Assembly (NCBI RefSeq): GCF_003151135.1
Contig: NZ_QEQK01000008.1
Location: 105,280-169,279 of the forward strand
DNA length: 64,000 nucleotides
Direction of reading: 5' to 3'
Source: Abyssibacter profundi
Lineage (GTDB): Bacteria > Pseudomonadota > Gammaproteobacteria > Nevskiales > OUC007
Part shown: one piece after another, positions 1 to 64,000 of the stretch
How positions within the stretch are numbered: the stretch's first letter is position 1
How the letters are laid out: every line of letters starts with the position of its first letter
The notes under the pieces: generated by a model
What the model was told of the DNA's origin: nothing
What the model saw: the letters and a program-made list of their open reading frames with translations, nothing else
The model's database searches: none
Translations under genes and position numbers: made by a program

Positions 1-45
1 GAGCCGAAGCCCGAGCCGAAGCCCGAGCCGAAGCCCGAGCCGAAG
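1..45 (+). repeat. Tandem 12-bp repeat encoding Glu-Pro-Lys-Pro
   Basis: The unit GAGCCGAAGCCC is repeated almost perfectly about 3.75 times from the first base, inside the partial gene. It may continue to the left of the window. Perfect codon-level repeats like this can expand or contract by slippage, so the length may vary between strains. Confidence 0.8.
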
Positions 46-117
46 CTAAAGCAGGTTGAAACCATTCTGCCGGCGCAATCCAACAAGCCGAAGCAGACGC
101 CGCCCTCGTCCAGCTAG
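1..117 (+). CDS. C-terminal end of a Pro/Glu/Lys-rich protein (partial)
   Basis: Frame 1 is open from the first base to a TAG at 115-117, giving the last 38 residues of a protein whose start lies outside the window. The visible part opens with four tandem Glu-Pro-Lys-Pro units (bases 1-45, a 12-base repeat) followed by a basic Pro/Ser tail. Such tails are typical of disordered linkers, for example the scaffold end of RNase E or TonB-like spacers. In Pseudomonas rne lies near kdsB, so RNase E is one guess, but nothing in the visible residues proves it. Confidence 0.6.
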   Translation, partial: EPKPEPKPEPKPEPKLKQVETILPAQSNKPKQTPPSSS

Positions 118-132
118 CGGAGCGCGCTCGTC

Positions 133-363
133 ATGCCCGGCCCACTGATTCAACACCAGGGCCGTGCATGGCGGGTCGTGGAATATCTGCAAGACTGCGA
201 TAGCTGGGTGCTAACCGCCGTGGACCAAACCGGCGTCATTCAATCCGACCAGTTCGGGGACCCGAGACGGCGCGTCCCCGAAACACGGCTGGTCGATCGC
301 AGCAACCACCCGCAGCTCCATGCGGAGATTCAGTCCCTGATGGCTGGCGGCGCTAACAATTGA
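133..363 (+). CDS. Small hypothetical protein, 76 aa
   Basis: An ATG at 133, 15 bases after the preceding stop, opens a 76-residue frame. Its 3' end overlaps the end of kdsB on the other strand by 34 bases. The product is soluble-looking, with no signal peptide, membrane segment or recognisable motif. The N-terminal half alternates aromatic and hydrophobic residues (W-R-V-V-E-Y, S-W-V-L-T-A-V) and could be a small beta fold. I do not recognise a family. Close spacing to the upstream gene favours co-transcription, but a chance ORF cannot be excluded. Confidence 0.5.
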   Translation: MPGPLIQHQGRAWRVVEYLQDCDSWVLTAVDQTGVIQSDQFGDPRRRVPETRLVDRSNHPQLHAEIQSLMAGGANN

Positions 364-1103
364 AGCCGAGCCAGGTCCTCGGGCGTATCCACACCCGGGG
401 GCGGCGCCTGCGCCACGACGACGGCCTGGATTTGCATGCCGTTCCACAAGGCTCGCAGCTGCTCCAGTGATTCGTCCTGCTCGGTCGGCGCCAGTGGCAG
501 CGCAGCCAGTTTCGCAAGGGCGGCGCATCGGTACGCATACAGCCCGATATGCCGCCAGGCGCCCGCATCCGGTAACGCCTGAACACCGGATAGCAATGCC
601 TTGCGTGACGCGGGAATAGGCGCCCGGCTGAAGTAGCGAGCCCGACTGTCTCCATCCAGCACCACTTTGACGACATGGGGCGAGAGAAAATCGCCGACCT
701 GGTGGATGGCATGAACCGGCGTCGCGATATCGGCCGTCGGATTCGCGACCAGCGCGTCTACGCATGCGCGGATGATCTCCGGCGGCATCATCGGTTCGTC
801 ACCCTGCAAATTAACCACAATGTGGTCATCCGCCCAGCCCAAACGCTGGGCAACTTCGTGAATGCGGTCGGTTCCTGAAGTATGCGCGGTCGATGTCATC
901 TCACACGGCAGCCCGAACGGCGCCAGAGCATCAACGACACGACGATCATCCGTGGCGACAATGACCTCGCCAGCCCCGCTTAAGCGCCCCGCCTCGGCTG
1001 TTTGCGCAACCAGCGGACGGCCATGCAAATCGGCCAACACCTTGGCCGGAAACCGTTCCGATCCATAACGCGCGGGGACAACAACCGAAAACGACGGGCT
1101 CAT
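330..1103 (-). CDS. kdsB: 3-deoxy-manno-octulosonate cytidylyltransferase
   Basis: KdsB joins CTP to Kdo to give CMP-Kdo, the donor for the LPS inner core, in the cytoplasm. The 257-residue product has the family's usual length and motifs: the nucleotide-binding P-A-R-Y-G-S-E-R near residue 10, A-T-D-D near 50, S-G-T-D-R near 76, N-L-Q-G-D-E-P near 98, and H-I-G-L-Y-A-Y-R near 187. Its ATG overlaps the stop of the upstream Trm112-like gene by 3 bases within ATGA, so the two are translationally coupled. It is the last gene of the lpxK-Trm112-kdsB run, and its 3' end overlaps a small plus-strand ORF. Confidence 0.97.
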
Positions 1104-1273
1104 TCGTCCGGGTCGAGTTCGCGAGCCTCGGATTCCAGCATCACAGGAATCCCATCACGAATCGGATAGGCCAACCGGCTGGCATCGCAAATCAGCTCCT
1201 TGTGATCCTCACTCAACCGCAGAGGGGCCTTCGAGACCGGGCAGACCAGTAAATCCAGCAACTTATTATCCAA
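1100..1273 (-). CDS. Trm112-family (YcaR-like) zinc-ribbon-type small protein
   Basis: A 57-residue frame starts with TTG at 1273, preceded by GGAG eight bases upstream on the minus strand, and ends in a TGA overlapping the kdsB ATG. The sequence begins [13 protein letters not shown] and continues with [12 protein letters not shown], which is the pattern of the Trm112/YcaR/UPF0434 family. Of the usual cysteines, C-P near residue 10 and one Cys near residue 29 are present, but not the second member of each pair. The lpxK-YcaR-kdsB order is conserved in many Gammaproteobacteria. The exact role in bacteria is unclear; archaeal and eukaryotic relatives activate methyltransferases. The TTG start makes it easy for gene finders to miss. 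Confidence 0.9.
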
Positions 1274-1295
1274 CGGAGTGACTCCAAAAGCTGTG

Positions 1296-2315
1296 CTATG
1301 GCGTGGACACTAACGTCCGCAGGCGATTCACCTGGGCATTCAGGGCCTCACGGAATCCGGGACCCGGCTCCACCCTGGCCGAAACCTGGTAGAGCCGACG
1401 GTCACCGAAGTGACGGCATTTTACGGCGTCCTTGCTTGTCATCAGTACAGGGCAATCATCGCCGAAGGCCAGATCGTCGGGCCGAAAGATATGGTGGTCC
1501 GGAAACGGATGTGCCTGTACCTGCAGGCCTGCCCGACGCAAAGCATTGAAAAAACGTTCCGGCAGGCCAATCCCGGCAACGGCGTGAACCCGCCGGCCAG
1601 CCCAGGTGTGTAGCGGCGCCACATCGTCCGTGCTCAAGGATTCCACCCGATCGGCATGGACATCGAACTGAAACACCGCAGCCCCCGGCAACAGACGCCG
1701 GACAGCGGCTAGCCCCAAGGCCCCACCCCCACGCACCGCCACCAGATCACAGTGGCGCGCGCGGCGCAGCGGTTCTCGCAGGGGCCCGGCCGGCAGGAGC
1801 CATCGATTGCCGAATAGACGCTCCCCATCGACCACCAACACCTCCGCGGCTCGGGCCATGGCGTAATGCTGCAAACCATCGTCTGCCAGCAACACGTCGC
1901 AGCTCGGCGCCAATGCGGCCACGGCATCCGACCGACGCTCGGCGACCGCCACGGGCAATCCGCCATCGGCCAGCAGGGCGGGCTCATCACCTAGCGCCTC
2001 GGCCTCCGCCCGCTGCCCATCCGACACGGTCACGAGGCCACGAGACTGGCGGCCATAGCCTCGGGAGACCACGCCGACTCGCAAGCCCTGATCTTGTAGA
2101 TAACCGGCCAGCCAGGCCACCAGCGGCGTCTTGCCGACCCCTCCGACGGTCAGGTTCCCGACCACAATAACCGGGACATCGGATGCTTGGCTGCGCAGCC
2201 AACCCCTGCGGTACCCCAGGCGTCGCAGCGCCGTGACCAGTCCAAACAGCCAGGCGACGGGCCAGAAGAGCCAGGCCAGAGGATGCCACCGCGATTGCCA
2301 TACCCGTTCGATCAC
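1296..2315 (-). CDS. lpxK: Tetraacyldisaccharide 4'-kinase
   Basis: LpxK phosphorylates the 4' position of the lipid A disaccharide precursor at the inner membrane, giving lipid IVA. The 339-residue product has an N-terminal hydrophobic segment (about residues 13-30) that anchors it, then a P-loop [11 protein letters not shown] near residue 60. The family signature A-D-D-G-L-Q-H follows near 145 and the [10 protein letters not shown] motif near 175. The start at 2315 is a GTG. The gene lies 15 bases after msbA and 22 before the Trm112-like gene, an operon for finishing and exporting lipid A. Confidence 0.97.
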
Positions 2316-2330
2316 GGCCCGCCGCCCGAA

Positions 2331-4085
2331 CTAGTCGTCTTCAAACTGCAATTGATGCAGCGCGGCATAGGCACCGTTGCGACGCAGCAGATCCGTGTGG
2401 GTCCCCTGCTCGACAACGCGGCCATCGTCCATCACCACGATCAGGTCGGCATTCTGGATCGTCGAAAGCCGGTGCGCGATCACCAGCGTGGTCCGGCCTT
2501 TCATCAAGCCTTCTAAGGCCGCCTGAATCTTACGCTCGGATTCTGTATCCAGCGCCGAAGTGGCCTCATCAAGAATCAGAATCGGGGCATCCTTGAGAAT
2601 CGCACGGGCGATGGCAATGCGCTGTCGCTGACCACCCGACAACAACACGCCGTTCTGACCGATTTGTGTGTCGAAACCCTGCTCCAGTCGCTCAATGAAC
2701 TCGAGCGCATGCGCGCTGCGGGCCGCCTGACGAATGTCCTCATCGGAGACCGGACGACCCACGCCATAGGCGATGTTCTCGCCAACCGTGGCATTGAACA
2801 GCGTCACGCTTTGGTCAACGAGCGCAATCTGTCTCCGCAAACTGGTCAGCTCGTAGTCCTCAAGCGCATGCCCATCCAGACGAATCTCACCGGATGAGGG
2901 CTGGTAGAAGCGCGGAATCAGCGATAACAAGCTGGTTTTTCCACTCCCAGAGCGACCGACAAACGCCACCACCTGGCCTGCAGGCACGGTCAGATCTACC
3001 CCATTCACCGCGGGCTTGCTGCTGTCGGTGTAACGCAGGCTGACGGCATCGAAGACCAGCTCGCCGTTCACCCGGTCGATCACCCGCTGACCCGTATCCT
3101 GCTCGGGGGTCTGGTCCAGCAGATCAAAGATCTCGGCGGCAGCGGAGATACCGCGCTGGATCCGCTCGTTCACCGTTGTCAGGTTGCGCAGTGGTCGCAA
3201 AAGCCCGATCAGCCCCCCCATGAAAGCGGCGAATGCGCCCGGCGTCATGGTTGGCTGCGTCGTGGCAATGAACACAATGGCCGAGATGGCAAAGGCCGCA
3301 ATCCATTGAATCAATGCGGTGCTGCCGACCTGCGACAGCACCATCTTGAGATGTTGCCGCCGGTTGTACTCGTTGACTTCCTCGAAGCGCTCGGCCTCCA
3401 GCGTCTGCCCACCAAAGACCTTGACCACGCGATGGCCTGAGATCACCTCGTCAGCGACGTGGACGGTGTTGCCCATGGAGTTCTGAATGCGCCTTGACAG
3501 CTTGCGGAAGCGCCGGCTGACGATGCGGACCAACCCCGCGATTAACGGACCCACCACCAGAACAAAGCAGGCCAGCTTCCAATTGAGATAGACGATCAGG
3601 CAAAGCAGGCCGATCACGGTCAGACCATCCTTGATGACCGTGCCGATGGCAGAGGTTGTGGATTCAGCGACCTGATCCACGTGATACGTCAGACGAGCGA
3701 TGAGCTGCCCACCCGCCTCCCGGTCAAAAAAGCTCACGGGTAGACGCAGGTACTGCGAGAACAAGTCCGTGCGAATGGTCTTGATGACCTTTCGCCCGAC
3801 CCAGGCCATGCAATAACTGGCGGTGAGTTGCGCCACGCCTCGGGTCAGGAAAAGCACCAGGATGGCGATGGGCATCAAGCGAATGATCTTGGGGTCGCGC
3901 TCCACGAAACTGCCGTCCAGCAGCGGCTGCATGAGCGCGGTCAGCCCCACGTCCGCGGCCGACAGCAGGGTCATGCCGACAATCGCCAGCAAAAACATGC
4001 GCCAGTGCGGCGTGGCGTAACCCAGAAGGCGGCGATAGACCTGTCGTGGCGTCGGGTCTGAGTCCCCAGTCAGTACGTCTGTCAT
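2331..4085 (-). CDS. msbA: Lipid A flippase, ABC transporter MsbA
   Basis: MsbA is a homodimeric half-transporter that flips lipid A-core from the inner to the outer leaflet of the inner membrane. The 584-residue protein has an N-terminal six-helix membrane domain (residues about 25-320) and a C-terminal ATPase domain. The latter shows Walker A G-R-S-G-S-G-K-T, ABC signature L-S-G-G-Q-R-Q-R, Walker B I-L-I-L-D-E-A-T-S and the switch His in I-A-H-R-L-S-T. Length matches E. coli MsbA. It precedes lpxK by 15 bases, the usual msbA-lpxK pairing. Confidence 0.96.
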   Translation of the reverse strand: MTDVLTGDSDPTPRQVYRRLLGYATPHWRMFLLAIVGMTLLSAADVGLTALMQPLLDGSFVERDPKIIRLMPIAILVLFLTRGVAQLTASYCMAWVGRKVIKTIRTDLFSQYLRLPVSFFDREAGGQLIARLTYHVDQVAESTTSAIGTVIKDGLTVIGLLCLIVYLNWKLACFVLVVGPLIAGLVRIVSRRFRKLSRRIQNSMGNTVHVADEVISGHRVVKVFGGQTLEAERFEEVNEYNRRQHLKMVLSQVGSTALIQWIAAFAISAIVFIATTQPTMTPGAFAAFMGGLIGLLRPLRNLTTVNERIQRGISAAAEIFDLLDQTPEQDTGQRVIDRVNGELVFDAVSLRYTDSSKPAVNGVDLTVPAGQVVAFVGRSGSGKTSLLSLIPRFYQPSSGEIRLDGHALEDYELTSLRRQIALVDQSVTLFNATVGENIAYGVGRPVSDEDIRQAARSAHALEFIERLEQGFDTQIGQNGVLLSGGQRQRIAIARAILKDAPILILDEATSALDTESERKIQAALEGLMKGRTTLVIAHRLSTIQNADLIVVMDDGRVVEQGTHTDLLRRNGAYAALHQLQFEDD

Positions 4086-4133
4086 CGCGCGATGATAGTG
4101 GCCTGTTGCGCTGCATCCAACTGCAGCGTTTCC

Positions 4134-6428
4134 CTAACGGGCAGCGGCCTCGCCACTTCGCGCGCGCCACGGACGGGAATACGCCTGCCGGTACTGCCAC
4201 TGCAGTCCGGCGGGCCCGTTCAGGGGAAGCACAATGCGCAGCTGCCCGGTGTCTCCGGTGACGAACAACGGCATCCCACGATCGACGTAGCGCGCCCGAA
4301 CCTGTGGGCGCGGAAATCCCCATCGATTGCGCCACCCGGCCGCCACAACGGCGAAATCGGGCGCCACAGCATCGATAAACCCAGGCGTCGAGGAACTGGC
4401 GCTGCCATGATGCGCGACCAGCAGCATGTCGCTATCCAAATCTGCGGGCATCCGGGTGTACAGGTCTCGTTCGACCGTTGCCTCTATATCGCCCGTCAAC
4501 AATGCAGAGGCACCACCAGGCGATTCGATCCGCAGCACGCAGGAGGTATTGTTTCCGGCGCCCTGCGCATCGCCCTTGGTCCCGGGGTGAAGCCACTCGA
4601 ATCGGACGTCATCCCAGGTCCAGTGGGCGCCCGCCTGGCAGGGTTGACCGCCATAGCCCCAGCGTTCCGCTCCAGGATACGCCGCCATCACGGCCGCCGC
4701 CCCACCCGCATGGTCGTTGTCACCGTGGGAGACAACAAGGCGGTCCAACTCTCGCAGCCCGTTGGCCCGCAGCATCGGCACGACAACGGCCGCGCCGGTA
4801 TCGAAGCCACTGGCATAGGCCGGCCCGGCGTCGTACACCAAACTGTGGCGCGGCGTGCGTACCACGACCGAAAGCCCCTGCCCCACGTCCAGTACATCAA
4901 TCCATGCGCCGGCGGCCGGCATGCGTTCTGTCGGGCACAACAACGGGAGCCAGAGCAATGCGCCCAGCCCGCGCAAGCTCCAGGGCAATGGCGCCAGGAT
5001 GACTGCAGTGCCAAGCAACGCCAGCGCAGCTGCAGCCCACCCCGGCGTCAGACTGGCGCTCGCCCAGGCCTGGCTACTCATCGCATCCAGCCCGTCCATT
5101 CCCCAGCTCAGTCCGCCGGCGACCACAGAGAGCAGCGGCCCGAACACAGCGGGCAGCCAAAGGGCACCGACCGCCAGCCCCAGCACCAAGGGCACGATCA
5201 CGGCGAATGCGGGTACCAGCAAGAGGTTGAGCAGCACACCGACCAGCGAAGACTCACCGAACCAGAACAGCGTCAGCGGCGCCAGTCCAAGCGACAGGCC
5301 GATTTGCAACAAGATCAGCGCAGGCAGGGGCGCTGCGCGGGGAAGCAACGGCGCCATCCAGGCAATCCAGCCCACCGCCCCAAATGACAACCAGAAACCC
5401 GGGTCCAGGGTCGCGAGCGGATCCAGTCCCAATACCAGCAAGGCGGCCGCCGACAATCCGATCCCGAGACCCGGTCGACCCGGGCCCCAGAGCGACACCG
5501 CCAGAACCGCGACCATGATCCACGCACGCTGGGTAGAGACCGACCAACCTGCCGCCGTGGCATAGGCGGCCGCTGCGGCCACGCCGATCACCGCGCCCAC
5601 CATCGGTGCTGGCCACAGCAGACAAAGTCTCGCCGACAGTCGCCACAGGCGTGCCCCGAGCCAACCTGCCAGCCCCGCCAACAACCCGATGTGGAGGCCA
5701 GAAATCGCGACCAGATGCCCGACGCCCGTTCGCCTTAGCGTGGCCCAGGCATCCTGGTCGAATCCACGCCGATCGCCCACCACAAGGGCCCGTACCACGG
5801 CCGCCCCTGCGGATGCGCCAAGCCCTTCGTTGAGCTGATGCCCGACTCGGTCACGCCAGCGATCGACGTCTGCCCGGTTGGCATCACAGCGCTCACCTCC
5901 ACGGACGGTGCCCCGCGCGGCAAACCCCTGACGCAACAACCACCGCTCGTAATCGAACCCGCCCTCGTTGGCCAGTCCGCGCAAATCGCGCAGCCGGACG
6001 TGCAGGCGCCAGCAATCCCCCGAGTGCAAGCTTGGCGCGCTGCGATACCAGCTCAGCCACAGCACCTCATCGCTGTCGGACACCTGGAACCGGAACCGTG
6101 CGCGATGCTCGTCTCGAGACGGCAAATCGATGATATGTCCCGCGACAACGGCCACATCGGCCGTCGCCGACCAACGCTGCGCAAGCCGGTCACCCACCAC
6201 GCTTAGGCTGAGCGCGCTCCAAAGCGACCATCCCATCCCCAGCAGCGCCAGGCCCGCCAAGGCCCGTGATGCGGTCCCGACCCGTGTGGACCGAAGCGCC
6301 CCGGCGAGCAGTAGCAGCACACACGCCATCGCGCAGACCAGCCAAATCGCACGCGCGTCCACCCACCCGCTGACCGCAGCCAGTTGCCCCAGCACAGCGG
6401 CAACCGCCAACCAACGCAAATCCAGCAT
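4134..6428 (-). CDS. comEC: DNA internalization protein ComEC/Rec2
   Basis: ComEC is the inner-membrane channel through which single-stranded DNA enters during natural transformation. The 764-residue product has the three expected parts: an N-terminal soluble domain with paired Cys (about residues 95-200), a multi-helix Competence domain starting at a conserved V-G-H-L-V-A-I-S-G-L-H-I-G-L (near residue 232), and a C-terminal metallo-beta-lactamase domain. The last shows H-G-D-N-D-H-A-G-G, A-H-H-G-S and T-G-D motifs. The MBL metal ligands look intact, so a nuclease role is plausible. It sits 48 bases upstream of msbA in the same direction. ComEC near msbA is common in Gammaproteobacteria and does not by itself show competence. 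Confidence 0.95.
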   Translation of the reverse strand: MLDLRWLAVAAVLGQLAAVSGWVDARAIWLVCAMACVLLLLAGALRSTRVGTASRALAGLALLGMGWSLWSALSLSVVGDRLAQRWSATADVAVVAGHIIDLPSRDEHRARFRFQVSDSDEVLWLSWYRSAPSLHSGDCWRLHVRLRDLRGLANEGGFDYERWLLRQGFAARGTVRGGERCDANRADVDRWRDRVGHQLNEGLGASAGAAVVRALVVGDRRGFDQDAWATLRRTGVGHLVAISGLHIGLLAGLAGWLGARLWRLSARLCLLWPAPMVGAVIGVAAAAAYATAAGWSVSTQRAWIMVAVLAVSLWGPGRPGLGIGLSAAALLVLGLDPLATLDPGFWLSFGAVGWIAWMAPLLPRAAPLPALILLQIGLSLGLAPLTLFWFGESSLVGVLLNLLLVPAFAVIVPLVLGLAVGALWLPAVFGPLLSVVAGGLSWGMDGLDAMSSQAWASASLTPGWAAAALALLGTAVILAPLPWSLRGLGALLWLPLLCPTERMPAAGAWIDVLDVGQGLSVVVRTPRHSLVYDAGPAYASGFDTGAAVVVPMLRANGLRELDRLVVSHGDNDHAGGAAAVMAAYPGAERWGYGGQPCQAGAHWTWDDVRFEWLHPGTKGDAQGAGNNTSCVLRIESPGGASALLTGDIEATVERDLYTRMPADLDSDMLLVAHHGSASSSTPGFIDAVAPDFAVVAAGWRNRWGFPRPQVRARYVDRGMPLFVTGDTGQLRIVLPLNGPAGLQWQYRQAYSRPWRARSGEAAAR

Positions 6429-6450
6429 CGGCCAGGCGGGCGCAGCCCGA

Positions 6451-7137
6451 TCAGACCGCTTCTAACCGCCCGTCGCGCAACAGGCAGCGACGATCCAGCC
6501 GGGCGGCCAGACCATGATCATGGGTCACCACCACCAAGCTGGTCCCCAGTTCGCGGTTCAGTGATTGCATGAGCTCAAACACGCTATCGGCGCTATCGCT
6601 GTCAAGGTTGCCCGTCGGCTCGTCGGCCAGCATGCAGGCGGGACGCGTGACCAGCGCCCGGGCGACAGCCGCGCGTTGACGCTCGCCACCCGACAGCTCA
6701 CCCGGTTTGTGGTCCAACCGGTGTCCCAAGCCCACTCGCTCCAACAACGCCTGGGCTTGCGCCCGTGCACTGCGTGCGGCCTCCCCACGACGGATGACAA
6801 GAGGCATGGCGACATTGTCCAACGCCGTGAACTCTGGCAGCAGGTGATGGAACTGGTAGACGAACCCCAGCTTGGCGTTACGCAGTCGCCCACGCCCTGC
6901 ATCACTCAACGACGCCATGGCCTGACCGTCCACGAACACCTCACCCGCACTCGGCGTGTCCAGACCGCCGAGAACATGCAGCAGCGTGCTCTTACCGGAG
7001 CCCGAGGCGCCCAGTATCGCGACGCTCTCGCCAGCCGCCACCTGTAAATCCAGCGACTCCAGGACCTGGACCGAGGCCCGCCCTTCCCGAAAGCCCTTGC
7101 TCACACCCCTGGCCTCAATCCGCGGCTGCTCACTCAT
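6451..7137 (-). CDS. lolD: Lipoprotein-releasing ABC transporter ATPase LolD
   Basis: LolD powers release of outer-membrane lipoproteins from the inner membrane to LolA. I place the start at 7137, because this ATG lies in an overlap with the lolC stop (8 bases) and the protein then begins M-S-E-Q-P-R-I-E-A, as in the family; the open frame extends 30 codons further upstream without homology. The 228-residue product has Walker [10 protein letters not shown], signature L-S-G-G-E-R-Q-R, Walker [13 protein letters not shown] and a switch His in V-T-H-D. It is translationally coupled to the permease gene. Confidence 0.96.
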
Positions 7138-8377
7138 AGCGTAGGGCCTCCGCGGGCTGGACCCGAGCAGCTCGCCAGGCCGGATAAATCGTCGAAACAA
7201 GCCCCAGCACAAGCGACAAACCTGCAATCTTCAAGACATCCGAACCATGCAGTTCCGAGGGCAGATCGCTGATGTAATAGACATCGGCGGCGAGAAAGTC
7301 CTGATGCAGCAAGCGTTCCAGCGCCGGGACCAGGGTCTCCACGTTCAGCGCCAGCCCGATTCCACCCGCCAGGCCCAATGCGGTTCCGACCAGACCGATC
7401 AGCGCGCCCTGCACGATGAAGATCATCGTCACCGAACCCGGTGAGACGCCCAGCGTTCTAAGAATCGCGATATCTGCCTGCTTGTCGGTTACGACCATGA
7501 CCAGCGTCGAGACGATATTGAACGCGGCCACGGCGACGATCAGACTCAGGATGACGAACATCACGATCTTTTCGGTCCGCACGGCGCGAAAGAAATTCGC
7601 ATGTTGCTGTGTCCAGTCCCGCACGTAGACAAAACCGGGGAGCAGATCTGCAACCTCACGGCTGACGCGCGGTGCGGCAAACATGTCCTTGAGCTTAAGC
7701 CGCAGGCCAGTGACGCGATCACCCAGCCGGTACAGCGCCGCGGCATCATCAATGTGCATGTACACCATGGATCGGTCGTATTCGTACATGCCGATTTCAA
7801 ATACGCCCGTCACGGTAAATCGCCTGAAACGCGGGGTCAGTCCAGCCGGCGTGACACTGGCCTGGGGAATCATCAAGTCCACCTTGTCCCCAGGCGCCAG
7901 CCCCAGCGCACGGGCCAGTTCGATGCCCACCACCAAACCGAAGGCTCCCGCCTCGAGGTCGGTTAGCGCACCGGATACCATGTGATCGCCAACATCTGAG
8001 ACCGCGATCTCCTGACTGGGCTCGATGCCTCGCAGCAACACGCCGGACAGCGTACCCGCGCGGCGTGCCATGCCCTCGCCCTCGACATAAGGTGCCACGC
8101 CCAGCACATCCGGGTGGCGCCCCGCCAGCTCCGCCACCGCTTGTGGTGCCTCGAGTCCGCCCTCGAAGGCAGCGACGGTGGCATGCGAGGTCATGCCCAG
8201 AATGCGTTCACGCAATTCGCGCTCGAATCCGTTCATGACAGACAGCACCGTGATCAATGCCGTCACACCCAGCGCGATGCCAAGCATGGAAATCAATGAG
8301 ATGAACGAGATGAAATGATTACGGCGCTTGGCGCGCGTGTAGCGCAGGCCAATGGCCAGTTCGAAGGGCTGGAACAT
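7130..8377 (-). CDS. lolC: Lipoprotein-releasing ABC transporter permease (LolC/LolE/LolF type)
   Basis: This 415-residue permease partners LolD in extracting lipoproteins from the inner membrane. It starts [14 protein letters not shown] and has a first membrane helix near residues 22-48. A large periplasmic domain of the MacB/LolC type follows (about 50-245), then three C-terminal helices of an FtsX domain (about 270-400). Only one permease gene is present here; many Gammaproteobacteria have lolC and lolE flanking lolD. A second permease could lie elsewhere, or this could be a LolF-type protein that replaces both. The gene is divergent from the small protein at 8454, with a 76-base gap. Confidence 0.93.
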
Positions 8378-8453
8378 CCTGCGATTCTACTTGTTTTCGT
8401 GCCCCTGGGCCGGTGCTATAGTCATGATCATTCTGAAAAAAGTCGATTTGGGC

Positions 8454-8786
8454 ATGCGCAACTGGGTGTTGATCAGCGGACTGACCATGGCGCTCGCGGC
8501 GTTTCAGGCGCCGGCCGACGTGCTGGACCTGCCAGCCGGGGATCAGCCGCTGGGCGAACAGCTCAGCCGTCCAGCCACCCCAACGCGTGGCATGAGCAAG
8601 ACCTCCGTACGTCGGCAGTACGGCGAGCCGTCCCGCCGCGTTGCAGCCGTCGGCGATCCGCCCATTTCCCGCTGGATTTACCCCGAGTTCGTCGTCGTCT
8701 TCGAGCATCAGTTCGTCCTGCACGCCGTCGTGCCCGACGCGCCCGCTCCCATCTACCGCGCCAACGAACTGCGGCCGGCGCATTAG
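8454..8786 (+). CDS. Small periplasmic protein with BamE/SmpA-like fold (hypothetical)
   Basis: I choose the ATG at 8454 because it starts a plausible signal peptide (M-R-N-W-V-L-I-S-G-L, then A-L-A-A-F-Q-A); the open frame extends upstream to 8352 but overlaps lolC. The 110-residue product has T-R-G-M-S-K-T-S-V-R-R-Q-Y-G-E-P near residue 44 and a following W-I-Y/F-V-V-V-F-E-H strand pattern. This resembles BamE/SmpA-type repeats (G-M-s-k-x-x-V-x-x-x-x-G-x-P). Similar small proteins sit beside lol genes in other Gammaproteobacteria, from memory. The function is unknown. A possible -10 element, TATAGT at 8416-8421, lies just upstream. Confidence 0.75.
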   Translation: MRNWVLISGLTMALAAFQAPADVLDLPAGDQPLGEQLSRPATPTRGMSKTSVRRQYGEPSRRVAAVGDPPISRWIYPEFVVVFEHQFVLHAVVPDAPAPIYRANELRPAH

Positions 8787-8859
8787 ATCTGCCCCGGCGT
8801 TTGTGCCGGCGCGCCCCCCCACCAACCAGCCAATCGAACGACTGACTGGAGCCGTCATC

Positions 8860-9888
8860 GTGTCCATTCACTGGCCGGCTGAATTCGAGCCGCAATCCCG
8901 CGTTCTTCTCACCTGGCCGCATGTCGGCACGGACTGGGGCCGCGCATTCTCAGACGTCGAACCGGTTTTTCGGCAGCTGGCCGGGCTGATCACACAGCAG
9001 GCCGACCTCATTGTCGCCGCGCAGGACCCTGCTCATGTCAGGGAGCAATTGGCGATAGCAGCCGTGCCGGCTGACCGTGTGCACATCGTGCCCTGCCACA
9101 GCGATGACGTCTGGGCGCGTGACCATGGCCCGATTACAGTCTTCGAGGAGACGACGCCGCGGGCGTTAGATTTTCGATTTGATGGTTGGGGCGGCAAGTT
9201 CGACGCCCGCCAGGACAACCGCATCACCCAGCAGCTCGACGCAGCGGGCGTGCTCAGACCTGCGCAGCGGGTCAACGTGGACTGGACGCTGGAAGGCGGT
9301 GGCATCGAGACCGATGGTCAAGGCTGCCTGCTCGCCACGGAAGCCTGCTTGCTGGACCCACGCCGGAATCCGCAGGTCGAGCGCCATCGCCTGGAGCGAC
9401 AGCTACATGAGTGGCTCGGCATCGTGCAGCTACTCTGGCTGTCAGCGGGTCATCTGGAAGGCGACGACACCGACAGCCATATCGACACCCTCGCCCGCTT
9501 TGTGAGCCCGGAGGTCATCGCCTATCAAGCCTGTGATGATGCGCTGGACTCGCACCACGGGTCACTGTCCACCATGCGGGATCAACTGCGCGAGCTACGG
9601 CACCGCGATGGTCATGCATTCGACCTCGTGCCCTTGCCACTCCCGGCACCTCAAACCGATGAGTTCGGCCGGCGCCTGCCCGCTGGCTATGCGAATTTCC
9701 TGATTCTGAACGACCTGGTGCTGGTGCCGGTCTACAAGACGGCAGCCGATGATCTGGCCCTACGCCGGTTGGACGACGCCTTCGCGGGGCGCCGGATCGA
9801 ACCCGTCGATTGCAGGGCGCTGATTACCCAGAACGGCAGCCTGCACTGCGTCACGATGAACATTCCCCGGATGGGAGACGGCACATGA
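8860..9888 (+). CDS. aguA: Agmatine deiminase
   Basis: AguA hydrolyses agmatine to N-carbamoylputrescine and ammonia. I choose the GTG at 8860, with TGGAG eight bases before it; the protein then opens V-S-I-H-W-P-A-E-F-E-P, which aligns with the family N terminus. An upstream extension to 8641 is low-complexity shadow. The 342-residue product keeps the pentein fold signatures: D-D-V-W-A-R-D-H-G-P (substrate site), E-G-G-G-I-E-T-D-G, the H-I-D-T general-acid region, and the catalytic Cys in S-L-H-C-V-T near the C terminus. Its TGA overlaps the aguB ATG, so the two are coupled. Confidence 0.95.
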   Translation: MSIHWPAEFEPQSRVLLTWPHVGTDWGRAFSDVEPVFRQLAGLITQQADLIVAAQDPAHVREQLAIAAVPADRVHIVPCHSDDVWARDHGPITVFEETTPRALDFRFDGWGGKFDARQDNRITQQLDAAGVLRPAQRVNVDWTLEGGGIETDGQGCLLATEACLLDPRRNPQVERHRLERQLHEWLGIVQLLWLSAGHLEGDDTDSHIDTLARFVSPEVIAYQACDDALDSHHGSLSTMRDQLRELRHRDGHAFDLVPLPLPAPQTDEFGRRLPAGYANFLILNDLVLVPVYKTAADDLALRRLDDAFAGRRIEPVDCRALITQNGSLHCVTMNIPRMGDGT

Positions 9889-10778
9889 ACAAACCACTGG
9901 TGATCGGCCTGATCCAGCACGCCTGCAGTGACGACATGGCGGCGAACTGGCAGGAATCGGAACGCGGCGTCCGGGAAGCGGCGGCGCAGGGCGCCGAGCT
10001 GGTCATACTGCCGGAACTCCATGCCAGTCTTTACTTCTGCCAGACCGAAGACACCAGCCTCTGTGACCTGGCCGAGCCCATCCCGGGGCCGGGGACAGAT
10101 CGGTTGAGTGCGCTGGCAGAAGAGCTCGGCGTGGTCATCGTCGGCTCGCTGTTTGAGGCCCGCGCCCCGGGGCTTTATCACAACACCGCCGTCGTGCTCG
10201 ACAACGACGGGCGGCTTGCTGGCGTGTATCGCAAGATGCACATCCCCGATGATCCCGGATACTACGAAAAGTTTTACTTCACGCCGGGCGATCTGGGCTT
10301 CGAGCCCATCGATACCGCTGTTGGACGCCTGGGCGTGCTGGTGTGCTGGGATCAATGGTTTCCCGAGGCCGCACGGCTCATGGCGCTCGCGGGCGCTGAA
10401 CTATTGATTTACCCCACCGCCATCGGCTGGGACCCGGACGACGACAGCGACGAAATGCAGCGGCAGCAGGATGCCTGGATCACCATCCAGCGCGCCCATG
10501 GCGTGGCCAACGGTCTGCCTGTGGCCGCCGTTAATCGTGTGGGTTTCGAGGCCGATCCGTCCGAAGCCACTGCCGGAGCGGAGTTCTGGGGCAGCAGCTT
10601 CGTCTGTGGGCCGCAGGGCGAAGTCCTGGCCCGGGCGGGCAACGAGCGACAAACCCTGGTCGCAAGCGTGGACCTGGCACGTTCGGAGAAGGTGCGCCGA
10701 ATCTGGCCCTATCTGCGTGACCGCCGTATTGATGCCTACGGCGATTTGACCCTGCGCTACCGCGACGCAAAAAAATAG
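9885..10778 (+). CDS. aguB: N-carbamoylputrescine amidase
   Basis: AguB is a nitrilase-superfamily amidohydrolase that converts N-carbamoylputrescine to putrescine, CO2 and ammonia, completing the agmatine route to putrescine begun by the gene before it. I choose the ATG at 9885, which overlaps the aguA stop and gives M-N-K-P-L-V-I-G-L-I-Q-H. The 297-residue product has the Glu-Lys-Cys triad in context: L-P-E-L-H, R-K-M-H-I-P-D-D-P and V-L-V-C-W-D-Q-W-F-P-E. The length is typical. Its last codons double as the U-tract of a minus-strand terminator for the OmpA-family gene. Confidence 0.96.
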   Translation: MNKPLVIGLIQHACSDDMAANWQESERGVREAAAQGAELVILPELHASLYFCQTEDTSLCDLAEPIPGPGTDRLSALAEELGVVIVGSLFEARAPGLYHNTAVVLDNDGRLAGVYRKMHIPDDPGYYEKFYFTPGDLGFEPIDTAVGRLGVLVCWDQWFPEAARLMALAGAELLIYPTAIGWDPDDDSDEMQRQQDAWITIQRAHGVANGLPVAAVNRVGFEADPSEATAGAEFWGSSFVCGPQGEVLARAGNERQTLVASVDLARSEKVRRIWPYLRDRRIDAYGDLTLRYRDAKK

Positions 10779-10801
10779 CGCGGAGGCCGCGGCCCCCGCG
10801 C
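10769..10801 (-). terminator. Rho-independent terminator of the OmpA-family gene
   Basis: Read on the minus strand, an 11-bp G+C hairpin (arms 10791-10801 and 10778-10788, a two-base apex 10789-10790 and one G-U pair) is followed by T-A and seven T residues (plus-strand A run 10769-10775). It lies 47 bases past the stop of the minus-strand OmpA-family gene. The U-tract is made by the last two lysine codons of aguB and the hairpin starts in its TAG stop, so one sequence serves two genes. Confidence 0.75.
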
Positions 10802-10807
10802 CATGAC

Positions 10808-10831
10808 GAACCGGGTCAACCAACCCGGTTC
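10808..10831. repeat. Perfect 9-bp inverted repeat between convergent genes
   Basis: GAACCGGGT at 10808-10816 is complementary to 10823-10831, with a six-base loop. It sits between the convergent ends of aguB and the OmpA-family gene. No T-tract follows in either direction, so it is either a pause or 3'-end stabilising hairpin for aguB mRNA or a weak bidirectional terminator. Confidence 0.6.
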
Positions 10832-10847
10832 AGTCGCTTCCGATCAA

Positions 10848-12494
10848 TTAGGCGTCGGTCACCACCAGGACAACCCGGCGATTCTGCGCCCGGCCGCTGG
10901 CCGTTTCGTTGCTCGCCATGGGCTCGGTGTCGCCGTAACCCACCGGAGACATGCGACCGGCGGACACACCCACGGAAATCAGGTAATCAACGACAGACTG
11001 GGCCCGCATTTCGGACAGACGCTGATTGTCATCCGCAGCACCCACCGAATCGGTATGGCCCTGTACCTCGACAGCAAGATCGGGGCGGCGCTGCAAGGTC
11101 AGCGCAACCTGATCCAGCGTCTCGCGCGCACCTTCGGTCAGCACGGCGCGCCCGGTCGCGAACTGAACCGTCGGCAGCAGCACCGCATCACCGACGCCGG
11201 CACAATCCAGGCCGCCGACGCCACAGTCGGCAACCGGTGCGGCGTCAATGGCACAACCTTCTGCATTCACCGGGAGGCCTTCCAGCGTGTCGGGGCATTG
11301 GTCAAAGCCATCGGCGACCCCGTCGGCGTCGCTGTCGGCCCCGCAGCCCTTGGCGTCCACGACCACACCCGGCGGCGTGGCCGGACATTCGTCGATGGCA
11401 TCGGTCACACCGTCGCCGTCCTCGTCAAAGGAGCAGCCATTGGCCTCGACAGGCTCGCCTGCAGGCGTGTCGGGGCACTGATCCCGACCATCACCCACGC
11501 CGTCGGCATCGGAGTCCAGCATGCAGCCGGTCTCATCGACAGCCACGCCCGGCGCTGTGGTCGGGCAGGCATCCGTTTCGTTGGGCACGCCGTCCTGGTC
11601 TTGGTCGGGCTCGCAACCAAAGCCATCAACCGATGCGCCGGCCGCGGAATCCGGGCAGCGGTCACGTGCGTTGCGTACGCCATCGGCGTCATCGTCCGCC
11701 TTGACCGGCCACTGCACGGCGCCGAGGTCGAATAGCAGGCCGATCGCAAAACCGGAGGCTTCGACATCGTAGGCAACGTTGTGCTCGTTGTCGTACTCGT
11801 AATTGATGTAGCGATAACCGATGCTGAGCGAGAAATCGCTCTCCGGGTCGTCAAGAATCAGGCTCAGCGACGAGTCCAACATCGAGTTGCCGCTCACCGG
11901 ATAACCGCTGGCCTGGAACTGCAGCTGACCGCCCTGGAACAGCGGCTGGCGTACACCGAAGTGCGCGATTGGACGATAGTCCAGCAGGCGAGCCGATCCG
12001 GTCTGCGCGCTGGCCTGCGAACCGGTCTCGCGCAGATCAAACTTCGAATCCAGCAACCGAGCACCCAAGCCCAGCTCGTAAATCGTGCCGAAATGCAGCC
12101 CTTCGTACGGCATGACAGCAAAGACATCGAGCTGGCGAGCCTGCCACGACGACGTCACGGATGAACTGCCGGCATCCACGTCGACACCCAACAAAGTGAA
12201 GTCGTTGAATGCATCGATACGGCGATCAAAGCTCAACGTCGTGAAGCTCGACCGCAGATCCCAGCCGTACATCCACTCCGGGGCGATGCTGAAACCGATG
12301 GCCAGACCTGCGTCGCGCTCCAAACCCAGCGCACGGTCCAGGCCGACCTGGTCGTCAGTTGTACTGATCGTACCCGCTGGCTCCAACCACGGCATGCTGA
12401 TGAACGCCGACTCCGTTGCCAACGTCTCACCTGCAATACCCATCCCTGACCACGCGGCCGTGACGGCCAGCAGTGGTGCCAATAACCTCTTCAT
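10848..12494 (-). CDS. OmpA-family outer membrane protein with thrombospondin type 3 repeats
   Basis: The 548-residue product starts with a signal peptide (M-K-R-L-L-A-P-L-L-A-V-T-A-A) and an N-terminal domain of about 240 residues that is probably a beta-barrel. A linker of about five Asp-rich type 3 repeats follows (each D-x-D-x-D-G-V-x-D plus D-x-C-P and x-G-C), and then a C-terminal OmpA domain. That domain has V-Q-G-H-T-D-S-V-G and the N-R-R-V peptidoglycan-binding signature. It probably tethers the outer membrane to peptidoglycan, with Ca2+ rigidifying the linker. A paralog with the same plan lies at 54175-55485. It is divergent from mfd and ends at a strong terminator. Confidence 0.92.
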   Translation of the reverse strand: MKRLLAPLLAVTAAWSGMGIAGETLATESAFISMPWLEPAGTISTTDDQVGLDRALGLERDAGLAIGFSIAPEWMYGWDLRSSFTTLSFDRRIDAFNDFTLLGVDVDAGSSSVTSSWQARQLDVFAVMPYEGLHFGTIYELGLGARLLDSKFDLRETGSQASAQTGSARLLDYRPIAHFGVRQPLFQGGQLQFQASGYPVSGNSMLDSSLSLILDDPESDFSLSIGYRYINYEYDNEHNVAYDVEASGFAIGLLFDLGAVQWPVKADDDADGVRNARDRCPDSAAGASVDGFGCEPDQDQDGVPNETDACPTTAPGVAVDETGCMLDSDADGVGDGRDQCPDTPAGEPVEANGCSFDEDGDGVTDAIDECPATPPGVVVDAKGCGADSDADGVADGFDQCPDTLEGLPVNAEGCAIDAAPVADCGVGGLDCAGVGDAVLLPTVQFATGRAVLTEGARETLDQVALTLQRRPDLAVEVQGHTDSVGAADDNQRLSEMRAQSVVDYLISVGVSAGRMSPVGYGDTEPMASNETASGRAQNRRVVLVVTDA

Positions 12495-12639
12495 GCTTGG
12501 TTTCCCCTGTGTCGAGCGACATCACCGAATCGGCGCATTATCCCGATGCGGCCTGGCCCTGTCATTACAAAATGTTGCGATGCACATCTACGCGGCGATT
12601 GTCTTTGACGCACGCGTGGTCCATTCTTCGCCGCCGATC

Positions 12640-15600
12640 ATGGTACCCAACGCTCCCCTACTCCAGCCACCCACGCCGACGCGTGGTCAAGTCGAAACCT
12701 GGAATCCGCTTCCGGATCCTGGTCTGGCGCTGGCCGCCATCGAGCTGGCACGTCGCTCCAATGAACTCGTGATGCTGTGTGCTCGAGATGAGCAACATGC
12801 ATACCAACTCGAGGCCATCTGCAAGTTCTTCGCCGATGATGCCTGCCCTGTCCTGCATTTCCCGGACATGGAAATTCTTCCTTATGACGCCCTGTCGCCA
12901 CTGCCCGAGGTCGTCTCGGAGCGTTTGGCAGCGCTGGCTCGTATTCCGGATCTGCAGGCCGGCGTTTTAATCATTGGCGCCGACAACCTGTTACAACGCC
13001 TGCCGCCACCAGCCTATGTCGCGGCGAGCACGCTATCGGTCCGACAAGGACAGACCCTGCCCCCGCTCGCGCTACGCCAGACCCTTGAGTCGGCGGGCTA
13101 CCAGGCCGTGGCTGAGGTCCAAAGCCACGGCGAGTATGCCCTGCGCGGTGCCCTGATGGACCTGTTTCCGATGGGCAGCCCGGCGCCCTACCGCATCGAC
13201 TGGCTCGACGACGAGGTCGATTCGATTCGATTGTTCGACCCGGAAACGCAGCGCTCTCAGGATGTGGTGGCAGAGATCAAGCCACTGCCGGCGACCGCGT
13301 TTCCAACCGATGATGCCGGCATCGAGCGATTTCGACGCCAGTACCGCAATGCATTCACCGGTGATCTCACCAGTCACCGCGTCTATCAGAGCGTGTCGAA
13401 AGGGCAAATGCCCGCAGGCATTGAGGCCTACATGCCGCTGTTCTTTGAACAGACCGGGCACATCGTCGATTACCTGCCTGCCCAGACCACGGTCGTCAGC
13501 GCCGCTGGCGTCGACGATGCCCTGGAAAAGACATGGCACAGCATTCAGGCTCGCCATGAAAATCTGGGGGTCGACCCCGAGCGCCCATTGCTGACGCCCG
13601 AACAGGCGTTCATCGCGCCAGCCGTAGCCAAAGAATGGCTCGAGCCGCTGGCGCAGGTGCAGGTTGCCGCGCACGTGCAGGCCGGCGCGGTGGAGTTTGA
13701 CATCGAACCCAGCCCGATCCGCGAAGCCGCAGCGGATCGCGGCCATGCCAGAACCCGAATCGGGGAGCTGTTGAACGACGGAGATGCCAGGCGGTTGCTG
13801 CTGCTAACGGAGTCCCAGGGTCGCCGCGAAGAGCTACTGGAGTTGCTCCGCCCCTTGGGTCAGCCCCCCCGTAGCTATCCGAGCTGGTCACGCTTTATCG
13901 GCGACTCCAAACCGTTCGGGATCTGCGTGGCTCCGCTAGCCCAGGGGTTCGCCCTGCGCGACCCGGCGATTCGTGTGATCACGGAAACAGAGCTGGTCGG
14001 CTCGAAGCCACCGGCGACACGCCGCCGCCGCGCCGTGCGAGATCCAGAAACCGTTCTTCGCAACCTCTCCGACTTGAAGGTCGGCGCCCCGGTCGTCCAC
14101 CAGGAGCATGGCGTCGGACGCTACATGGGTCTGGACCGGCTAACCGTTGGCGACCAGGAGATGGAGTTCCTGCGCCTGGAGTATGCGCGCGGAGACAAGC
14201 TCTATGTGCCGGTCGGTTCGCTCCACCTCATTCATCGCTACACCGGAGCCGAACCCGAGTCGGCCCCCTTGCACGCCCTCGGCAATGACCGGTGGAGCAA
14301 GGTGCGCAAGAAGGCCGCCGAAAAGGCCCGCGATTCCGCTGCCGAGCTGCTCAGTATCCAGGCCCGCCGTGCCGCCAAACCGGGCCATCGCTTCGACCTG
14401 GATGCCGCGGACTATGCCCGGTTTGCCGAAGGGTTCCCGTTCGAGGAAACACCCGACCAGCTAAGCGCCATTCAGGCCGTCATCGATGACATGTCCGTCC
14501 CGCATCCCATGGACCGCGTGGTCTGCGGTGATGTCGGATTCGGCAAGACCGAGGTGGCCATGCGGGCAGCCTTCGTCGCCGTCTCCAATGGCCGGCAGGT
14601 CTGCCTGTTGGTGCCGACGACCCTGCTGGCCAGCCAGCATGCCCAGAACTTCATGGATCGCTTCGCCGACTGGCCGGTGCGTGTCGCATCGATGTCACGC
14701 CTGCGGTCCGCGAAGGCGCAGACCGCGCTGTTGGATGAGATGCGCGAGGGCAAGGTCGACATCGTGGTCGGCACCCATCGCTTGCTGCAGAAAGACGTCA
14801 AATTCAAGGACCTGGGCCTGGTGATCGTGGATGAGGAGCACCGATTCGGTGTCCGCCACAAGGAAGCGCTCAAGCGCCTGCGGGCCGAGGTTGATCTGCT
14901 CACCCTCACGGCCACCCCCATTCCGCGCACGCTGAACATGAGCCTGGCCGGCCTACGCGATCTATCGATTATTGCCACGCCGCCGACTGCGCGAAATCCG
15001 ATCAAGACCTTTGTCGCAGACTGGGATAAAGCCTTGGTTCGGGAGGCCTGCCTGCGCGAGATCCGCCGCGGCGGTCAGGTCTACTACCTGCACAACGAAG
15101 TCAGCACCATGCAGCGGGCCGCCAGTGAGCTGCGAGAACTGCTGCCCGAGGCCGACATTCGCACGGCCCATGGCCAGATGCGTGAGCGCGAACTGGAATC
15201 GGTGATGCTCGATTTCTATCACCAGCGCTTCAATATTTTGGTCTGTAGCACCATCGTTGAATCTGGCATCGACGTGCCGACGGCCAACACCATCGTCATG
15301 GACCGCGCCGACAAGTTGGGGCTTGCCCAGCTGCATCAGCTCCGTGGGCGTGTGGGCCGGTCACATCATCGGGCCTACGCCTACCTACTCGTACCCTCCA
15401 TGCGCGCGCTGTCGCAGGACGCGCTCAAGCGCCTCGAAGCCATCGAGTCGCTGGGCGAATTGGGAGCAGGGTTCACCCTGGCCACACATGACCTAGAGAT
15501 TCGCGGCGCAGGCGAGCTGCTCGGCGAAGAGCAAAGCGGGCAAATTGAGGAGATCGGCTTTGCGCTCTACTCGCAACTGCTGGAGCGCGCCGTTCGGGCA

Positions 15601-16101
15601 CTGAAGTCCGGCGATACGCTCGATGATGAAGATCCCTGGTCGGCCGGCGCCGACATCGACCTGGGTGTACCCGCACTCATTCCCGACGACTATGTCCCGG
15701 ATGTCACCCTGCGGCTCACACTCTACAAGCGCATCAGCAGCGCGACCTCGCCTGGAGCGCTCCGCGAGCTGAAAGTGGAGATGATCGACCGCTTCGGCCT
15801 GCTGCCGGAGCGGGCCGAGCAGCTGTTCGCCCTGGCGGGCTTGCGGCAGCGCTGCGAGCAAATCGGCATTCGGAAAATTAAGGCCGGCGCCGGAAGTGCC
15901 CGTATCGAATTCAAACCCAAAGCCGACGTGGACCCAGCTGCCCTCATTGCCTTTATCCAGTCCAATCCGCGCAAGCATCGATTCGACGGCGCAACAACCA
16001 TCGTCGCGCAATGGGACCACGAGGCGCCTGGTGACAGGCTTACCGCCATGATTGCGCTGCTGGATCAGCTGCATCCCGCCAGCGCAGAAGCGACCGCGTA
16101 G
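12640..16101 (+). CDS. mfd: Transcription-repair coupling factor Mfd
   Basis: Mfd pushes stalled RNA polymerase off damaged DNA and recruits UvrA. I choose the ATG at 12640, which gives 1153 residues, close to E. coli Mfd (1148); the open frame upstream overlaps the OmpA-family gene and has no homology. Domains in order are a UvrB-like N-terminal module (about 1-430), the CarD-type RNAP-interaction domain beginning at G-A-P-V-V-H-Q-E-H-G-V-G-R-Y, and the RecG-like translocase. The last shows G-D-V-G-F-G-K-T-E-V, V-D-E-E-H-R-F-G, T-A-T-P-I-P-R-T-L and Q-L-R-G-R-V-G-R. A TRCF C-terminal domain closes the protein. Confidence 0.97.
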   Translation: MVPNAPLLQPPTPTRGQVETWNPLPDPGLALAAIELARRSNELVMLCARDEQHAYQLEAICKFFADDACPVLHFPDMEILPYDALSPLPEVVSERLAALARIPDLQAGVLIIGADNLLQRLPPPAYVAASTLSVRQGQTLPPLALRQTLESAGYQAVAEVQSHGEYALRGALMDLFPMGSPAPYRIDWLDDEVDSIRLFDPETQRSQDVVAEIKPLPATAFPTDDAGIERFRRQYRNAFTGDLTSHRVYQSVSKGQMPAGIEAYMPLFFEQTGHIVDYLPAQTTVVSAAGVDDALEKTWHSIQARHENLGVDPERPLLTPEQAFIAPAVAKEWLEPLAQVQVAAHVQAGAVEFDIEPSPIREAAADRGHARTRIGELLNDGDARRLLLLTESQGRREELLELLRPLGQPPRSYPSWSRFIGDSKPFGICVAPLAQGFALRDPAIRVITETELVGSKPPATRRRRAVRDPETVLRNLSDLKVGAPVVHQEHGVGRYMGLDRLTVGDQEMEFLRLEYARGDKLYVPVGSLHLIHRYTGAEPESAPLHALGNDRWSKVRKKAAEKARDSAAELLSIQARRAAKPGHRFDLDAADYARFAEGFPFEETPDQLSAIQAVIDDMSVPHPMDRVVCGDVGFGKTEVAMRAAFVAVSNGRQVCLLVPTTLLASQHAQNFMDRFADWPVRVASMSRLRSAKAQTALLDEMREGKVDIVVGTHRLLQKDVKFKDLGLVIVDEEHRFGVRHKEALKRLRAEVDLLTLTATPIPRTLNMSLAGLRDLSIIATPPTARNPIKTFVADWDKALVREACLREIRRGGQVYYLHNEVSTMQRAASELRELLPEADIRTAHGQMRERELESVMLDFYHQRFNILVCSTIVESGIDVPTANTIVMDRADKLGLAQLHQLRGRVGRSHHRAYAYLLVPSMRALSQDALKRLEAIESLGELGAGFTLATHDLEIRGAGELLGEEQSGQIEEIGFALYSQLLERAVRALKSGDTLDDEDPWSAGADIDLGVPALIPDDYVPDVTLRLTLYKRISSATSPGALRELKVEMIDRFGLLPERAEQLFALAGLRQRCEQIGIRKIKAGAGSARIEFKPKADVDPAALIAFIQSNPRKHRFDGATTIVAQWDHEAPGDRLTAMIALLDQLHPASAEATA

Positions 16102-16124
16102 CCCGGCGGCGGTAAACTAGCATC

Positions 16125-16925
16125 ATGAAATTCACCTTGTTGATTGCGGCACTGATCGCCGCGACCGTGCAGCCGGCACTGGCCTCCGAGTTCCGTGTGG
16201 ATGTCATCGTCTTTTTGAACCAGGCTACCCCGAATGGCTCGCCGGACGAGGCATCAGCTGCCATTGATCGATTCGAGGCCAACGGCATCGCCCTGGGCGC
16301 CAGCGGCGCACTACAGTCCGTGGGTGTCCGTAGGCTGCCCGATGACAGCTTCGGCCTGGATCAGGCATGGAATCGACTCCGCAATGCCCAGGCGTTCGTG
16401 CCCTATCTACGGGCGAGCTGGGTCCAAGCGGGAAAGAGTCGGCGACAGGCGCCTGCGCTGCGGTTGAATGATGGGGTCACGGTGGAGATCTTGCCCACGC
16501 CAGAACGGCGGTATGTCTCGGAAATCTACAGCGAGGCCGAGCCGGCCGGCAGCATCGCGACAGCCGATGATCAATCCGTGGACGGCACCGACGAGACCGC
16601 GGCCACGGAGACCGGCGATGAGCTGCTATCCGAAGTACCCCCCGGATCCGCGGACTGGGGTGTGGTCCAGCCGGAGCCGATCCGGATCGACCAACTGGAT
16701 GGGACGATCAGCCTGTATGCCCAGCGCTACCTGCACCTGGACATCGACCTTTGGTGGGTCCAGCAGCAGTCAGGAGCCGGGGTCGAGACGGGCCAACTGC
16801 TCGATGAGGCGGACGCTCGCGTGTTCCACATCAAGGAGCAGCGGCGGGTGCGTCTAAACGAGCTGCACTATTTTGACCACCCCCGCTTTGGCGTCCTCGC
16901 CCGAGTCACACGCGTCGGCGACTAA
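16125..16925 (+). CDS. CsiV-family peptidoglycan-binding protein
   Basis: The 266-residue product has a clear signal peptide (M-K-F-T-L-L-I-A-A-L-I-A-A-T, cleavage near A-L-A-S) and the mature start E-F-R-V-D-V-I-V-F. CsiV-family proteins typically open with such a 'Y-x-V-E-v-I-v-F' strand. The middle (about 145-185) is an acidic, low-complexity stretch; the C terminus has R-R-V-R-L-N-E-L-H-Y-F-D-H-P-R-F-G, which closely matches the family's conserved end. It lies 23 bases after mfd, and the mfd-csiV pairing is also found in Pseudomonas. In Vibrio, CsiV works with LpoA/PBP1A. The role here is inferred. Confidence 0.85.
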   Translation: MKFTLLIAALIAATVQPALASEFRVDVIVFLNQATPNGSPDEASAAIDRFEANGIALGASGALQSVGVRRLPDDSFGLDQAWNRLRNAQAFVPYLRASWVQAGKSRRQAPALRLNDGVTVEILPTPERRYVSEIYSEAEPAGSIATADDQSVDGTDETAATETGDELLSEVPPGSADWGVVQPEPIRIDQLDGTISLYAQRYLHLDIDLWWVQQQSGAGVETGQLLDEADARVFHIKEQRRVRLNELHYFDHPRFGVLARVTRVGD

Positions 16926-16948
16926 AACCGGATCACCGCGGGCGCCGA

Positions 16949-19900
16949 CTACTTGCCCAACGGGGTGGGACGCATGATCTCGTAGCCCTGCATCAAATCG
17001 ACGCCGATCTCGCTCAGTATCGGGATGAGATCTGCCGTCTCGACGTGCTCGGCAATCGTGATCAGCTTGAACTCGTGGCCCACTCGGTTGATGACTTCTA
17101 CCATGGTGCGATCAACATGGTTCGCCGCCATCTGCCGCACGAAAGTGCCATCGATCTTGATGTACTGCACGGGTAGATTCTTGAGATAGGCGAACGACGA
17201 CATGCCCGCACCGAAGTCGTCCAGCGCGAACTTCACCCCCAGCTCGCTAAGACTCGAGACCAGGCGCGCAGTCTCGGGCAGATGAGCAATGGCTGCGGTT
17301 TCGGTGATTTCGATACAGAACCGCTCGCCCGGAATCTTGTAGTGCTTAAGCCGTTCGCGCACGTACTCGACGAATGACCGATCGCCGATAGTTTGTCCCG
17401 ATACGTTGACCGCGGTCACCGGCGGCGAAGACTTAAGATGCTCGGCCAAGAACTTCAGGGCATTGTCGATGACCCAGCGGTCCAGCGAGCCGGTCAGGAA
17501 ATACCGCTCCGCCGCTGGAATGAACTGATCCGGTGTCATCAACTTGCCGTCTTCATCGCGCATGCGCACCAATAGCTCGCGATACGCGACCTGCTTTCGG
17601 TCATCGACCTGGACCAGATCTTCGTAGACCAGCTCGCAGCGATTCTCTTCGATGGCACTGGAGATGCGCGAGACACGATGCATCTCACCGTGTCGACGCG
17701 ACATCTCGGCGTCGTCGTTGCCGGAGACATAAAGCCGGTTCCGGCCCTCTTCCTTGGCCATGAAACAGGCGGCGTCGGCCTGGGTCATGACAGCGGCCAC
17801 CGACTCGCTGTGCTTGTGCAATTCGGTTAAACCAATGCTGACCGTGATCTGGTAGGTCTTGCCCTGCCACTCGAATCGAAACTCTCGAATCGCCTCCAGC
17901 GCCTGCTCCAGAATGGGCTTGCCCGCTTCCAGTTCACAGTGGTCGAGGATGATGCCGAACTCGTCACCGCCGAGCCGGGCCAGCGTATCCGACCGACGTA
18001 GCTTGCATCGGATAAGCACCGCGAGCTGACGCAGCAACTCGTCGCCAGCCGCGTGCCCGCAGGTGTCGTTAATGACCTTGAACTGGTCCAAATCCGCGAA
18101 CGCCACCACATGCTGCGCGGCTTCGGCATGGCTCTCGATGAACGCCGCCTTGAGTCGGCGCTCGAACTCGTCCCGATTCGTCAGCCCGGTCAGCGCATCA
18201 TGCCGGGCTCGGAAAGACAGCTCTTCAGCCAACAGGCGCTGTTCCGTGACATCACGCATCACCACAACCGCACCAATCATCTCGCCGTCGCTGACCACCA
18301 GTGGCTTGCAGGAGATGTCGGCGAACACCCGCCGGTTATCGGGATGCTGGATGTAGTACTCGTTACCGTAATACTCGACCGGTGCCTGCGACTCCAACGC
18401 CTTGCGGACCGGGTTCTCGGCGCTCTCCTCACCCTCGACACTACGGAGTTCGAACAAGGCCTCAACCGGCATGTTCATCAACGCGTCCTCGGCCTTGCCG
18501 ACCAGGCGTTCGACCATGGGATTGACGTAGGTGATGCGGCCATCCGCGTTGGTGCTGACCACGGCATCGCCGATGGCCCCCAGCGTCACATCCGCCCGCT
18601 GCTTCTCATCAGCCAGGTCGGCAAGCACACGCTCCATGACCTCGCGAGACCGGGCATTTCGCAAGGAGATGGTGACGAGTTCGCCGGCGGCCGTGAGGCT
18701 GTCGAGATCCTGCTCGCTCAGTCTGGCCACGCCCTCGCCTTCCAGCGTCAGCGCGCCCGCCTGGGCGCCATCGATGCGCACCGTGACATCGACCCGCGCA
18801 TGAATCTTGTCTTTCTTCAGGCGTTTGGCAAGATCGTGATAAGGCCCTGAGGTGTCCAGAGACTGAGCCACGACGGTCCGGCCGCCCGACAAAACGGCGT
18901 CGCGCAGCTCAGGCGCGAGTTCAAGGTCCAGCTTGCGCGGGGACTTGCGGGTTGACGCCGGCCGCTGGGACCGGGTCACCAGGTGGCGGTCTTCCAGCAG
19001 CCCGAACGAGACCGTCACGTCATCGTAGGTCTCCGATAGCAACTCCAGCAGACCATCAATAATCTCCTGGGTGTGGTGACGATTGGCGATGCGCGACGAC
19101 AGGCCGTGTAGCAGGCCCAGGCGACGGTTCTCACCTGCAACGCGTTCATCGTCCTGCTTGCGCGTGTTGATGTCGCGCAAGTGCATGACGTAACGGGCCT
19201 CATCCCCTGTGCCGCGAATGCTACCCAGCGCCATTTCTGCCCAGCGCTGCTCGCCGTTGTGCCCCTGGTACTGGACCTCTAGCTGCGCGCTGGACTGACG
19301 CGCCTCGCGGATGTCAGCGGCCTCGCGCTGCACGGCCGAGAAGCTCTCTCCGCCCAGCATCGACGACAACGGTTTGCCCTCTTCCACCAAGGCCGGCACC
19401 TCGACCATGTCACGCAGGGCCTGGTTCACGTCCCGCATGACGAAATCGCTGTCAAGAATTGCCTGGCCGATCGGGCTGCTGGTGAACGAGGCACGGTGGC
19501 GGGCCTCGCTTAGCTGCACGCGGCGATCCGCTTCACGCTGGTCGGTCACGTCAATGCAGGTGAGCACGACGCCGTCGACATCGCCATTGGAGCGAATATA
19601 GGCCACCGACCGCAGCTGAAAGACCCGGTTGTCAGCGGAGGTAATCGGGCGTTCGAAGGGTTCGCGCGACTTCATGACATGGCGGAACCGTGGCAGCAGG
19701 CTCTCCATGTCGATGTTCCAGTCAACGCTAATAACCGAAACACCGGGCTCCAGGTGATCCTGGGCCAGCTGGCGTTCGGTCGCTGAATTGTAGTGCGTGA
19801 CATGCAGACGCCGATCCAGCACCAGCAGCGGGTAGTCCAGGCTGTTCTTGACGTTGGCCAGATCCGAAGCCATCGCCTCCAGCTCACCCGACTTGTTCTG

Positions 19901-22216
19901 AAGCTCGTCGTTGACGGTCATCAGCTCTTCGTTGGTCGACTGCAGTTCCTCGTTCGAGGTCTGCAACTCTTCGTTGGTCGACTGCAACTCTTCGTTGGCG
20001 GACTGCAGCTCTTCGGACTGCGACTGCAGCTCCTCGTTGGATGTTTCCAGCTCTTCAACGACCGTCTGCAGGTGCTGGCGTGTGCTGGCCAGTTCACGCT
20101 CCAACTCGGCAATGATCAGGTTGTCACGCTGATCCTTGTCATCGAAGGCCAGCGCTTCGGTGGCCGGAACCGCGGCGGTCTCGAATGACAGCGCCACATA
20201 ATCGGGTTGATCAATCATCATCGGCCGGACCACCGGCACGATGCGACGTCGGTCTACACCTTCGCCCAGATGGAACACCGTGCCCTTGGCCACGGTGCGT
20301 TCACGCCGGCAGCGGTGCAGCAGCGCACGCAATTCCGGTCTGAACGGGTCTGCGACCAGGTCGTAGATCCGCAGGTCAGCCGGCCCCTGCGGGAACTTCA
20401 GGAAGGGGTGTAAATCGCCAGAGAAGTGAACCGTATTGTCCTGATTGTCGATCACCACCGTCGGCGGGCAGTACTCGTTAATCAGCAGGTTCGTGAAGCG
20501 CAGGCTGAGCGAGCTGAGCTCACGGCCGCGACGCTGACGTCCGCCCCCTTCCTTCTCCTGAGTGGCCTCTTCGGGGAAGCGCTTCGGAATGACCGGCACG
20601 TAGTTCGGCGTGGACGCATCCTTGCGCTGGAAAACACGGCCTTTCTTGTTCAGCGTCGAGAAGAGGTCACGATGCAGCTCGATGGATTCGGAGCTCCCCA
20701 GAAACAACAATCCACCGGCGCGCATGGCGTAGTGGAAGGTGAGCAGCACGCGCTTTTGAATCTCACGATTGAAGTAGATCAGCAGATTGCGGCAGCTGAT
20801 CAGATCAACACGGGAAAAGGGCGGATCCTCGACCACGTTCTGTGAAGCAAAAACCATGTTCTGCCGCAGGAATTTCTTGACCTGGTAGGTCCGTCCCTGG
20901 CGTTCGAAATAGCGGCTGCGCAGCTGGTCGGGCACGCCCTCGACCGAGGTTTCCGGGAACACACCGGTCCGGGCAAAGGTGACCGCGTCTTCGTCCAGAT
21001 CCGTGGCAAAAATCAGATATTCCGGCGTATTCGACTGATGCCGCGACAACTCCGACAACAGGATGGCGATGGTGTAAGCCTCTTCGCCGGTTGCGCAGCC
21101 CGGTACCCAGACCCGGAAGACATCGTCGGCCTGCTTGGTCTCCCAGACCGACCGCAAGGATTCGGCCAGGGCCTGGAATGCATCCGGATCCCGGAAAAAC
21201 GATGTGACCGAGATGAGTACATCGCGCGCCAGCAGCCCGGCTTCCTCCGAATCTGTCCGGACCAGCTCGGCGTAGTCTTCCAGGCTATGCGCCTTGCGCA
21301 GACCCATGCGGCGATGGATACGCCGGTTGATGGTGGAAGGCTTGTAGTGGCTCAGGTCAAACCCTGTCGCCCGACGGACCGATGACGAGATACGTCCGTA
21401 CGCATTGCTGTCGTTGTCTTCCGGCAACACGCGGCGCAGCGCAGCCGGCGTGGATGCCAGCCCCTCCAGCGCCTCGCCCATCTTGTGGGCGACCATGACC
21501 ATATCGACCGCCCCGGTCTGAATAGCCGCGCGCGGCATGCCATCAAACTTGGCGGTACTGGGGTCCTGCACGATGGTCACGCCACCGGCGGCCTTGATCG
21601 CACGTATACCCGCAGAGCCATCCGATCCCGTGCCCGAGAGGATGATGCCGACGGTGTTCTCGCCCAAAGAATCCGCAAGAGACCGGAAGAATGCGTCCAC
21701 CGAAGGCTTGGGCCCCACGCTGGCCTTGGGGGTCGACAGCCGCAAGACGCCATCACGCAACAACACATCGTGATTCGGCGGCGTGACGTAAATCGTATTC
21801 GGTGCCGGAGCCTGACCATCGGTTAGGTCACAGACCGCCAGGTCCGTGCCGGGTCGCAGTAGTTCCCGCAGCAAGCTGGTATGGGTGGGCGAAAGATGCT
21901 GAGCGATCACGTAGCTCAGGCTGCGGCTTTGGGGGAGTTCGGACAGCAGTTCTTTGAGAGCTTCCAATCCGCCCGCGGAGGCCCCGATCCCCACCACAAT
22001 AACGGCGCCTTCGTCGGCTCCCGGCAGCGGACTTTCGGTCTCCAGCGCATCACCGTCGATGACCAGACCCTGACCGCTCTCCACGGCGGCTTCGTCCGCC
22101 GCGGTCATCGCAGTGAGTTCACCCTCCTCGACCGGCTCTGGCTTGGCCTCGGATACTGCCTTCGAATCGTTTTTGTTCGACGCGCGACGCGTATTGCCGC
22201 TGCCCTTTTTCGTCAT
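16949..22216 (-). CDS. CheB-CheR-PAS-GGDEF-EAL hybrid signalling protein, 1755 aa
   Basis: A single soluble chain joins chemotaxis and cyclic-di-GMP modules. In order: an acidic N terminus (about 1-70); a CheB methylesterase with the Ser, His and Asp sites (G-A-S-A-G-G, A-Q-H-L-S-P, G-T-G-S-D-G); a CheR methyltransferase with V-P-G-C-A-T-G-E-E-A-Y and C-R-N-L-L-I-Y-F; a heptad coiled coil built of repeated N-E-E-L-Q-S units; several PAS/GAF-like sensors; a GGDEF domain with an intact R-L-G-G-D-E-F; and an EAL domain. The EAL motif reads Y-R-E-L-L, but D-D-F-G, K-I-D-G, A-E-H-V-E and Q-G-Y are kept, so phosphodiesterase activity is plausible. CheB/CheR-PAS fusions are known; the added GGDEF-EAL makes this one unusually long. 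No transmembrane segment is visible. A -10-like GATAAT lies about 57 bases upstream of the start (22273-22278). Confidence 0.93.
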   Translation of the reverse strand: MTKKGSGNTRRASNKNDSKAVSEAKPEPVEEGELTAMTAADEAAVESGQGLVIDGDALETESPLPGADEGAVIVVGIGASAGGLEALKELLSELPQSRSLSYVIAQHLSPTHTSLLRELLRPGTDLAVCDLTDGQAPAPNTIYVTPPNHDVLLRDGVLRLSTPKASVGPKPSVDAFFRSLADSLGENTVGIILSGTGSDGSAGIRAIKAAGGVTIVQDPSTAKFDGMPRAAIQTGAVDMVMVAHKMGEALEGLASTPAALRRVLPEDNDSNAYGRISSSVRRATGFDLSHYKPSTINRRIHRRMGLRKAHSLEDYAELVRTDSEEAGLLARDVLISVTSFFRDPDAFQALAESLRSVWETKQADDVFRVWVPGCATGEEAYTIAILLSELSRHQSNTPEYLIFATDLDEDAVTFARTGVFPETSVEGVPDQLRSRYFERQGRTYQVKKFLRQNMVFASQNVVEDPPFSRVDLISCRNLLIYFNREIQKRVLLTFHYAMRAGGLLFLGSSESIELHRDLFSTLNKKGRVFQRKDASTPNYVPVIPKRFPEEATQEKEGGGRQRRGRELSSLSLRFTNLLINEYCPPTVVIDNQDNTVHFSGDLHPFLKFPQGPADLRIYDLVADPFRPELRALLHRCRRERTVAKGTVFHLGEGVDRRRIVPVVRPMMIDQPDYVALSFETAAVPATEALAFDDKDQRDNLIIAELERELASTRQHLQTVVEELETSNEELQSQSEELQSANEELQSTNEELQTSNEELQSTNEELMTVNDELQNKSGELEAMASDLANVKNSLDYPLLVLDRRLHVTHYNSATERQLAQDHLEPGVSVISVDWNIDMESLLPRFRHVMKSREPFERPITSADNRVFQLRSVAYIRSNGDVDGVVLTCIDVTDQREADRRVQLSEARHRASFTSSPIGQAILDSDFVMRDVNQALRDMVEVPALVEEGKPLSSMLGGESFSAVQREAADIREARQSSAQLEVQYQGHNGEQRWAEMALGSIRGTGDEARYVMHLRDINTRKQDDERVAGENRRLGLLHGLSSRIANRHHTQEIIDGLLELLSETYDDVTVSFGLLEDRHLVTRSQRPASTRKSPRKLDLELAPELRDAVLSGGRTVVAQSLDTSGPYHDLAKRLKKDKIHARVDVTVRIDGAQAGALTLEGEGVARLSEQDLDSLTAAGELVTISLRNARSREVMERVLADLADEKQRADVTLGAIGDAVVSTNADGRITYVNPMVERLVGKAEDALMNMPVEALFELRSVEGEESAENPVRKALESQAPVEYYGNEYYIQHPDNRRVFADISCKPLVVSDGEMIGAVVVMRDVTEQRLLAEELSFRARHDALTGLTNRDEFERRLKAAFIESHAEAAQHVVAFADLDQFKVINDTCGHAAGDELLRQLAVLIRCKLRRSDTLARLGGDEFGIILDHCELEAGKPILEQALEAIREFRFEWQGKTYQITVSIGLTELHKHSESVAAVMTQADAACFMAKEEGRNRLYVSGNDDAEMSRRHGEMHRVSRISSAIEENRCELVYEDLVQVDDRKQVAYRELLVRMRDEDGKLMTPDQFIPAAERYFLTGSLDRWVIDNALKFLAEHLKSSPPVTAVNVSGQTIGDRSFVEYVRERLKHYKIPGERFCIEITETAAIAHLPETARLVSSLSELGVKFALDDFGAGMSSFAYLKNLPVQYIKIDGTFVRQMAANHVDRTMVEVINRVGHEFKLITIAEHVETADLIPILSEIGVDLMQGYEIMRPTPLGK

Positions 22217-22320
22217 GCTGCTTGACCCTGGTCCCGAAGTACGCCGTCGAAGCGGCGCAGTATGCGGGGCAGATTATCATTGATTAGTGGAACTCGGCCG
22301 TCGGTGCCTGAATCAACAGC

Positions 22321-22338
22321 ATTCAGTCAAAACTGAAT
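22321..22338. repeat. 7-bp perfect dyad upstream of the CheB/CheR hybrid gene
   Basis: ATTCAGT-CAAA-ACTGAAT forms a perfect 7+7 inverted repeat in the 162-base gap between mtnP and the hybrid signalling gene, both on the minus strand. It lies about 45 bases upstream of a -10-like GATAAT. It could be a regulator site or a weak 3' hairpin for the upstream operon; no T-tract follows. Confidence 0.5.
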
Positions 22339-22378
22339 CTGCAACCGTTTGGAATCAATTAGTTGCATACGGTGGATT

Positions 22379-23119
22379 TCAAGCCTGATCCGTTGCGCCG
22401 ACCAGGGCTTCCAGCACGCGGTGGACTTGCGCCATTCCCGCGCCCAGCGAGGCCTCGATCGCCGCATGGATGGAGCCATCGGTGGTGCCCGCGGCCGGAT
22501 TCACGACGACGGCCAGCGTGGCATAGGACAACCCGGCCTCTTTGGCCAGCGCGGCCTCCGGCATCGTCGTCATACCCACCAGCGTGCAGCCATCTTTGGC
22601 AAGTCGGCGAATCTCAGCCGCGGTCTCCAATCGCGGCCCCTGGGTGACGCCCAGCACCGCATCCGTAACCAGTGGCACACCGCAGCGGGTCGCGCAGTCG
22701 GCCACCTGCGCCCGCCAGGCGGGGTCAAATGGCGGTGCGAACTCGATGTGCTGGAGTGGCCCCGCCAACCCATCAGCAAAGCTATGTGCCCGGCCCCAGG
22801 TGTAGTCGATTAAATCCTCGACCAGGGCCAGATCGCCTGGACCCGGCGAGGGTGCGATGCCGCCGACCGCAGCGACTGCCAGTACGCGGCGCACACCCAG
22901 CAGACGGAGTGCATGGATGTTCGCGCGATAGTTGATGCGATGAGGCGCGAGCGTGTGGCCCTCGCCGTGACGCGGCAAGAACCAGCATTCCCCCTGCGCC
23001 CAACGCAAGCGCTGGGCAGGTGCCGATGGCTGCCCCCACGGCGTGGACAGGGAGCGGGTCTCGATGATCTCGACCCCCTCCACCTGATTCAGGCCTGTGC
23101 CGCCAATCACCCCGAGCAT
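22379..23119 (-). CDS. S-methyl-5'-thioinosine phosphorylase (MTAP/PNP family)
   Basis: The enzyme cleaves methylthioinosine with phosphate, giving hypoxanthine and methylthioribose-1-phosphate, in recycling of methylthioadenosine from polyamine synthesis. The 246-residue product has the family start G-V-I-G-G-T-G-L, the phosphate-site R-H-G-E-G-H and H-R-I-N-Y-R-A-N, and a purine loop reading V-V-N-P-A-A-G. In MTA-specific enzymes this loop carries Asp; Asn with A-A-G is the pattern of 6-oxopurine enzymes, so thioinosine is the likelier substrate. The gene overlaps hpt by one base and is the last of an eight-gene run. In Pseudomonas the orthologous position (PA3004, beside nagZ) encodes this activity. 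Confidence 0.88.
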   Translation of the reverse strand: MLGVIGGTGLNQVEGVEIIETRSLSTPWGQPSAPAQRLRWAQGECWFLPRHGEGHTLAPHRINYRANIHALRLLGVRRVLAVAAVGGIAPSPGPGDLALVEDLIDYTWGRAHSFADGLAGPLQHIEFAPPFDPAWRAQVADCATRCGVPLVTDAVLGVTQGPRLETAAEIRRLAKDGCTLVGMTTMPEAALAKEAGLSYATLAVVVNPAAGTTDGSIHAAIEASLGAGMAQVHRVLEALVGATDQA

Positions 23120-23676
23120 CAGGCGCTCTCCGCAACGGCGTAAATCGCCGGCAACTGGCGGTAGTAACCGTACAAATCCATGCCACAGCCGAACACGTAA
23201 CGATCCGGTACGGTGACCCCTACCCAGTCCGCCCGCGCCTGCGCACAGCGGCGCTCATGCTGTTTGTCCGCCAGCACCGCCGTACGCACCTGCGCGGCAC
23301 CTGCGGTCCGCAAGGCCTGCTGAATCGCGGCCAGGGTATAGCCCTCATCCAGAATGTCGTCGATGACAACCACCGTTCGATGACGAACATGAGCAGGCGG
23401 TGGAACGCGCCATTCCAGCCCGCCCCCGCGAGTCTGACCGCGGTACCGCGTGGCATGCAGGTAATCCACCGTCAGCGCCCCGGGCAGATGCGCGAGAATC
23501 CCGGCCGCCGGCACCAGCCCACCATTCATGACGACCAGAATCACCGGATCGTCGGCGCCGACCGCGGCGTCAATCTGCTGGGCGAGCCGGCGGTAGGCCG
23601 ATGCGATCACCGGTGCCGCAACCACGCAGTCCGCCTGTTGCCGGGCGCGTATGGCCCGCTCCCGTTGCTCGTTCAT
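23119..23676 (-). CDS. hpt: Hypoxanthine-guanine phosphoribosyltransferase
   Basis: The 185-residue product carries the PRPP-binding signature V-V-V-I-D-D-I-L-D-E-G-Y-T-L near residue 103, the early loop V-V-M-N-G-G near 49 and a late D-R-Y-V-F-G-C-G-M-D segment that binds the purine. It would convert hypoxanthine or guanine with PRPP to IMP or GMP. Its stop overlaps the start of the thioinosine phosphorylase gene in TGATG, so the enzyme that frees hypoxanthine and the one that salvages it are translationally coupled. It overlaps mscS by 4 bases upstream. Confidence 0.93.
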   Translation of the reverse strand: MNEQRERAIRARQQADCVVAAPVIASAYRRLAQQIDAAVGADDPVILVVMNGGLVPAAGILAHLPGALTVDYLHATRYRGQTRGGGLEWRVPPPAHVRHRTVVVIDDILDEGYTLAAIQQALRTAGAAQVRTAVLADKQHERRCAQARADWVGVTVPDRYVFGCGMDLYGYYRQLPAIYAVAESA

Positions 23677-24803
23677 GCAGTCGATCTCGGTCCGTCGGGT
23701 TCGTTGGCCGTCGGCAGGCCGGCCTGCGCCGGCAGTTCGCCCGGCGCCACGTGCAGTGTCTGCGTCGGAAAAGCAATCTCAGCGCCGTGCTCGGCAATAA
23801 TGGCTTCGATGCGCAGCAACACCTCGTGCTTGATCGCGTGATACTCGCCCCAGTCCGTGGTTCGCGTCAGGCAGTAGACGAAGAAGTCCAGCGAGCTGGC
23901 TCCGAACGCATTGAAATTCACCAGAATGGTCTGGTCCTGATCAATCGCCTCATGCTGTCGCAGGTACTCACGAACGGCATCCGTGATGGCCCCGACCTTG
24001 CCAGCGTCGTCGTAGCGAAGGCCGATGGTCTCGTAGATGCGACGATTGGTCATGCGAGACGGGTTTTCCACCACCACGGTCGTAAAGACATTGTTGGGCA
24101 CATACAAGGGACGCTTGTCGAAGCGGCGCACGACCGTGGAGCGCCAGCCAATCCGCTCAACCACACCTTCGATGGCTCGGTCCGGCGAGCGAATCCAGTC
24201 CCCAACCGAGAACGGACGATCCAGGTAAATGGTCAGGCCACCAAAGAGGTTGGCCAGCAGGTCCCGAGCTGCAAAACCGACGGCAATCCCGCCCACCCCG
24301 CCGAACGCCAGCACGCCGGAGATCGAGATGCCAACGGTTTGCAAGATCACCAGACCGGCCGTCACCAGGACGACAATTCGGACCAGTTTGGCAATGGCAT
24401 CCGCCGTCGTGTGATCCACCGCCGGCTGCAGGGCATCCAGGCCCTGCTCGACCTGTCGGACCAGCCGCAGCAGAAACCAGGTCAACAGTCCGACGACCAG
24501 CACCTTGCGCAACACCGGCACCCACTCGGCGAGTTGCGGGGCATCCTCGGCCGGCACGAGTTCGGCAGCCATTCCGATGCCCAGCACCCAGACCAGCCAA
24601 CGCAGGGGGCGACCCAGGGCGTCGAGCACGGCGTTGTCCCAGATCGTGGCCGATCGCGCGGCCACTCGCTGAGCGCGGCGCAGCACGACGCGGATCGCCA
24701 GGTTGATCAGGACGACGACGGTGACAATGGCCGCAGCCTGCCCAATCCAGCCGCGGTCGCGATAAAGGCTGATGAAATCGCCGAACAGCGTTGTCAGGTC
24801 CAC
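23673..24803 (-). CDS. Small-conductance mechanosensitive channel, MscS family
   Basis: The 376-residue protein starts with GTG at 24803. It has about five hydrophobic helices: residues about 18-38, 66-84, 95-115, 137-158 and the pore helix near 163-190. The pore-lining segment has the Gly/Ala pattern of MscS (G-V-L-A-F-G-G-V-G-G-I-A-V-G-F-A-A). It is followed by the beta domain (P-F-S-V-G-D-W-I, V-E-R-I-G-W-R-S-T, V-P-N-N). The extra N-terminal helices resemble YbdG/YnaI-type channels more than minimal MscS. It overlaps nagZ by 10 bases and hpt by 4. It likely vents osmolytes under hypo-osmotic shock. Confidence 0.92.
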   Translation of the reverse strand: MDLTTLFGDFISLYRDRGWIGQAAAIVTVVVLINLAIRVVLRRAQRVAARSATIWDNAVLDALGRPLRWLVWVLGIGMAAELVPAEDAPQLAEWVPVLRKVLVVGLLTWFLLRLVRQVEQGLDALQPAVDHTTADAIAKLVRIVVLVTAGLVILQTVGISISGVLAFGGVGGIAVGFAARDLLANLFGGLTIYLDRPFSVGDWIRSPDRAIEGVVERIGWRSTVVRRFDKRPLYVPNNVFTTVVVENPSRMTNRRIYETIGLRYDDAGKVGAITDAVREYLRQHEAIDQDQTILVNFNAFGASSLDFFVYCLTRTTDWGEYHAIKHEVLLRIEAIIAEHGAEIAFPTQTLHVAPGELPAQAGLPTANEPDGPRSTA

Positions 24804-25777
24804 GAAATAGCCTCCAAACGTCGCCGCGCCGCTTCCAGCTGCTCCGGGGCGACCACACGCTCACGCCGGCGCAGCGCCCGGACGCGCTGCCGGGCACCCG
24901 ACGGTTCCGCGGCTGGCATGGCCGTGAGCGCCTGTTCCACATTCGCGCGGCTATTACACATCGGCAGCAGGTCGCAGCCCGCCTCGGTCGCCAACCGCAC
25001 CCGATCACTAGGTGACCCGACCGCGGCGGCGCCAGCCATGGTCAAGTCATCGCTGATCACGCAGCCCGAGAACCCCAGGCGACCGCGCAACCACTCGCCG
25101 ATCCAAACCGGGGAGAAGCTGGCGGGACGATCATCCACGGTGCTGTAAACCACGTGCGCAGTCATGACCGACGGCACCCCCTGCCGGATGAGCTCGGCAA
25201 ATGGCCGCAGATCCCGCTCGGCGATGCACTCGGCCGCCCGCGCGTCGACCGGCAACTCCAGATGCGAATCCGGCACCACGGCGCCATGGCCGGGGAAGTG
25301 CTTGAGCGTGGCCGCCAGGCCGGCTGCATCCAGCCCCTGAATCAAGGCCTGCGCCAGCGTGACAACCCGTGAGGGCTCGGTGGCGAACGCCCGATCGCCA
25401 ATCACCGAGCTACAGCCGTAGTCCAGGTCGACAACCGGCGCGAACGGCACGTCGATGTCCAGCGCTGCCAATTCGGCGCCAATGACCAGACCCGCATCGT
25501 AGGCGAGCTGCTCGGCCTCCGGCTGCGCGCCAAGCAACTGCATCGGGGGAATTCGGGTCACCCCGGTGCGGATGCGCTGCACCCGCCCGCCTTCGTAGTC
25601 GATGGCAATCAATACATCCGGTCGCACCCCGCGGACCTGACGGACCAGCTCCGCCACCTGCTCCACGGACTCGACGTTGCGCCCGAACAGGATGAAGCCG
25701 GAGACCTCCGGATGTTGGAGCAGTTCGCGATCAGCCGCATCCAGGCTCAATCCCTGTACGTCGACCATCAAGCTCAT
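24794..25777 (-). CDS. nagZ: Beta-N-acetylglucosaminidase NagZ
   Basis: NagZ is a cytoplasmic family 3 glycoside hydrolase that removes GlcNAc from anhydro-muropeptides during cell-wall recycling; its products feed AmpR/AmpC signalling in species that have it. The 327-residue product shows the family signature K-H-F-P-G-H-G-x-V-x-x-D-S-H near residue 160 (with the His of the Asp-His dyad) and the nucleophile segment I-S-D-D-L-T-M-A-G. No signal peptide is present, as expected. It overlaps the L,D-transpeptidase gene by 4 bases, so a peptidoglycan enzyme pair is coupled. Confidence 0.96.
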   Translation of the reverse strand: MSLMVDVQGLSLDAADRELLQHPEVSGFILFGRNVESVEQVAELVRQVRGVRPDVLIAIDYEGGRVQRIRTGVTRIPPMQLLGAQPEAEQLAYDAGLVIGAELAALDIDVPFAPVVDLDYGCSSVIGDRAFATEPSRVVTLAQALIQGLDAAGLAATLKHFPGHGAVVPDSHLELPVDARAAECIAERDLRPFAELIRQGVPSVMTAHVVYSTVDDRPASFSPVWIGEWLRGRLGFSGCVISDDLTMAGAAAVGSPSDRVRLATEAGCDLLPMCNSRANVEQALTAMPAAEPSGARQRVRALRRRERVVAPEQLEAARRRLEAISWT

Positions 25778-26256
25778 GGCGCCACAATCTCCACCGCCGT
25801 GCCACAGTCCACGCGATCAAACAGGTCGATCACATCGGCATTGCGCATTCGGATACAGCCATGGGATGCCGGCACGCCCATGGGCTCGCTGTCCGGCGTG
25901 CCATGGATGTAGATATAGCGGCGCATGGTGTCGACGTCTCCTCCGCGGTTCACTCCCGGTTCCTCACCACAAAGCCAGAGAATGCGCGTCAGAATCCAGT
26001 CGCGCTCGGGGGCCGTTGCAGCGAGCGCCTCGTCATATTGCTCCCCGGTGGGGCGTCGCCCGACAAACACCGCACCCGATGGCTGACCGGCCCCGATCTT
26101 GGCGCGAATCCGATGCCGGCCTCGGGGTGTACAAAGACTGCCGTTGCGTTCACCCGGACCGTTACGGGCCGTGGACACCGGGTAGCAGCGCTGCACCGTT
26201 CCGCTGTGCCAACGCAGCTGCTGCGCGCGCAGATCAACGACAATATGCGGCCTCAT
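25774..26256 (-). CDS. L,D-transpeptidase (YkuD family), short form
   Basis: The 160-residue product consists almost only of a YkuD catalytic domain. The catalytic motif is present as I-H-G-T followed by S-H-G-C-I-R-M, with the Cys nucleophile near residue 135. It opens V-V-D-L-R-A-Q-Q-L, a typical first strand of the domain, but no signal peptide or membrane anchor is visible from the ATG at 26256. Export would need another route, or the enzyme may act in the cytoplasm on recycled muropeptides, which would fit its place beside nagZ. It overlaps both neighbours by 4 bases. Confidence 0.9.
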   Translation of the reverse strand: MRPHIVVDLRAQQLRWHSGTVQRCYPVSTARNGPGERNGSLCTPRGRHRIRAKIGAGQPSGAVFVGRRPTGEQYDEALAATAPERDWILTRILWLCGEEPGVNRGGDVDTMRRYIYIHGTPDSEPMGVPASHGCIRMRNADVIDLFDRVDCGTAVEIVAP

Positions 26257-26726
26257 GACGCCGCCCAGTCCTTGTACGGATGTTGAGCCAGGGCATGGTT
26301 GTAGTAGCGCGAATCCTCGGTCACCTCGTCGCCCAACCAGCCCGGACGCTCGAACGTGGCCTGCAGACTTGGCAGTTCGATTTCTGCCACGATCAGCCCC
26401 GCGTTGTCGCCGAAGAACTCATCAATTTCCCAGACCTGTTCACCGACCGGCACCCGGTGACGCTGCTTCTCGATGCGCCCGCCGCCCAGCTCAGCAATGA
26501 GTTGCTGTGCATCAACCAGCGGAATCGGATACTCAAACTCCAGGCGTTGCGCCCCGGCAACCGCCTGCTTGATGTTCAACGTGGCCTGCTCCGCTTCGAT
26601 GCGCACCCGAACAGAAGCCCGCCCCGCATCGTTGAGGTACGCCTGGGCCATGGGCGAGGAATGCCGAACCTGATCACGCCAGCCCTCACCGCACACCAGA
26701 AATTTGCGCTCGATTTCAATGGCCAC
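26253..26726 (-). CDS. CYTH-domain protein (inorganic triphosphatase/CyaB-like)
   Basis: I choose the GTG at 26726, since the protein then starts V-A-I-E-I-E-R-K-F-L-V, and the E-x-E-x-K motif is normally at residues 3-8 in this family; the open frame continues nine codons upstream to an ATG. The 157-residue product keeps alternating acidic and basic residues on strands of the triphosphate tunnel (R-V-R-I-E, N-I-K, E-F-E-Y-P-I-P, W-E-I-D-E-F). Members hydrolyse tripolyphosphate or thiamine triphosphate, or make cAMP. The substrate cannot be told from sequence. It overlaps rlmD by 11 bases and the LD-transpeptidase gene by 4. Confidence 0.88.
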   Translation of the reverse strand: MAIEIERKFLVCGEGWRDQVRHSSPMAQAYLNDAGRASVRVRIEAEQATLNIKQAVAGAQRLEFEYPIPLVDAQQLIAELGGGRIEKQRHRVPVGEQVWEIDEFFGDNAGLIVAEIELPSLQATFERPGWLGDEVTEDSRYYNHALAQHPYKDWAAS

Positions 26727-28074
26727 GACTGAGCACCGCCATCGACTCGACATGGGCCGTCTGCGGAAACATGTCGATCACCCCGGCCTGCTCACAGACA
26801 AAGCCATGGTCATGCACCAGGCGACCAACGTCTCTGGCGAGGGTGGCCGGGTGACAGGACACATACACCACCCGCTGCACGCCGGTCGCCGCCAGCGCGT
26901 CCAGACATTCCGCCGCACCGGCACGGGGCGGGTCGAGCAGGGCAACATCGAAATGCTGACCCGGCCATTGCCAATCCGCAGCTGCCTCGAAGAGATTCGC
27001 CACCTCGGTCGTGATCTGCGCGTCCAGGCCGTTGCGCCGGGCATTGGCATCCGCGCGTGCCACCAACGCCGCATCACCTTCCACCGCATGCACCAGCGCG
27101 CCCCGACGGGCGATGGGCAACGTGAAGTTACCCAAACCGGCAAACAGTTCTAGCACGCGGTCGCCGGGTTTCAACATAAGCGCGTCCAACGCCTGCAGGA
27201 CCAGCTGACGGTTGATGGGACCGTTGACCTGGATGAAATCCTGGGGCTCGAAGGCCAGCGTGATGTCATCTTCAGGCAGCCGATAGCTCAGTGGCCGAGC
27301 TGGCGGGTCCAGCGGTTCGATGCTGTCCAGTCCGCCAGGCTGCAGGTAAATCTGCACATCAAGCATCTGTTCCAGCCGCCGGAGTTCGGCTCGATCCGCC
27401 TCGGTGGGCATTGCCAGGCAGCGAATCGTCAACGCAGCACTGTCGTCGCCATAGGCGATTTCAATTTGCGGAATCTCGGCCCGAATGCTCAGCCGCCCCA
27501 AGGCTTCCGATAACTCCATCAATCGGTGCCCCAGCTCGGGAACAATCACCTCGCATGCCTCGATATCGGCAACGTAGGGTTTGTCGCGCTCGCGGAACCC
27601 CACCAATACACGGCCCTTGGCCGGCACGTCCCGAACCGATAGACGGGCCCGTCGCCGATAACCAAGCGTCGGGCCGGTCAGCGGCGGCAATACGGTGTCT
27701 GGCGTGACACGGCCAATACGGGTCAAGGCATCCAGCAGTTGCTGCTGTTTTTCACGCAACTGGGCTTGCGGGTCCAGGTGCTGCAGCTTGCAGCCACCGC
27801 AGTAGCCCGCGTGAACGCAGGGTGGCTCGATCCGATCTGCCGATGGCGTCAGTACGGATTCGAGGCGACCCTCGGCGAAATCCGAGCGATTGCGTACGCG
27901 CATGAAGGTGACGGACTCGCCGGGTAACGCGCCGTCGATGAAAATGACCTTGCCCGGATCGGCAGCGGGATCGGCCTCGGGCACGCGGCCAATTCCACGA
28001 CCATCGTTGGCCAGGGCCGTGATTGTGGTTTCAAAGGGCCCGGCAGGCTGCGGCCGGCGGCGACGCCGACTCAC
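26716..28074 (-). CDS. rlmD: 23S rRNA (uracil-1939 C5)-methyltransferase RlmD
   Basis: RlmD uses SAM to methylate U1939 of 23S rRNA. The 452-residue product begins with a basic TRAM domain (about 10-75), then a four-Cys iron-sulfur site (C-V-H-A-G-Y-C-G-G-C near residue 85, with a fourth Cys near 170). A Rossmann SAM site follows (V-L-E-L-F-A-G-L-G-N-F) with the catalytic Cys in V-S-C-H-P-A-T-L-A-R-D. It overlaps cysM by 4 bases. The cysM-rlmD neighbourhood next to a BarA/GacS kinase is also the Pseudomonas arrangement. Confidence 0.96.
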   Translation of the reverse strand: MSRRRRRPQPAGPFETTITALANDGRGIGRVPEADPAADPGKVIFIDGALPGESVTFMRVRNRSDFAEGRLESVLTPSADRIEPPCVHAGYCGGCKLQHLDPQAQLREKQQQLLDALTRIGRVTPDTVLPPLTGPTLGYRRRARLSVRDVPAKGRVLVGFRERDKPYVADIEACEVIVPELGHRLMELSEALGRLSIRAEIPQIEIAYGDDSAALTIRCLAMPTEADRAELRRLEQMLDVQIYLQPGGLDSIEPLDPPARPLSYRLPEDDITLAFEPQDFIQVNGPINRQLVLQALDALMLKPGDRVLELFAGLGNFTLPIARRGALVHAVEGDAALVARADANARRNGLDAQITTEVANLFEAAADWQWPGQHFDVALLDPPRAGAAECLDALAATGVQRVVYVSCHPATLARDVGRLVHDHGFVCEQAGVIDMFPQTAHVESMAVLSRGH

Positions 28075-28976
28075 TCGATGGCTCCGAATACGCCAGTTGA
28101 TAGATAGCGGTCTCCGCGATCGCAGACGATGCTCACAATCGTGGCGTTCTCCAACTCCTCGGCCAACCGCAGTGCCACTTGCATGGCCCCGCCGGAAGAC
28201 ACCCCTGCAAAAATGCCTTCCTCTGCTGCGAGTCGCCGCGTCATGAGCTCCGCGTCGGCCGCTGCGACATCCATGACTCGATCCACACGGCCCGGCTCGA
28301 AAATGGCGGGCAGGTAAGCCTGTGGCCAGCGGCGTATGCCCGGGATGCTGGACTCTCCCTCCGGCTGCACGCCGATGATCTGGATATCGGGATTTTGCTG
28401 TTTGAAATACCGGGAGCAGCCCATGATGGTCCCTGTCGTGCCCATGGAGGAGACAAAGTGGGTGATCTGCCCGTCGGTGGCCTGCCAGATCTCCGGGCCC
28501 GTGCCCTCAAAGTGCGCGCGGGGATTGTCCGGGTTCGCAAACTGGTTCAGCACCTTGCCCTCCCCGGCCTGTTCCATTCGCGTCGCCAGATCACGCGCGC
28601 CCTCCATGCCCTCGGCACGGGTGACATGCACGATCTCCGCGCCGAAAGCGCGCATGGTGGCCGTCCGCTCTGCGCTGGCGTTCTCCGGCATGATCAAGAC
28701 CATGCGGTAACCGCGCATGGCCGCGACCATGGCCAAGGCAATACCGGTATTACCGCTGGTGGCTTCGATCAGGGTATCGCCGGGCTGAATCTCGCCACGC
28801 GCCTCGGCGTAGCGCAGCATGCTGTGGGCGGGGCGGTCCTTCACGGAGCCTGCGGGATTGTTGCCTTCCAGCTTGGCGAGAATCTGATTGCCCCGATGTC
28901 GCAGGTGGCGATCCAGGCGCTGAATACGAACCAGCGGGGTGTTGCCGATGGTGGCGTCGAGCGTGGGAATTGTCAT
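28071..28976 (-). CDS. cysM: Cysteine synthase B
   Basis: CysM makes cysteine from O-acetylserine and sulfide or thiosulfate using PLP. The 301-residue product has the PLP lysine in N-P-A-G-S-V-K-D-R-P near residue 45, the substrate loop E-A-T-S-G-N-T-G-I-A-L-A and the phosphate-binding glycines in S-S-M-G-T-T-G-T. Its length and the R-x-R insertion near residue 200 fit CysM rather than CysK. It is the first gene of the eight-gene minus-strand run and divergent from the hybrid kinase at 29068 with a 91-base gap that must hold both promoters. Confidence 0.95.
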   Translation of the reverse strand: MTIPTLDATIGNTPLVRIQRLDRHLRHRGNQILAKLEGNNPAGSVKDRPAHSMLRYAEARGEIQPGDTLIEATSGNTGIALAMVAAMRGYRMVLIMPENASAERTATMRAFGAEIVHVTRAEGMEGARDLATRMEQAGEGKVLNQFANPDNPRAHFEGTGPEIWQATDGQITHFVSSMGTTGTIMGCSRYFKQQNPDIQIIGVQPEGESSIPGIRRWPQAYLPAIFEPGRVDRVMDVAAADAELMTRRLAAEEGIFAGVSSGGAMQVALRLAEELENATIVSIVCDRGDRYLSTGVFGAIE

Positions 28977-29067
28977 GGCGGCGGATTCTACCGAATGCGT
29001 TCGACAGGTTCGCCTCCAATCCCGCTCAGATCCGTCGCCACAGCGGCTGATCGTTCATACTGATTGG

Positions 29068-31692
29068 ATGCAGGAGGGGCTCAACACACGCATTGGTTTC
29101 GGCACCATCACGTTTCCCGTGATCGCCGTCTGGCTCGCCATGACCGCGGCACTGCTGCGCGGCCATGTCGCCGACTATCGCTTTGCGCAGACCCGGCTCG
29201 GCGCCATCACCCCCGGTCTGATCTACGAGAGCGCGCAAAGCGGACCGGACCGTATTGAAACCACCGAGCTGGCCCGGCTCGCTGAGGGGCTGGTGGGCAT
29301 TCGCCATCTGACGCTACTGGACCCGCGAGAGCAGCGTCTGGGCCATTGGGCCGCAGCTGAGCCCGACGCGGTCCCAGGTTTGGTCGGCGGCTTGCTTCGA
29401 CTGATGGGTGCGACGGCACCAGCTGGCAGTGTTCGGCGTGTCGTGGCGCCCGAGGCTGACGCCGGAGAGCCCTTCTTGCTCGAAATCGGCCTGGCCGCAC
29501 CCATTGCGGACCCGCAGTTTGTCCAGCGTTTTCGTCAGTTGCTGGGCCTGTCCACCGGAATAGGCCTCATTGCACTGGCTGTACTCATCCTGGTCAGGGT
29601 TCGGCTCAGCCGTCCGGCGCATGAATTGGAATTGGCGCTGCGCCGGTTGGTCCGCGGTGAAGATGCCCACGAAATCACCCGGCTGCCGCCCCCCTATGCC
29701 GATGCCGCCGGCTCTATCCGTCTGCTGAGCGAGCGACTGCGATACAGCCGGGACCACCTGCGCACCCATGTGCTGCAAGCCACCGACAAACTCCATGCTG
29801 ACCTGAACCGCCTGCGGCGCCGGGTACGCGAGGTCGAGACCGAACGCGACAGTGCCGTCACGCTGGCCGACTCGCGCCGCGAGCTGTTATCGGGGCTGTC
29901 GCATGAACTGCGCACGCCGCTAATCGCGATCCTGGGCCAAACCGACCTCATCCTGCGCCAGCAGCCGGACGCGGCCACTACCGAGTCCATGCTGCAGATC
30001 AAGCGATCGGTTCAGTCGCTGCTGACCCTGATCAATGACTGGCTGGAGTGGGGTCGCATCGAAGCCGGCAAGCTCACGCTCAATGAGGTGGCGTTCAACC
30101 TGCTGGACACCGTCGAAGACACCATCAACCTGCTCGCGCCGCTGGCCTATGAAAAAGACCTGGAACTGGTCCACATCATCTACCACGACGTGCCACGTCG
30201 GCTGCGCGGTGACGCAGCGCGGATTCAACAGGTGCTCACCAATCTGCTGTCCAATGCGATCAAATTCACACAGCACGGCGAGGTGGTCCTGCGGGTCATG
30301 AGCCGCGAAGACCTGGGTGACGATGTTGTCCTGGGTTTTCAGGTCAGCGACACCGGTATCGGCATCCCGGAAGCACAGCAGCAGCGCTTGTTCCATGCGT
30401 TTAACCGGGCTGATCACGGCGACGCCGCCGTTCAGCCGGGCACCGGCCTTGGACTGAGCATCTCGCGGCAAATCGTGCGCATGATGGACGGTCAAATCGA
30501 GTTCGACAGCACGGAGGGCCAGGGGTCGCGCTTCGAGGCGGTGATGCGTATTGGCAAGCAGAGTCGGCGGCCCGACCAACCCTTGGCCTGGACCGGCCTG
30601 AAACATCGACAGGTCTGGTTGCTGGACCGACATGCAACCGCGCGTCTCGCATTGCGCCACTGCCTGGAGTACTGGAACACCGAACTAACGGAGTTTGATG
30701 ATCCCGCGCTGGCCTCTGCACAACTCCGCAGTACGCGTCGCCCGCCTGATCTGATCCTGGTCGGGGTCACCGCGGCACAGGTCACCGATGGCTGGCTCCA
30801 TGCCCTGCTGCAGGAGGGTCATCGCCGCCACGCCCCGGTGGTCGTGCTGGTCACCAGCATCGACCATCAAATCCTGGCCCGCCTCAGAGACCTGGGCGCC
30901 AATGCCGCGTTACCCAAGACCGTGGATCGCGAATCGCTGTATCGCGAGCTGATCGGCGCCCTGGAATACAGCGCAGAACCTCAGCGCAGACCGCTGGAAG
31001 GCGTTAGCTGTCTGGTCGTGGAAAACAACGTCACCAATCGACGCCTGATCGTGCGTAGCCTGCAAGACAATGGCGCGCAGGTCCTGGAGGCAACAGACGG
31101 CGACACCGGCCTGGAAATGGCACAGCAACACACGCCGAGTGTGGTGTTGCTCGACCACCGGATGCCGGGGCGTGATGGTGTCGACACGGCCCGTGCACTC
31201 CGGGCCCTGGATGGCGGCAAGGGATTCCTGATTATCGGCCTGAGCGCCAGCGTCTCGCCCGAGCTTCGTGAGCGCTGGGAACAGGCGGGTGCCGACAGCG
31301 TGCTGGAGAAAAGCGCAGAGGACCGGGTTCTGATTCGCCATATGCTCCGTTTAACCGAACAGTCGACGTCGGGAGAACTGGAGCTCACCGCAGACCCGGA
31401 ACTCCGCGACATGCTGCTCGAAGAACTGCCCTTGCAGCTCGACGCCATTCAGCAGGCCTGGCAGCGCAAGAACACCCGTGAGGTCTACGACGCGGTGCAT
31501 CAGCTGCACGGCACCGCTGCGTTTTACAAGCTCCACTCGTTACGCGAAATCTCGCGCCGGCTGGAAGCGCGTCTGGCGGCGTTGGAAGACAGCGACGCGC
31601 TCGGCGAGCTCGACCCGCTACGCAGCACCCTGTCTTCGCAGGTCGACGCCTATTTGCTCAAGCTGCAACAGTCGCGCCCCAATCCGGTCTAG
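29068..31692 (+). CDS. barA: BarA/GacS-type hybrid sensor histidine kinase
   Basis: This is the sensor of the BarA-UvrY/GacS-GacA system, which usually controls Rsm/Csr small RNAs. I choose the ATG at 29068, which gives an N-terminal membrane helix; the upstream extension overlaps cysM. The 874-residue product has a helix near 8-30, a periplasmic domain, a second helix near 155-178, a HAMP-like linker, and a HisKA domain with S-H-E-L-R-T-P. A HATPase domain follows (N-A-I-K-F-T, D-T-G-I-G-I, G-T-G-L-G-L), then a degenerate receiver, a receiver with L-L-D-H-R-M-P and a C-terminal Hpt domain (H-Q-L-H-G-T-A-A-F). In the active receiver the acidic pair reads E-N, not D-D or E-D. It is convergent with pdxJ. 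Confidence 0.92.
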   Translation: MQEGLNTRIGFGTITFPVIAVWLAMTAALLRGHVADYRFAQTRLGAITPGLIYESAQSGPDRIETTELARLAEGLVGIRHLTLLDPREQRLGHWAAAEPDAVPGLVGGLLRLMGATAPAGSVRRVVAPEADAGEPFLLEIGLAAPIADPQFVQRFRQLLGLSTGIGLIALAVLILVRVRLSRPAHELELALRRLVRGEDAHEITRLPPPYADAAGSIRLLSERLRYSRDHLRTHVLQATDKLHADLNRLRRRVREVETERDSAVTLADSRRELLSGLSHELRTPLIAILGQTDLILRQQPDAATTESMLQIKRSVQSLLTLINDWLEWGRIEAGKLTLNEVAFNLLDTVEDTINLLAPLAYEKDLELVHIIYHDVPRRLRGDAARIQQVLTNLLSNAIKFTQHGEVVLRVMSREDLGDDVVLGFQVSDTGIGIPEAQQQRLFHAFNRADHGDAAVQPGTGLGLSISRQIVRMMDGQIEFDSTEGQGSRFEAVMRIGKQSRRPDQPLAWTGLKHRQVWLLDRHATARLALRHCLEYWNTELTEFDDPALASAQLRSTRRPPDLILVGVTAAQVTDGWLHALLQEGHRRHAPVVVLVTSIDHQILARLRDLGANAALPKTVDRESLYRELIGALEYSAEPQRRPLEGVSCLVVENNVTNRRLIVRSLQDNGAQVLEATDGDTGLEMAQQHTPSVVLLDHRMPGRDGVDTARALRALDGGKGFLIIGLSASVSPELRERWEQAGADSVLEKSAEDRVLIRHMLRLTEQSTSGELELTADPELRDMLLEELPLQLDAIQQAWQRKNTREVYDAVHQLHGTAAFYKLHSLREISRRLEARLAALEDSDALGELDPLRSTLSSQVDAYLLKLQQSRPNPV

Positions 31693-32420
31693 CTGCGGGC
31701 GGCGACCATGCGCTGCTTCATCTCGGCCACGGCGGCCGGCAATCCGATGAACAAGGCGCGGGCGATCAGGAAGTGGCCGATGTTCAGTTCCACGATCTCG
31801 CCAATGGCCGCGATGGGTCCGACGTTGTCCAGATGCAGACCATGGCCGGCGTGGACCTCCAGCCCCTCGCGGCTGGCTTGCTGCGCGAAGGCGCAAATAT
31901 CAGCCGCCAGGGCGTCCATTTGCTCCGGGTGGTCGGCATATTCGCCCGTGTGAATTTCGATGGCAGGTGCGCCGACAGCCAGCGCCGCTTCAAGCTGGCG
32001 CGCGTCGGGATCGATGAACAGCGACACCCGCACCCCGGCGTCGGCCAAGCGCTTGACCGCCGCCTGCACCCGCGCTTGCTGCCCGGCCACATCCAGGCCG
32101 CCTTCCGTCGTCAACTCTTCGCGACGCTCCGGGACTAGGCAGCAATGCGGCGGTGCCACAGCGACTGCAAAATCGAGCATGTCATCGGCCAGCGACATTT
32201 CCAGGTTTAATGGAATGGTCAACTGCTGCGCCAGGGATTGAACGTCGCGCTCCTGAATATGGCGACGATCCTCGCGCAAATGCACCGTCACGCCATCTGC
32301 CCCCGCATGGGCCGCCAGCAGACCGGCCTCGGCCGGGTCTGGATACAGCGTGCAGCGGGCCTGGCGGATGGTTGCAACGTGATCGACGTTTACGCCCAGG
32401 CGAATCGGAGGATGGCTCAT
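31689..32420 (-). CDS. pdxJ: Pyridoxine 5'-phosphate synthase
   Basis: PdxJ condenses 1-deoxyxylulose-5-phosphate with aminoacetone phosphate (3-amino-1-hydroxyacetone 1-phosphate) to give pyridoxine phosphate. The 243-residue product starts with the conserved G-V-N-V-D-H-V-A-T-I-R-Q-A-R and continues with V-T-V-H-L-R-E-D-R-R-H-I; the phosphate-site H-A-G-H-G-L is near residue 193. It is the last gene of the rnc-era-recO-pdxJ order and overlaps the 3' end of the BarA gene on the other strand by 4 bases. Confidence 0.97.
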   Translation of the reverse strand: MSHPPIRLGVNVDHVATIRQARCTLYPDPAEAGLLAAHAGADGVTVHLREDRRHIQERDVQSLAQQLTIPLNLEMSLADDMLDFAVAVAPPHCCLVPERREELTTEGGLDVAGQQARVQAAVKRLADAGVRVSLFIDPDARQLEAALAVGAPAIEIHTGEYADHPEQMDALAADICAFAQQASREGLEVHAGHGLHLDNVGPIAAIGEIVELNIGHFLIARALFIGLPAAVAEMKQRMVAARS

Positions 32421-32528
32421 GACAGGCAGGCGGCTGGAACCGCGCAGTGGACTCGCTGCGCATCATAGTGACGTCGCCACGAAATTGCGCTGCTCATCGA
32501 TGGCGGAGGACAGCTGCAGTCGCGCGGG

Positions 32529-33230
32529 TTACCGGCCCAGACGGCGCAACCCCTGCAGCAGGCGTGGCGCTTCCAGAGGGCGTGTCCCCAGATGCGGGGC
32601 CAAGGCCGCGCGCATCACACGCCGAATATCGGCACGGGCCTCCTGTCCGCTCCAGTCATCCGCAACCCAGGCCAGCAAATTCGCCCCCGTGCTGCCCTGC
32701 CCAGCCGCGTCGGTGGTTTCGAGGCCGCCATCCGGCCCCGGAAGATAGCGTTGACTGGCGACCAGAGGTTGTCCACGCGCGTCACAGTCACGCGCAAACC
32801 CATAGCCGAGCACATGGAGTAATTGGTACTCGAAATTACGCAGCGCGGGTTCGCGTGTCATGCCGTCGTCCAGCGCGTCCAGACACCGCCAATAGGCCGG
32901 ATAAATCGCCGGATGCGGATCATCGCGCGCCAACAGGCGCAGCAGTAGCTCGTTGACGTAAAGGGCGCAGATGGCCGCCTCGCCCTGTAACGCGACCCGA
33001 CGGCGCGGCTCCGCGGACGTCAGCGTGTGGAGCTCTCCGCGGCCAACCCAGGCCAGTTCGTACTCATGCAGTGGCTCAAGCCGCGCATGGCGGCCTCCGC
33101 GGCGCGCGCCCTTGGCGACCAGTCCGACCCGACCCGCTTCTGCGGTCAGACATTCCAGGACAAGACTGGTCTCGCGGTAGGGGCGACGGTGCAACACCAC
33201 CCCAAAATCCTCACGGCGCCGCCCTGCCAC
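32529..33230 (-). CDS. recO: DNA repair protein RecO
   Basis: RecO helps RecR load RecA on SSB-coated gaps. The 233-residue product starts with GTG at 33230 and opens with an OB-fold (residues about 8-80) showing V-L-H-R-R-P-Y-R-E-T-S and V-A-K-G-A-R-R. A helical domain follows (Y-V-N-E-L-L-L-R-L-L, then L-R-N-F-E-Y-Q-L-L). The zinc-finger cysteines seen in some RecO proteins are absent, as in E. coli. It lies 6 bases after era; the 108-base gap to pdxJ has no other gene that I can see. Confidence 0.94.
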   Translation of the reverse strand: MAGRRREDFGVVLHRRPYRETSLVLECLTAEAGRVGLVAKGARRGGRHARLEPLHEYELAWVGRGELHTLTSAEPRRRVALQGEAAICALYVNELLLRLLARDDPHPAIYPAYWRCLDALDDGMTREPALRNFEYQLLHVLGYGFARDCDARGQPLVASQRYLPGPDGGLETTDAAGQGSTGANLLAWVADDWSGQEARADIRRVMRAALAPHLGTRPLEAPRLLQGLRRLGR

Positions 33231-33236
33231 GTGCGC

Positions 33237-34142
33237 TTACTGGGCGTCAGGCAGGTCGTAACCCAGCGACGCCAATGCGCGCTCATCATCGGCCCAGCCG
33301 CGCTTGACCCGGCACCAGAGCTGCAGATGCAGCCCCTGCCCCAGCTCGGCCTGCAACGCCCGACGCGCCTCGCTGCCCACCTGCTTGAGGCGCGCACCTT
33401 TTTTGCCGATGACGATGCCCTTGTGGCTGTCGCGTGCCACCCAGATCACCGCGCTGACGTGGCGACGCCCGTCATCCATGGGCTCGTCGGCCTCAATCTC
33501 GACGGTAATGGCGTAGGGCAGCTCCTGCTCCAAGGACATGAAGAGCTTTTCGCGGATGATCTCCGCCATCCGGAAATGCTCACCGCGATCGGTGACCCGA
33601 TCGGTCTCGTAAAGAAAAGGCGACTCCGGCAGCGTCCGACGCAGCTCCTCAAGCAACGACTCCAGGTTGCTCCCACGTGTTGCCGATATCGGCACCACGA
33701 ATTCCACCGGACGACGCTGGCTGAGTTCAGCGATGAACGGCATCAGCTCTGTCTTCGCCTTGACGAGGTCGACCTTGGTCACGATCAGACCCACTGGCGT
33801 GCGTAGGCCCCGCAGACGCTCCAACACCTCGGCATCTTCATCGGTCCAGCGTCCTGACTGCACCAGCCAGAGCACGCAGTCGGCATCACGCACCGAGTCC
33901 GTCGCGGTCTGATTGAGCATGCGGTTCATTGCAGACTTGCCGCCGACATGAATGCCCGGGGTGTCGACAAAAATCATCTGGACCGCTTCTTCCGTCCGAA
34001 TGCCCAGAATGCGGTGGCGGGTGGTTTGCGGCTTGGGCGTCGTGATGCTGACACGCGCGCCCACCAAGGCGTTGATCAGGGTGGACTTCCCCACGTTGGG
34101 CCGGCCCACCACGGCAATGAATCCGGCTCGGGTCTGGCTCAT
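33237..34142 (-). CDS. era: GTPase Era
   Basis: Era binds 16S rRNA and aids 30S maturation. The 301-residue product has G1 G-R-P-N-V-G-K-S-T near residue 14, G3 D-T-P-G-I near 61, G4 T-K-V-D near 123, and a C-terminal KH domain with I-G-K-K-G near 243. The start ATG overlaps the rnc stop by 4 bases, the classic rnc-era coupling. Length matches E. coli Era (301 residues). Confidence 0.97.
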   Translation of the reverse strand: MSQTRAGFIAVVGRPNVGKSTLINALVGARVSITTPKPQTTRHRILGIRTEEAVQMIFVDTPGIHVGGKSAMNRMLNQTATDSVRDADCVLWLVQSGRWTDEDAEVLERLRGLRTPVGLIVTKVDLVKAKTELMPFIAELSQRRPVEFVVPISATRGSNLESLLEELRRTLPESPFLYETDRVTDRGEHFRMAEIIREKLFMSLEQELPYAITVEIEADEPMDDGRRHVSAVIWVARDSHKGIVIGKKGARLKQVGSEARRALQAELGQGLHLQLWCRVKRGWADDERALASLGYDLPDAQ

Positions 34143-34828
34143 GGCTTGGTCACCAGATTAAAAACGAACTCCAGGCAGGCGCGGGCCGCATCCTGCTCGG
34201 CCTTGCGTCGACTGCTGCCCTGCCCCTCGAAGATCTGATCCGTATCGGCCAGTCGACAGGTCGCCCGCATATGCTGTTTGTGCTGCTCACCGGTCACCTC
34301 GATGATCTCGTAGGCGGGCAGCGGCCGACCCTCGCGTTGCAGGGCCTCCTGCAAACGGGTCTTGGCGTCCTTGAGGGACTCGGCATCCGGCAGATCGTCC
34401 AGGCGCGCGGCAAACAGCCGACGCACCATGGTCGCAGCCGCGTCAAACCCTTGGTCTAGGTACACCGCACCGAGCAATGCCTCGACCGCGTCAGCCAGTA
34501 TCGACCCGCGGCGATGCCCGCCGGTGGCCTTCTCGCCAAGCCCAAGACTCATCCAGTCGCCGAGCCCCAGCTCGCGGCCGATTTCTGCGAGGGTGGAACC
34601 ACGGACCAGCGCTGCGCGAATCCGCGACAAATCGCCCTCATCGGACTCGGGCTGACGCTGATAGAGCTCGGCGGCGATGACAAAGTTCAGCAGTCCATCG
34701 CCAAGGAATTCCAGCCGCTCGTTGTGTTGACGGCCCGCACTGCGATGCCGCAGGGCTTGTTCCAGCAGCGACTCGTTGTTGAACTGATAGCCAATGGCGC
34801 GCTGAAGCGCGGCCAATGTCGGTGTCAC
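34139..34828 (-). CDS. rnc: Ribonuclease III
   Basis: RNase III cuts double-stranded RNA in rRNA precursors and some mRNAs, including its own in E. coli. The 229-residue product has the signature N-E-R-L-E-F-L-G-D-G-L-L near residue 37 (the usual Ser/Ala after Asp is Gly here), the second acidic cluster D-A-V-E-A-L-L-G-A-V-Y-L-D near 113, and a C-terminal dsRNA-binding domain ending in K-A-E-Q-D-A-A. The start at 34828 is a GTG overlapping the DUF4845 stop in GTGA. Confidence 0.96.
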   Translation of the reverse strand: MTPTLAALQRAIGYQFNNESLLEQALRHRSAGRQHNERLEFLGDGLLNFVIAAELYQRQPESDEGDLSRIRAALVRGSTLAEIGRELGLGDWMSLGLGEKATGGHRRGSILADAVEALLGAVYLDQGFDAAATMVRRLFAARLDDLPDAESLKDAKTRLQEALQREGRPLPAYEIIEVTGEQHKQHMRATCRLADTDQIFEGQGSSRRKAEQDAARACLEFVFNLVTKP

Positions 34829-35211
34829 GAGGTCTTGACCCTCACGGCGTCCTTGAACTGGATCACCAACGACAGATTCGCGAACAATGCCACGCGAACC
34901 TCGTAGTCATAGGAAATGACGCGGGTGTTGTCCTCGCGCTGAATCTTGATGTCCTTGGTCTTGAGCTGCGTGACATCATCGACGTCAAAGCGGCGCTGCA
35001 AGGCGCGACGAATCTCGAAGGGCGATGCATTGGCGTAGCTGGAATCGTCCGCAACGTCATTGACCGCCGTCTGAATCTCCAGGTGCGCAAGATAAATGGG
35101 CGTGCACTTAATCGTGACCAGCGCGACGAAACCGATCACGCCGAACACGAACAGCATGCCCCAAAGTCCCATCCCCTTTTGTCGATTCGGTCCGTTCATC
35201 AACTGCTCCAT
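34825..35211 (-). CDS. DUF4845 family membrane protein
   Basis: The 128-residue product has one N-terminal membrane helix (about residues 17-37, starting G-M-G-L-W-G-M-L-F-V) and a periplasmic domain. The pattern I-K-C-T-P-I-Y-L-A-H-L-E-I and D-I-K-I-Q-R-E-D matches DUF4845 proteins, which are found between lepB and rnc in many Gamma- and Betaproteobacteria. No function is established. It may be linked to signal peptidase or to the envelope, but position is the only clue. It overlaps rnc by 4 bases and lies 39 bases after lepB. Confidence 0.88.
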   Translation of the reverse strand: MEQLMNGPNRQKGMGLWGMLFVFGVIGFVALVTIKCTPIYLAHLEIQTAVNDVADDSSYANASPFEIRRALQRRFDVDDVTQLKTKDIKIQREDNTRVISYDYEVRVALFANLSLVIQFKDAVRVKTS

Positions 35212-35250
35212 TGTTCGGCTGTCCTACCCCAAGGTGTCTTTGAGGTGGGT

Positions 35251-36030
35251 TTAGTGAATCACCGTGCCGATGCGCGACAGCGCGGGTCGATTGCGCTCCC
35301 CGTCCCAGCTCATCCAGATGAGCATGGCCTTGCCAACCAGATTGCGTTCCGGCACAGGCCCCCAGCGACGGCTGTCATCTGAACCGTCGCGGTTGTCACC
35401 CATGGCGAAATAGTGCCCCTCAGGCACGGTGTAACGGAAGTCTTTCGCCGGCGATCGCGGATTGACCAGAATGCCGTGTTCCAGCTCACCCAGCGTTTCC
35501 TGGTATTCGGTGGCGTAGCGATGGCGCGGGTTGGCGCTTTGGTACAAACCGACAGGCTCGATATCCACCGGCTGCCCATTCACGCTCAGCACCTTGCCGT
35601 GATAGACGATCTCATCGCCCGGCAAGCCGACAATGCGTTTGATGAAATCCTTGCTGGGGTCTTCCGGATAGCGGAAGACCACGACATCGCCCCGCTCCGG
35701 CAAGCCCAGCGGCAGGACCTTGGTATGAAATACGGGCAGCCGCAGTCCGTAGCTGAACTTGTTCACCAGAATGAAATCGCCCACGTGCAGCGTGGGAATC
35801 ATGGAGCCGGAGGGAATACGGAAGGGCTCGGCAACAAAAGACCGTAGCAGCAGCACGATCAGAATGACCGGAAAAAAAGACCGGGAGATGTCCACGACGC
35901 TGGTCGGCTTGGCATCTGCGGAACGCGACTTCGCCCAGAACATGACATCCAGCAGATAGATCACACCGGTGACTATCGCAAGAATGAGCAGGATCGCGGC
36001 GAAATCCAGATGCACGTCGTCTTGGAACAT
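35251..36030 (-). CDS. lepB: Signal peptidase I
   Basis: LepB removes signal peptides at the outer face of the inner membrane. The 259-residue product has two N-terminal helices (about 9-27 and 50-64), the Ser nucleophile in P-S-G-S-M-I-P-T-L near residue 75, and the Lys general base in K-D-F-I-K-R-I-V-G-L-P-G-D near 132. The late motif A-M-G-D-N-R-D-G-S-D-D-S-R-R-W-G is also intact. It follows lepA by 9 bases, the standard lepA-lepB operon. Confidence 0.97.
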   Translation of the reverse strand: MFQDDVHLDFAAILLILAIVTGVIYLLDVMFWAKSRSADAKPTSVVDISRSFFPVILIVLLLRSFVAEPFRIPSGSMIPTLHVGDFILVNKFSYGLRLPVFHTKVLPLGLPERGDVVVFRYPEDPSKDFIKRIVGLPGDEIVYHGKVLSVNGQPVDIEPVGLYQSANPRHRYATEYQETLGELEHGILVNPRSPAKDFRYTVPEGHYFAMGDNRDGSDDSRRWGPVPERNLVGKAMLIWMSWDGERNRPALSRIGTVIH

Positions 36031-36039
36031 ATACAGACC

Positions 36040-37836
36040 TTAATCGTCGCTGGTACTGAGCATGGTCAGGAAGGCTTCCTGCGGGATTTCGACCTTGCCG
36101 AACTGCTTCATGCGTTTCTTGCCGGCCTTCTGCTTCTCCAGCAGCTTCCGCTTGCGCGACACATCGCCGCCGTAACACTTGGCCGTCACGTTCTTGCGCA
36201 GCGCCTTAACCGTGGCGCGCGCCAGAATCTTCGAACCGATCGCCGCCTGAATGGCAACATCAAACATCTGACGCGGAATGATTTCTGACAGCCGCTCGGT
36301 GTAATCACGACCGCGGTTATAGGCCATATCACGATGAACAATGCTGGATAGCGCATCCACTCGCTCGGAGTTGATCAGCACATCCAGCCGCACCAGTGCA
36401 GCCGGTTCAAAGCGGGCGAACTCGTATTCGAAGGACGCGTAGCCGCGTGACACGGACTTCAATCGATCGAAGAAGTCGACTACGACCTCGGCCATCGGGA
36501 GTTCAAACGCCATGGTGACCTGACGGCCGTGATAGGTCATGCGCTTTTGCACGCCACGCTTTTCGATGCACAGCTGCATCACAGCCCCGATGTATTCCTG
36601 CGGCAGCAGAATTCGGGCGTCGATGACGGGCTCCTCAATCCGGTCGATCTCCCCCGGATCCGGCAGATCGGCTGGGTTATCGATTTCCAGCACCTCGCCA
36701 TCCGCCAGAATGACGCGATACACCACGGTTGGCGCCGTGGTGATGAGATCAATGTTGTACTCGCGTTCCAGCCGCTCCTGCACGATCTCCATGTGCAACA
36801 TGCCCAGGAAACCACACCGGAATCCGAAGCCCAGGGCACCCGAGTTCTCGGGCTCGAACTGCAGCGAGGCGTCATTGAGGCTGAGCTTGTCCAGCGCCTC
36901 ACGCATGTCTTCGAAATCATCCGAGCTGATCGGAAACAACCCGGCAAAAACCCGGGGCTGCATCCGCTTGAAGCCCGGCAGGCGGTCGGCGCAGGGCCGG
37001 TTGGCCAGCGTCAGGGTGTCCCCCACCGGGGCACCATGAATCTCCTTGATCCCGGCAACGAGGTAGCCGACCTCGCCACACTCCAGACGCGGGCGCTCGG
37101 TGCGCTTAGGCGAGAAGGTGCCAACGGCATCGACTTGGAAGTCGCGCCCCGTGGACATCACCCGAATCTTGTCGCCCTTGCCCACGCTGCCGTGGACGAC
37201 GCGAATCAGCGACACGACGCCCAGGTAGTTGTCGAACCACGAATCGATGATGAGCGCCTGCAGCTCGCCATCGGGATCGCCATCTGGCGGCGGCACACGC
37301 TCGACCAGGGCATTCAAAGCCTCCTGAATGCCGATGCCCGACTTGGCGCTGGTCCGGATGGCATTCTGGGCCTCCAGTCCGATCACGTCCTCGATCTCGG
37401 CCGCCACCCGCTCGGGCTCCGCGGCCGGCAGGTCGATCTTGTTCAACACCGGCACGATTTCGAGATCCTGCTCGATGGCCGTGTAGGTATTGGCCACCGT
37501 TTGGGCTTCCACGCCCTGGGAGGCGTCCACCACCAGCAAGGCTCCCTCACAAGCTGCCAGCGACCGGGAAACCTCGTAGGAAAAATCCACGTGCCCGGGC
37601 GTGTCGATGAAGTTCAGTTGGTAGGTCTCACCATCGCTGGCAACAAAATCCAACCGCACCGCCTGCGATTTAATGGTGATACCGCGCTCGCGCTCGATAT
37701 CCATGGAGTCGAGCACCTGCTCGGCCATTTCGCGGTCCGTCAGTCCTCCGCAAACCTGAATGAACCGGTCGGCCAGCGTGGACTTGCCATGGTCGATATG
37801 GGCGATGATCGAGAAATTGCGAATGCGGGACTGCAT
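36040..37836 (-). CDS. lepA: Elongation factor 4 (LepA)
   Basis: LepA is a ribosome-associated GTPase that aids 30S assembly and may back-translocate ribosomes under stress. I choose the ATG at 37836, giving [20 protein letters not shown] and 598 residues (E. coli LepA has 599); the open frame extends 59 codons upstream without homology. G motifs: [13 protein letters not shown] and N-K-I-D. The C-terminal LepA-specific domain ends in [10 protein letters not shown]. It sits upstream of lepB. Confidence 0.98.
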
Positions 37837-37874
37837 GAAGGGCGTTTGGCGCACAAAGCGCGCGAGTATACCGG

Positions 37875-38138
37875 CTATGGTTGAGCTGCGGCGGGACGAT
37901 CGTCCCCCATGAGCCATGCCCGGACGCGCTCGGCATCCAGCCGATGCATGCAGAGCACCTGTCCGTCCGGCGCCGTCAGGACCGGGACGTCCTGTCCATA
38001 GCGACGGACCCAATCCTGGCGGCTGTCCACATCGCGGTGTTCCAGCTCAATCTGTTCACCAAATGCGGCATCCAGGGCGTCGTCCATGGCATGGCAAAGC
38101 CCACAGCCCGCCCGCGTGTATTGGATGAGTTTTGCCAC
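37875..38138 (-). CDS. Glutaredoxin-like protein (DUF836 family)
   Basis: The 87-residue product starts with GTG at 38138, two bases after the mucD stop. It has a thioredoxin fold with a C-G-L-C active site at residues 12-15 and the cis-Pro segment D-V-P-V-L near 51. It fits the DUF836/glutaredoxin-like family often found near lepA or mucD in Gammaproteobacteria. A thiol-disulfide role in the cytoplasm is likely but partners are unknown. Confidence 0.85.
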
Positions 38139-38140
38139 GA

Positions 38141-39538
38141 TCAGCCCGGCACATCCAATGCTAGAAACAGCGCTGAGCCTCGACGATGGATGAGCAGCGG
38201 CACCGATTCCTGGCCGCGAGACGCCAGGAGGACCTCGCGAAACGCCGCTCGGCTGTCCACTGGCTGTTGCCCCACGGACATCACGACATCGCCAGGCATG
38301 AGCCCGGCCAGCGCAGATGCACTCCCCGGACGGACCTCGGTCACCAGCACCCCGCCCTCGCCCACACCCAGCTGCGCCCGCTGCGTGTGCGTCAAATTGC
38401 TGATACTCACGCCCAACTCGAACGCCGCCGGCCGGGCCCGTTGATCGGATGGGCTCGGTGCCAGACTGGCACGCTCATCGGTTTCCAGCGCACCGATGCG
38501 TACCGAGATTTTCATGCGTTCGCCATCACGCAGCACGCGCAGCGGAATACGCTCGCCGGGCTCGGCCCGCCCCACCATGTGCGGCAGTGACCGCGAGGTT
38601 CCGACCTCGCGCTTTCCGAACTGAAGAATGACATCGCCGACCTGCAGGCCTGCCTCGGCGGCCGGGCTGTTGGGCACCACGCGGGACACCAGTGCGCCCT
38701 CCGGGCGACGCATGCCAAAGGAGCGAGCCAGGGCCCTGTCGACCTCTTGAACCACCACGCCCAGCCAGCCGCGCACCACAATGCCGGTGCGGCGGAGCTG
38801 ATTGGCCACGCGCATGGCATCGTCTACCGGAATGGCGAAGGAAACGCCCTGGTAACCGCCCGAATCCGAATAGATCTGGGAGTTCACCCCGACAACCTCA
38901 CCATCCAGATTGAACAGCGGCCCCCCGCTGTTACCGGGGTTGATCGCAACATCGGTCTGAATGAAGGGAACATATTGTTCGGTCGCCAGGCTCCGATTCT
39001 TTGCCGACACAATTCCGGCGGTCACCGAATAGTCGAAACCAAAGGGCGAACCAATCGCCAGCACCCATTCCCCGACTTTGAGATCGTCCGCCGAACCGAT
39101 GTCCGCGGTGGGCAAACCCTCTGCGTCGATCTTGATCAGGGCCAAGTCGCTGCGCTGATCCGTCCCGACGAGCCGCGCCACCAGCTGCCGCCGATCCGAT
39201 AATCGGACAACGATCTCATCGGCACCCGCCACCACGTGATAGTTGGTGAGGATGAATCCGTCCTCGGAAATGATGAACCCCGATCCGAGCGATTGGGCGC
39301 CCGGTTGCGGTGCTTGATCCTGCCCCGGGTCCAGCCCGAAGAAGCGCTCGAACCAGCTGTCGTTGCGACGCGATTCCCCATCCACAAGAACCGCGGCGGT
39401 ACTGATATTGACCACCACGGGACTCAAATCGCCAACCAGCCCGGTGAAATCCGGCAAGCCGCGCGTGCAGGCCGCCAGCAGCAGCAAGGCCGGCGCCAGG
39501 CAGATCAAGCGCCAGTGTTTCGTTGTTTTTGCGTTCAT
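38141..39538 (-). CDS. mucD: DegP/MucD-type serine endoprotease with lipobox
   Basis: The protein degrades misfolded periplasmic proteins and, in Pseudomonas, restrains AlgU. I choose the ATG at 39538, which overlaps the rseC stop in ATGA; the product has 465 residues. The N terminus is unusual: after a hydrophobic stretch it reads L-L-L-L-A-A-C-T-R-G, a canonical lipobox, so the mature protein may be a lipoprotein rather than soluble (Thr at +2 does not call for inner-membrane retention). The catalytic triad is intact (T-N-Y-H-V-V, D-L-A-L-I-K and G-N-S-G-G-P-L). Two PDZ domains follow. Confidence 0.93.
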   Translation of the reverse strand: MNAKTTKHWRLICLAPALLLLAACTRGLPDFTGLVGDLSPVVVNISTAAVLVDGESRRNDSWFERFFGLDPGQDQAPQPGAQSLGSGFIISEDGFILTNYHVVAGADEIVVRLSDRRQLVARLVGTDQRSDLALIKIDAEGLPTADIGSADDLKVGEWVLAIGSPFGFDYSVTAGIVSAKNRSLATEQYVPFIQTDVAINPGNSGGPLFNLDGEVVGVNSQIYSDSGGYQGVSFAIPVDDAMRVANQLRRTGIVVRGWLGVVVQEVDRALARSFGMRRPEGALVSRVVPNSPAAEAGLQVGDVILQFGKREVGTSRSLPHMVGRAEPGERIPLRVLRDGERMKISVRIGALETDERASLAPSPSDQRARPAAFELGVSISNLTHTQRAQLGVGEGGVLVTEVRPGSASALAGLMPGDVVMSVGQQPVDSRAAFREVLLASRGQESVPLLIHRRGSALFLALDVPG

Positions 39539-40020
39539 AGCCCCGATGGGTCGGACGAGCACTGCCCGGAAGTCTCTCCGTTTGCGCGCCGCAACACAAC
39601 GGGACGGTATCGCAGACCGTGATCCTGTTGATGTGTCCTGCGCGCAACCCAGCCAAAGCCCGCGATGAGCCCTAGCACTCCGGCAAAAATCGTCGCGACT
39701 TCTCCCAGCCCCAGCACCAGATGCGCCACCAGCGCGAAACCCAGCATGGCGACCAGGGGCCCCACGTAAACCAGCAGCGAGGCGCCGATCAACGCGTCGT
39801 CATCCAGTCCGATCACCACCTGGTCACCTGCAACAAACTCGGCGTTGTCAGGATTTGCGGCACGAACAGTGGGTTGTTGCCGGCGTTCGGTCAGGCGACC
39901 CAGCACGCCGCCGCCGCATCCACGCCCCTCGGCACAACGCGCGCAACCAGCCCGCCCGGGCGTGGTGACGACCACGCCATCGACGTCACTGGTCACGACG
40001 ACCGCCCGCTCTTCAATCAC
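39535..40020 (-). CDS. rseC: SoxR-reducing/RseC (MucC) family protein
   Basis: The 161-residue product has an N-terminal C-x2-C-x5-C cluster (C-A-R-C-A-E-G-R-G-C near residue 26) and two membrane helices near 78-98 and 103-121. This is the RseC/MucC layout. In E. coli, RseC is part of the SoxR-reducing system; MucC has a minor effect on AlgU. The gene overlaps rseB and mucD by 4 bases each, within the sigma factor operon. Confidence 0.9.
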   Translation of the reverse strand: MIEERAVVVTSDVDGVVVTTPGRAGCARCAEGRGCGGGVLGRLTERRQQPTVRAANPDNAEFVAGDQVVIGLDDDALIGASLLVYVGPLVAMLGFALVAHLVLGLGEVATIFAGVLGLIAGFGWVARRTHQQDHGLRYRPVVLRRANGETSGQCSSDPSGL

Positions 40021-41000
40021 GGGGTGGGAGTCGTCCGGCTCAAGCTATTCCCGATCTGCTCAACCGTTCTGGCCGGCACTTCACCGACGACGGCAACGTG
40101 AAACTCGTCAACCATGCGGCCATAGGCATGAACGGCCCCGATACTGGATACGCCGCGAAACACCTTTGCGGGCAGCTTGCTCTCGGCCGCGAAGACGGAC
40201 ACGGTCGCCAGGCCATCGGTGAGCAGGATGTGGGTGACCGGGGTTTGGGCACCGGGGAAGACACGGGTGCTCTGGCCAACCACCCGAAATCCGGGCGGCA
40301 AGGACTCGACCATCCAGTGCGATAAGTCGTCTTCGAGCCGCAGCGTCGGCTCCGGTCCTCCATGACGGATTTCGCGGAAACCCTCGGTGTCGATCGCCGG
40401 CTCCAGCGCCTGATCAAGAATGGTTTCCGGATAGCCCACGGAGGTGAACAGGAATTGTTCCAGGGCGTCGCCCTGACCGTCTAGCAAGGCGATGCGCAGT
40501 GGCACGCCCGTGAGCACGTCGATACAGAGTTGATAGCCGAAACGGAACTCGTCACGCGGGCTGAGTGCAACACCCTGACAGGCGCGGTCCGCCACCCGGT
40601 CCACCACCCCACGCGAGAACTCGTAGTGCAAACGCAAGGTCTCGAGATCAACCGTGGAGACCTTGGGCAGCAATGCACTCTGTCCCCGCTCATCCACCAT
40701 GACGACCCGCTCGCGCGGTAGCAGGCAGCGCACCTCTCCATCACTGCGAACGATCTCACGGGCATCACCCGTCAGGGAAATGAGGCGTTCATCCTCCTGC
40801 CCATTGGAGAATCGATGGATGACGCGCATGGTCTCGAGCTGCTCACCCGTGCGATAGACGACCACACCTTCGTAGTTCTGGGTGCGAACGGCTTCCGACA
40901 TCTTGGCGAGCCAATCCTGGGCGCTACGGTCAGCGGCCTGGCTCGATCCAACAACTGAACTCGCGGCCACTGCAACCGCGATCGTGAGGCGTTGCAGCAT
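40017..41000 (-). CDS. rseB: Sigma-E regulator RseB/MucB
   Basis: RseB binds RseA in the periplasm and shields it from DegS-type cleavage, and it senses lipid or LPS intermediates. I choose the ATG at 41000, giving signal peptide M-L-Q-R-L-T-I-A-V-A-V-A-A-S-S, and 327 residues; the open frame extends upstream into rseA. The fold has an N-terminal LolA-like domain (N-Y-E-G-V-V-V-Y-R-T-G-E-Q-L) and a C-terminal MucB domain. It starts 7 bases after the rseA stop and its stop overlaps the rseC start by 4. Confidence 0.94.
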   Translation of the reverse strand: MLQRLTIAVAVAASSVVGSSQAADRSAQDWLAKMSEAVRTQNYEGVVVYRTGEQLETMRVIHRFSNGQEDERLISLTGDAREIVRSDGEVRCLLPRERVVMVDERGQSALLPKVSTVDLETLRLHYEFSRGVVDRVADRACQGVALSPRDEFRFGYQLCIDVLTGVPLRIALLDGQGDALEQFLFTSVGYPETILDQALEPAIDTEGFREIRHGGPEPTLRLEDDLSHWMVESLPPGFRVVGQSTRVFPGAQTPVTHILLTDGLATVSVFAAESKLPAKVFRGVSSIGAVHAYGRMVDEFHVAVVGEVPARTVEQIGNSLSRTTPTP

Positions 41001-41007
41001 GTGACAG

Positions 41008-41685
41008 TCAGTCTTCGGAAACGGGGCTTTCCTCGCCCGGCTCGCCATTTGCGCTGGCAACACGCACGTACCCCAAGGTACCGCCGACACCCGGCCCGGC
41101 GCGATAACGGCTGTGATTAATCAGATAACCATTGAGCTGTTGAGCGGCATCGGGTGCCATCTGCGACCAGCGGACCGTCGCCGCAGCCGGTGTGGGCTGC
41201 GCCAGTGGGCTGACCACCTGTCGCCCCGTGGTCTGTACCGCTGGCTGGATGCCTCGATCCTTCGCCGCCAGGGTGGCCTGAGCTGGGACGACGTCACGCG
41301 CCACCAATACGGGCGCGTCCTCTTCGGTCGGGATGGTCAACGCGGCAATGGTGGCCAGCGACGCCACCGCAACAGATGCCGCCACCGCCCAGCCGGTGGT
41401 CTGCTTGGACAGCCAGCCGCGTCGACGTTGCCGCGCAGCCGCCAGCGAGGTCACCGTCGCCGAGTCGGCGGGTGCCATCTCATCCTGCTCGATGGCCGCC
41501 ATCACTCGGGCGGCGAATTCGCCATCTGCCAGCGGGCTGCCGGCGCGTGCCCGCATGGCATCGCCGATCAGGTGGTAACGCGACCAGGTGTCACGCGCGG
41601 TATCGGACGCCTCGACCTGACGAATCGCGTCGTCCAGGTCATCACAGGCACCATCGATACATGCGGAAAGTGTTTCGTTAGTCAT
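41008..41685 (-). CDS. rseA: Anti-sigma factor RseA/MucA
   Basis: RseA is an inner-membrane anti-sigma factor that holds RpoE inactive until regulated proteolysis. I choose the ATG at 41685 (M-T-N-E-T-L-S-A-C-I-D-G); a GTG at 41703 is also possible. The 225-residue product has the N-terminal sigma-binding domain (R-D-T-W-S-R-Y-H-L-I-G-D-A-M-R near 37), one transmembrane helix near 100-120 (T-G-W-A-V-A-A-S-V-A-V-A), and a periplasmic tail. It lies 27 bases after rpoE and before rseB. Confidence 0.93.
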   Translation of the reverse strand: MTNETLSACIDGACDDLDDAIRQVEASDTARDTWSRYHLIGDAMRARAGSPLADGEFAARVMAAIEQDEMAPADSATVTSLAAARQRRRGWLSKQTTGWAVAASVAVASLATIAALTIPTEEDAPVLVARDVVPAQATLAAKDRGIQPAVQTTGRQVVSPLAQPTPAAATVRWSQMAPDAAQQLNGYLINHSRYRAGPGVGGTLGYVRVASANGEPGEESPVSED

Positions 41686-41712
41686 ATCGGCGATTAGCTC
41701 CACCCTTGGGCA

Positions 41713-42285
41713 CTAGTCGAGCAGGGGTCGTACACGTTCGTCAATGGCAGCACGCGCGCGGAAGATGCGAGAGCGAACAGTTCCCACAGGGCATTCCATG
41801 GCCTGTGCGATCTCCTCATAACTCATACCCTCCAGCTCCCGCAGCACAATTGCGGTCTTCAAATCAGGTGGCAAATCGTCCATGGCGGCTGCCACCGTGT
41901 CCCGAATTTCATCGGTGAGTGCCACCCCCTCCGGTGTGGACACGTCGCTTAGATGCTCGGTATGCCCGTATTGTTCCGCGTCTGCGACATCAATGTCCTG
42001 GGACGCCGGGCGGCGGCTACGCGCCACCAGATGATTCTTGGCCGTGTTAACCGCAATCCGGTACAGCCAGGTATAGAACGCACTCTTGCCCTGGAAGTTC
42101 CGCAAGGCGCGATACGCTTTGATAAAGGATTCCTGCGCCACATCCAAGGCGTCGGCATCGGAGACGTAACGAGACACCAGCTGGACGACTTTGTGCTGAT
42201 ACCGCCGAACGAGCATGTCGAAGGCGGCAGAGTTCCCAGCCTGGGCGCGCGCTACCAGAATCTCGTCTGTTAAGTCTTCGCCCAT
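41713..42285 (-). CDS. rpoE: RNA polymerase sigma factor RpoE/AlgU
   Basis: RpoE directs the envelope-stress regulon. The 190-residue ECF sigma factor has region 2 ([11 protein letters not shown], then [13 protein letters not shown]) and region 4 ([13 protein letters not shown] near 150, ending R-S-R-I-F-R-A-R). It is followed directly by its anti-sigma genes and is divergent from nadB with a 167-base gap. A weak match to its own promoter type lies upstream. Confidence 0.97.
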
Positions 42286-42362
42286 TCAGGAGTTCTTCTA
42301 GGTGGGTCCGATGGGCGTCGACCGCCGGCGAGGCTGTTCGCCGCACCGCACTTCGAGCGCTC

Positions 42363-42387
42363 CCTGACCCCGGTTTCGATATAGTTC
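42363..42387 (-). promoter_or_regulatory. Possible sigma-E type promoter of rpoE
   Basis: On the minus strand the gap upstream of rpoE reads GAACTA, 14 bases, then TCAGG. The RpoE/AlgU consensus is GAACTT-N16-TCTGA or TCAAA. The spacing is short by about two and the -10 box is imperfect, so this is only a candidate autoregulatory promoter, about 70 bases before the start. Confidence 0.25.
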
Positions 42388-42452
42388 GGGGAATGCGTGG
42401 CCAAAAAACCACGCGAATTCCAAGAGTTTATCAGCCCCCCGAGTTTGTCGTC

Positions 42453-44054
42453 ATGCCCAGCCCCGCACCCTTTGATGTTCTCGTACTCGGCAGCGGCGCT
42501 GCCGGGCTGGTCACCGCCCTACGATTGGCCGACCAGGGTGTGCGGTCCCTGGTGGTGTCGAAGGGGCGCATCTCGGAGGGCAGCACCCTCTACGCCCAGG
42601 GCGGCATTTCGGCCGTACTGGACGAAGGCGATTCCATCGATGCCCATGTCCAGGACACCCTGATTGCCGGAGCCGGGCTGTGCCGGCGTGATGCGGTCCA
42701 GTTCACGGTGGAACGCGGTGCCGACGCCGTCCACTGGCTCATCGACAAAGGTGTGCGGTTCACGCCGTCAGACTCCGGTGACGGCTTCGCCTATCACCTC
42801 GCCCAGGAGGGCGGACACAGCCATCGGCGCATCATCCACGCCGACGACGCGACGGGCCGCGCCGTCGAAAAAACGCTGATGCAGCTGGCCCGGGCACATC
42901 CCTTGATCCAGTTGCTGGCGCATCACATGGCCGTTGACCTGATCCGCTCCGACCATCGAATCGTCGGAGCGTACCTACTGGACATCCGATCGGGCCGGGT
43001 TCAGACCTTTCCCGCCAAAGCAACGGTACTGGCTACGGGCGGGGCCAGCATGGTGTACCTGTACTCCAGCAATCCTCACGGAGCGACGGGCGATGGCATT
43101 GCCATGGCGTGGCGTGCGGGGTGCCGTGTCGCCAACATGGAGTTCATGCAATTCCACCCCACCTGCCTGTTCCATCCGGAAGCCCGCAATTTCCTGATCA
43201 CCGAGGCGTTGCGTGGCGAGGGCGCGCAGTTATTGCTTCCCGACGGCACGCGATTCATGCCGCAGTTCGATGAACGAGCTGAGCTGGCGCCGCGCGACAT
43301 TGTTGCCCGGGCCATCGACCATGAAATGAAACGACTGGGCCTGGATCATGTGCTGCTGGACACAACGCGGCTGGATCCTGATTTCCTGCGCCAGCACTTC
43401 CCGACGATTCATGCCCGCTGCATGGAGCTGCGACTGGACCCGACAGCGCGCGCCCTACCCGTGGTCCCCGCCGCCCACTACACCTGCGGCGGTGTATTGA
43501 CCAACCTGGCGGGCCGCACCGATCTACCTGGCTTGTACGCTGTCGGTGAGACCGCCTCTACGGGGCTGCACGGAGCCAATCGCATGGCGAGCAATTCGCT
43601 GCTGGAGTGCCTCGTCTTCGGTACCGCCGCCGCAGAAGATTTAGCCGCAAGCATTCACGAGGCACCCGCCCCGGGCACCCTCCCGGCCTGGGATGCCAGC
43701 CAGGTCGGTGATTCCGACGAGGAAGTGGTCGTCAGCCATAACTGGCAGGAACTGCGTCGCTGCATGTGGGATTACGTCGGTATCGTGCGCACCACCAAAC
43801 GCCTGGAACGCGCGCAACACCGGATCCAACTGCTCGCCGACGAAGTGCAGGAATACTATGGCAATTTCTATGTGACGCCCGATCTCATCGAACTACGCCA
43901 CTTGCTCACGGTCTCCGAGCTCATCGTGCGCTCGGCCGCATCGCGGCGGGAGAGTCGCGGCCTGCACTGGATTCGGGACTACCCCGACACGCTGCCCGAT
44001 GCCGTGGACACGGTGCTCACGCCAGATCGCATTCGCATCCGCAACGCGGCCTAG
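42453..44054 (+). CDS. nadB: L-aspartate oxidase
   Basis: NadB oxidises L-aspartate to iminoaspartate, the first step of NAD synthesis. I choose the ATG at 42453, giving [18 protein letters not shown] and 533 residues (E. coli 540). The FAD site is G-S-G-A-A-G; the fumarate-reductase-like core shows Y-A-Q-G-G-I-S, the central H-P-T-C-L-F and [10 protein letters not shown]. It is divergent from rpoE, as in E. coli, and overlaps the ygfX end by 4 bases convergently. Confidence 0.96.
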
Positions 44055-44482
44055 CCTCCAGCCCGTTCACCGTGATCGGTGGACAGGGTCAGCAGCTGAC
44101 GGCGCAGTGCGCGATGAGCCGTAGCCCCCAGCATGTCAGGGGTCAGCCACAGGACGACGCGACGCTGGGTCCGGTCTTCGCGTAAACCCAGACGGATCCA
44201 CCAGGACAAGACCACTGGAGAGCCAAGCAACCTGAACGACTCCTCGCGCCACCGGACCTGCGCGTCATCGCTCAAACGCAACATGCCGTGCTGCCGACCG
44301 AGGCACCGTAGCGTCGCGATCAGGCAGCAGGCAGCCAGTGCCCAGCCCGTCAGTCGCAGCCAGTCGTCAATCGCGCTTAGCCACAGTGCAACACCCACAC
44401 TGCCTGCTGCCAGCACAACAGCTAGCCGGGTGACAGGCGCCGGATTAACCGCGTAACTGGACCATGCGGTCGACGATGGCAC
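44051..44482 (-). CDS. ygfX: YgfX (CptA) family membrane protein
   Basis: The open frame starts further upstream in the sdhE gene, but a GTG at 44482 gives about 143 residues, close to E. coli YgfX (135). It has two predicted helices near residues 20-55 ([14 protein letters not shown], then [10 protein letters not shown]), and then a soluble tail with V-R-W-R-E-E-S-F and V-V-L-W-L-T-P-D-M. In E. coli YgfX/CptA was described as a toxin paired with sdhE, and later linked to SDH. The exact start is uncertain. It is coupled to sdhE by overlap. Confidence 0.78.
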
Positions 44483-44696
44483 GGATCTGCTCGTCTGGCG
44501 CGGGCATGCGGCCAAGGAAGATGGCATTGACTTCGGGATCATCCATCTCCGCGAGACGGATGAATGCGTCCTGTCCTGCCTCGGGTAGCTGATCGTACTC
44601 CAGCGCCAGGAAGCGCTCGAACAGCACGTCGTGCTCTTTCATGCCCCGGCGGCAAAGCCACTTGAGCCGCCCCCGGGGCATTCTTGCTTCACTCAT
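44445..44696 (-). CDS. sdhE: Succinate dehydrogenase flavinylation factor SdhE
   Basis: SdhE helps attach FAD covalently to SdhA. The 83-residue product has the family's R-G-x-x-E motif (C-R-R-G-M-K-E-H-D near residue 16) and the F-x-R-F-L-x-L and Y-D pattern just after it. It is in the SDH operon, after sdhB with a 37-base gap, and its end overlaps the chosen ygfX start by 38 bases. Confidence 0.95.
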   Translation of the reverse strand: MSEARMPRGRLKWLCRRGMKEHDVLFERFLALEYDQLPEAGQDAFIRLAEMDDPEVNAIFLGRMPAPDEQIRAIVDRMVQLRG

Positions 44697-44733
44697 GAAT
44701 GCGTCCTGCAGACCTTCGCCGACTCGGGCCGGT

Positions 44734-45522
44734 TCAGCCTGCCCGCTCCAGAATCATCTTCTTGGTCTCGGCAATCGCCTTGGCCGGGTTCAGACCCTTC
44801 GGACAGGTCTTCGCACAGTTCATGATCGTGTGGCAGCGATAGAGCTTGAAGGGGTCTTCAAGCTGATCCAGACGCTCGCCCGTGGCTTCATCACGAGAGT
44901 CCGCAAGCCAGCGATAGGCCTGGAGCAGGATGGCCGGCCCCAGATACTTGTCCCCATTCCACCAGTAGCTCGGGCATGACGTGGAGCAACAGGCGCAGAG
45001 AATGCACTCGTAGAGCCCATCAAGCTGCTTACGTTCTTCCGGGGTCTGCAGTCGTTCACGCGATGGCGGCGGCGTCTGCGTCTTCATCCAGGGCTCGATG
45101 GACGCGTACTGGGCATAGAAATGCGTCAGGTCCGGCACCAGGTCCTTGACCACCGGCATATGCGGCAGCGGGTAGATGCTGATCATGCCCTTGAATTCGT
45201 CGATGCTCTGCGTACACGCCAAGGTGTTCGTGCCCCGGCCGTCACCGATATTCATGGCGCAGGAGCCGCAGATGCCTTCGCGACACGAGCGACGGAACGT
45301 CAGCGTGGGGTCGACCTTGTTCTTAATCCAGATCAGCGCGTCCAGCACCATCGGGCCGCAGTCGTCCAGATCCACCGTGTAAATGTCGAGCTGCGGGTTC
45401 TGGCCCGAGTCGGGATCGTACCGGTAGATCTTGAACTGACGGGTGTTCTTGGCACCCGCCGGCGCAGGCCATTGTTTGCCCTTCACCATCCGGGAATTTT
45501 TCGGAAGCGTGAACTCCGCCAT
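44734..45522 (-). CDS. sdhB: Succinate dehydrogenase iron-sulfur subunit
   Basis: SdhB carries electrons from FAD to quinone through three Fe-S clusters. The 262-residue product has C-R-E-G-I-C-G-S-C near residue 80 (the [2Fe-2S] site), and [12 protein letters not shown] with [12 protein letters not shown] (the [4Fe-4S] and [3Fe-4S] sites). The TAATG overlap with the sdhA stop couples the two. Confidence 0.97.
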
Positions 45523-47309
45523 TAGTAGACCCTCTTCTTCGGCTCGATGTATTCGAGCTCGTCAGACATCGTGTAGTTATGCACCGGCCGGTAGTCCAGT
45601 TCGATCTTGCCGTCCTTCCACCAGGCCAGCGTGTGCTTCATCCAATTCACGTCGTCGCGCTCGGGGAAGTCCTCGTGCGCATGCGCCCCGCGGGATTCCT
45701 GGCGGTTGGAGGCCGAACACATGGTTGCCATGGCCTGGCCCAGCATGTTGTCCAGTTCCAATGTTTCGACCAGGTCGGAATTCCAGACCATGGAGCGGTC
45801 CGTCACCTTCACATCTGCGAAGGAGGCGGCGACCTGGGTCATCTTTTCCACACCCTCGGCCAGCGAGTCGCTGGTCCGGAAGACGGCCGCGTGGTTCTGC
45901 ATGGTCTGCTGCATGTTGTCGCGGATCTCAGCCGTCGAGAGCGAGCCATTGGCGTTTCGCAGCTTGTCGAGACGCGCCAGGATCGGCTCCAGGTGATCGT
46001 CGGCCAGGCGCTTGTGCGGGGCGCCTTTCTGCACCACCTCGGCAGCGCGCTTTCCAGCCGCGCGACCAAAGACCACCAGATCGAGCAACGAATTGGAGCC
46101 CAGTCGGTTGGCACCGTGTACCGACACGCAAGCAGCCTCGCCTACGGCCATGAGCCCTGGCACCACCGAATCCGGATCACCGTCCTTCAGCGTCAAGACC
46201 TCGCCCTGGTAATTGGTCTGCACGCCGCCCATGTTGTAGTGCACGGTCGGCAGCACAGGAATCGGCTCCTTGGTCACGTCGACGCCCGCAAAGATCTTGG
46301 CCGACTCGGCAATCCCCGGCAGACGCTCGTTAATGACCTCTGGGCCCAGATGCTCCAGATGCAGGTGAATGTGGTCGGCCTTGGGCCCAACCCCCCGGCC
46401 CTCCCGGATTTCGATGGTCATCGAGCGGCTGACCACGTCACGCGATGCCAGGTCCTTGGCATTGGGCGCGTAGCGCTCCATGAACCGCTCACCCTTAGAA
46501 TTGGTGAGGTAGCCGCCCTCGCCGCGCACGCCCTCGGTGATGAGGCAGCCGGCACCGTAGATGCCCGTGGGGTGGAACTGAACGAACTCCATGTCCTGGA
46601 CCGGCAGGCCGGCACGCAGCACCATGCCGCCACCATCACCCGTACAGGTATGGGCTGAGGTACAGGAGAAGTAGGTCCGGCCGTAACCACCCGTGGCCAG
46701 AATCACCATGTGCGCTCGGAACTCATGCAACTGCCCGGTGGACAGGTCCCAGGCCAGCACGCCACGGCAGACGCCTTCGTCGTCCATGATCAGGTCGATG
46801 GCGAAATACTCGATGAAGAATTCCGCTTTTTCTTTCAGCGATTGCTGATAAAGCGTGTGCAGCATGGCGTGGCCGGTCCGGTCAGCGGCAGCACAGGTGC
46901 GCTGAGCCGTGCCTTCACCGAAATGCGTGGTCATGCCGCCGAACGGGCGCTGATAAATCTTGCCTTCGGCAGTTCGCGAAAACGGCACGCCGTAGTGCTC
47001 GAGCTCGATAATGGACGGGATGGCCTCACGGCACATGTATTCGATCGCATCCTGGTCGCCCAGCCAGTCAGAGCCCTTGACCGTGTCGTAGGCATGCCAG
47101 CGCCAATCGTCTTCGCCCATATTGCCGAGCGCAGCTGAAACCCCGCCCTGGGCCGCCACCGTGTGACTACGTGTTGGGAACACCTTGGTCACACAGGCCG
47201 TCTTGAGTCCAGCCTCTGCCAGACCCAGCGTCGCGCGCAAGCCTGCACCGCCGGCACCGACGACCACCACGTCGTACTCGTGCTTGATGATTTCGTAAGA
47301 ATCGGTCAT
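45522..47309 (-). CDS. sdhA: Succinate dehydrogenase flavoprotein subunit
   Basis: SdhA oxidises succinate to fumarate. The 595-residue product has the FAD site V-V-G-A-G-G-A-G-L near residue 15 and the covalent FAD His in S-H-T-V-A-A-Q-G-G near 48. The active-site region is H-P-T-G-I near 244, with [10 protein letters not shown] near 400. It is between sdhD and sdhB. Confidence 0.98.
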
Positions 47310-47332
47310 GTCGTTTCAGTCCTGTCGCGGGC

Positions 47333-47710
47333 TCAGCCCAGCGCGATCCGCACCACGGCAAAGATGGCGGCAACCGCCAGCACCAGGTGCGCAAGTTTCA
47401 TGAGATACATGGAGACCAGCTTGGTCGTGGGTCCGTGAATGTAGTCTTCGATGACCACCTGAACCCCAAGCTGAGCGTGATAGAACAAGGTGGCGAAGTA
47501 GATCACCAGCGCAACGGCCACCCAGGGCGCGGAGACCCAGGCCACCGTTGCCTCGTAACCGCCACCGATCAGGCTGGCCACGGAAAACACAAACCAAAGC
47601 GTCAAAGGCACCAGCAGCACTGCGGTGATGCGCTGCATCCACCAGTGATGCAAGCCCTGCTTGGCCGAACCCAGGCCGCGTGCGCGACCGATTGGAGATT
47701 GAAGACTCAT
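47333..47710 (-). CDS. sdhD: Succinate dehydrogenase membrane anchor subunit
   Basis: The 125-residue product has three membrane helices (about 28-48, 58-78 and 98-120) and a H-A-Q-L-G-V-Q-V-V-I-E-D-Y segment near 79. The latter is the usual heme-His/quinone region of SdhD, with the proton-site Tyr/Asp conserved. It follows sdhC by 11 bases. Confidence 0.94.
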   Translation of the reverse strand: MSLQSPIGRARGLGSAKQGLHHWWMQRITAVLLVPLTLWFVFSVASLIGGGYEATVAWVSAPWVAVALVIYFATLFYHAQLGVQVVIEDYIHGPTTKLVSMYLMKLAHLVLAVAAIFAVVRIALG

Positions 47711-47721
47711 CGTGATTCCCC

Positions 47722-48102
47722 TTAGGCCAGTGCGACGATGACCGCAGCCACGGTCAGCGCAGCTGCAGATGCCAACACGGCATATCCGGACTTGTAGGCC
47801 GTCTCGATCTCGAAGCCCTTGCCGGCATCCCAGAACAGATGTCGGATGCCGTTGGACAGGTGATAGAAAATCGAAAACGTCCAGCCCAGCAACAGCAGCT
47901 GACCAAACCAGCTACCCGCGAAGCCATTGAAGCACTCCAGTGCTTCCGGACCAGCCGCCACGGACAGGATCCAGGCAGCCAGCATTAGCGTGCCGACAGC
48001 CAATGCAATGCCAGTCCCGCGATGAAAAATACTCATCATCGAGGTCAGCTGCGGCTTGTACACCTGAAGATGCGGCGACAAGGGCCGCGACGATTCACTC
48101 AT
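47722..48102 (-). CDS. sdhC: Succinate dehydrogenase cytochrome b556 subunit
   Basis: The 126-residue product has the family start R-P-L-S-P-H-L-Q-V-Y and the S-I-F-H-R-G-T-G motif near residue 25. It has three helices and the heme-ligand segment Y-H-L-S-N-G-I-R-H-L near 80. It lies 12 bases after the SDHAF4-like gene. Confidence 0.95.
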   Translation of the reverse strand: MSESSRPLSPHLQVYKPQLTSMMSIFHRGTGIALAVGTLMLAAWILSVAAGPEALECFNGFAGSWFGQLLLLGWTFSIFYHLSNGIRHLFWDAGKGFEIETAYKSGYAVLASAAALTVAAVIVALA

Positions 48103-48114
48103 GGAGCTCTACCT

Positions 48115-48303
48115 TTAAAAGTCGATGCAGCGTCCCTTGCGCTCCCAGTCCCCATAGCGAGTCGGCTCGAGGCCCTTGGGGCCACCGTATTCCTCTGGGC
48201 GGGAAGCATCGGGGTATTCGGTTTGTCCGGACGGTTCTGCGCCCGGCACAGCACCTTTGGCCGGGGTCTGATCCTGGTCCGGTGTCTGGTCTTGGGGAGT
48301 CAT
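48115..48303 (-). CDS. SDHAF4-like/DUF1674 succinate dehydrogenase assembly protein
   Basis: The 62-residue product is disordered and acidic in its first half and ends P-T-R-Y-G-D-W-E-R-K-G-R-C-I-D-F. This is the conserved C-terminal signature of DUF1674/SDHAF4, the factor that protects flavinylated SdhA before assembly in mitochondria and alphaproteobacteria. The ATG at 48303 is 94 bases from the divergent ygfZ start. It is the first gene of the sdhCDAB operon, so its job in complex II assembly is well supported by context. Confidence 0.88.
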   Translation of the reverse strand: MTPQDQTPDQDQTPAKGAVPGAEPSGQTEYPDASRPEEYGGPKGLEPTRYGDWERKGRCIDF

Positions 48304-48397
48304 GGGGCGGGAGTATACTGGGTCTACCCAGTCTCGACATGCACTGACGACCTGCGCCGGTGTCGATCAAGACCTGCCAACCGATGGAATCCCCCTG

Positions 48398-49198
48398 ATG
48401 AACACGTCATCCCCCTGGACCGTGCTCTGTGTCGATGGTCGCGACGCCCAGGATTTTCTCCACCGCCAGCTCACTGCAGACATCGCCGGGCTAGTGCCCG
48501 AGCAGTGCGTCCAGGCGGGCCTCTGCCAGCCGGACGGACGCCTGCTCGCGACTCCGGTTGTCTGCTGGCTGGAGGGGCGCCTGCGACTCATCCTGCCCGC
48601 CGACCTGGCCCAACCGGTGTCACGCCGCCTGCAGATGTTCGTGCTACGAGACGATGTTCAGCTCAGTGTCAGCGACGTGCCCTGCCGCCCCATAGAAGCT
48701 AACCACAGTCTCGCGGCTGGTCAGACACAAGAGACAACGGACGGCCTACAGCTGAGCCTGGCCGGTGATGTGCCACGCACTCTGCAGCTGGGCGGCGAGA
48801 CCTCAAACCACATCGATGTCGACACATGGCGACGCCAGACCATCGCCGCGGGCGCTCCACAGATCTACGCCACCACGAGCGGACAGCTGCTGCCGCAGTC
48901 TCTACGCCTGGATCAGCTAGGCGGCGTGAGTTTCCGGAAAGGCTGCTATCCCGGACAGGAAGTGGTGGCCCGCCTGCACTACCGGGGCCAACTCAAGCGT
49001 CTGCTGGCCCGGGCAGACATCGAGCAGGGCTCATGCTCGCCCGGCGAGACGGTTCAGATGGATGGGCGCGGTATCGGGCTGGTTGTGGAAGCCGTTGATG
49101 ACGCTGCGCTGGTCGTGGTGCATCAGGATGCGCTGGGCGGGACCGGCGAGACGATCCACGGGCAGCTTCACATTGCGGAACGCTCGCTGCACGGCTAA
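48398..49198 (+). CDS. ygfZ: Folate-binding protein YgfZ
   Basis: YgfZ is a GcvT-like protein needed for some Fe-S enzymes and tRNA modification. I choose the ATG at 48398, giving 266 residues; the open frame extends upstream into the sdh leader. The signature K-G-C-Y-P-G-Q-E-V-V-A-R near residue 180, with the conserved Cys, is present. It is divergent from the sdh operon and its product may aid the same Fe-S enzymes. Confidence 0.94.
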   Translation: MNTSSPWTVLCVDGRDAQDFLHRQLTADIAGLVPEQCVQAGLCQPDGRLLATPVVCWLEGRLRLILPADLAQPVSRRLQMFVLRDDVQLSVSDVPCRPIEANHSLAAGQTQETTDGLQLSLAGDVPRTLQLGGETSNHIDVDTWRRQTIAAGAPQIYATTSGQLLPQSLRLDQLGGVSFRKGCYPGQEVVARLHYRGQLKRLLARADIEQGSCSPGETVQMDGRGIGLVVEAVDDAALVVVHQDALGGTGETIHGQLHIAERSLHG

Positions 49199-49208
49199 AC
49201 GTCGCCCA

Positions 49209-49244
49209 CAAAAAAGGCCCGCACCGGACGCCGGCACGGGCCTT
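49209..49244 (-). terminator. Rho-independent terminator for the acyl-CoA dehydrogenase gene
   Basis: On the minus strand, an 8-bp stem, an internal 2x2 mismatch and a 4-bp GC stem with a three-base loop (about 49214-49244) is followed by six T residues (A run 49210-49215 on plus). It lies 18 bases past the stop of the minus-strand acyl-CoA dehydrogenase gene. The T-tract is missing in the other direction, so it does not serve ygfZ well. Confidence 0.75.
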
Positions 49245-49261
49245 GAACCATCGAAGACCGT

Positions 49262-51061
49262 TTAGAACAGAGCTTCGTCCAGCTCCATCAACGGTGCCGC
49301 ACCGGCCTTGACCTGATTGATCAGCATCTCGGTTTCCGGATACAGCTTGGCAAAGTAGAACCGCGCCGTCGTCAGCTTGGCCTGGTAGAACGCCTTGTCG
49401 GCGTCATTGGCCGAGTCCAGCTTGCGCATCGCAACGCTGGCGGAGAAGCACCAGGAGAACGAGAAGACCAGGTGTCCGATGATCCGTAGATACGGCACGG
49501 CCGCAGCGCCGGCTTCATCCGGGTTCTTCATGGCCTTTTGCCCGATTTCGGCCGTCAGCGTCTGAACCTGCACCGCCAACTTGCCCAGCGGATCGGTGAA
49601 TTCCTTCATGCCCTCGTACTCGGACTGGCGCATGATCAATTCCTGGATCACCTTGCCGAATTTCATCAGCTTGGCACCCATGTCACCCAGCACCTTACGC
49701 CCCAGCAGGTCCAGCGCCTGAATCGTGTTGGTGCCCTCATAGATCATATTGATCCGAGCGTCACGCACGCACTGCTCCAGCCCCCACTCGGTGATGTAAC
49801 CGTGGCCGCCCAGCACCTGCATGGCCAGCGTGGTGGACTCGTAACCGTTGTCGGTGATGAAACCCTTGATCACCGGCGTCAGCAGCGAGACGAGATCATC
49901 GTTGTCCTTGCGCACGGATTCATCAGGGTGCTTGTGCGACAGGTCAATCGCCAGCCCGGCCCAATAGGTAAAGGCTCGCGCCGCTTCGACATAGGCCTTC
50001 TGCGTCATCAGCATGCGACGCACATCGGGATGCACGATGATCGCGTCGGCCGGCTTGCCCGGATTCTTGGGCCCGGTCAGCGAACGACCCTGGAGCCGGT
50101 CTTTCGCGTAAGCCAGTGAATTCTGGTACGCGAACTCGGCCAGCCCCAGCGACTGCATTCCCACACCCAGACGTGCACCATTCATCATGACGAACATGGC
50201 CTTCAGGCCCTTGTTCGGCTCACCGACCATCCAGCCACGGGCGGCGTCAAAGTTCAGCACCGCGGTGGCATTGCCGTGAATGCCCATCTTGTGTTCCAGC
50301 GAGCCGCACTTCACGCCGTTCCGCTCACCGGGGTTGCCGTCCGCATCAGGAACGAATTTCGGCACCACGAACAGCGAAATGCCCTTGGTGCCCTCGGGCG
50401 CATCCGGAAGACGCGCCAGCACCAGGTGGACGATGTTGTCCGCCATGTCGTGCTCACCGGCCGAGATGAAGATCTTGGTACCGGATACGGCGTAGGACCC
50501 ATCAGCCTGCTCTTCGGCCTTGGTCTTCAAAATGCCCAGATCCGTGCCGCAATGCGGCTCGGTCAGGCACATCGTGCCCGTCCACTCGCCAGACACCAGC
50601 TTGGGCAGGTACAGGTCTTTCTGTGCATCGGTGCCGAATGCCAGCAGTGCCGTGTAGGCACCGTGCGACAGCCCCGGATACATGCCCCAGGCCTGGTTGG
50701 AGGAATTGATCATCTCCATGAAGGCGCTGGACAGCAAATGCGGCAGACCCTGGCCGCCGTAATCCACATCGGCAGCCAGCGACGGCCAGCCCGCCTCCAC
50801 ATACTGCTTGTAGGCGTCCTTGAAGCCCGTGGGCGTTGTCACGTTGCCGTCCGCGTCCAGCTTGCAGCCTTCGCGGTCGCCGACAGCGTTCAGCGGCTGG
50901 AGAATCTCGGAGCAGAATTTACCGCCCTCTTCCAGCACGGCATCGATGGTCTCGGCATCGATATCCTCATGCTGAGGCAGCTTGGCCAGCTCGGCTTCGA
51001 CGTTAAGCATCTCGTGCAGCACGAACTGCATGTCGCGCAGCGGCGGAGTGTATTGAGGCAT
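49262..51061 (-). CDS. Acyl-CoA dehydrogenase, long form with C-terminal domain
   Basis: The 599-residue product is larger than the 380-residue classic enzyme and fits the class with an extra C-terminal domain, such as DmdC (methylmercaptopropionyl-CoA dehydrogenase) or AcdB-like proteins. It has the FAD loop C-L-T-E-P-H-C-G-T-D near residue 160 and F-I-S-A-G-E-H-D-M near 200. The catalytic base is in Y-E-G-T-N-T-I-Q-A-L-D-L near 440. The substrate chain length cannot be told from sequence. It is separated from lysS by 220 bases, with its own terminator, so it is probably a single-gene unit. Confidence 0.9.
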   Translation of the reverse strand: MPQYTPPLRDMQFVLHEMLNVEAELAKLPQHEDIDAETIDAVLEEGGKFCSEILQPLNAVGDREGCKLDADGNVTTPTGFKDAYKQYVEAGWPSLAADVDYGGQGLPHLLSSAFMEMINSSNQAWGMYPGLSHGAYTALLAFGTDAQKDLYLPKLVSGEWTGTMCLTEPHCGTDLGILKTKAEEQADGSYAVSGTKIFISAGEHDMADNIVHLVLARLPDAPEGTKGISLFVVPKFVPDADGNPGERNGVKCGSLEHKMGIHGNATAVLNFDAARGWMVGEPNKGLKAMFVMMNGARLGVGMQSLGLAEFAYQNSLAYAKDRLQGRSLTGPKNPGKPADAIIVHPDVRRMLMTQKAYVEAARAFTYWAGLAIDLSHKHPDESVRKDNDDLVSLLTPVIKGFITDNGYESTTLAMQVLGGHGYITEWGLEQCVRDARINMIYEGTNTIQALDLLGRKVLGDMGAKLMKFGKVIQELIMRQSEYEGMKEFTDPLGKLAVQVQTLTAEIGQKAMKNPDEAGAAAVPYLRIIGHLVFSFSWCFSASVAMRKLDSANDADKAFYQAKLTTARFYFAKLYPETEMLINQVKAGAAPLMELDEALF

Positions 51062-51281
51062 GAAATCAGTCTCTTGGTGTCAGGAAATCGGTGGGGACGG
51101 CGCCCTGGCTCCGGAATGCAACCGGAGCGGGCCGTATCGGTGGATCGGCCACTCGCAGCCGGCCTTGAACTGCATGGCAGCACAAGCAGCGGTCGCGGGC
51201 CACGCGCCCCGAAGCCGGCAGTGTAACCCCGATGTGCTGTAAAGGGCCGCCTCTGACGCAGGCGTGACCACAAACCAGCGT
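51062..51281. other. 220-base gap between lysS and acyl-CoA dehydrogenase
   Basis: This stretch lies between the lysS stop and the start of the acyl-CoA dehydrogenase gene, both on the minus strand. I see no RNA gene or clear terminator in it. It presumably holds the dehydrogenase promoter. Confidence 0.4.
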
Positions 51282-52805
51282 CTAACTGTCCTGCACCTGG
51301 CGCAGCTGGGGAAACAGCAGGACGTCACGAATCGATGGCGAATCGGTCAGAAACATCACGAGCCGATCGATGCCGATGCCCTCGCCAGCGGTCGGAGGTA
51401 GGCCGTATTCCAGAGCGCGGATGTAATCCGCATCGTAGGCCATGGCTTCATCGTCCCCGCCGGCCTTGGCCGCCACCTGGGCCTTGAAACGTTCGGCCTG
51501 ATCCTCCGGGTCGTTGAGCTCGGAAAAGCCGTTGGCCAGTTCACGCCCCGCCAGGAAGAACTCGAATCGGTCGGTGACATGCGGGTTGGCGTCACTGCGG
51601 CGTGCCAATGGCGACACCTCGGTGGGGTACTCGGTGATGAAGGTCGGCTGCATCAGCCGGTCCTCGACCGTGGCCTCGAACAGCTCCGTCTGCAGCTTGC
51701 CGAATCCGGCATCCTTGGGCACGGCCACCCCCCGCTGTTCCAATTGAGCACGCAGATAATCGGTGTCCTCGAGCCGGTCGGCATCCAGGTCATCGTTGTA
51801 GGCCAGCAGCGATTCGCGCATGGTCAGCCGGGCAAATGGTTGCCCCAGGTCATACTGCTCGCCCTGGTAGGTCACCACGCTGTCACCGTTCACGGACAAG
51901 GCCAGATCACGCAGCAAGGTTTCGGTCAGGTCCATCAGATCGCGATAGTCCGCATAGGCCTGATAAAACTCCAGCATGGTGAATTCCGGATTGTGCCGGG
52001 TGGAGACACCTTCGTTGCGGAAATTCCGGTTGATTTCGTAGACCCGCTCAATGCCGCCAACCACCAAGCGCTTCAGATAGAGCTCGGGGGCAATGCGCAG
52101 ATAAAAATCGCTGCCCAGCGCGTTGTAGTGCGTCACAAACGGCTTGGCTGCAGCACCACCCGGCAACGGTTGCATCATCGGCGTCTCGACTTCCTGGTAG
52201 CCGAGGCTGTCGAGAAAATGCCGAATGAACCGGACAATGGCCGCGCGCTTGCGAAACACCTCGCGCACGTCCGGGTTGACGATGAGGTCGACATAGCGCT
52301 GGCGATAGCGCGTCTGCGTATCCGTCAGCCCCGCCCACTTCTCGGGCAGCGGCCGCAATGACTTGGTGAGCAAACGCAGCGAGTTACACCACACCGACAG
52401 CTCTCCGGCCTTGGTCTTAAAGACCTTGCCCGTCGCACCCACCACATCGCCGATATCCCAGCCCTTGAACGCGTCATAAACGCCTTCGGGCAGATCATTC
52501 TTGCGAACGAACAGCTGGATGCGCCCGGAACTGTCCTGGATGTCGACAAAGCTCGCCTTGCCCATGACGCGTCGGCTCATGATTCGACCCGCCACGGCCA
52601 CGGGCTCGGCCAACTGCTCAAGCGCCTCGGCATCCTGCGTGCCGTACAGGCCCTGGACATCCGCGGCCAGGGCATCGCGTCGGAAATCGTTTGGAAAGGC
52701 AGGCGCCTGTCCTTCTCGCAGGGTCGCCAGCTTTTCGCGTCGCTGCGCGATGAGCTTGTTCTCGTCCTCGACGAGGTCGACGTTCGCTTCTTTGGAATCA
52801 GTCAT
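51282..52805 (-). CDS. lysS: Lysyl-tRNA synthetase, class II
   Basis: LysRS charges tRNA-Lys. The 507-residue product has an N-terminal OB-fold anticodon domain with V-A-G-R-I-M-S-R-R near residue 70. The class II core follows: motif 1 at [10 protein letters not shown] near 187, motif 2 near [14 protein letters not shown] near 265, and motif 3 at [10 protein letters not shown] near 480. It follows prfB, as in E. coli; a small 6-bp hairpin (52822-52836) lies in the 42-base gap. Confidence 0.97.
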
Positions 52806-52821
52806 GACAGCTTCGTTTGGG

Positions 52822-52836
52822 CCCGAGAGACTCGGG
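52822..52836. repeat. Short hairpin between prfB and lysS
   Basis: CCCGAG-AGA-CTCGGG is a perfect 6-bp dyad in the 42-base prfB-lysS gap. No T-tract follows, so it does not look like a terminator. It could slow or protect the mRNA between the two genes. Confidence 0.4.
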
Positions 52837-52847
52837 TAGATTCTGGG

Positions 52848-53943
52848 TTACACGCCCTGCTTCAGCGACGCCTCAATAAAGGGATCAAGGTCACCATCCA
52901 GGACCGCCTGGGTGTTGCCAACCTCGACATGCGTCCGCAAATCCTTGATGCGTGACTGATCCAGGACGTACGAACGGATCTGGCTGCCCCAGCCGATATC
53001 GGACTTGCTGTCCTCCAGCGTCTGGGCATCCTCGCGGCGCTTCTGCATTTCCAGCTCATACAGCTTGGCACTGAGCTGTTTCATCGCCCGATCCTTGTTC
53101 TGATGCTGGGAGCGCTCGCTCTGGCATTGAACCACCACGCCGCTGGGCCCATGGGTGATGCGCACGGCCGACTCAGTCCGGTTCACATGCTGGCCACCCG
53201 CACCGCTGGCGCGATAAACGTCGATGCGCAGATCGGCGGGATTAATCTCGATGTCGACCGAATCGTCAATTTCGGGCGAGACGAACACCGAGGCAAAGGA
53301 GGTATGTCGGCGCGCGCCGGAATCGAAGGGAGACTTGCGCACCAGGCGATGCACGCCGGTCTCGGTCCGCAGCCAGCCGTAGACATAGGCGCCGGATACA
53401 CGGACCGACGCGCTCTTGATGCCGGCGACTTCGCCCGCCGAACATTCCAACAGCTCGGTTTCAAAGCCGCGTCGCTCGCACCAGCGCAGGTACATGCGCA
53501 ACAGCATTTCCGCCCAATCCTGGGCCTCCGTGCCACCGGAACCCGCCTGGATATCAACGAAGGCATTGGACTCGTCCAATTCACCGTCGAACATTCGCTG
53601 GAACTCAAGTGTTTCGGCGGCCCGGGCGAAGCGCGCCACATCGGCTTCGATCTGCGCAAGCACCTCGGTGTCCTGCTCGTCCGCGGCGAGCTCCAGCAGC
53701 TCCTGCGCGTCATCCAGCCCGTTCAAGGACTGCTCGAGCGGCTCCAGCGTGGCTTCGAGCCGAGCTTTCTCCTTGCCGAGTTCCTGTGCCCGGTCGGGTT
53801 CGTTCCAGACATCAGGCTGCCCCAGTTCAGCCAACACCTCATCGAGGCGCTCACGCTTGGTGGCTGCGTCAAAGATAGCCCCGAAGAGCGTCGAAGCGCG
53901 CCTTCAGGGCCGTGATCTCCTGAGAAATCTGATTGGGTTCCAT
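52848..53943 (-). CDS. prfB: Peptide chain release factor 2 (programmed +1 frameshift)
   Basis: RF2 ends translation at UGA and UAA. The gene is in two frames: an ATG at 53943 opens a 24-codon frame ([12 protein letters not shown]) that stops at an in-frame TGA (53869-53871) after C-T-T. A +1 shift there leads into the main frame (D-A-A-T-K-R-E-R-L) to 52848, giving about 365 residues. The tripeptide anticodon S-P-F (in [10 protein letters not shown]) and the G-G-Q catalytic loop (G-A-G-G-Q-H-V-N) are intact. Low RF2 lets ribosomes shift and make more RF2. Confidence 0.97.
53868..53883 (-). promoter_or_regulatory. prfB programmed frameshift site
   Basis: On the minus strand the site reads CGGGGC-TAT-CTT-TGA-C. 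The CTT-TGA-C slippery core matches the known prfB site, and the G-rich CGGGGC three bases before CTT stands in for the internal Shine-Dalgarno element (AGGGGG in E. coli). Confidence 0.9.
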
Positions 53944-54174
53944 GGGCACCGGTCAACTGCCGGGTTTCCGAAAAGGGCGCGGAAGGATACACAAGGCGCC
54001 GAAGCGCGTCATCACAAGGCTTTGAACCACTCCGGGCGCAGTTGCGACCGCGTGAACTGCGTGTTAACAATTCGGGTTCAAATGTCGCACACTACGCTTC
54101 TGCCTGGCTGATGGATCAGTCAAAGATACGTGAGGGACAAAGACGTGAATAACATCCGAAACGGGGGAAATCGA

Positions 54175-55485
54175 ATGATCAGTCGTCTCGTGGCCACCAC
54201 TTGCGGGGCCGCACTGCTAGCCGGCGTGACTGCTACTGCACACGCGCAAGAGCAGGACAAGCGCTTTTATGTCGCGCCGATGGCGATGTTCACCGCCGTG
54301 GACGATAACCGCCAACTGGATGATGCCGTCGGCGGCGTGCTGTCGGTCGGTAAGCCCCTGACCAGCGGTCTGAACTTCGAGCTGACCGGCTGGCTGAGCG
54401 AAGCCGATTACGAAGACACCTCCATGACCGAGCCAGCGGAGCTCAAGGGATTTGGTGCGTCATTCCTGCTCTTCCCGAACCGGAACGAACTGCCGTTCTT
54501 CGGCATCATCGGCGTCAGCCACGGCACCACGGAGATGCACCCTGCTGCCGGTGGTCCCGCCAACTATGAAAGCACGGTTGGCGACATCGGTATCGGCGCG
54601 ATCTATCCGATCTTCTCCGACCGCGTCTATGTGCGCGGCCAGGCCATGTATCGCTACGACTCGCACAACCGTCGTGATGCGGGCGATACCGGCAAGGACG
54701 GTTTCTACGAAGCCGTTGCCGCCCTGGGCCTGCATGTGACCATCGGCAAGTCGCCGGCGACGCTGGCCGCCGAGAAGGAAGCCGAAGAGGCCGCCTTGGT
54801 GCCGGTTGTCCAGGACTCCGACAATGACGGCGTCAACGACGATGCCGACGCCTGCCCGGGCACCGCGCGCGGTGTCAAGGTGGATTCACGCGGCTGTGAA
54901 CGTGACTCCGATGGCGACGGCGTGCTGGATGGTTCGGATCAGTGCCCGAACACCCCGGCGGGTCAGCCTGTCGATGCCAAGGGCTGCTCCCTGGACGGCG
55001 ACAACGACGGCGTGCTGAACCAGATGGACCAGTGCCCCAACACCCCGGCAGGTGCCGAAGTACTGGCCGATGGCTGTGCCCTGACCAACGACTGCCGCAT
55101 CCCGCAGCCGGGTGATCAGGTCGATGCCGACGGCTGTGCCGTGACCCAGGCGGTCATTCTGCGCGGCGTCAACTTCGATCTCGATTCGGCCCGTCTGACC
55201 CCGAACGCCAAGGCGATTCTGGACACGGTGGGCGATGCCCTGCTGTCGATCGAATCCGTCAATGTCGAAATCGGCGGCCACACCGACAGCCTCGGCTCGA
55301 ATGCCTACAACCAGAAGCTGTCACAGCGGCGCGCAGAATCGGTTAAGACCTATCTGAGCGAACGCGGAGTCGACGCCAGTCGCATGGAAGTCAAGGGCTA
55401 TGGTGAAGCCGAGCCCGTGGCGCCGAACGACACGGCAGAAGGACGTGAACTCAACCGCCGCGTCGAGCTGAAGATTCTCGAGTAA
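54175..55485 (+). CDS. OmpA-family protein with thrombospondin type 3 repeats, second copy
   Basis: I choose the ATG at 54175, with GGGGGA seven bases upstream, since it starts a clean signal peptide (M-I-S-R-L-V-A-T-T-C-G-A-A-L-L-A-G ending A-H-A-Q); upstream starts at 54130 and 54145 are GTG. The 436-residue product has a probable N-terminal barrel (to about 190), three Asp-rich repeats with D-x-C-P, and the OmpA domain (G-G-H-T-D-S-L-G-S, then N-R-R-V near the end). It shares the plan of the protein at 10848-12494 but has a shorter linker. It ends at a clear terminator. Confidence 0.92.
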   Translation: MISRLVATTCGAALLAGVTATAHAQEQDKRFYVAPMAMFTAVDDNRQLDDAVGGVLSVGKPLTSGLNFELTGWLSEADYEDTSMTEPAELKGFGASFLLFPNRNELPFFGIIGVSHGTTEMHPAAGGPANYESTVGDIGIGAIYPIFSDRVYVRGQAMYRYDSHNRRDAGDTGKDGFYEAVAALGLHVTIGKSPATLAAEKEAEEAALVPVVQDSDNDGVNDDADACPGTARGVKVDSRGCERDSDGDGVLDGSDQCPNTPAGQPVDAKGCSLDGDNDGVLNQMDQCPNTPAGAEVLADGCALTNDCRIPQPGDQVDADGCAVTQAVILRGVNFDLDSARLTPNAKAILDTVGDALLSIESVNVEIGGHTDSLGSNAYNQKLSQRRAESVKTYLSERGVDASRMEVKGYGEAEPVAPNDTAEGRELNRRVELKILE

Positions 55486-55502
55486 GCGGTCGCGCGTTCT
55501 AC

Positions 55503-55538
55503 AGCCCCCGGTCGTCGAAGAACGGCCGGGGGCTTTTT
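55503..55538 (+). terminator. Rho-independent terminator of the OmpA-family gene
   Basis: AGCCCCCGG at 55503-55511 pairs perfectly with 55526-55534, leaving a 14-base loop, and is followed by a run of T residues (55534-55538). It lies 18 bases past the OmpA-family stop codon on the plus strand. Confidence 0.85.
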
Positions 55539-55575
55539 ATTGTGTCCTGGTCTTGCCTCTTGGAAGATGGCGCGC

Positions 55576-56016
55576 ATGAGCGATGAATGCACCCGCATGC
55601 TGACCCAGCTGATCGCCCCGCTCACCCAGCCGGGCCAACCACTCCAGGCACGGTGGTTGGGTGATGCGGAGGACCCGCTACCGCAGCAGATTGCAGCAAA
55701 GACCGAGGGCCTAGTCTGGGAGGAAACGCGTGCAGACAATCGCTGGCCATTAGCCGTGATGGATGCACGCCGTGATCGCCCGGCGTCCTCCGAACTGGCC
55801 TGGTGGCGCGACCTGGGCGCTGCACAGCTGTTCGTATTGCTCCAACAGTCAGCCAGTTTTGAATCGGCACTGGTCTCGCTGGGCCTACGGCCGGTCGCCA
55901 GAGGTCCGCATCACGGCGTTTGGGCGTTCGACATCGCCGACTACAAACCCCGCCCCGACTGGCTGAACCCGCGGTTCTGGGCCAACCCGGACCGCTGGGA
56001 GCAGGCGCGGTGGTAA
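55576..56016 (+). CDS. Hypothetical protein (possibly DUF6231-like), 146 aa
   Basis: I choose the ATG at 55576, since GGAAGA lies about ten bases before it; an ATG at 55567 is too close to that site. The 146-residue product has no signal peptide and ends in an aromatic, basic stretch (W-L-N-P-R-F-W-A-N-P-D-R-W). A weak recollection links such sequences to DUF6231 in Pseudomonas; I would not rely on it. The middle (L-G-A-A-Q-L-F-V-L-L-Q-Q) looks like a helix in an alpha/beta fold. It lies between the terminator and the DedA gene, so it may be co-transcribed with the latter. Confidence 0.65.
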   Translation: MSDECTRMLTQLIAPLTQPGQPLQARWLGDAEDPLPQQIAAKTEGLVWEETRADNRWPLAVMDARRDRPASSELAWWRDLGAAQLFVLLQQSASFESALVSLGLRPVARGPHHGVWAFDIADYKPRPDWLNPRFWANPDRWEQARW

Positions 56017-56087
56017 CCCGCAACTTCGCGCTGCGATTACGCGAACTGGGCTAGGCTCAGCCCCCCGTCGCGCAGAATAGACAGACC

Positions 56088-56702
56088 ATGGAAGCGGCTG
56101 TTTCCGAATACGGCATCTTTGCCGTTGTTTTCGGTACGATTTTCGAGGGCGAAGCCGCGTTGCTGCTGGCCGTCTTCCTGTCGCAGAGTGGTTACTTTCC
56201 GCTCCGGGACGTCATCCTCGCTGCATGGGTTGGCGCCATGTTGGGTGACCACCTGTGGTTTTACGCCGGCCGACTCGTGGGACCACGCTGGCTGGAATCC
56301 CACCCCGCTTTTGCGCGACGCGCCATGCGGGTGCGCGGGTTTGTGCTCCGGCACCAAGACATCACTATGCTGGGGTTTCGTTTCGCCATCGGCATGCGCA
56401 CGGTCGTGCCCTTTGCGCTGGGCTTGGTGGGGATTTCGCGGCTGCGCTTCTTCTGCTTCAACCTCATCTCGTCGCTGGCCTGGGCGCTGCTCTATGGCAC
56501 GGCCGGCGCGTGGATTGTCGGTGTCGTCACCCGAGCGATAGACGAACTACTTCGCAACGAGCTACGCCTCGCTCTGATCATTGCCCTGGTGCTGCTCTGT
56601 ACCTGGCTCGCGGCCCGAGTCCGAGGCATCCTGCGTGAACGTCGCTTTCGGCGCCTGCGCGCCGAGGCCCGCGCGGCCCGCAGCGCCCGGCAGCAGCACT
56701 AA
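56088..56702 (+). CDS. DedA-family membrane protein
   Basis: The 204-residue product has the SNARE-associated/VTT layout: an F-E-G-E motif near residue 19 in a re-entrant hairpin, and R-F-A-I-G-M-R-T-V-V-P-F-A-L-G near 98 with the conserved Arg and Pro. Several membrane helices and a very basic C terminus follow (R-E-R-R-F-R-R-L-R). DedA proteins help maintain membrane potential and lipid carrier recycling. It lies 71 bases after the small unknown gene. Confidence 0.92.
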   Translation: MEAAVSEYGIFAVVFGTIFEGEAALLLAVFLSQSGYFPLRDVILAAWVGAMLGDHLWFYAGRLVGPRWLESHPAFARRAMRVRGFVLRHQDITMLGFRFAIGMRTVVPFALGLVGISRLRFFCFNLISSLAWALLYGTAGAWIVGVVTRAIDELLRNELRLALIIALVLLCTWLAARVRGILRERRFRRLRAEARAARSARQQH

Positions 56703-56747
56703 GCCCCCAGGGTCAAAGTTGGCACGCAATGTGAATCTACTGATGAC

Positions 56748-56765
56748 GTCGGTCGGCGGACCGAC
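56748..56765. repeat. 7-bp perfect stem-loop upstream of a terminator
   Basis: GTCGGTC at 56748-56754 pairs with GACCGAC at 56759-56765, loop GGCG. It lies in the 3' region of the DedA gene, before the strong terminator at 56787-56818. It could be part of a short noncoding RNA or of the dedA 3' UTR. Confidence 0.5.
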
Positions 56766-56786
56766 ATTCGTCTCCTCCGCACCTTG

Positions 56787-56818
56787 GGCGGTTCCGGTCT
56801 CGGAACCGCCTTTTCTTT
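56787..56818 (+). terminator. Rho-independent terminator downstream of the DedA gene
   Basis: GGCGGTTCCG at 56787-56796 pairs with 56801-56810, loop GTCT, followed by TTTTCTTT. This is a perfect 10-bp stem on the plus strand, 84 bases past the DedA stop and just before the convergent PhzF-like gene. Confidence 0.9.
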
Positions 56819-56831
56819 AAGCGTCGATGGC

Positions 56832-57716
56832 CTAGGGCAGATGAAGCAACTGCCCCTGCGCCACACTGATGACATCGCCAGACAGCCGCACCGCTTTGAG
56901 CACGCCATTGTCGCCATGCAGGTGCAATCGAAGTTCAGACGGGCGCCCCATTTCGGCGCCCTGTCGCACCCGGATCAACGCTTCGTCGCGCCCCGCAAGC
57001 ACCTTGGAGGCGATTCGGCCCGCCAGCGCCACTGCGGCCGCACCTGTCGCTGGATCTTCCGTAATGCCCGCTGCCAACGGAAAAACGCGCGTCGTGACCT
57101 CGTCTGGTCCGGGGCCAAAGGCAAAGCAGGCCAGATCAATCGCCTGTAATCGTCCGTTGATCGCGGGCGGCCGGATACCGGCGACCAGGGCCGTTGTTTG
57201 CAGCTCAAGAAAATGCACGGCCAGCCCGGCCGACCAGACCTCCACATCGCCGACGACCGTCTGGTGCGGCACCTGCAGGTCAGCAGCCATTTCAGCGGAC
57301 GCGGGCCCGGTCACGGGCTGTGGCTGCGGCAAGGCCACCGGGGTCAGCGCAGCGTGGCCACGGCCATCCTGCCAACCCGCCTCGCAGACAATGCGGCCCA
57401 CGGCTTCCTTGAGCTCGATCTGCCGGTCGGTGCCCTGCCCTCGTCCGGCCAGCCACGCAGCGGCACCGATGCTGGGATGGCCCGCAAAAGGCAGCTCCTT
57501 GCTTGGCGTGAAGATCCGGACTGCAAAGCGCGACGCCGCCCAGTCCCAGGCCGTGATGAATATGGTTTCGCTGAGGTTCATTTGCCGGGCAATGGTCTGC
57601 ATCTGATCCGTGGTCAGTTGCAGTGGCTGCTCCGCTGCCTCGTGGACGATGGCCAGCGGATTGCCCGCGTAGGCTGTAGCGGTGAATACATCAACGATGG
57701 TGAATGCCAGATTCAT
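56832..57716 (-). CDS. PhzF-family isomerase
   Basis: The 294-residue product has the family start V-D-V-F-T, the catalytic Glu in N-L-S-E-T-I-F near residue 48, the G-H-P-S-I-G motif near 77 and E-D-P-A-T-G-A-A near 218. The family includes PhzF of phenazine synthesis, but most members are of unknown substrate, and no phenazine genes are present here. It overlaps the thioesterase gene by 4 bases and ends the four-gene run. Confidence 0.9.
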   Translation of the reverse strand: MNLAFTIVDVFTATAYAGNPLAIVHEAAEQPLQLTTDQMQTIARQMNLSETIFITAWDWAASRFAVRIFTPSKELPFAGHPSIGAAAWLAGRGQGTDRQIELKEAVGRIVCEAGWQDGRGHAALTPVALPQPQPVTGPASAEMAADLQVPHQTVVGDVEVWSAGLAVHFLELQTTALVAGIRPPAINGRLQAIDLACFAFGPGPDEVTTRVFPLAAGITEDPATGAAAVALAGRIASKVLAGRDEALIRVRQGAEMGRPSELRLHLHGDNGVLKAVRLSGDVISVAQGQLLHLP

Positions 57717-58156
57717 GCGACATCCGATTCCGTGCCGGCGAGGTCAATACAAACATCTTGCGCCCCCCGGTCTAAGGCTTGGCGCAACCAGGATGGAATC
57801 GGTGTTTTGCCCCCCTCGTCTGAATGGATCAGCACGTAGGTGACCAGAGCCGTTGCCAGCGAGGAGTCATCACCGAACTGTCGAAATTCGGCGCGCAGGG
57901 TCATCGATGTGCGGCCAATCCGATCCACCGACAGTTCGAGATCTAGCACATCATCAAATCGGGCAGGCGCGGTCCAGTCGATCTTCATGGAGACCACCTG
58001 GGTGTCCAAACCGGCGTCGAGCAGCACCGCATGACCACCCCAGACGACGCGCTCGAACTCCGTAAAAGCGACATCCACCAGATCCATGTAACGGGCATTG
58101 AACAACACCCCCTGGGCGTCGCACTCACCATAGCGAACGCGAATCAGCACACGCAT
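57713..58156 (-). CDS. Acyl-CoA thioesterase (YbgC/FadM-type hotdog fold)
   Basis: I choose the ATG at 58156, since the product then starts R-V-L-I-R-V-R-Y-G-E-C-D-A-Q-G, the typical YbgC/FadM N terminus; the open frame extends 50 codons upstream without homology. The 147-residue product has the D-A-Q-G-V-L-F-N-A-R-Y-M catalytic motif and a single hotdog domain. It may hydrolyse acyl-CoA, but the chain length is unknown. It is coupled to the PhzF-like gene by overlap and lies 17 bases after the NmrA-like gene. Confidence 0.9.
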   Translation of the reverse strand: MRVLIRVRYGECDAQGVLFNARYMDLVDVAFTEFERVVWGGHAVLLDAGLDTQVVSMKIDWTAPARFDDVLDLELSVDRIGRTSMTLRAEFRQFGDDSSLATALVTYVLIHSDEGGKTPIPSWLRQALDRGAQDVCIDLAGTESDVA

Positions 58157-58173
58157 CGTCGTCTCCGTCTGAA

Positions 58174-59049
58174 TTATTGGGTTGCTGCGGCGGGGAATGC
58201 ATCCGGGTGCGCGGCCAGAAAGGCCTCGAGTCGGCGAGGAGGTCGACCCAGCACCTGCTCCACAGCTCCGCTGGGCTGACGCGTGTCGCGCGTCTCTCGC
58301 GTCCACGCTGCAAGCTCGCAGAAGATCTCAACCAGAAATGCTGGCAAGCCATAGCCTTGGAGCTGCACCCCCAGCGCTTCCGGGGATAAATCCTCGTAAA
58401 CCACTGGCTGGCCCAGCCACCGGCTCAGCCGATCTGCCACCTCGCCGTGGGTGAGCAGTTCCGGGCCCGTCAAATCAATGGCCCGCACCCCCGGCGGCGT
58501 CGGCAGCGCCAGCAGATGCGCGGCCACCGCGGCAATGTCCGCGGCATCGATCCACCCCATCGCACCCTGGCCGGTGGCGTCCTGTAGCGTACCCGCCCGG
58601 ATGGCTGGCGCGGCCCCAAGCAGGTTTTGCATGAACGAGTCCGGCTGCAACACCGTTCCCGACAGCCCACAGCCACGAAAATCGGCATCCAGCGCCCCAT
58701 GGAGGCGTCCTAGGCGCAGGCCGGCGTCGATGACGCCTTGCAAAACGGAGAGGCGGACCACATGGTCCACGCCGGCCGCTACAAGCGCGGCAAGCTGTCG
58801 ACGGCCAAGCTCGATGGCATTGGGTGCCAGCGGAACCATGCTGAAGGCCGCGCGGCAACCCTGCAGTGCGGGCTCCAGTGACGGCGCGTTCCAATCGGCC
58901 ACAACATGGCATGGCCAGCTGGGCCGCCACGGCGGCGCCGCCCGCACGAGGCCCCGCACGGGCACACCCGCGGCGTGCAGTGCATCTGCGACCGCTCGCC
59001 CCACCTGCCCGGTCGCACCAAAAACGGCGACCGGGCGATGATCAGTCAT
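58174..59049 (-). CDS. NmrA-like NAD(P)-binding protein
   Basis: The 291-residue product starts with the Rossmann motif V-F-G-A-T-G-Q-V-G-R near residue 8 and has the S-V-L-Q-G-V-I segment near 100, in place of the Tyr-Lys pair of classical short-chain dehydrogenases. This is the NmrA/atypical SDR pattern, of redox sensors and some NAD(P)H-dependent reductases such as QOR2. It lies 8 bases after the barrel gene, and 17 before the thioesterase. Confidence 0.88.
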   Translation of the reverse strand: MTDHRPVAVFGATGQVGRAVADALHAAGVPVRGLVRAAPPWRPSWPCHVVADWNAPSLEPALQGCRAAFSMVPLAPNAIELGRRQLAALVAAGVDHVVRLSVLQGVIDAGLRLGRLHGALDADFRGCGLSGTVLQPDSFMQNLLGAAPAIRAGTLQDATGQGAMGWIDAADIAAVAAHLLALPTPPGVRAIDLTGPELLTHGEVADRLSRWLGQPVVYEDLSPEALGVQLQGYGLPAFLVEIFCELAAWTRETRDTRQPSGAVEQVLGRPPRRLEAFLAAHPDAFPAAATQ

Positions 59050-59057
59050 GCAGCGCG

Positions 59058-59699
59058 TTAGGGCTGGAACTCGACACCTGCCGTGAGCAGGTAAACCGGG
59101 TCGTTGTTAATGACGTAAAAGTCCAAATCGCCGCCCAGCTTGACCCGGCCGAACCCCGTGTACCAGAGCCCGACGCCCGCCATGGGGTCGAAGCCATCGT
59201 CATCAAAGCTGCGCGTGCCCGACGAGGTGGTGGTTTCGAATTCCGACTGCCAGTAAGCGACACCCATGCGCAGTCGGCCTTCAAACCCGTAGACCGGGTC
59301 GGTGAAGATCACGCCAGCCAGGCTGATGCCGTCACCCGAGCGCGGCTGCACCGCCGCAGTCTTCACGGCCAGGGCATCGGCATCAGTCGTCGTTCCGCTG
59401 ACGGACGTATCATGCGACCCCAGCGTGTACAGGCTCGCCTCAATCGCAATGACTCCGTCGATCTTGTAGCCGCCGTAAAGCGTCGCTGCGGTGTCCGAAT
59501 CGTCCACATCAGCGGTTACATTGGGCTCGCCCATGGCCCGCAATTCCGTGGTGGTCGCATCGCTGCCCTTGTCGACAATCGAGAGACCCGCCCTCGCGCC
59601 CACATACCACTCGGCAGATGCCACACCCGAGACCAGCAGGCTCGCACCTGCCATGACCGCCATCAAAGCGTGCTGAACCGTTCCTGACTTGATCTGCAT
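59058..59699 (-). CDS. Outer membrane beta-barrel protein
   Basis: I choose the ATG at 59699, with GGGAG seven bases upstream, since it starts a signal peptide (M-Q-I-K-S-G-T-V-Q-H-A-L-M-A-V-M-A-G ending V-A-S-A). The 213-residue product opens E-W-Y-V-G-A-R-A-G-L-S and has alternating strands with a C-terminal aromatic-rich strand (L-L-T-A-G-V-E-F-Q-P). This is the pattern of small eight-stranded OmpA/OmpX-type barrels. Its cargo is unknown. It heads the minus-strand run toward PhzF. Confidence 0.85.
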   Translation of the reverse strand: MQIKSGTVQHALMAVMAGASLLVSGVASAEWYVGARAGLSIVDKGSDATTTELRAMGEPNVTADVDDSDTAATLYGGYKIDGVIAIEASLYTLGSHDTSVSGTTTDADALAVKTAAVQPRSGDGISLAGVIFTDPVYGFEGRLRMGVAYWQSEFETTTSSGTRSFDDDGFDPMAGVGLWYTGFGRVKLGGDLDFYVINNDPVYLLTAGVEFQP

Positions 59700-59878
59700 C
59701 GTTGATCTCCCTTTACCTAATAACGTTTGTCTGTTCATCCATGCGCGACGCGCCGAGACAAAGACGCGACCGCAGACTACCGCAGTCATGTGACAGCCCG
59801 TTACACATATTCGGGGGAATTGCAGAGTTGGATTCCCCCGGCGGCCATCCAGTCCACCGCTAAGCTAACATCGCCTTA

Positions 59879-61360
59879 ATGGGTACAACACAGCGCAAAT
59901 CAATTCGCCCACTGTTCGGTCTCGGCCTGCTGTGTGCACTGCTCTTTTTGCTCGCCACGCTGATCAATGCACTTGACGGGCTGGTGGACCTTTATGAGCG
60001 CGCCGCAGCCATCTCACCCTGGCTTCCCTGGTTGCTCCACGGTTTGCTGGGTGGATTCCTGCTCATCGCGCTTGGGTTCATTGCGTGGTGGCTGCTACCG
60101 ATACGCCAGCGGTCCCGTCAACGGGTACTCGATGAACCCAGCTTGCGCGCGGCCGTACGCGCTCAGGCCGATGCGGGCGTGGATGTGTCGCGCGCCCTGT
60201 CCGAACTCGAAGAACTGGAAGCCCGCCGCCAAAGCGGTCGGGTGCACATCGCATTGTTCGGCGAGACCAGCAGCGGGAAAAGCAGCGTGATTCGCGCGCT
60301 GGTGCCAGAGGCAAGCGCGCAGGTGGACGTGCTTGCCGGAACTACCCGGCAGTGTCAGCGGTATTCGTGGCAAACAGCCGGTGAAGACGCATTGGAACTG
60401 GTCGATGCACCTGGCTTTTCACACGACAGCGAAGAGACCCGACTGGCGACGGAAGAGGCCATTCGTGCGCATTTGGTGATTTATCTCTGCGATGGCGATT
60501 TGACCCAGTCGGAATGGTTGCAAATCGATCGGCTGGTGGTATTCGGCAAGCCCATGGTGCTCGCGGTCAACAAGGCGGATCAGTTCCGGGAAGATGAACT
60601 GGAGGCCATCCGCCAGCAGATTGCCGAACGGTTCCCGCGTGGGAGTCGCCCACAAGTCGTGGGTATTACAGCGGGTGGCCTGGAACCGATCACCCGGATT
60701 GAACATGACGGCGCCGAGCGTGAGGAACTGAGACCGCGGCGGCCTCGGATCAAACCGCTGAAACTCGCCATCGAGCGCAGCCTGAGCCGGGATCCCGCCG
60801 CCCTGACCGAACTGCGCGATTCCGCGGTGTTTCAGCTGGCCGGTGATGCGCTGGACGACGCCCAGCGCAGTCATCAACGCCGGGCCGGCGAACGCATCAT
60901 CGCCACCCACACGCGGGCGGCGGTCGTCGGCGCACTGGCTGCGCTCTCGCCGGGCTCGGATCTGGTCATTCAGGGCGCCATTGGCACCCGGCTGGTGCGT
61001 GCGCTTTGTCGCCTGCACGACGTGCGCGTGCGCGAGGTCGATATCGAAGCCGTGCTCCGCGACGCCGGCGGCACATCACGCAAATCCTCGGCATTGGTGC
61101 TCGCGGTCGCAGGCAACGCACTCAAGGCCTTTCCCGGACTGGGCACCGTGACAGGCGGACTGGTCCATGCCGTGGCCTATGGCCTGCTATTCGATGCCTT
61201 CGGACATGCGCTGGCCGATTCGCTGCGCAACTCAGGCTCACTCAGCCCTGGCGCCGTGTCTGAAGGTTTGGCCGAACGTCTGGATGATGACTTGTCGGTC
61301 GCGGCTCGCCGCATCGCGCGGCTCGCGCTGCGCCGGAACCGCCCAGATTCCGAAGAATGA
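59879..61360 (+). CDS. Membrane-associated GTPase with DUF697-type C terminus (first of pair)
   Basis: The 493-residue product has two N-terminal membrane helices (about 14-30 and 51-70), then a dynamin-like GTPase domain with G1 G-E-T-S-S-G-K-S-S near residue 129, G3 D-A-P-G-F near 178 and G4 N-K-A-D near 230. A C-terminal DUF697-like helical domain follows, with glycine-rich hydrophobic helices. It resembles YcjF/YcjX-type or Era-like membrane GTPases of unknown role. Its stop overlaps the start of a second similar gene by 4 bases. No other gene nearby hints at the partner. Confidence 0.85.
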   Translation: MGTTQRKSIRPLFGLGLLCALLFLLATLINALDGLVDLYERAAAISPWLPWLLHGLLGGFLLIALGFIAWWLLPIRQRSRQRVLDEPSLRAAVRAQADAGVDVSRALSELEELEARRQSGRVHIALFGETSSGKSSVIRALVPEASAQVDVLAGTTRQCQRYSWQTAGEDALELVDAPGFSHDSEETRLATEEAIRAHLVIYLCDGDLTQSEWLQIDRLVVFGKPMVLAVNKADQFREDELEAIRQQIAERFPRGSRPQVVGITAGGLEPITRIEHDGAEREELRPRRPRIKPLKLAIERSLSRDPAALTELRDSAVFQLAGDALDDAQRSHQRRAGERIIATHTRAAVVGALAALSPGSDLVIQGAIGTRLVRALCRLHDVRVREVDIEAVLRDAGGTSRKSSALVLAVAGNALKAFPGLGTVTGGLVHAVAYGLLFDAFGHALADSLRNSGSLSPGAVSEGLAERLDDDLSVAARRIARLALRRNRPDSEE

Positions 61361-62658
61361 AACCCGCCGACGACGCCGCCCAGCAGGCACTTGATGCGGT
61401 CCGCGACAGCCTGCGCGACCTCATCGACGATGCCGACACCCCGTCCAGCGTGCGTGAGGCCTTACAGGCCGAGTACAGCGATCTTCAAACCCTTTGGCAA
61501 AAACTGGAGGGAAACGAACTCCATGTCGCCGTATTTGGTCGCGTCAGCGTGGGCAAGTCATCGCTGCTCAATGCATTGCTCGCCCGCAATGTCTTCGCCA
61601 CCGGCCCGCTGCATGGTGTCACCCAGCGTGCGGACACGGACCAGTGGACGCGGCTGGGAGATAGCGCCGTCCGGGTGTTCGACACGCCGGGCATCGACGA
61701 GATCGACGGCCAGGGACGCGAGCGCCTGGCTGCACAGGTCGCGCGCCGTGCCGATCTGGTGTTGTTCGTCTGCGACGCCGACCTCACACAACTCGAGTAC
61801 GCCGCGCTGGCGCAACTGGCCGCCACGCATCGGCCACTGCTTCTGATACTGAACAAGGCCGACCGCTACCATCAGGCAGAGCGTGCGCGCCTGCTCGACC
61901 GCTTGCGCGAGCGCACGGCGACACTGCTGCAACCGGAACACGTACTGTCTGCGGCGGCGGACCCGAGACCCGAAACCGTGGTGCGAATCGATGCCAACGG
62001 CGAGGAAACCGAGTCCACCCGCCCCCGCGCACCCGACGTCGCTGAAGTGGCCGCGCGCGTATCCGAGATCCTGGAGCGCGAGGGACTGCTGTTGTCCGCC
62101 CTCAACGCCGGCCTCTATGCCAGCGAAGTCTCGGATACCGTGGCGGCGCGCGTCGCCGATATTCGCTCTACGGCAGCCCAACGCGTCATTCGAGGGTACT
62201 GCCTTGGCAAGGGGCTGGCCGTGGCCATCAACCCGGTCCCGCTGACCGACCTGGCTGCGGCGGCGGCACTGGATGTCAGCCTGGTGTTTCACCTCGGGCG
62301 CATCTACGGCCTGCCCGTCACCCGTCATGAGGCTGGACGCCTGGTCGGGGTCATCAGCCTGCAGCTGGCCGCGCTCATGGGCGCAGTCTGGGCCGTGCAC
62401 GCCGCCTCCAGCCTGCTCAAGACACTAAGCGCAGGCCTGTCCGTCACGGTCACGGCCCTGGCGCAGGGCTCGGTGGCCTGGTATGCCACCTATGTCATCG
62501 GCCAGGTCGCTACCCGTTATTTTGTCAACGGCCGCAGTTGGGGCCCTGGCGGACCAAAACGAGCGGTCAACGATGTCCTGTCCTTGGTCGATCGCGAATC
62601 CATCTTGGCCGAAGCCCGTCAAGCCCTGACGGAGCGGCTGCGTCGCCAACGGCAATAA
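61357..62658 (+). CDS. GTPase with DUF697-type C terminus (second of pair)
   Basis: The 433-residue product lacks the N-terminal membrane helices of its neighbour but has the same order: G1 G-R-V-S-V-G-K-S-S near residue 67, G3 D-T-P-G-I-D near 109, G4 N-K-A-D near 168, then hydrophobic segments at about 290-400 of DUF697 type. It may act with the preceding GTPase as a heteromer. The target membrane process is unknown. Confidence 0.87.
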   Translation: MKPADDAAQQALDAVRDSLRDLIDDADTPSSVREALQAEYSDLQTLWQKLEGNELHVAVFGRVSVGKSSLLNALLARNVFATGPLHGVTQRADTDQWTRLGDSAVRVFDTPGIDEIDGQGRERLAAQVARRADLVLFVCDADLTQLEYAALAQLAATHRPLLLILNKADRYHQAERARLLDRLRERTATLLQPEHVLSAAADPRPETVVRIDANGEETESTRPRAPDVAEVAARVSEILEREGLLLSALNAGLYASEVSDTVAARVADIRSTAAQRVIRGYCLGKGLAVAINPVPLTDLAAAAALDVSLVFHLGRIYGLPVTRHEAGRLVGVISLQLAALMGAVWAVHAASSLLKTLSAGLSVTVTALAQGSVAWYATYVIGQVATRYFVNGRSWGPGGPKRAVNDVLSLVDRESILAEARQALTERLRRQRQ

Positions 62659-62957
62659 CGCCGAACCCCACGCCCGCATGATCTGTTGCGACCCTTCCAG
62701 GGTCTTGGACATCTTCAAACTATCCAGCGCTGCCCTTAACGGGAACGACCGGTTTAATTGACGAAAATACTGCCAGTTTCGCCAACTGCCGCCATGCATC
62801 GCGTCAGGCAGCGTTCATATTTCTTTTATTATCAATGCATTAACGTATGTCCGTGACTGGCACGGGGCTTGAAGCCAATCGGACATCGGTCGCACGCGGT
62901 GGTCGGCGACCATCACCTCAATAGCGCCTGCGCGGACAGGCAAGGGAGCAAAACAAC
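62659..62957. other. 299-base gap upstream of the RND adaptor gene
   Basis: It holds an AT-rich stretch near 62815-62850 that may carry a promoter for the adaptor gene, a 6-bp dyad with one-base spacer (TGGTCG-G-CGACCA, 62900-62912), and a weak hairpin at 62690-62704 without a T-tract. A partial sigma-54-like match at 62858-62873 lacks the conserved -12 GC. No ORF or RNA gene is evident. Confidence 0.5.
62900..62912. repeat. 13-bp dyad upstream of the RND adaptor gene
   Basis: TGGTCG-G-CGACCA lies 45 bases before the adaptor start. It could be an operator for a local regulator of the efflux genes, or a hairpin in the leader. Confidence 0.4.
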
Positions 62958-64000
62958 ATGTCTCGATTGACCGGATGGCCTGTGGTTGTCGTCTTCACGC
63001 TATCGCTGCTCGGTGCCTGCGGCGCACCGGCACCGGAAGACGATCACGATGGCGAGGATGCCCCCGAAGAGCCTGCTGTTCCGGTTGAGGTCGCCACCGC
63101 CGAGCTCGGAACCATCTCCGCCGCATGGCGAGGCAGTGCGACGCTGGAGGCCGAGGCCGAATCCGATGTGGTTGCGCGCGTGGGCGGGATCGTCGAGACC
63201 CTGCTGGTCGAAGAAGGCGATGCCGTCGAAGCCGGTGACGCGCTGGCCCGACTGGATACCGACCAGCGCGCTTTGGAGTTGCGGCAGGCCAAGGCCGAGC
63301 TGGAACGGCTGCGCGCCGACCATGAGCGGAACAAGGCGATCTTCCGTGAGAATCTCATCAGCCGTGAAGTGTTTGATCGCACCCGTTTCGAGCTGGAATC
63401 GGCCCGAGCGGCCTACGATCTGGCCCAGCTGGCGTTGGAGCATTCCACCATCCGCTCACCAATCGACGGCCTCGTCTCTGCCCGCTACGTCAAGGTCGGC
63501 AACCTGGTCGCGGCAAACAGCCCGGCGTTTCACGTTACCCAGTTTGACCCGCTGCTGGCCGTCTTTCATGTGCCGGAGCGTGAGATTCACCAACTGGCCG
63601 CCGGGCAAACGGCCATGTTGAGTTTCGATGCCTGGCCGGACGAGGAGTTTGCGGGCGAGATCGACCGCATCAGCCCCGTGGTGAACCCCGAGACCGGGAC
63701 GGTCAAGGTCACCGTGCAAATGCAACCAGCCGGCCAGCGGCTCCAGCCCGGCATGTTCGGGCGCGTACGCATTCTCTACGACAGCCGCGACAACGCAGTT
63801 CTGGTGCCGGCTGACGCGGTCATCACCGAGGATGCCCGCGATGCGGTGTTTGTCGTCGTCGGTGGACAGGCATTGCGCCGGGACGTGGTTGTCGGCTTTG
63901 AAGAGGCCGGACGCGTCCAAATCGAATCCGGCGTGAGTGCCGGCGACACCGTCGTGGTCACCGGCCAGGCGGCACTCCGTGACGACACCCCGGTCGAGAT
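62958..64000 (+). CDS. RND efflux periplasmic adaptor (partial, runs off the window)
   Basis: The ATG at 62958, with AGGGAG upstream, opens a frame that is still open at the window edge (347 residues). The N terminus is a lipoprotein signal (L-S-L-L-G-A-C), followed by an acidic linker and then the biotinyl-lipoyl-like and hairpin domains of a membrane fusion protein: V-A-R-V-G-G-I-V-E-T-L, E-E-G-D-A-V-E-A-G-D, a long coiled hairpin (about 95-145), and S-T-I-R-S-P-I-D-G-L-V. The C-terminal beta-barrel domain follows (P-G-M-F-G-R-V-R-I). The inner-membrane pump gene is expected beyond the right edge. The missing end prevents a subfamily call. Confidence 0.93.
   Translation, partial: MSRLTGWPVVVVFTLSLLGACGAPAPEDDHDGEDAPEEPAVPVEVATAELGTISAAWRGSATLEAEAESDVVARVGGIVETLLVEEGDAVEAGDALARLDTDQRALELRQAKAELERLRADHERNKAIFRENLISREVFDRTRFELESARAAYDLAQLALEHSTIRSPIDGLVSARYVKVGNLVAANSPAFHVTQFDPLLAVFHVPEREIHQLAAGQTAMLSFDAWPDEEFAGEIDRISPVVNPETGTVKVTVQMQPAGQRLQPGMFGRVRILYDSRDNAVLVPADAVITEDARDAVFVVVGGQALRRDVVVGFEEAGRVQIESGVSAGDTVVVTGQAALRDDTPVE

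Follow-up and report, generated by a model that had tools for sequence, protein, structure and literature searches.

A protein that carries a CheB methylesterase and a CheR methyltransferase in the same chain as a GGDEF and an EAL domain raises the question of what these two enzymes modify. It is encoded in a 64,000-nucleotide stretch of the Abyssibacter profundi genome (the window; contig NZ_QEQK01000008.1, positions 105,280 to 169,279), where its gene forms one intact frame on the minus strand, 16949..22216, with its ATG at 22216 and a product of 1,755 amino acids; the plus strand across the same stretch contains 18 stops. Three PAS domains are recognised in the protein, and an additional PAS-like domain (residues 564-680) is placed between CheR and a long helix, hereafter the coil. 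The features, in window coordinates, are as follows.

16949..22216, minus strand: whole gene, CheB-CheR-PAS-like-coil-PAS_10-PAS-GAF-PAS-GGDEF-EAL (open reading frame, Pfam/NCBIfam, synteny)
21467..21994, minus strand: CheB methylesterase domain, residues 75-250, with S80, H107 and D199 and no receiver domain found (Pfam and alignment)
21251..21400, minus strand: CheR_N, the N-terminal all-alpha domain, residues 273-322 (Pfam)
20645..21208, minus strand: CheR SAM-binding methyltransferase domain, residues 337-524, with R342, D406, R476, N477 and Y481 (Pfam and alignment)
20177..20527, minus strand: putative PAS-like alpha/beta domain, residues 564-680, negative in Pfam (predicted secondary structure alone)
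19841..20137, minus strand: coil, a single predicted helix of 99 residues, residues 694-792 (two AlphaFold2 models)
19913..20038, minus strand: six heptads with Glu-Glu at b,c, residues 727-768, proposed methyl-accepting sites (alignment and heptad register)
19544..19858, minus strand: PAS_10, residues 787-891 (Pfam; PAS fold, Z 14.6 against 3kx0)
19145..19510, minus strand: PAS (sensory_box), about residues 903-1024 (Pfam and NCBIfam)
18662..19069, minus strand: weak GAF_2-like domain, residues 1050-1185, below the Pfam cut-off (Pfam)
18236..18577, minus strand: PAS adjoining GGDEF, residues 1214-1327 (Pfam)
17735..18208, minus strand: GGDEF domain, residues 1337-1494, with GGDEF at 1416-1420 and RxxD at 1407-1410 (Pfam and motif reading)
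16967..17668, minus strand: EAL domain, residues 1517-1750, with E1547 in ELL and the remaining catalytic motifs kept (Pfam and alignment)

The first-pass annotation of this DNA had given the order CheB, CheR, coil, PAS, GGDEF, EAL, which stands except for its single PAS, in whose place there are three recognised PAS domains, the PAS-like domain and a weak GAF. A Pfam scan of the window protein gave no match to the MCPsignal domain (PF00015) and no receiver domain adjoining the fused CheB. The maximum mean Kyte–Doolittle hydropathy in a 19-residue window is 1.40, indicating no transmembrane segment by hydropathy, as had been stated. The claim that the gene lacks chemotaxis neighbours likewise holds for CheB and CheR, for which there is no further match among the frames of at least 80 codons in the 64-kb window; the CheR, CheB and MCP-signal places of the same genome lie on contigs other than that of the window gene. 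On balance, these features and the properties of the coil described below indicate that the window protein is probably a cytoplasmic c-di-GMP enzyme with an in-built methyl-adaptation cassette, in which glutamates of the coil would be methylated by its own CheR and demethylated by its own CheB.

The frame is genuine, since two orthologues keep both the frame and its neighbours. These full-length orthologues (a contig-wide genome search with the full-length protein as query; two loci only) are 81-83% identical over residues 1-1753 and occur in two related genomes, an uncultured member of the Salinisphaerales (L023) and an Abyssibacter sp. (L024). Flanking genes are common to the window locus and both orthologue loci and, judged by sequence type, are presumably mfd, a CsiV-like gene, mtnP, hpt and mscS. 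The identical frame and neighbours rule out a misassembly or the joining of two genes, the objection that had been raised against the annotation itself, and the single frame of 1,755 residues from CheB to EAL is thus confirmed by the open-reading-frame call, by Pfam and by orthologues in two genomes.

All four enzyme domains have their catalytic motifs. CheB residues S80, H107 and D199 align with those of the solved Salmonella CheB, and the CheR motifs align with CheR of B. subtilis, P. aeruginosa and Salmonella, so that CheB and CheR stand in a single chain with every tested catalytic motif residue in place, as the first-pass annotation had read them. An AlphaFold2 model of residues 60-900 matches 5ftw with a Z score of 30.6. 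Across the family R342, R476, N477 and Y481 rank among the most conserved columns. The GGDEF domain is canonical in both its GGDEF and RxxD motifs, as described, and the EAL domain contains E1547, N1604, E1636, D1666/D1667, K1687, E1723 and Q1743; the roles of the listed residues in the four domains are those generally assigned to them. The reading of the EAL motif as ELL with the other catalytic motifs kept is borne out by alignment with RbdA (PA0861), which aligns ELL to ELL and rules out that ELL is a damaged EAL. The proper alignments thus reveal no loss of the CheB or EAL residues, the other outcome that had been named as fatal to the annotation.

The architecture is not singular, and the suggested search for relatives with the same architecture was successful (L002, L023 and L024 among them). 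The A. profundi genome itself encodes three more proteins with the CheB-CheR front end: L002, of 1,715 amino acids and with the architecture of the window protein by Pfam; L003; and L004/L006, whose 1,485-codon open frame matches the query in its front end and its GGDEF-EAL part. L003 (1354-3882; 843 amino acids) is a CheB-CheR-coil protein in which Pfam finds CheB and CheR only and nothing after the coil. Front-end relatives were found in at least 43 of 369 sampled genomes of the class (E<=1e-80) and at least 86 of 398 of the phylum (E<=1e-50), both counts being lower bounds because scoring covered the two or three best candidates of each genome, and they also occur on plasmids of Sinorhizobium, Deinococcus and Spirosoma. 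A simple motif proved too crude for classifying outputs and was replaced by Pfam on 20 hand-chosen, hence non-random, relatives, of which five end in HisKA, four in an HWE kinase, three in GGDEF-EAL and eight in PAS only. The front end has the appearance of a portable cassette. CheB-CheR fusions of another kind (L117, L118, L119 and L120) end at or soon after CheR and have neither coil nor output.

The coil connects this front end to the remainder of the protein. Residues 694-792 are predicted as one helix, with the PAS-like domain before it and PAS_10 after it, in both AlphaFold2 models, which were built from alignments of 87 and 84 sequences and have a mean pLDDT of 86.9 and 88.5, respectively. 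In the structure-match list of the first model, CheR, CheB and further methyltransferases took up all the places, and in that of the second PAS_10 matches did, so that the latter provides no test of the PAS-like domain at 564-680. Within the helix, residues 727-768 comprise six heptads of the type N-E-E-L-Q-S-T, with Asn at a (Ser once), Glu-Glu at b,c and Leu at d, and contain 12 acidic and no basic residues. The second Glu of each pair, at position c, is E729, E736, E743, E750, E757 or E764. Chemoreceptor adaptation sites are described by the consensus [ASTG][ASTG]xx[EQ][EQ]xx[ASTG][ASTG], in which typically the second residue of the pair, at heptad position c, is methylated, according to the accessible text of PMC6829392. 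The coil has [EQ][EQ] pairs at b,c with a small residue at +4/+5; the full 10-residue consensus is absent from the window protein between residues 691 and 795 and present in just 8 of 128 related coils. In an MCP of the same genome (L220) such pairs also lie seven apart, at frame positions 468, 475 and 482.

Conservation across relatives singles out the glutamate pairs. Catalytic motifs were tabulated for 146 proteins, after removal of duplicates (L001, L006, L011, L023-L025 and L121), identical rows and the separate CheR of L075-L077; 129 of the 146 have coil columns (L013, L017, L019, L073 and L119 were removed by name), and a 128-coil set lacks, in addition, the degenerate coil of L080. The mean share of the top residue in the 129 coils is 0.96 at position b and 0.97 at c, compared with 0.84 at both a and d, 0.72 at f, 0.62 at e and 0.49 at g, so that the b,c Glu columns are conserved above the coil core and on a par with catalytic residues. 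Of the 763 columns, 18 have zero entropy, and these include E742, E743 and E756 as well as R342, D406, R476 and N477; the invariance of S80, Y481 and E743 is imposed in the identity alignment (A1), which required them of all members except the hand-added L002 and L009, but these letters were not required in the motif table or in the 129- and 128-coil sets.

The 12 pair columns of the 128 coils hold 1,494 letters, comprising 1,466 Glu, 10 Ala, 9 Gln, 5 Asp, 2 Gly, 1 Thr and 1 Arg, and Gln is thus rare (0.6%). Asp makes up 0.34% of Asp plus Glu at these columns; elsewhere in this helix, 13 further columns led by Glu give 8.75% (Fisher p 7e-30, for sequences that are not independent). Asp should be tolerated if mere negative charge is required, but not if Glu itself is needed, either as substrate or to form the helix. 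With its position -4 omitted, the published motif has one or more matches in each of the 128 coils, and residues 720-770 give 392 matches, compared with 22.5 on average (sd 4.5) after 200 shuffles, although this null takes no account of the common descent of the repeats. Exactly one whole heptad, 749-755, is absent from 9 of 58 proteins (counted without the duplicates L001, L006 and L023-L025 and the truncated or broken L041 and L071-L074), and chemoreceptor classes are defined by heptad number in the accessible text of PMC2577667. A chance Glu-rich repeat is ruled out by conservation between proteins that are 31-46% identical to the front end of the window protein (94% for L009, of the same genus) and by its occurrence in three phyla, since Pseudomonadota, Deinococcota and Bacteroidota, at least, have Glu-pair coils.

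Such coils accompany CheR. Among frames of at least 200 codons in the loci, noncoding frames included, four or more in-phase Glu pairs occur in 134 of 163 CheR frames versus 13 of 1,243 others. Three of these 13 are the second halves of CheB-CheR genes interrupted by a stop codon (L041), a frame change (L073) or an intervening 537-codon frame (L114). In L114 (1219-6001) the frame that splits the CheB-CheR-coil gene is presumably of transposase type, as judged from its sequence. The remaining ten frames represent seven distinct histidine kinases; five of these have CheR and CheB as neighbours, and the other two belong to one genome (G235). A separate-gene version is also present in A. profundi (L076, 2324-9554, contig C15), in which a hybrid kinase of 1,501 amino acids is followed by CheR, a receiver-less CheB and a REC-PAS-GGDEF-like gene; the kinase was identified by Pfam and CheR and CheB by profile. 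The coil of this kinase is rich in Glu pairs. Counted in the 115 residues before HisKA, EE/EQ/QE pairs number 9-13 in kinases of this type with a CheR gene nearby (n=9) versus 4-9 in those with none nearby (n=13; p 7e-5; L219, which has no kinase, left out). EE alone also separates the two groups (p 8e-4) and the stricter EExx[AST] does not (p 0.06), all these p values ignoring kinship.

The two G235 kinases with at least four in-phase pairs have no CheR beside them in the flanks fetched. In G235 and in a second genome, G091, a CheR 46-47% identical to the L076 CheR lies on another contig (E 5.5e-81 and 4.7e-79), and the best match in the other nine genomes searched with the L076 CheR has E 1.2e-37 and 35% identity. 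This after-the-fact observation fits CheR acting in trans. The two CheR genes, at L237 7820-8701 (G235) and L238 8815-9690 (G091), have no CheB match near them in the stretch fetched, and the Glu-pair kinases of both genomes are on contigs other than theirs. The 10-kb contig of L237 contains no kinase of the L076 type, and in L238 a kinase of this type without a Glu-pair coil lies ~3.5 kb off on the opposite strand.

Relatives in which CheB or CheR is broken provide natural experiments. L080 (1,634 amino acids; same order) has the same architecture and the same GGDEF-EAL output. It has no CheB domain, there is no CheB match among frames of at least 200 codons in its 9.5-kb locus, and the Tyr481 of its CheR is replaced by Asp. 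At the six pairs of the window protein its coil reads KE, DA, EE, EA, ET and ER, so that Glu is kept at two of six c positions and four of six b positions, with a hydrophobic residue at five of six d positions. This degenerate coil is one protein from one genome. A search with the L080 front end in 85 genomes of the order gave matches in 23, and of the newly matched coils those that were read (L172-L177) include none that is degenerate. Where CheB is a separate adjoining gene (L069/L121), CheR and the coil retain the Glu pairs. Tyr481 is replaced in 4 of the 146 proteins (L080, L013, L017 and L019), all with 0 or 1 pairs; the last three have no such coil at all, so that a degenerated coil is found only in L080 among them. 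In L013, L017 and L019, of the same order, the active-site Tyr of a CheR-like part is replaced by G, D and T, the PAS-GGDEF-EAL end matches, CheB gives no match above threshold and a Glu-pair coil is lacking; these are candidate pseudo-methyltransferases.

The pairs do not follow CheB in the same way. Asp199 is replaced by N, N, Y, E, Y and G in L102, L154, L031, L037, L068 and L027, respectively, L068 also lacking the CheB Ser, and all six keep 5-6 Glu pairs, which leaves a strict co-loss of CheB and the pairs unsupported. The LSGT motif is largely kept beside the replaced Asp, and methylation in these relatives is perhaps write-only. In L067 the CheB motifs are unrecognisable and four of six pairs are kept. 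In this sample, the Glu pairs go with the integrity of CheR and not with that of CheB.

We propose that the CheR of the window protein methylates, and its CheB demethylates, the second Glu (position c) of up to six coil pairs, acting either on their own chain or on the partner chain of a putative coiled-coil dimer. A methyl-accepting role for the coil is suggested by the b,c register, which is that of chemoreceptor sites, by the conservation of Glu, by its partial loss in L080 and by the association with CheR. Each methyl ester would remove one negative charge, up to six per chain, from a stretch with 12 acidic and no basic residues, and the coil between the PAS-type domains could then pack more tightly or shift its phase. 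The change would be passed through the PAS/GAF/PAS row to reset the RbdA-like GGDEF-EAL pair, and signal history and SAM supply would in this way govern the set-point of c-di-GMP turnover without CheA, CheW or an MCP. Feedback from CheA is unlikely, since no receiver domain was found beside CheB; the coil, through its own conformation, or the PAS/GAF inputs could provide it. The methylation, the sign of its effect and the dimer are inferred. The first-pass annotation had also coupled methylation chemistry to c-di-GMP, which fits the domain anatomy, but it proposed no substrate and took the coil for a spacer.

The glutamate pairs might instead serve a signalling helix or the docking of CheB and CheR and never be methylated, with the two enzymes acting elsewhere or sensing SAM, an explanation that we regard as unlikely but deserving of serious consideration. 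Long helices linking PAS domains are common as PAS signalling helices, and the coil is modelled as just such a long, confident helix between PAS-like and PAS domains; the retention of pairs in the six Asp199-replaced proteins and the unmatched full consensus point the same way. However, coil positions b and c face outward and are usually the most variable, and here their conservation exceeds that of the core. Moreover, the heptads offer no basic residue for pairing, Asp seldom replaces Glu, and separate kinases are richer in Glu pairs when they stand beside CheR genes, all of which argues against a purely structural role.

That the fused enzymes modify the MCPs of the same cell, thereby tying chemoreceptor methylation to c-di-GMP, appears improbable. 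The genome does have four MCP-signal places, and the CheB and CheR motifs are intact. However, the genome already contains three CheR-CheB pairs as separate genes, of which two lie near MCP-signal places, the fused CheB was found to have no adjoining receiver domain through which CheA could act, and the coil would be left unexplained. It is very improbable that CheB and CheR are dead and the protein a plain PAS-GGDEF-EAL phosphodiesterase: in L013, L017 and L019 the order does have examples of a vestigial CheR-like part, but every motif residue tested is intact in the window protein, and four of these, R342, R476, N477 and Y481, belong to the best conserved columns of the family.

In-chain methylation of the coil may be one instance of something wider. 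It is conceivable, if somewhat short of probable, that CheB-CheR-coil proteins and kinases with their own CheR and CheB together constitute methyl-accepting signalling outside chemoreceptors, in which a methyl-accepting coil has passed among kinases, bare sensors and GGDEF-EAL enzymes and forms, in the window protein, an in-chain adaptation loop for c-di-GMP. We hold this to be slightly less probable than we otherwise would because mutants in other genes of the P. putida cfc cluster keep the crinkle phenotype, according to the accessible text of PMC4951495. In the open-access papers that we searched we found neither a proposal of a methyl-accepting coil in CheB-CheR fusions nor a stated substrate of such fusions, and what the sequences suggest as new is reversible receptor-type methylation inside one non-chemoreceptor chain. 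If this is correct, adaptation by reversible methylation reaches beyond chemoreceptor arrays as a portable cassette for kinases and c-di-GMP enzymes, and it hints at the target of the non-chemotactic P. putida CheR/CheB pair CfcB/CfcC. The proposal pins down six named residues.

CheB-CheR fusions as such are already known, both by annotation and as the 'CheB-CheR hybrid' mentioned for Rhodospirillum centenum in the accessible text of PMC2890560. Those annotated as 'CheR family methyltransferase' or 'chemotaxis protein CheB', with or without a PAS-kinase end, share the CheB-CheR-coil-PAS_10 front, whereas the output of the window protein is GGDEF-EAL. The Cfc system of Pseudomonas putida (cfcABCDE) is a kinase cluster with CheR/CheB (CfcB/CfcC) and a hybrid kinase, CfcA, tied to c-di-GMP; it resembles the kinase-CheR-CheB row of L076 and differs from the window locus in that kinase, CheR and CheB are separate genes rather than one. 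In the accessible parts of PMC4951495, CfcA is needed for a diguanylate cyclase, a chemotaxis role of CfcB/CfcC is described as ruled out, and no substrate of the pair is named. Salmonella CheR is reported, in the accessible text of PMC8546571, to methylate consecutive Glu/Asp residues of PhoP, which is not a chemoreceptor, and this is a precedent for CheR acting on consecutive acidic residues of another kind of protein; unlike the window protein, PhoP is a response regulator with a separate CheR, no coil and no fused CheB.

For the output, the closest solved relative is RbdA of Pseudomonas aeruginosa, a PAS-GGDEF-EAL protein (5xgb/5xgd/5xge) whose solved part is without CheB, CheR and coil. 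Residues 1201-1754 of the window protein match residues 8-564 of the 568 solved (483-486 bits), ELL included, and have the same PAS-GGDEF-EAL order with the ELL/EAL and metal-site motifs. We take RbdA to be a phosphodiesterase, and the likeness suggests that the output of the window protein is phosphodiesterase activity at least in part. For the coil, the closest comparison is with the MCPs Tar, Tsr and TlpT. Unlike these, the window protein has no MCPsignal domain and no CheA/CheW part and carries the modifying enzymes in its own chain, and its coil has Gln at position -4 and hardly any Gln at the pairs. What the coil shares with them is Glu pairs at heptad positions b,c placed seven residues apart, a small residue at +4 and often at +5, and change in length by whole heptads.
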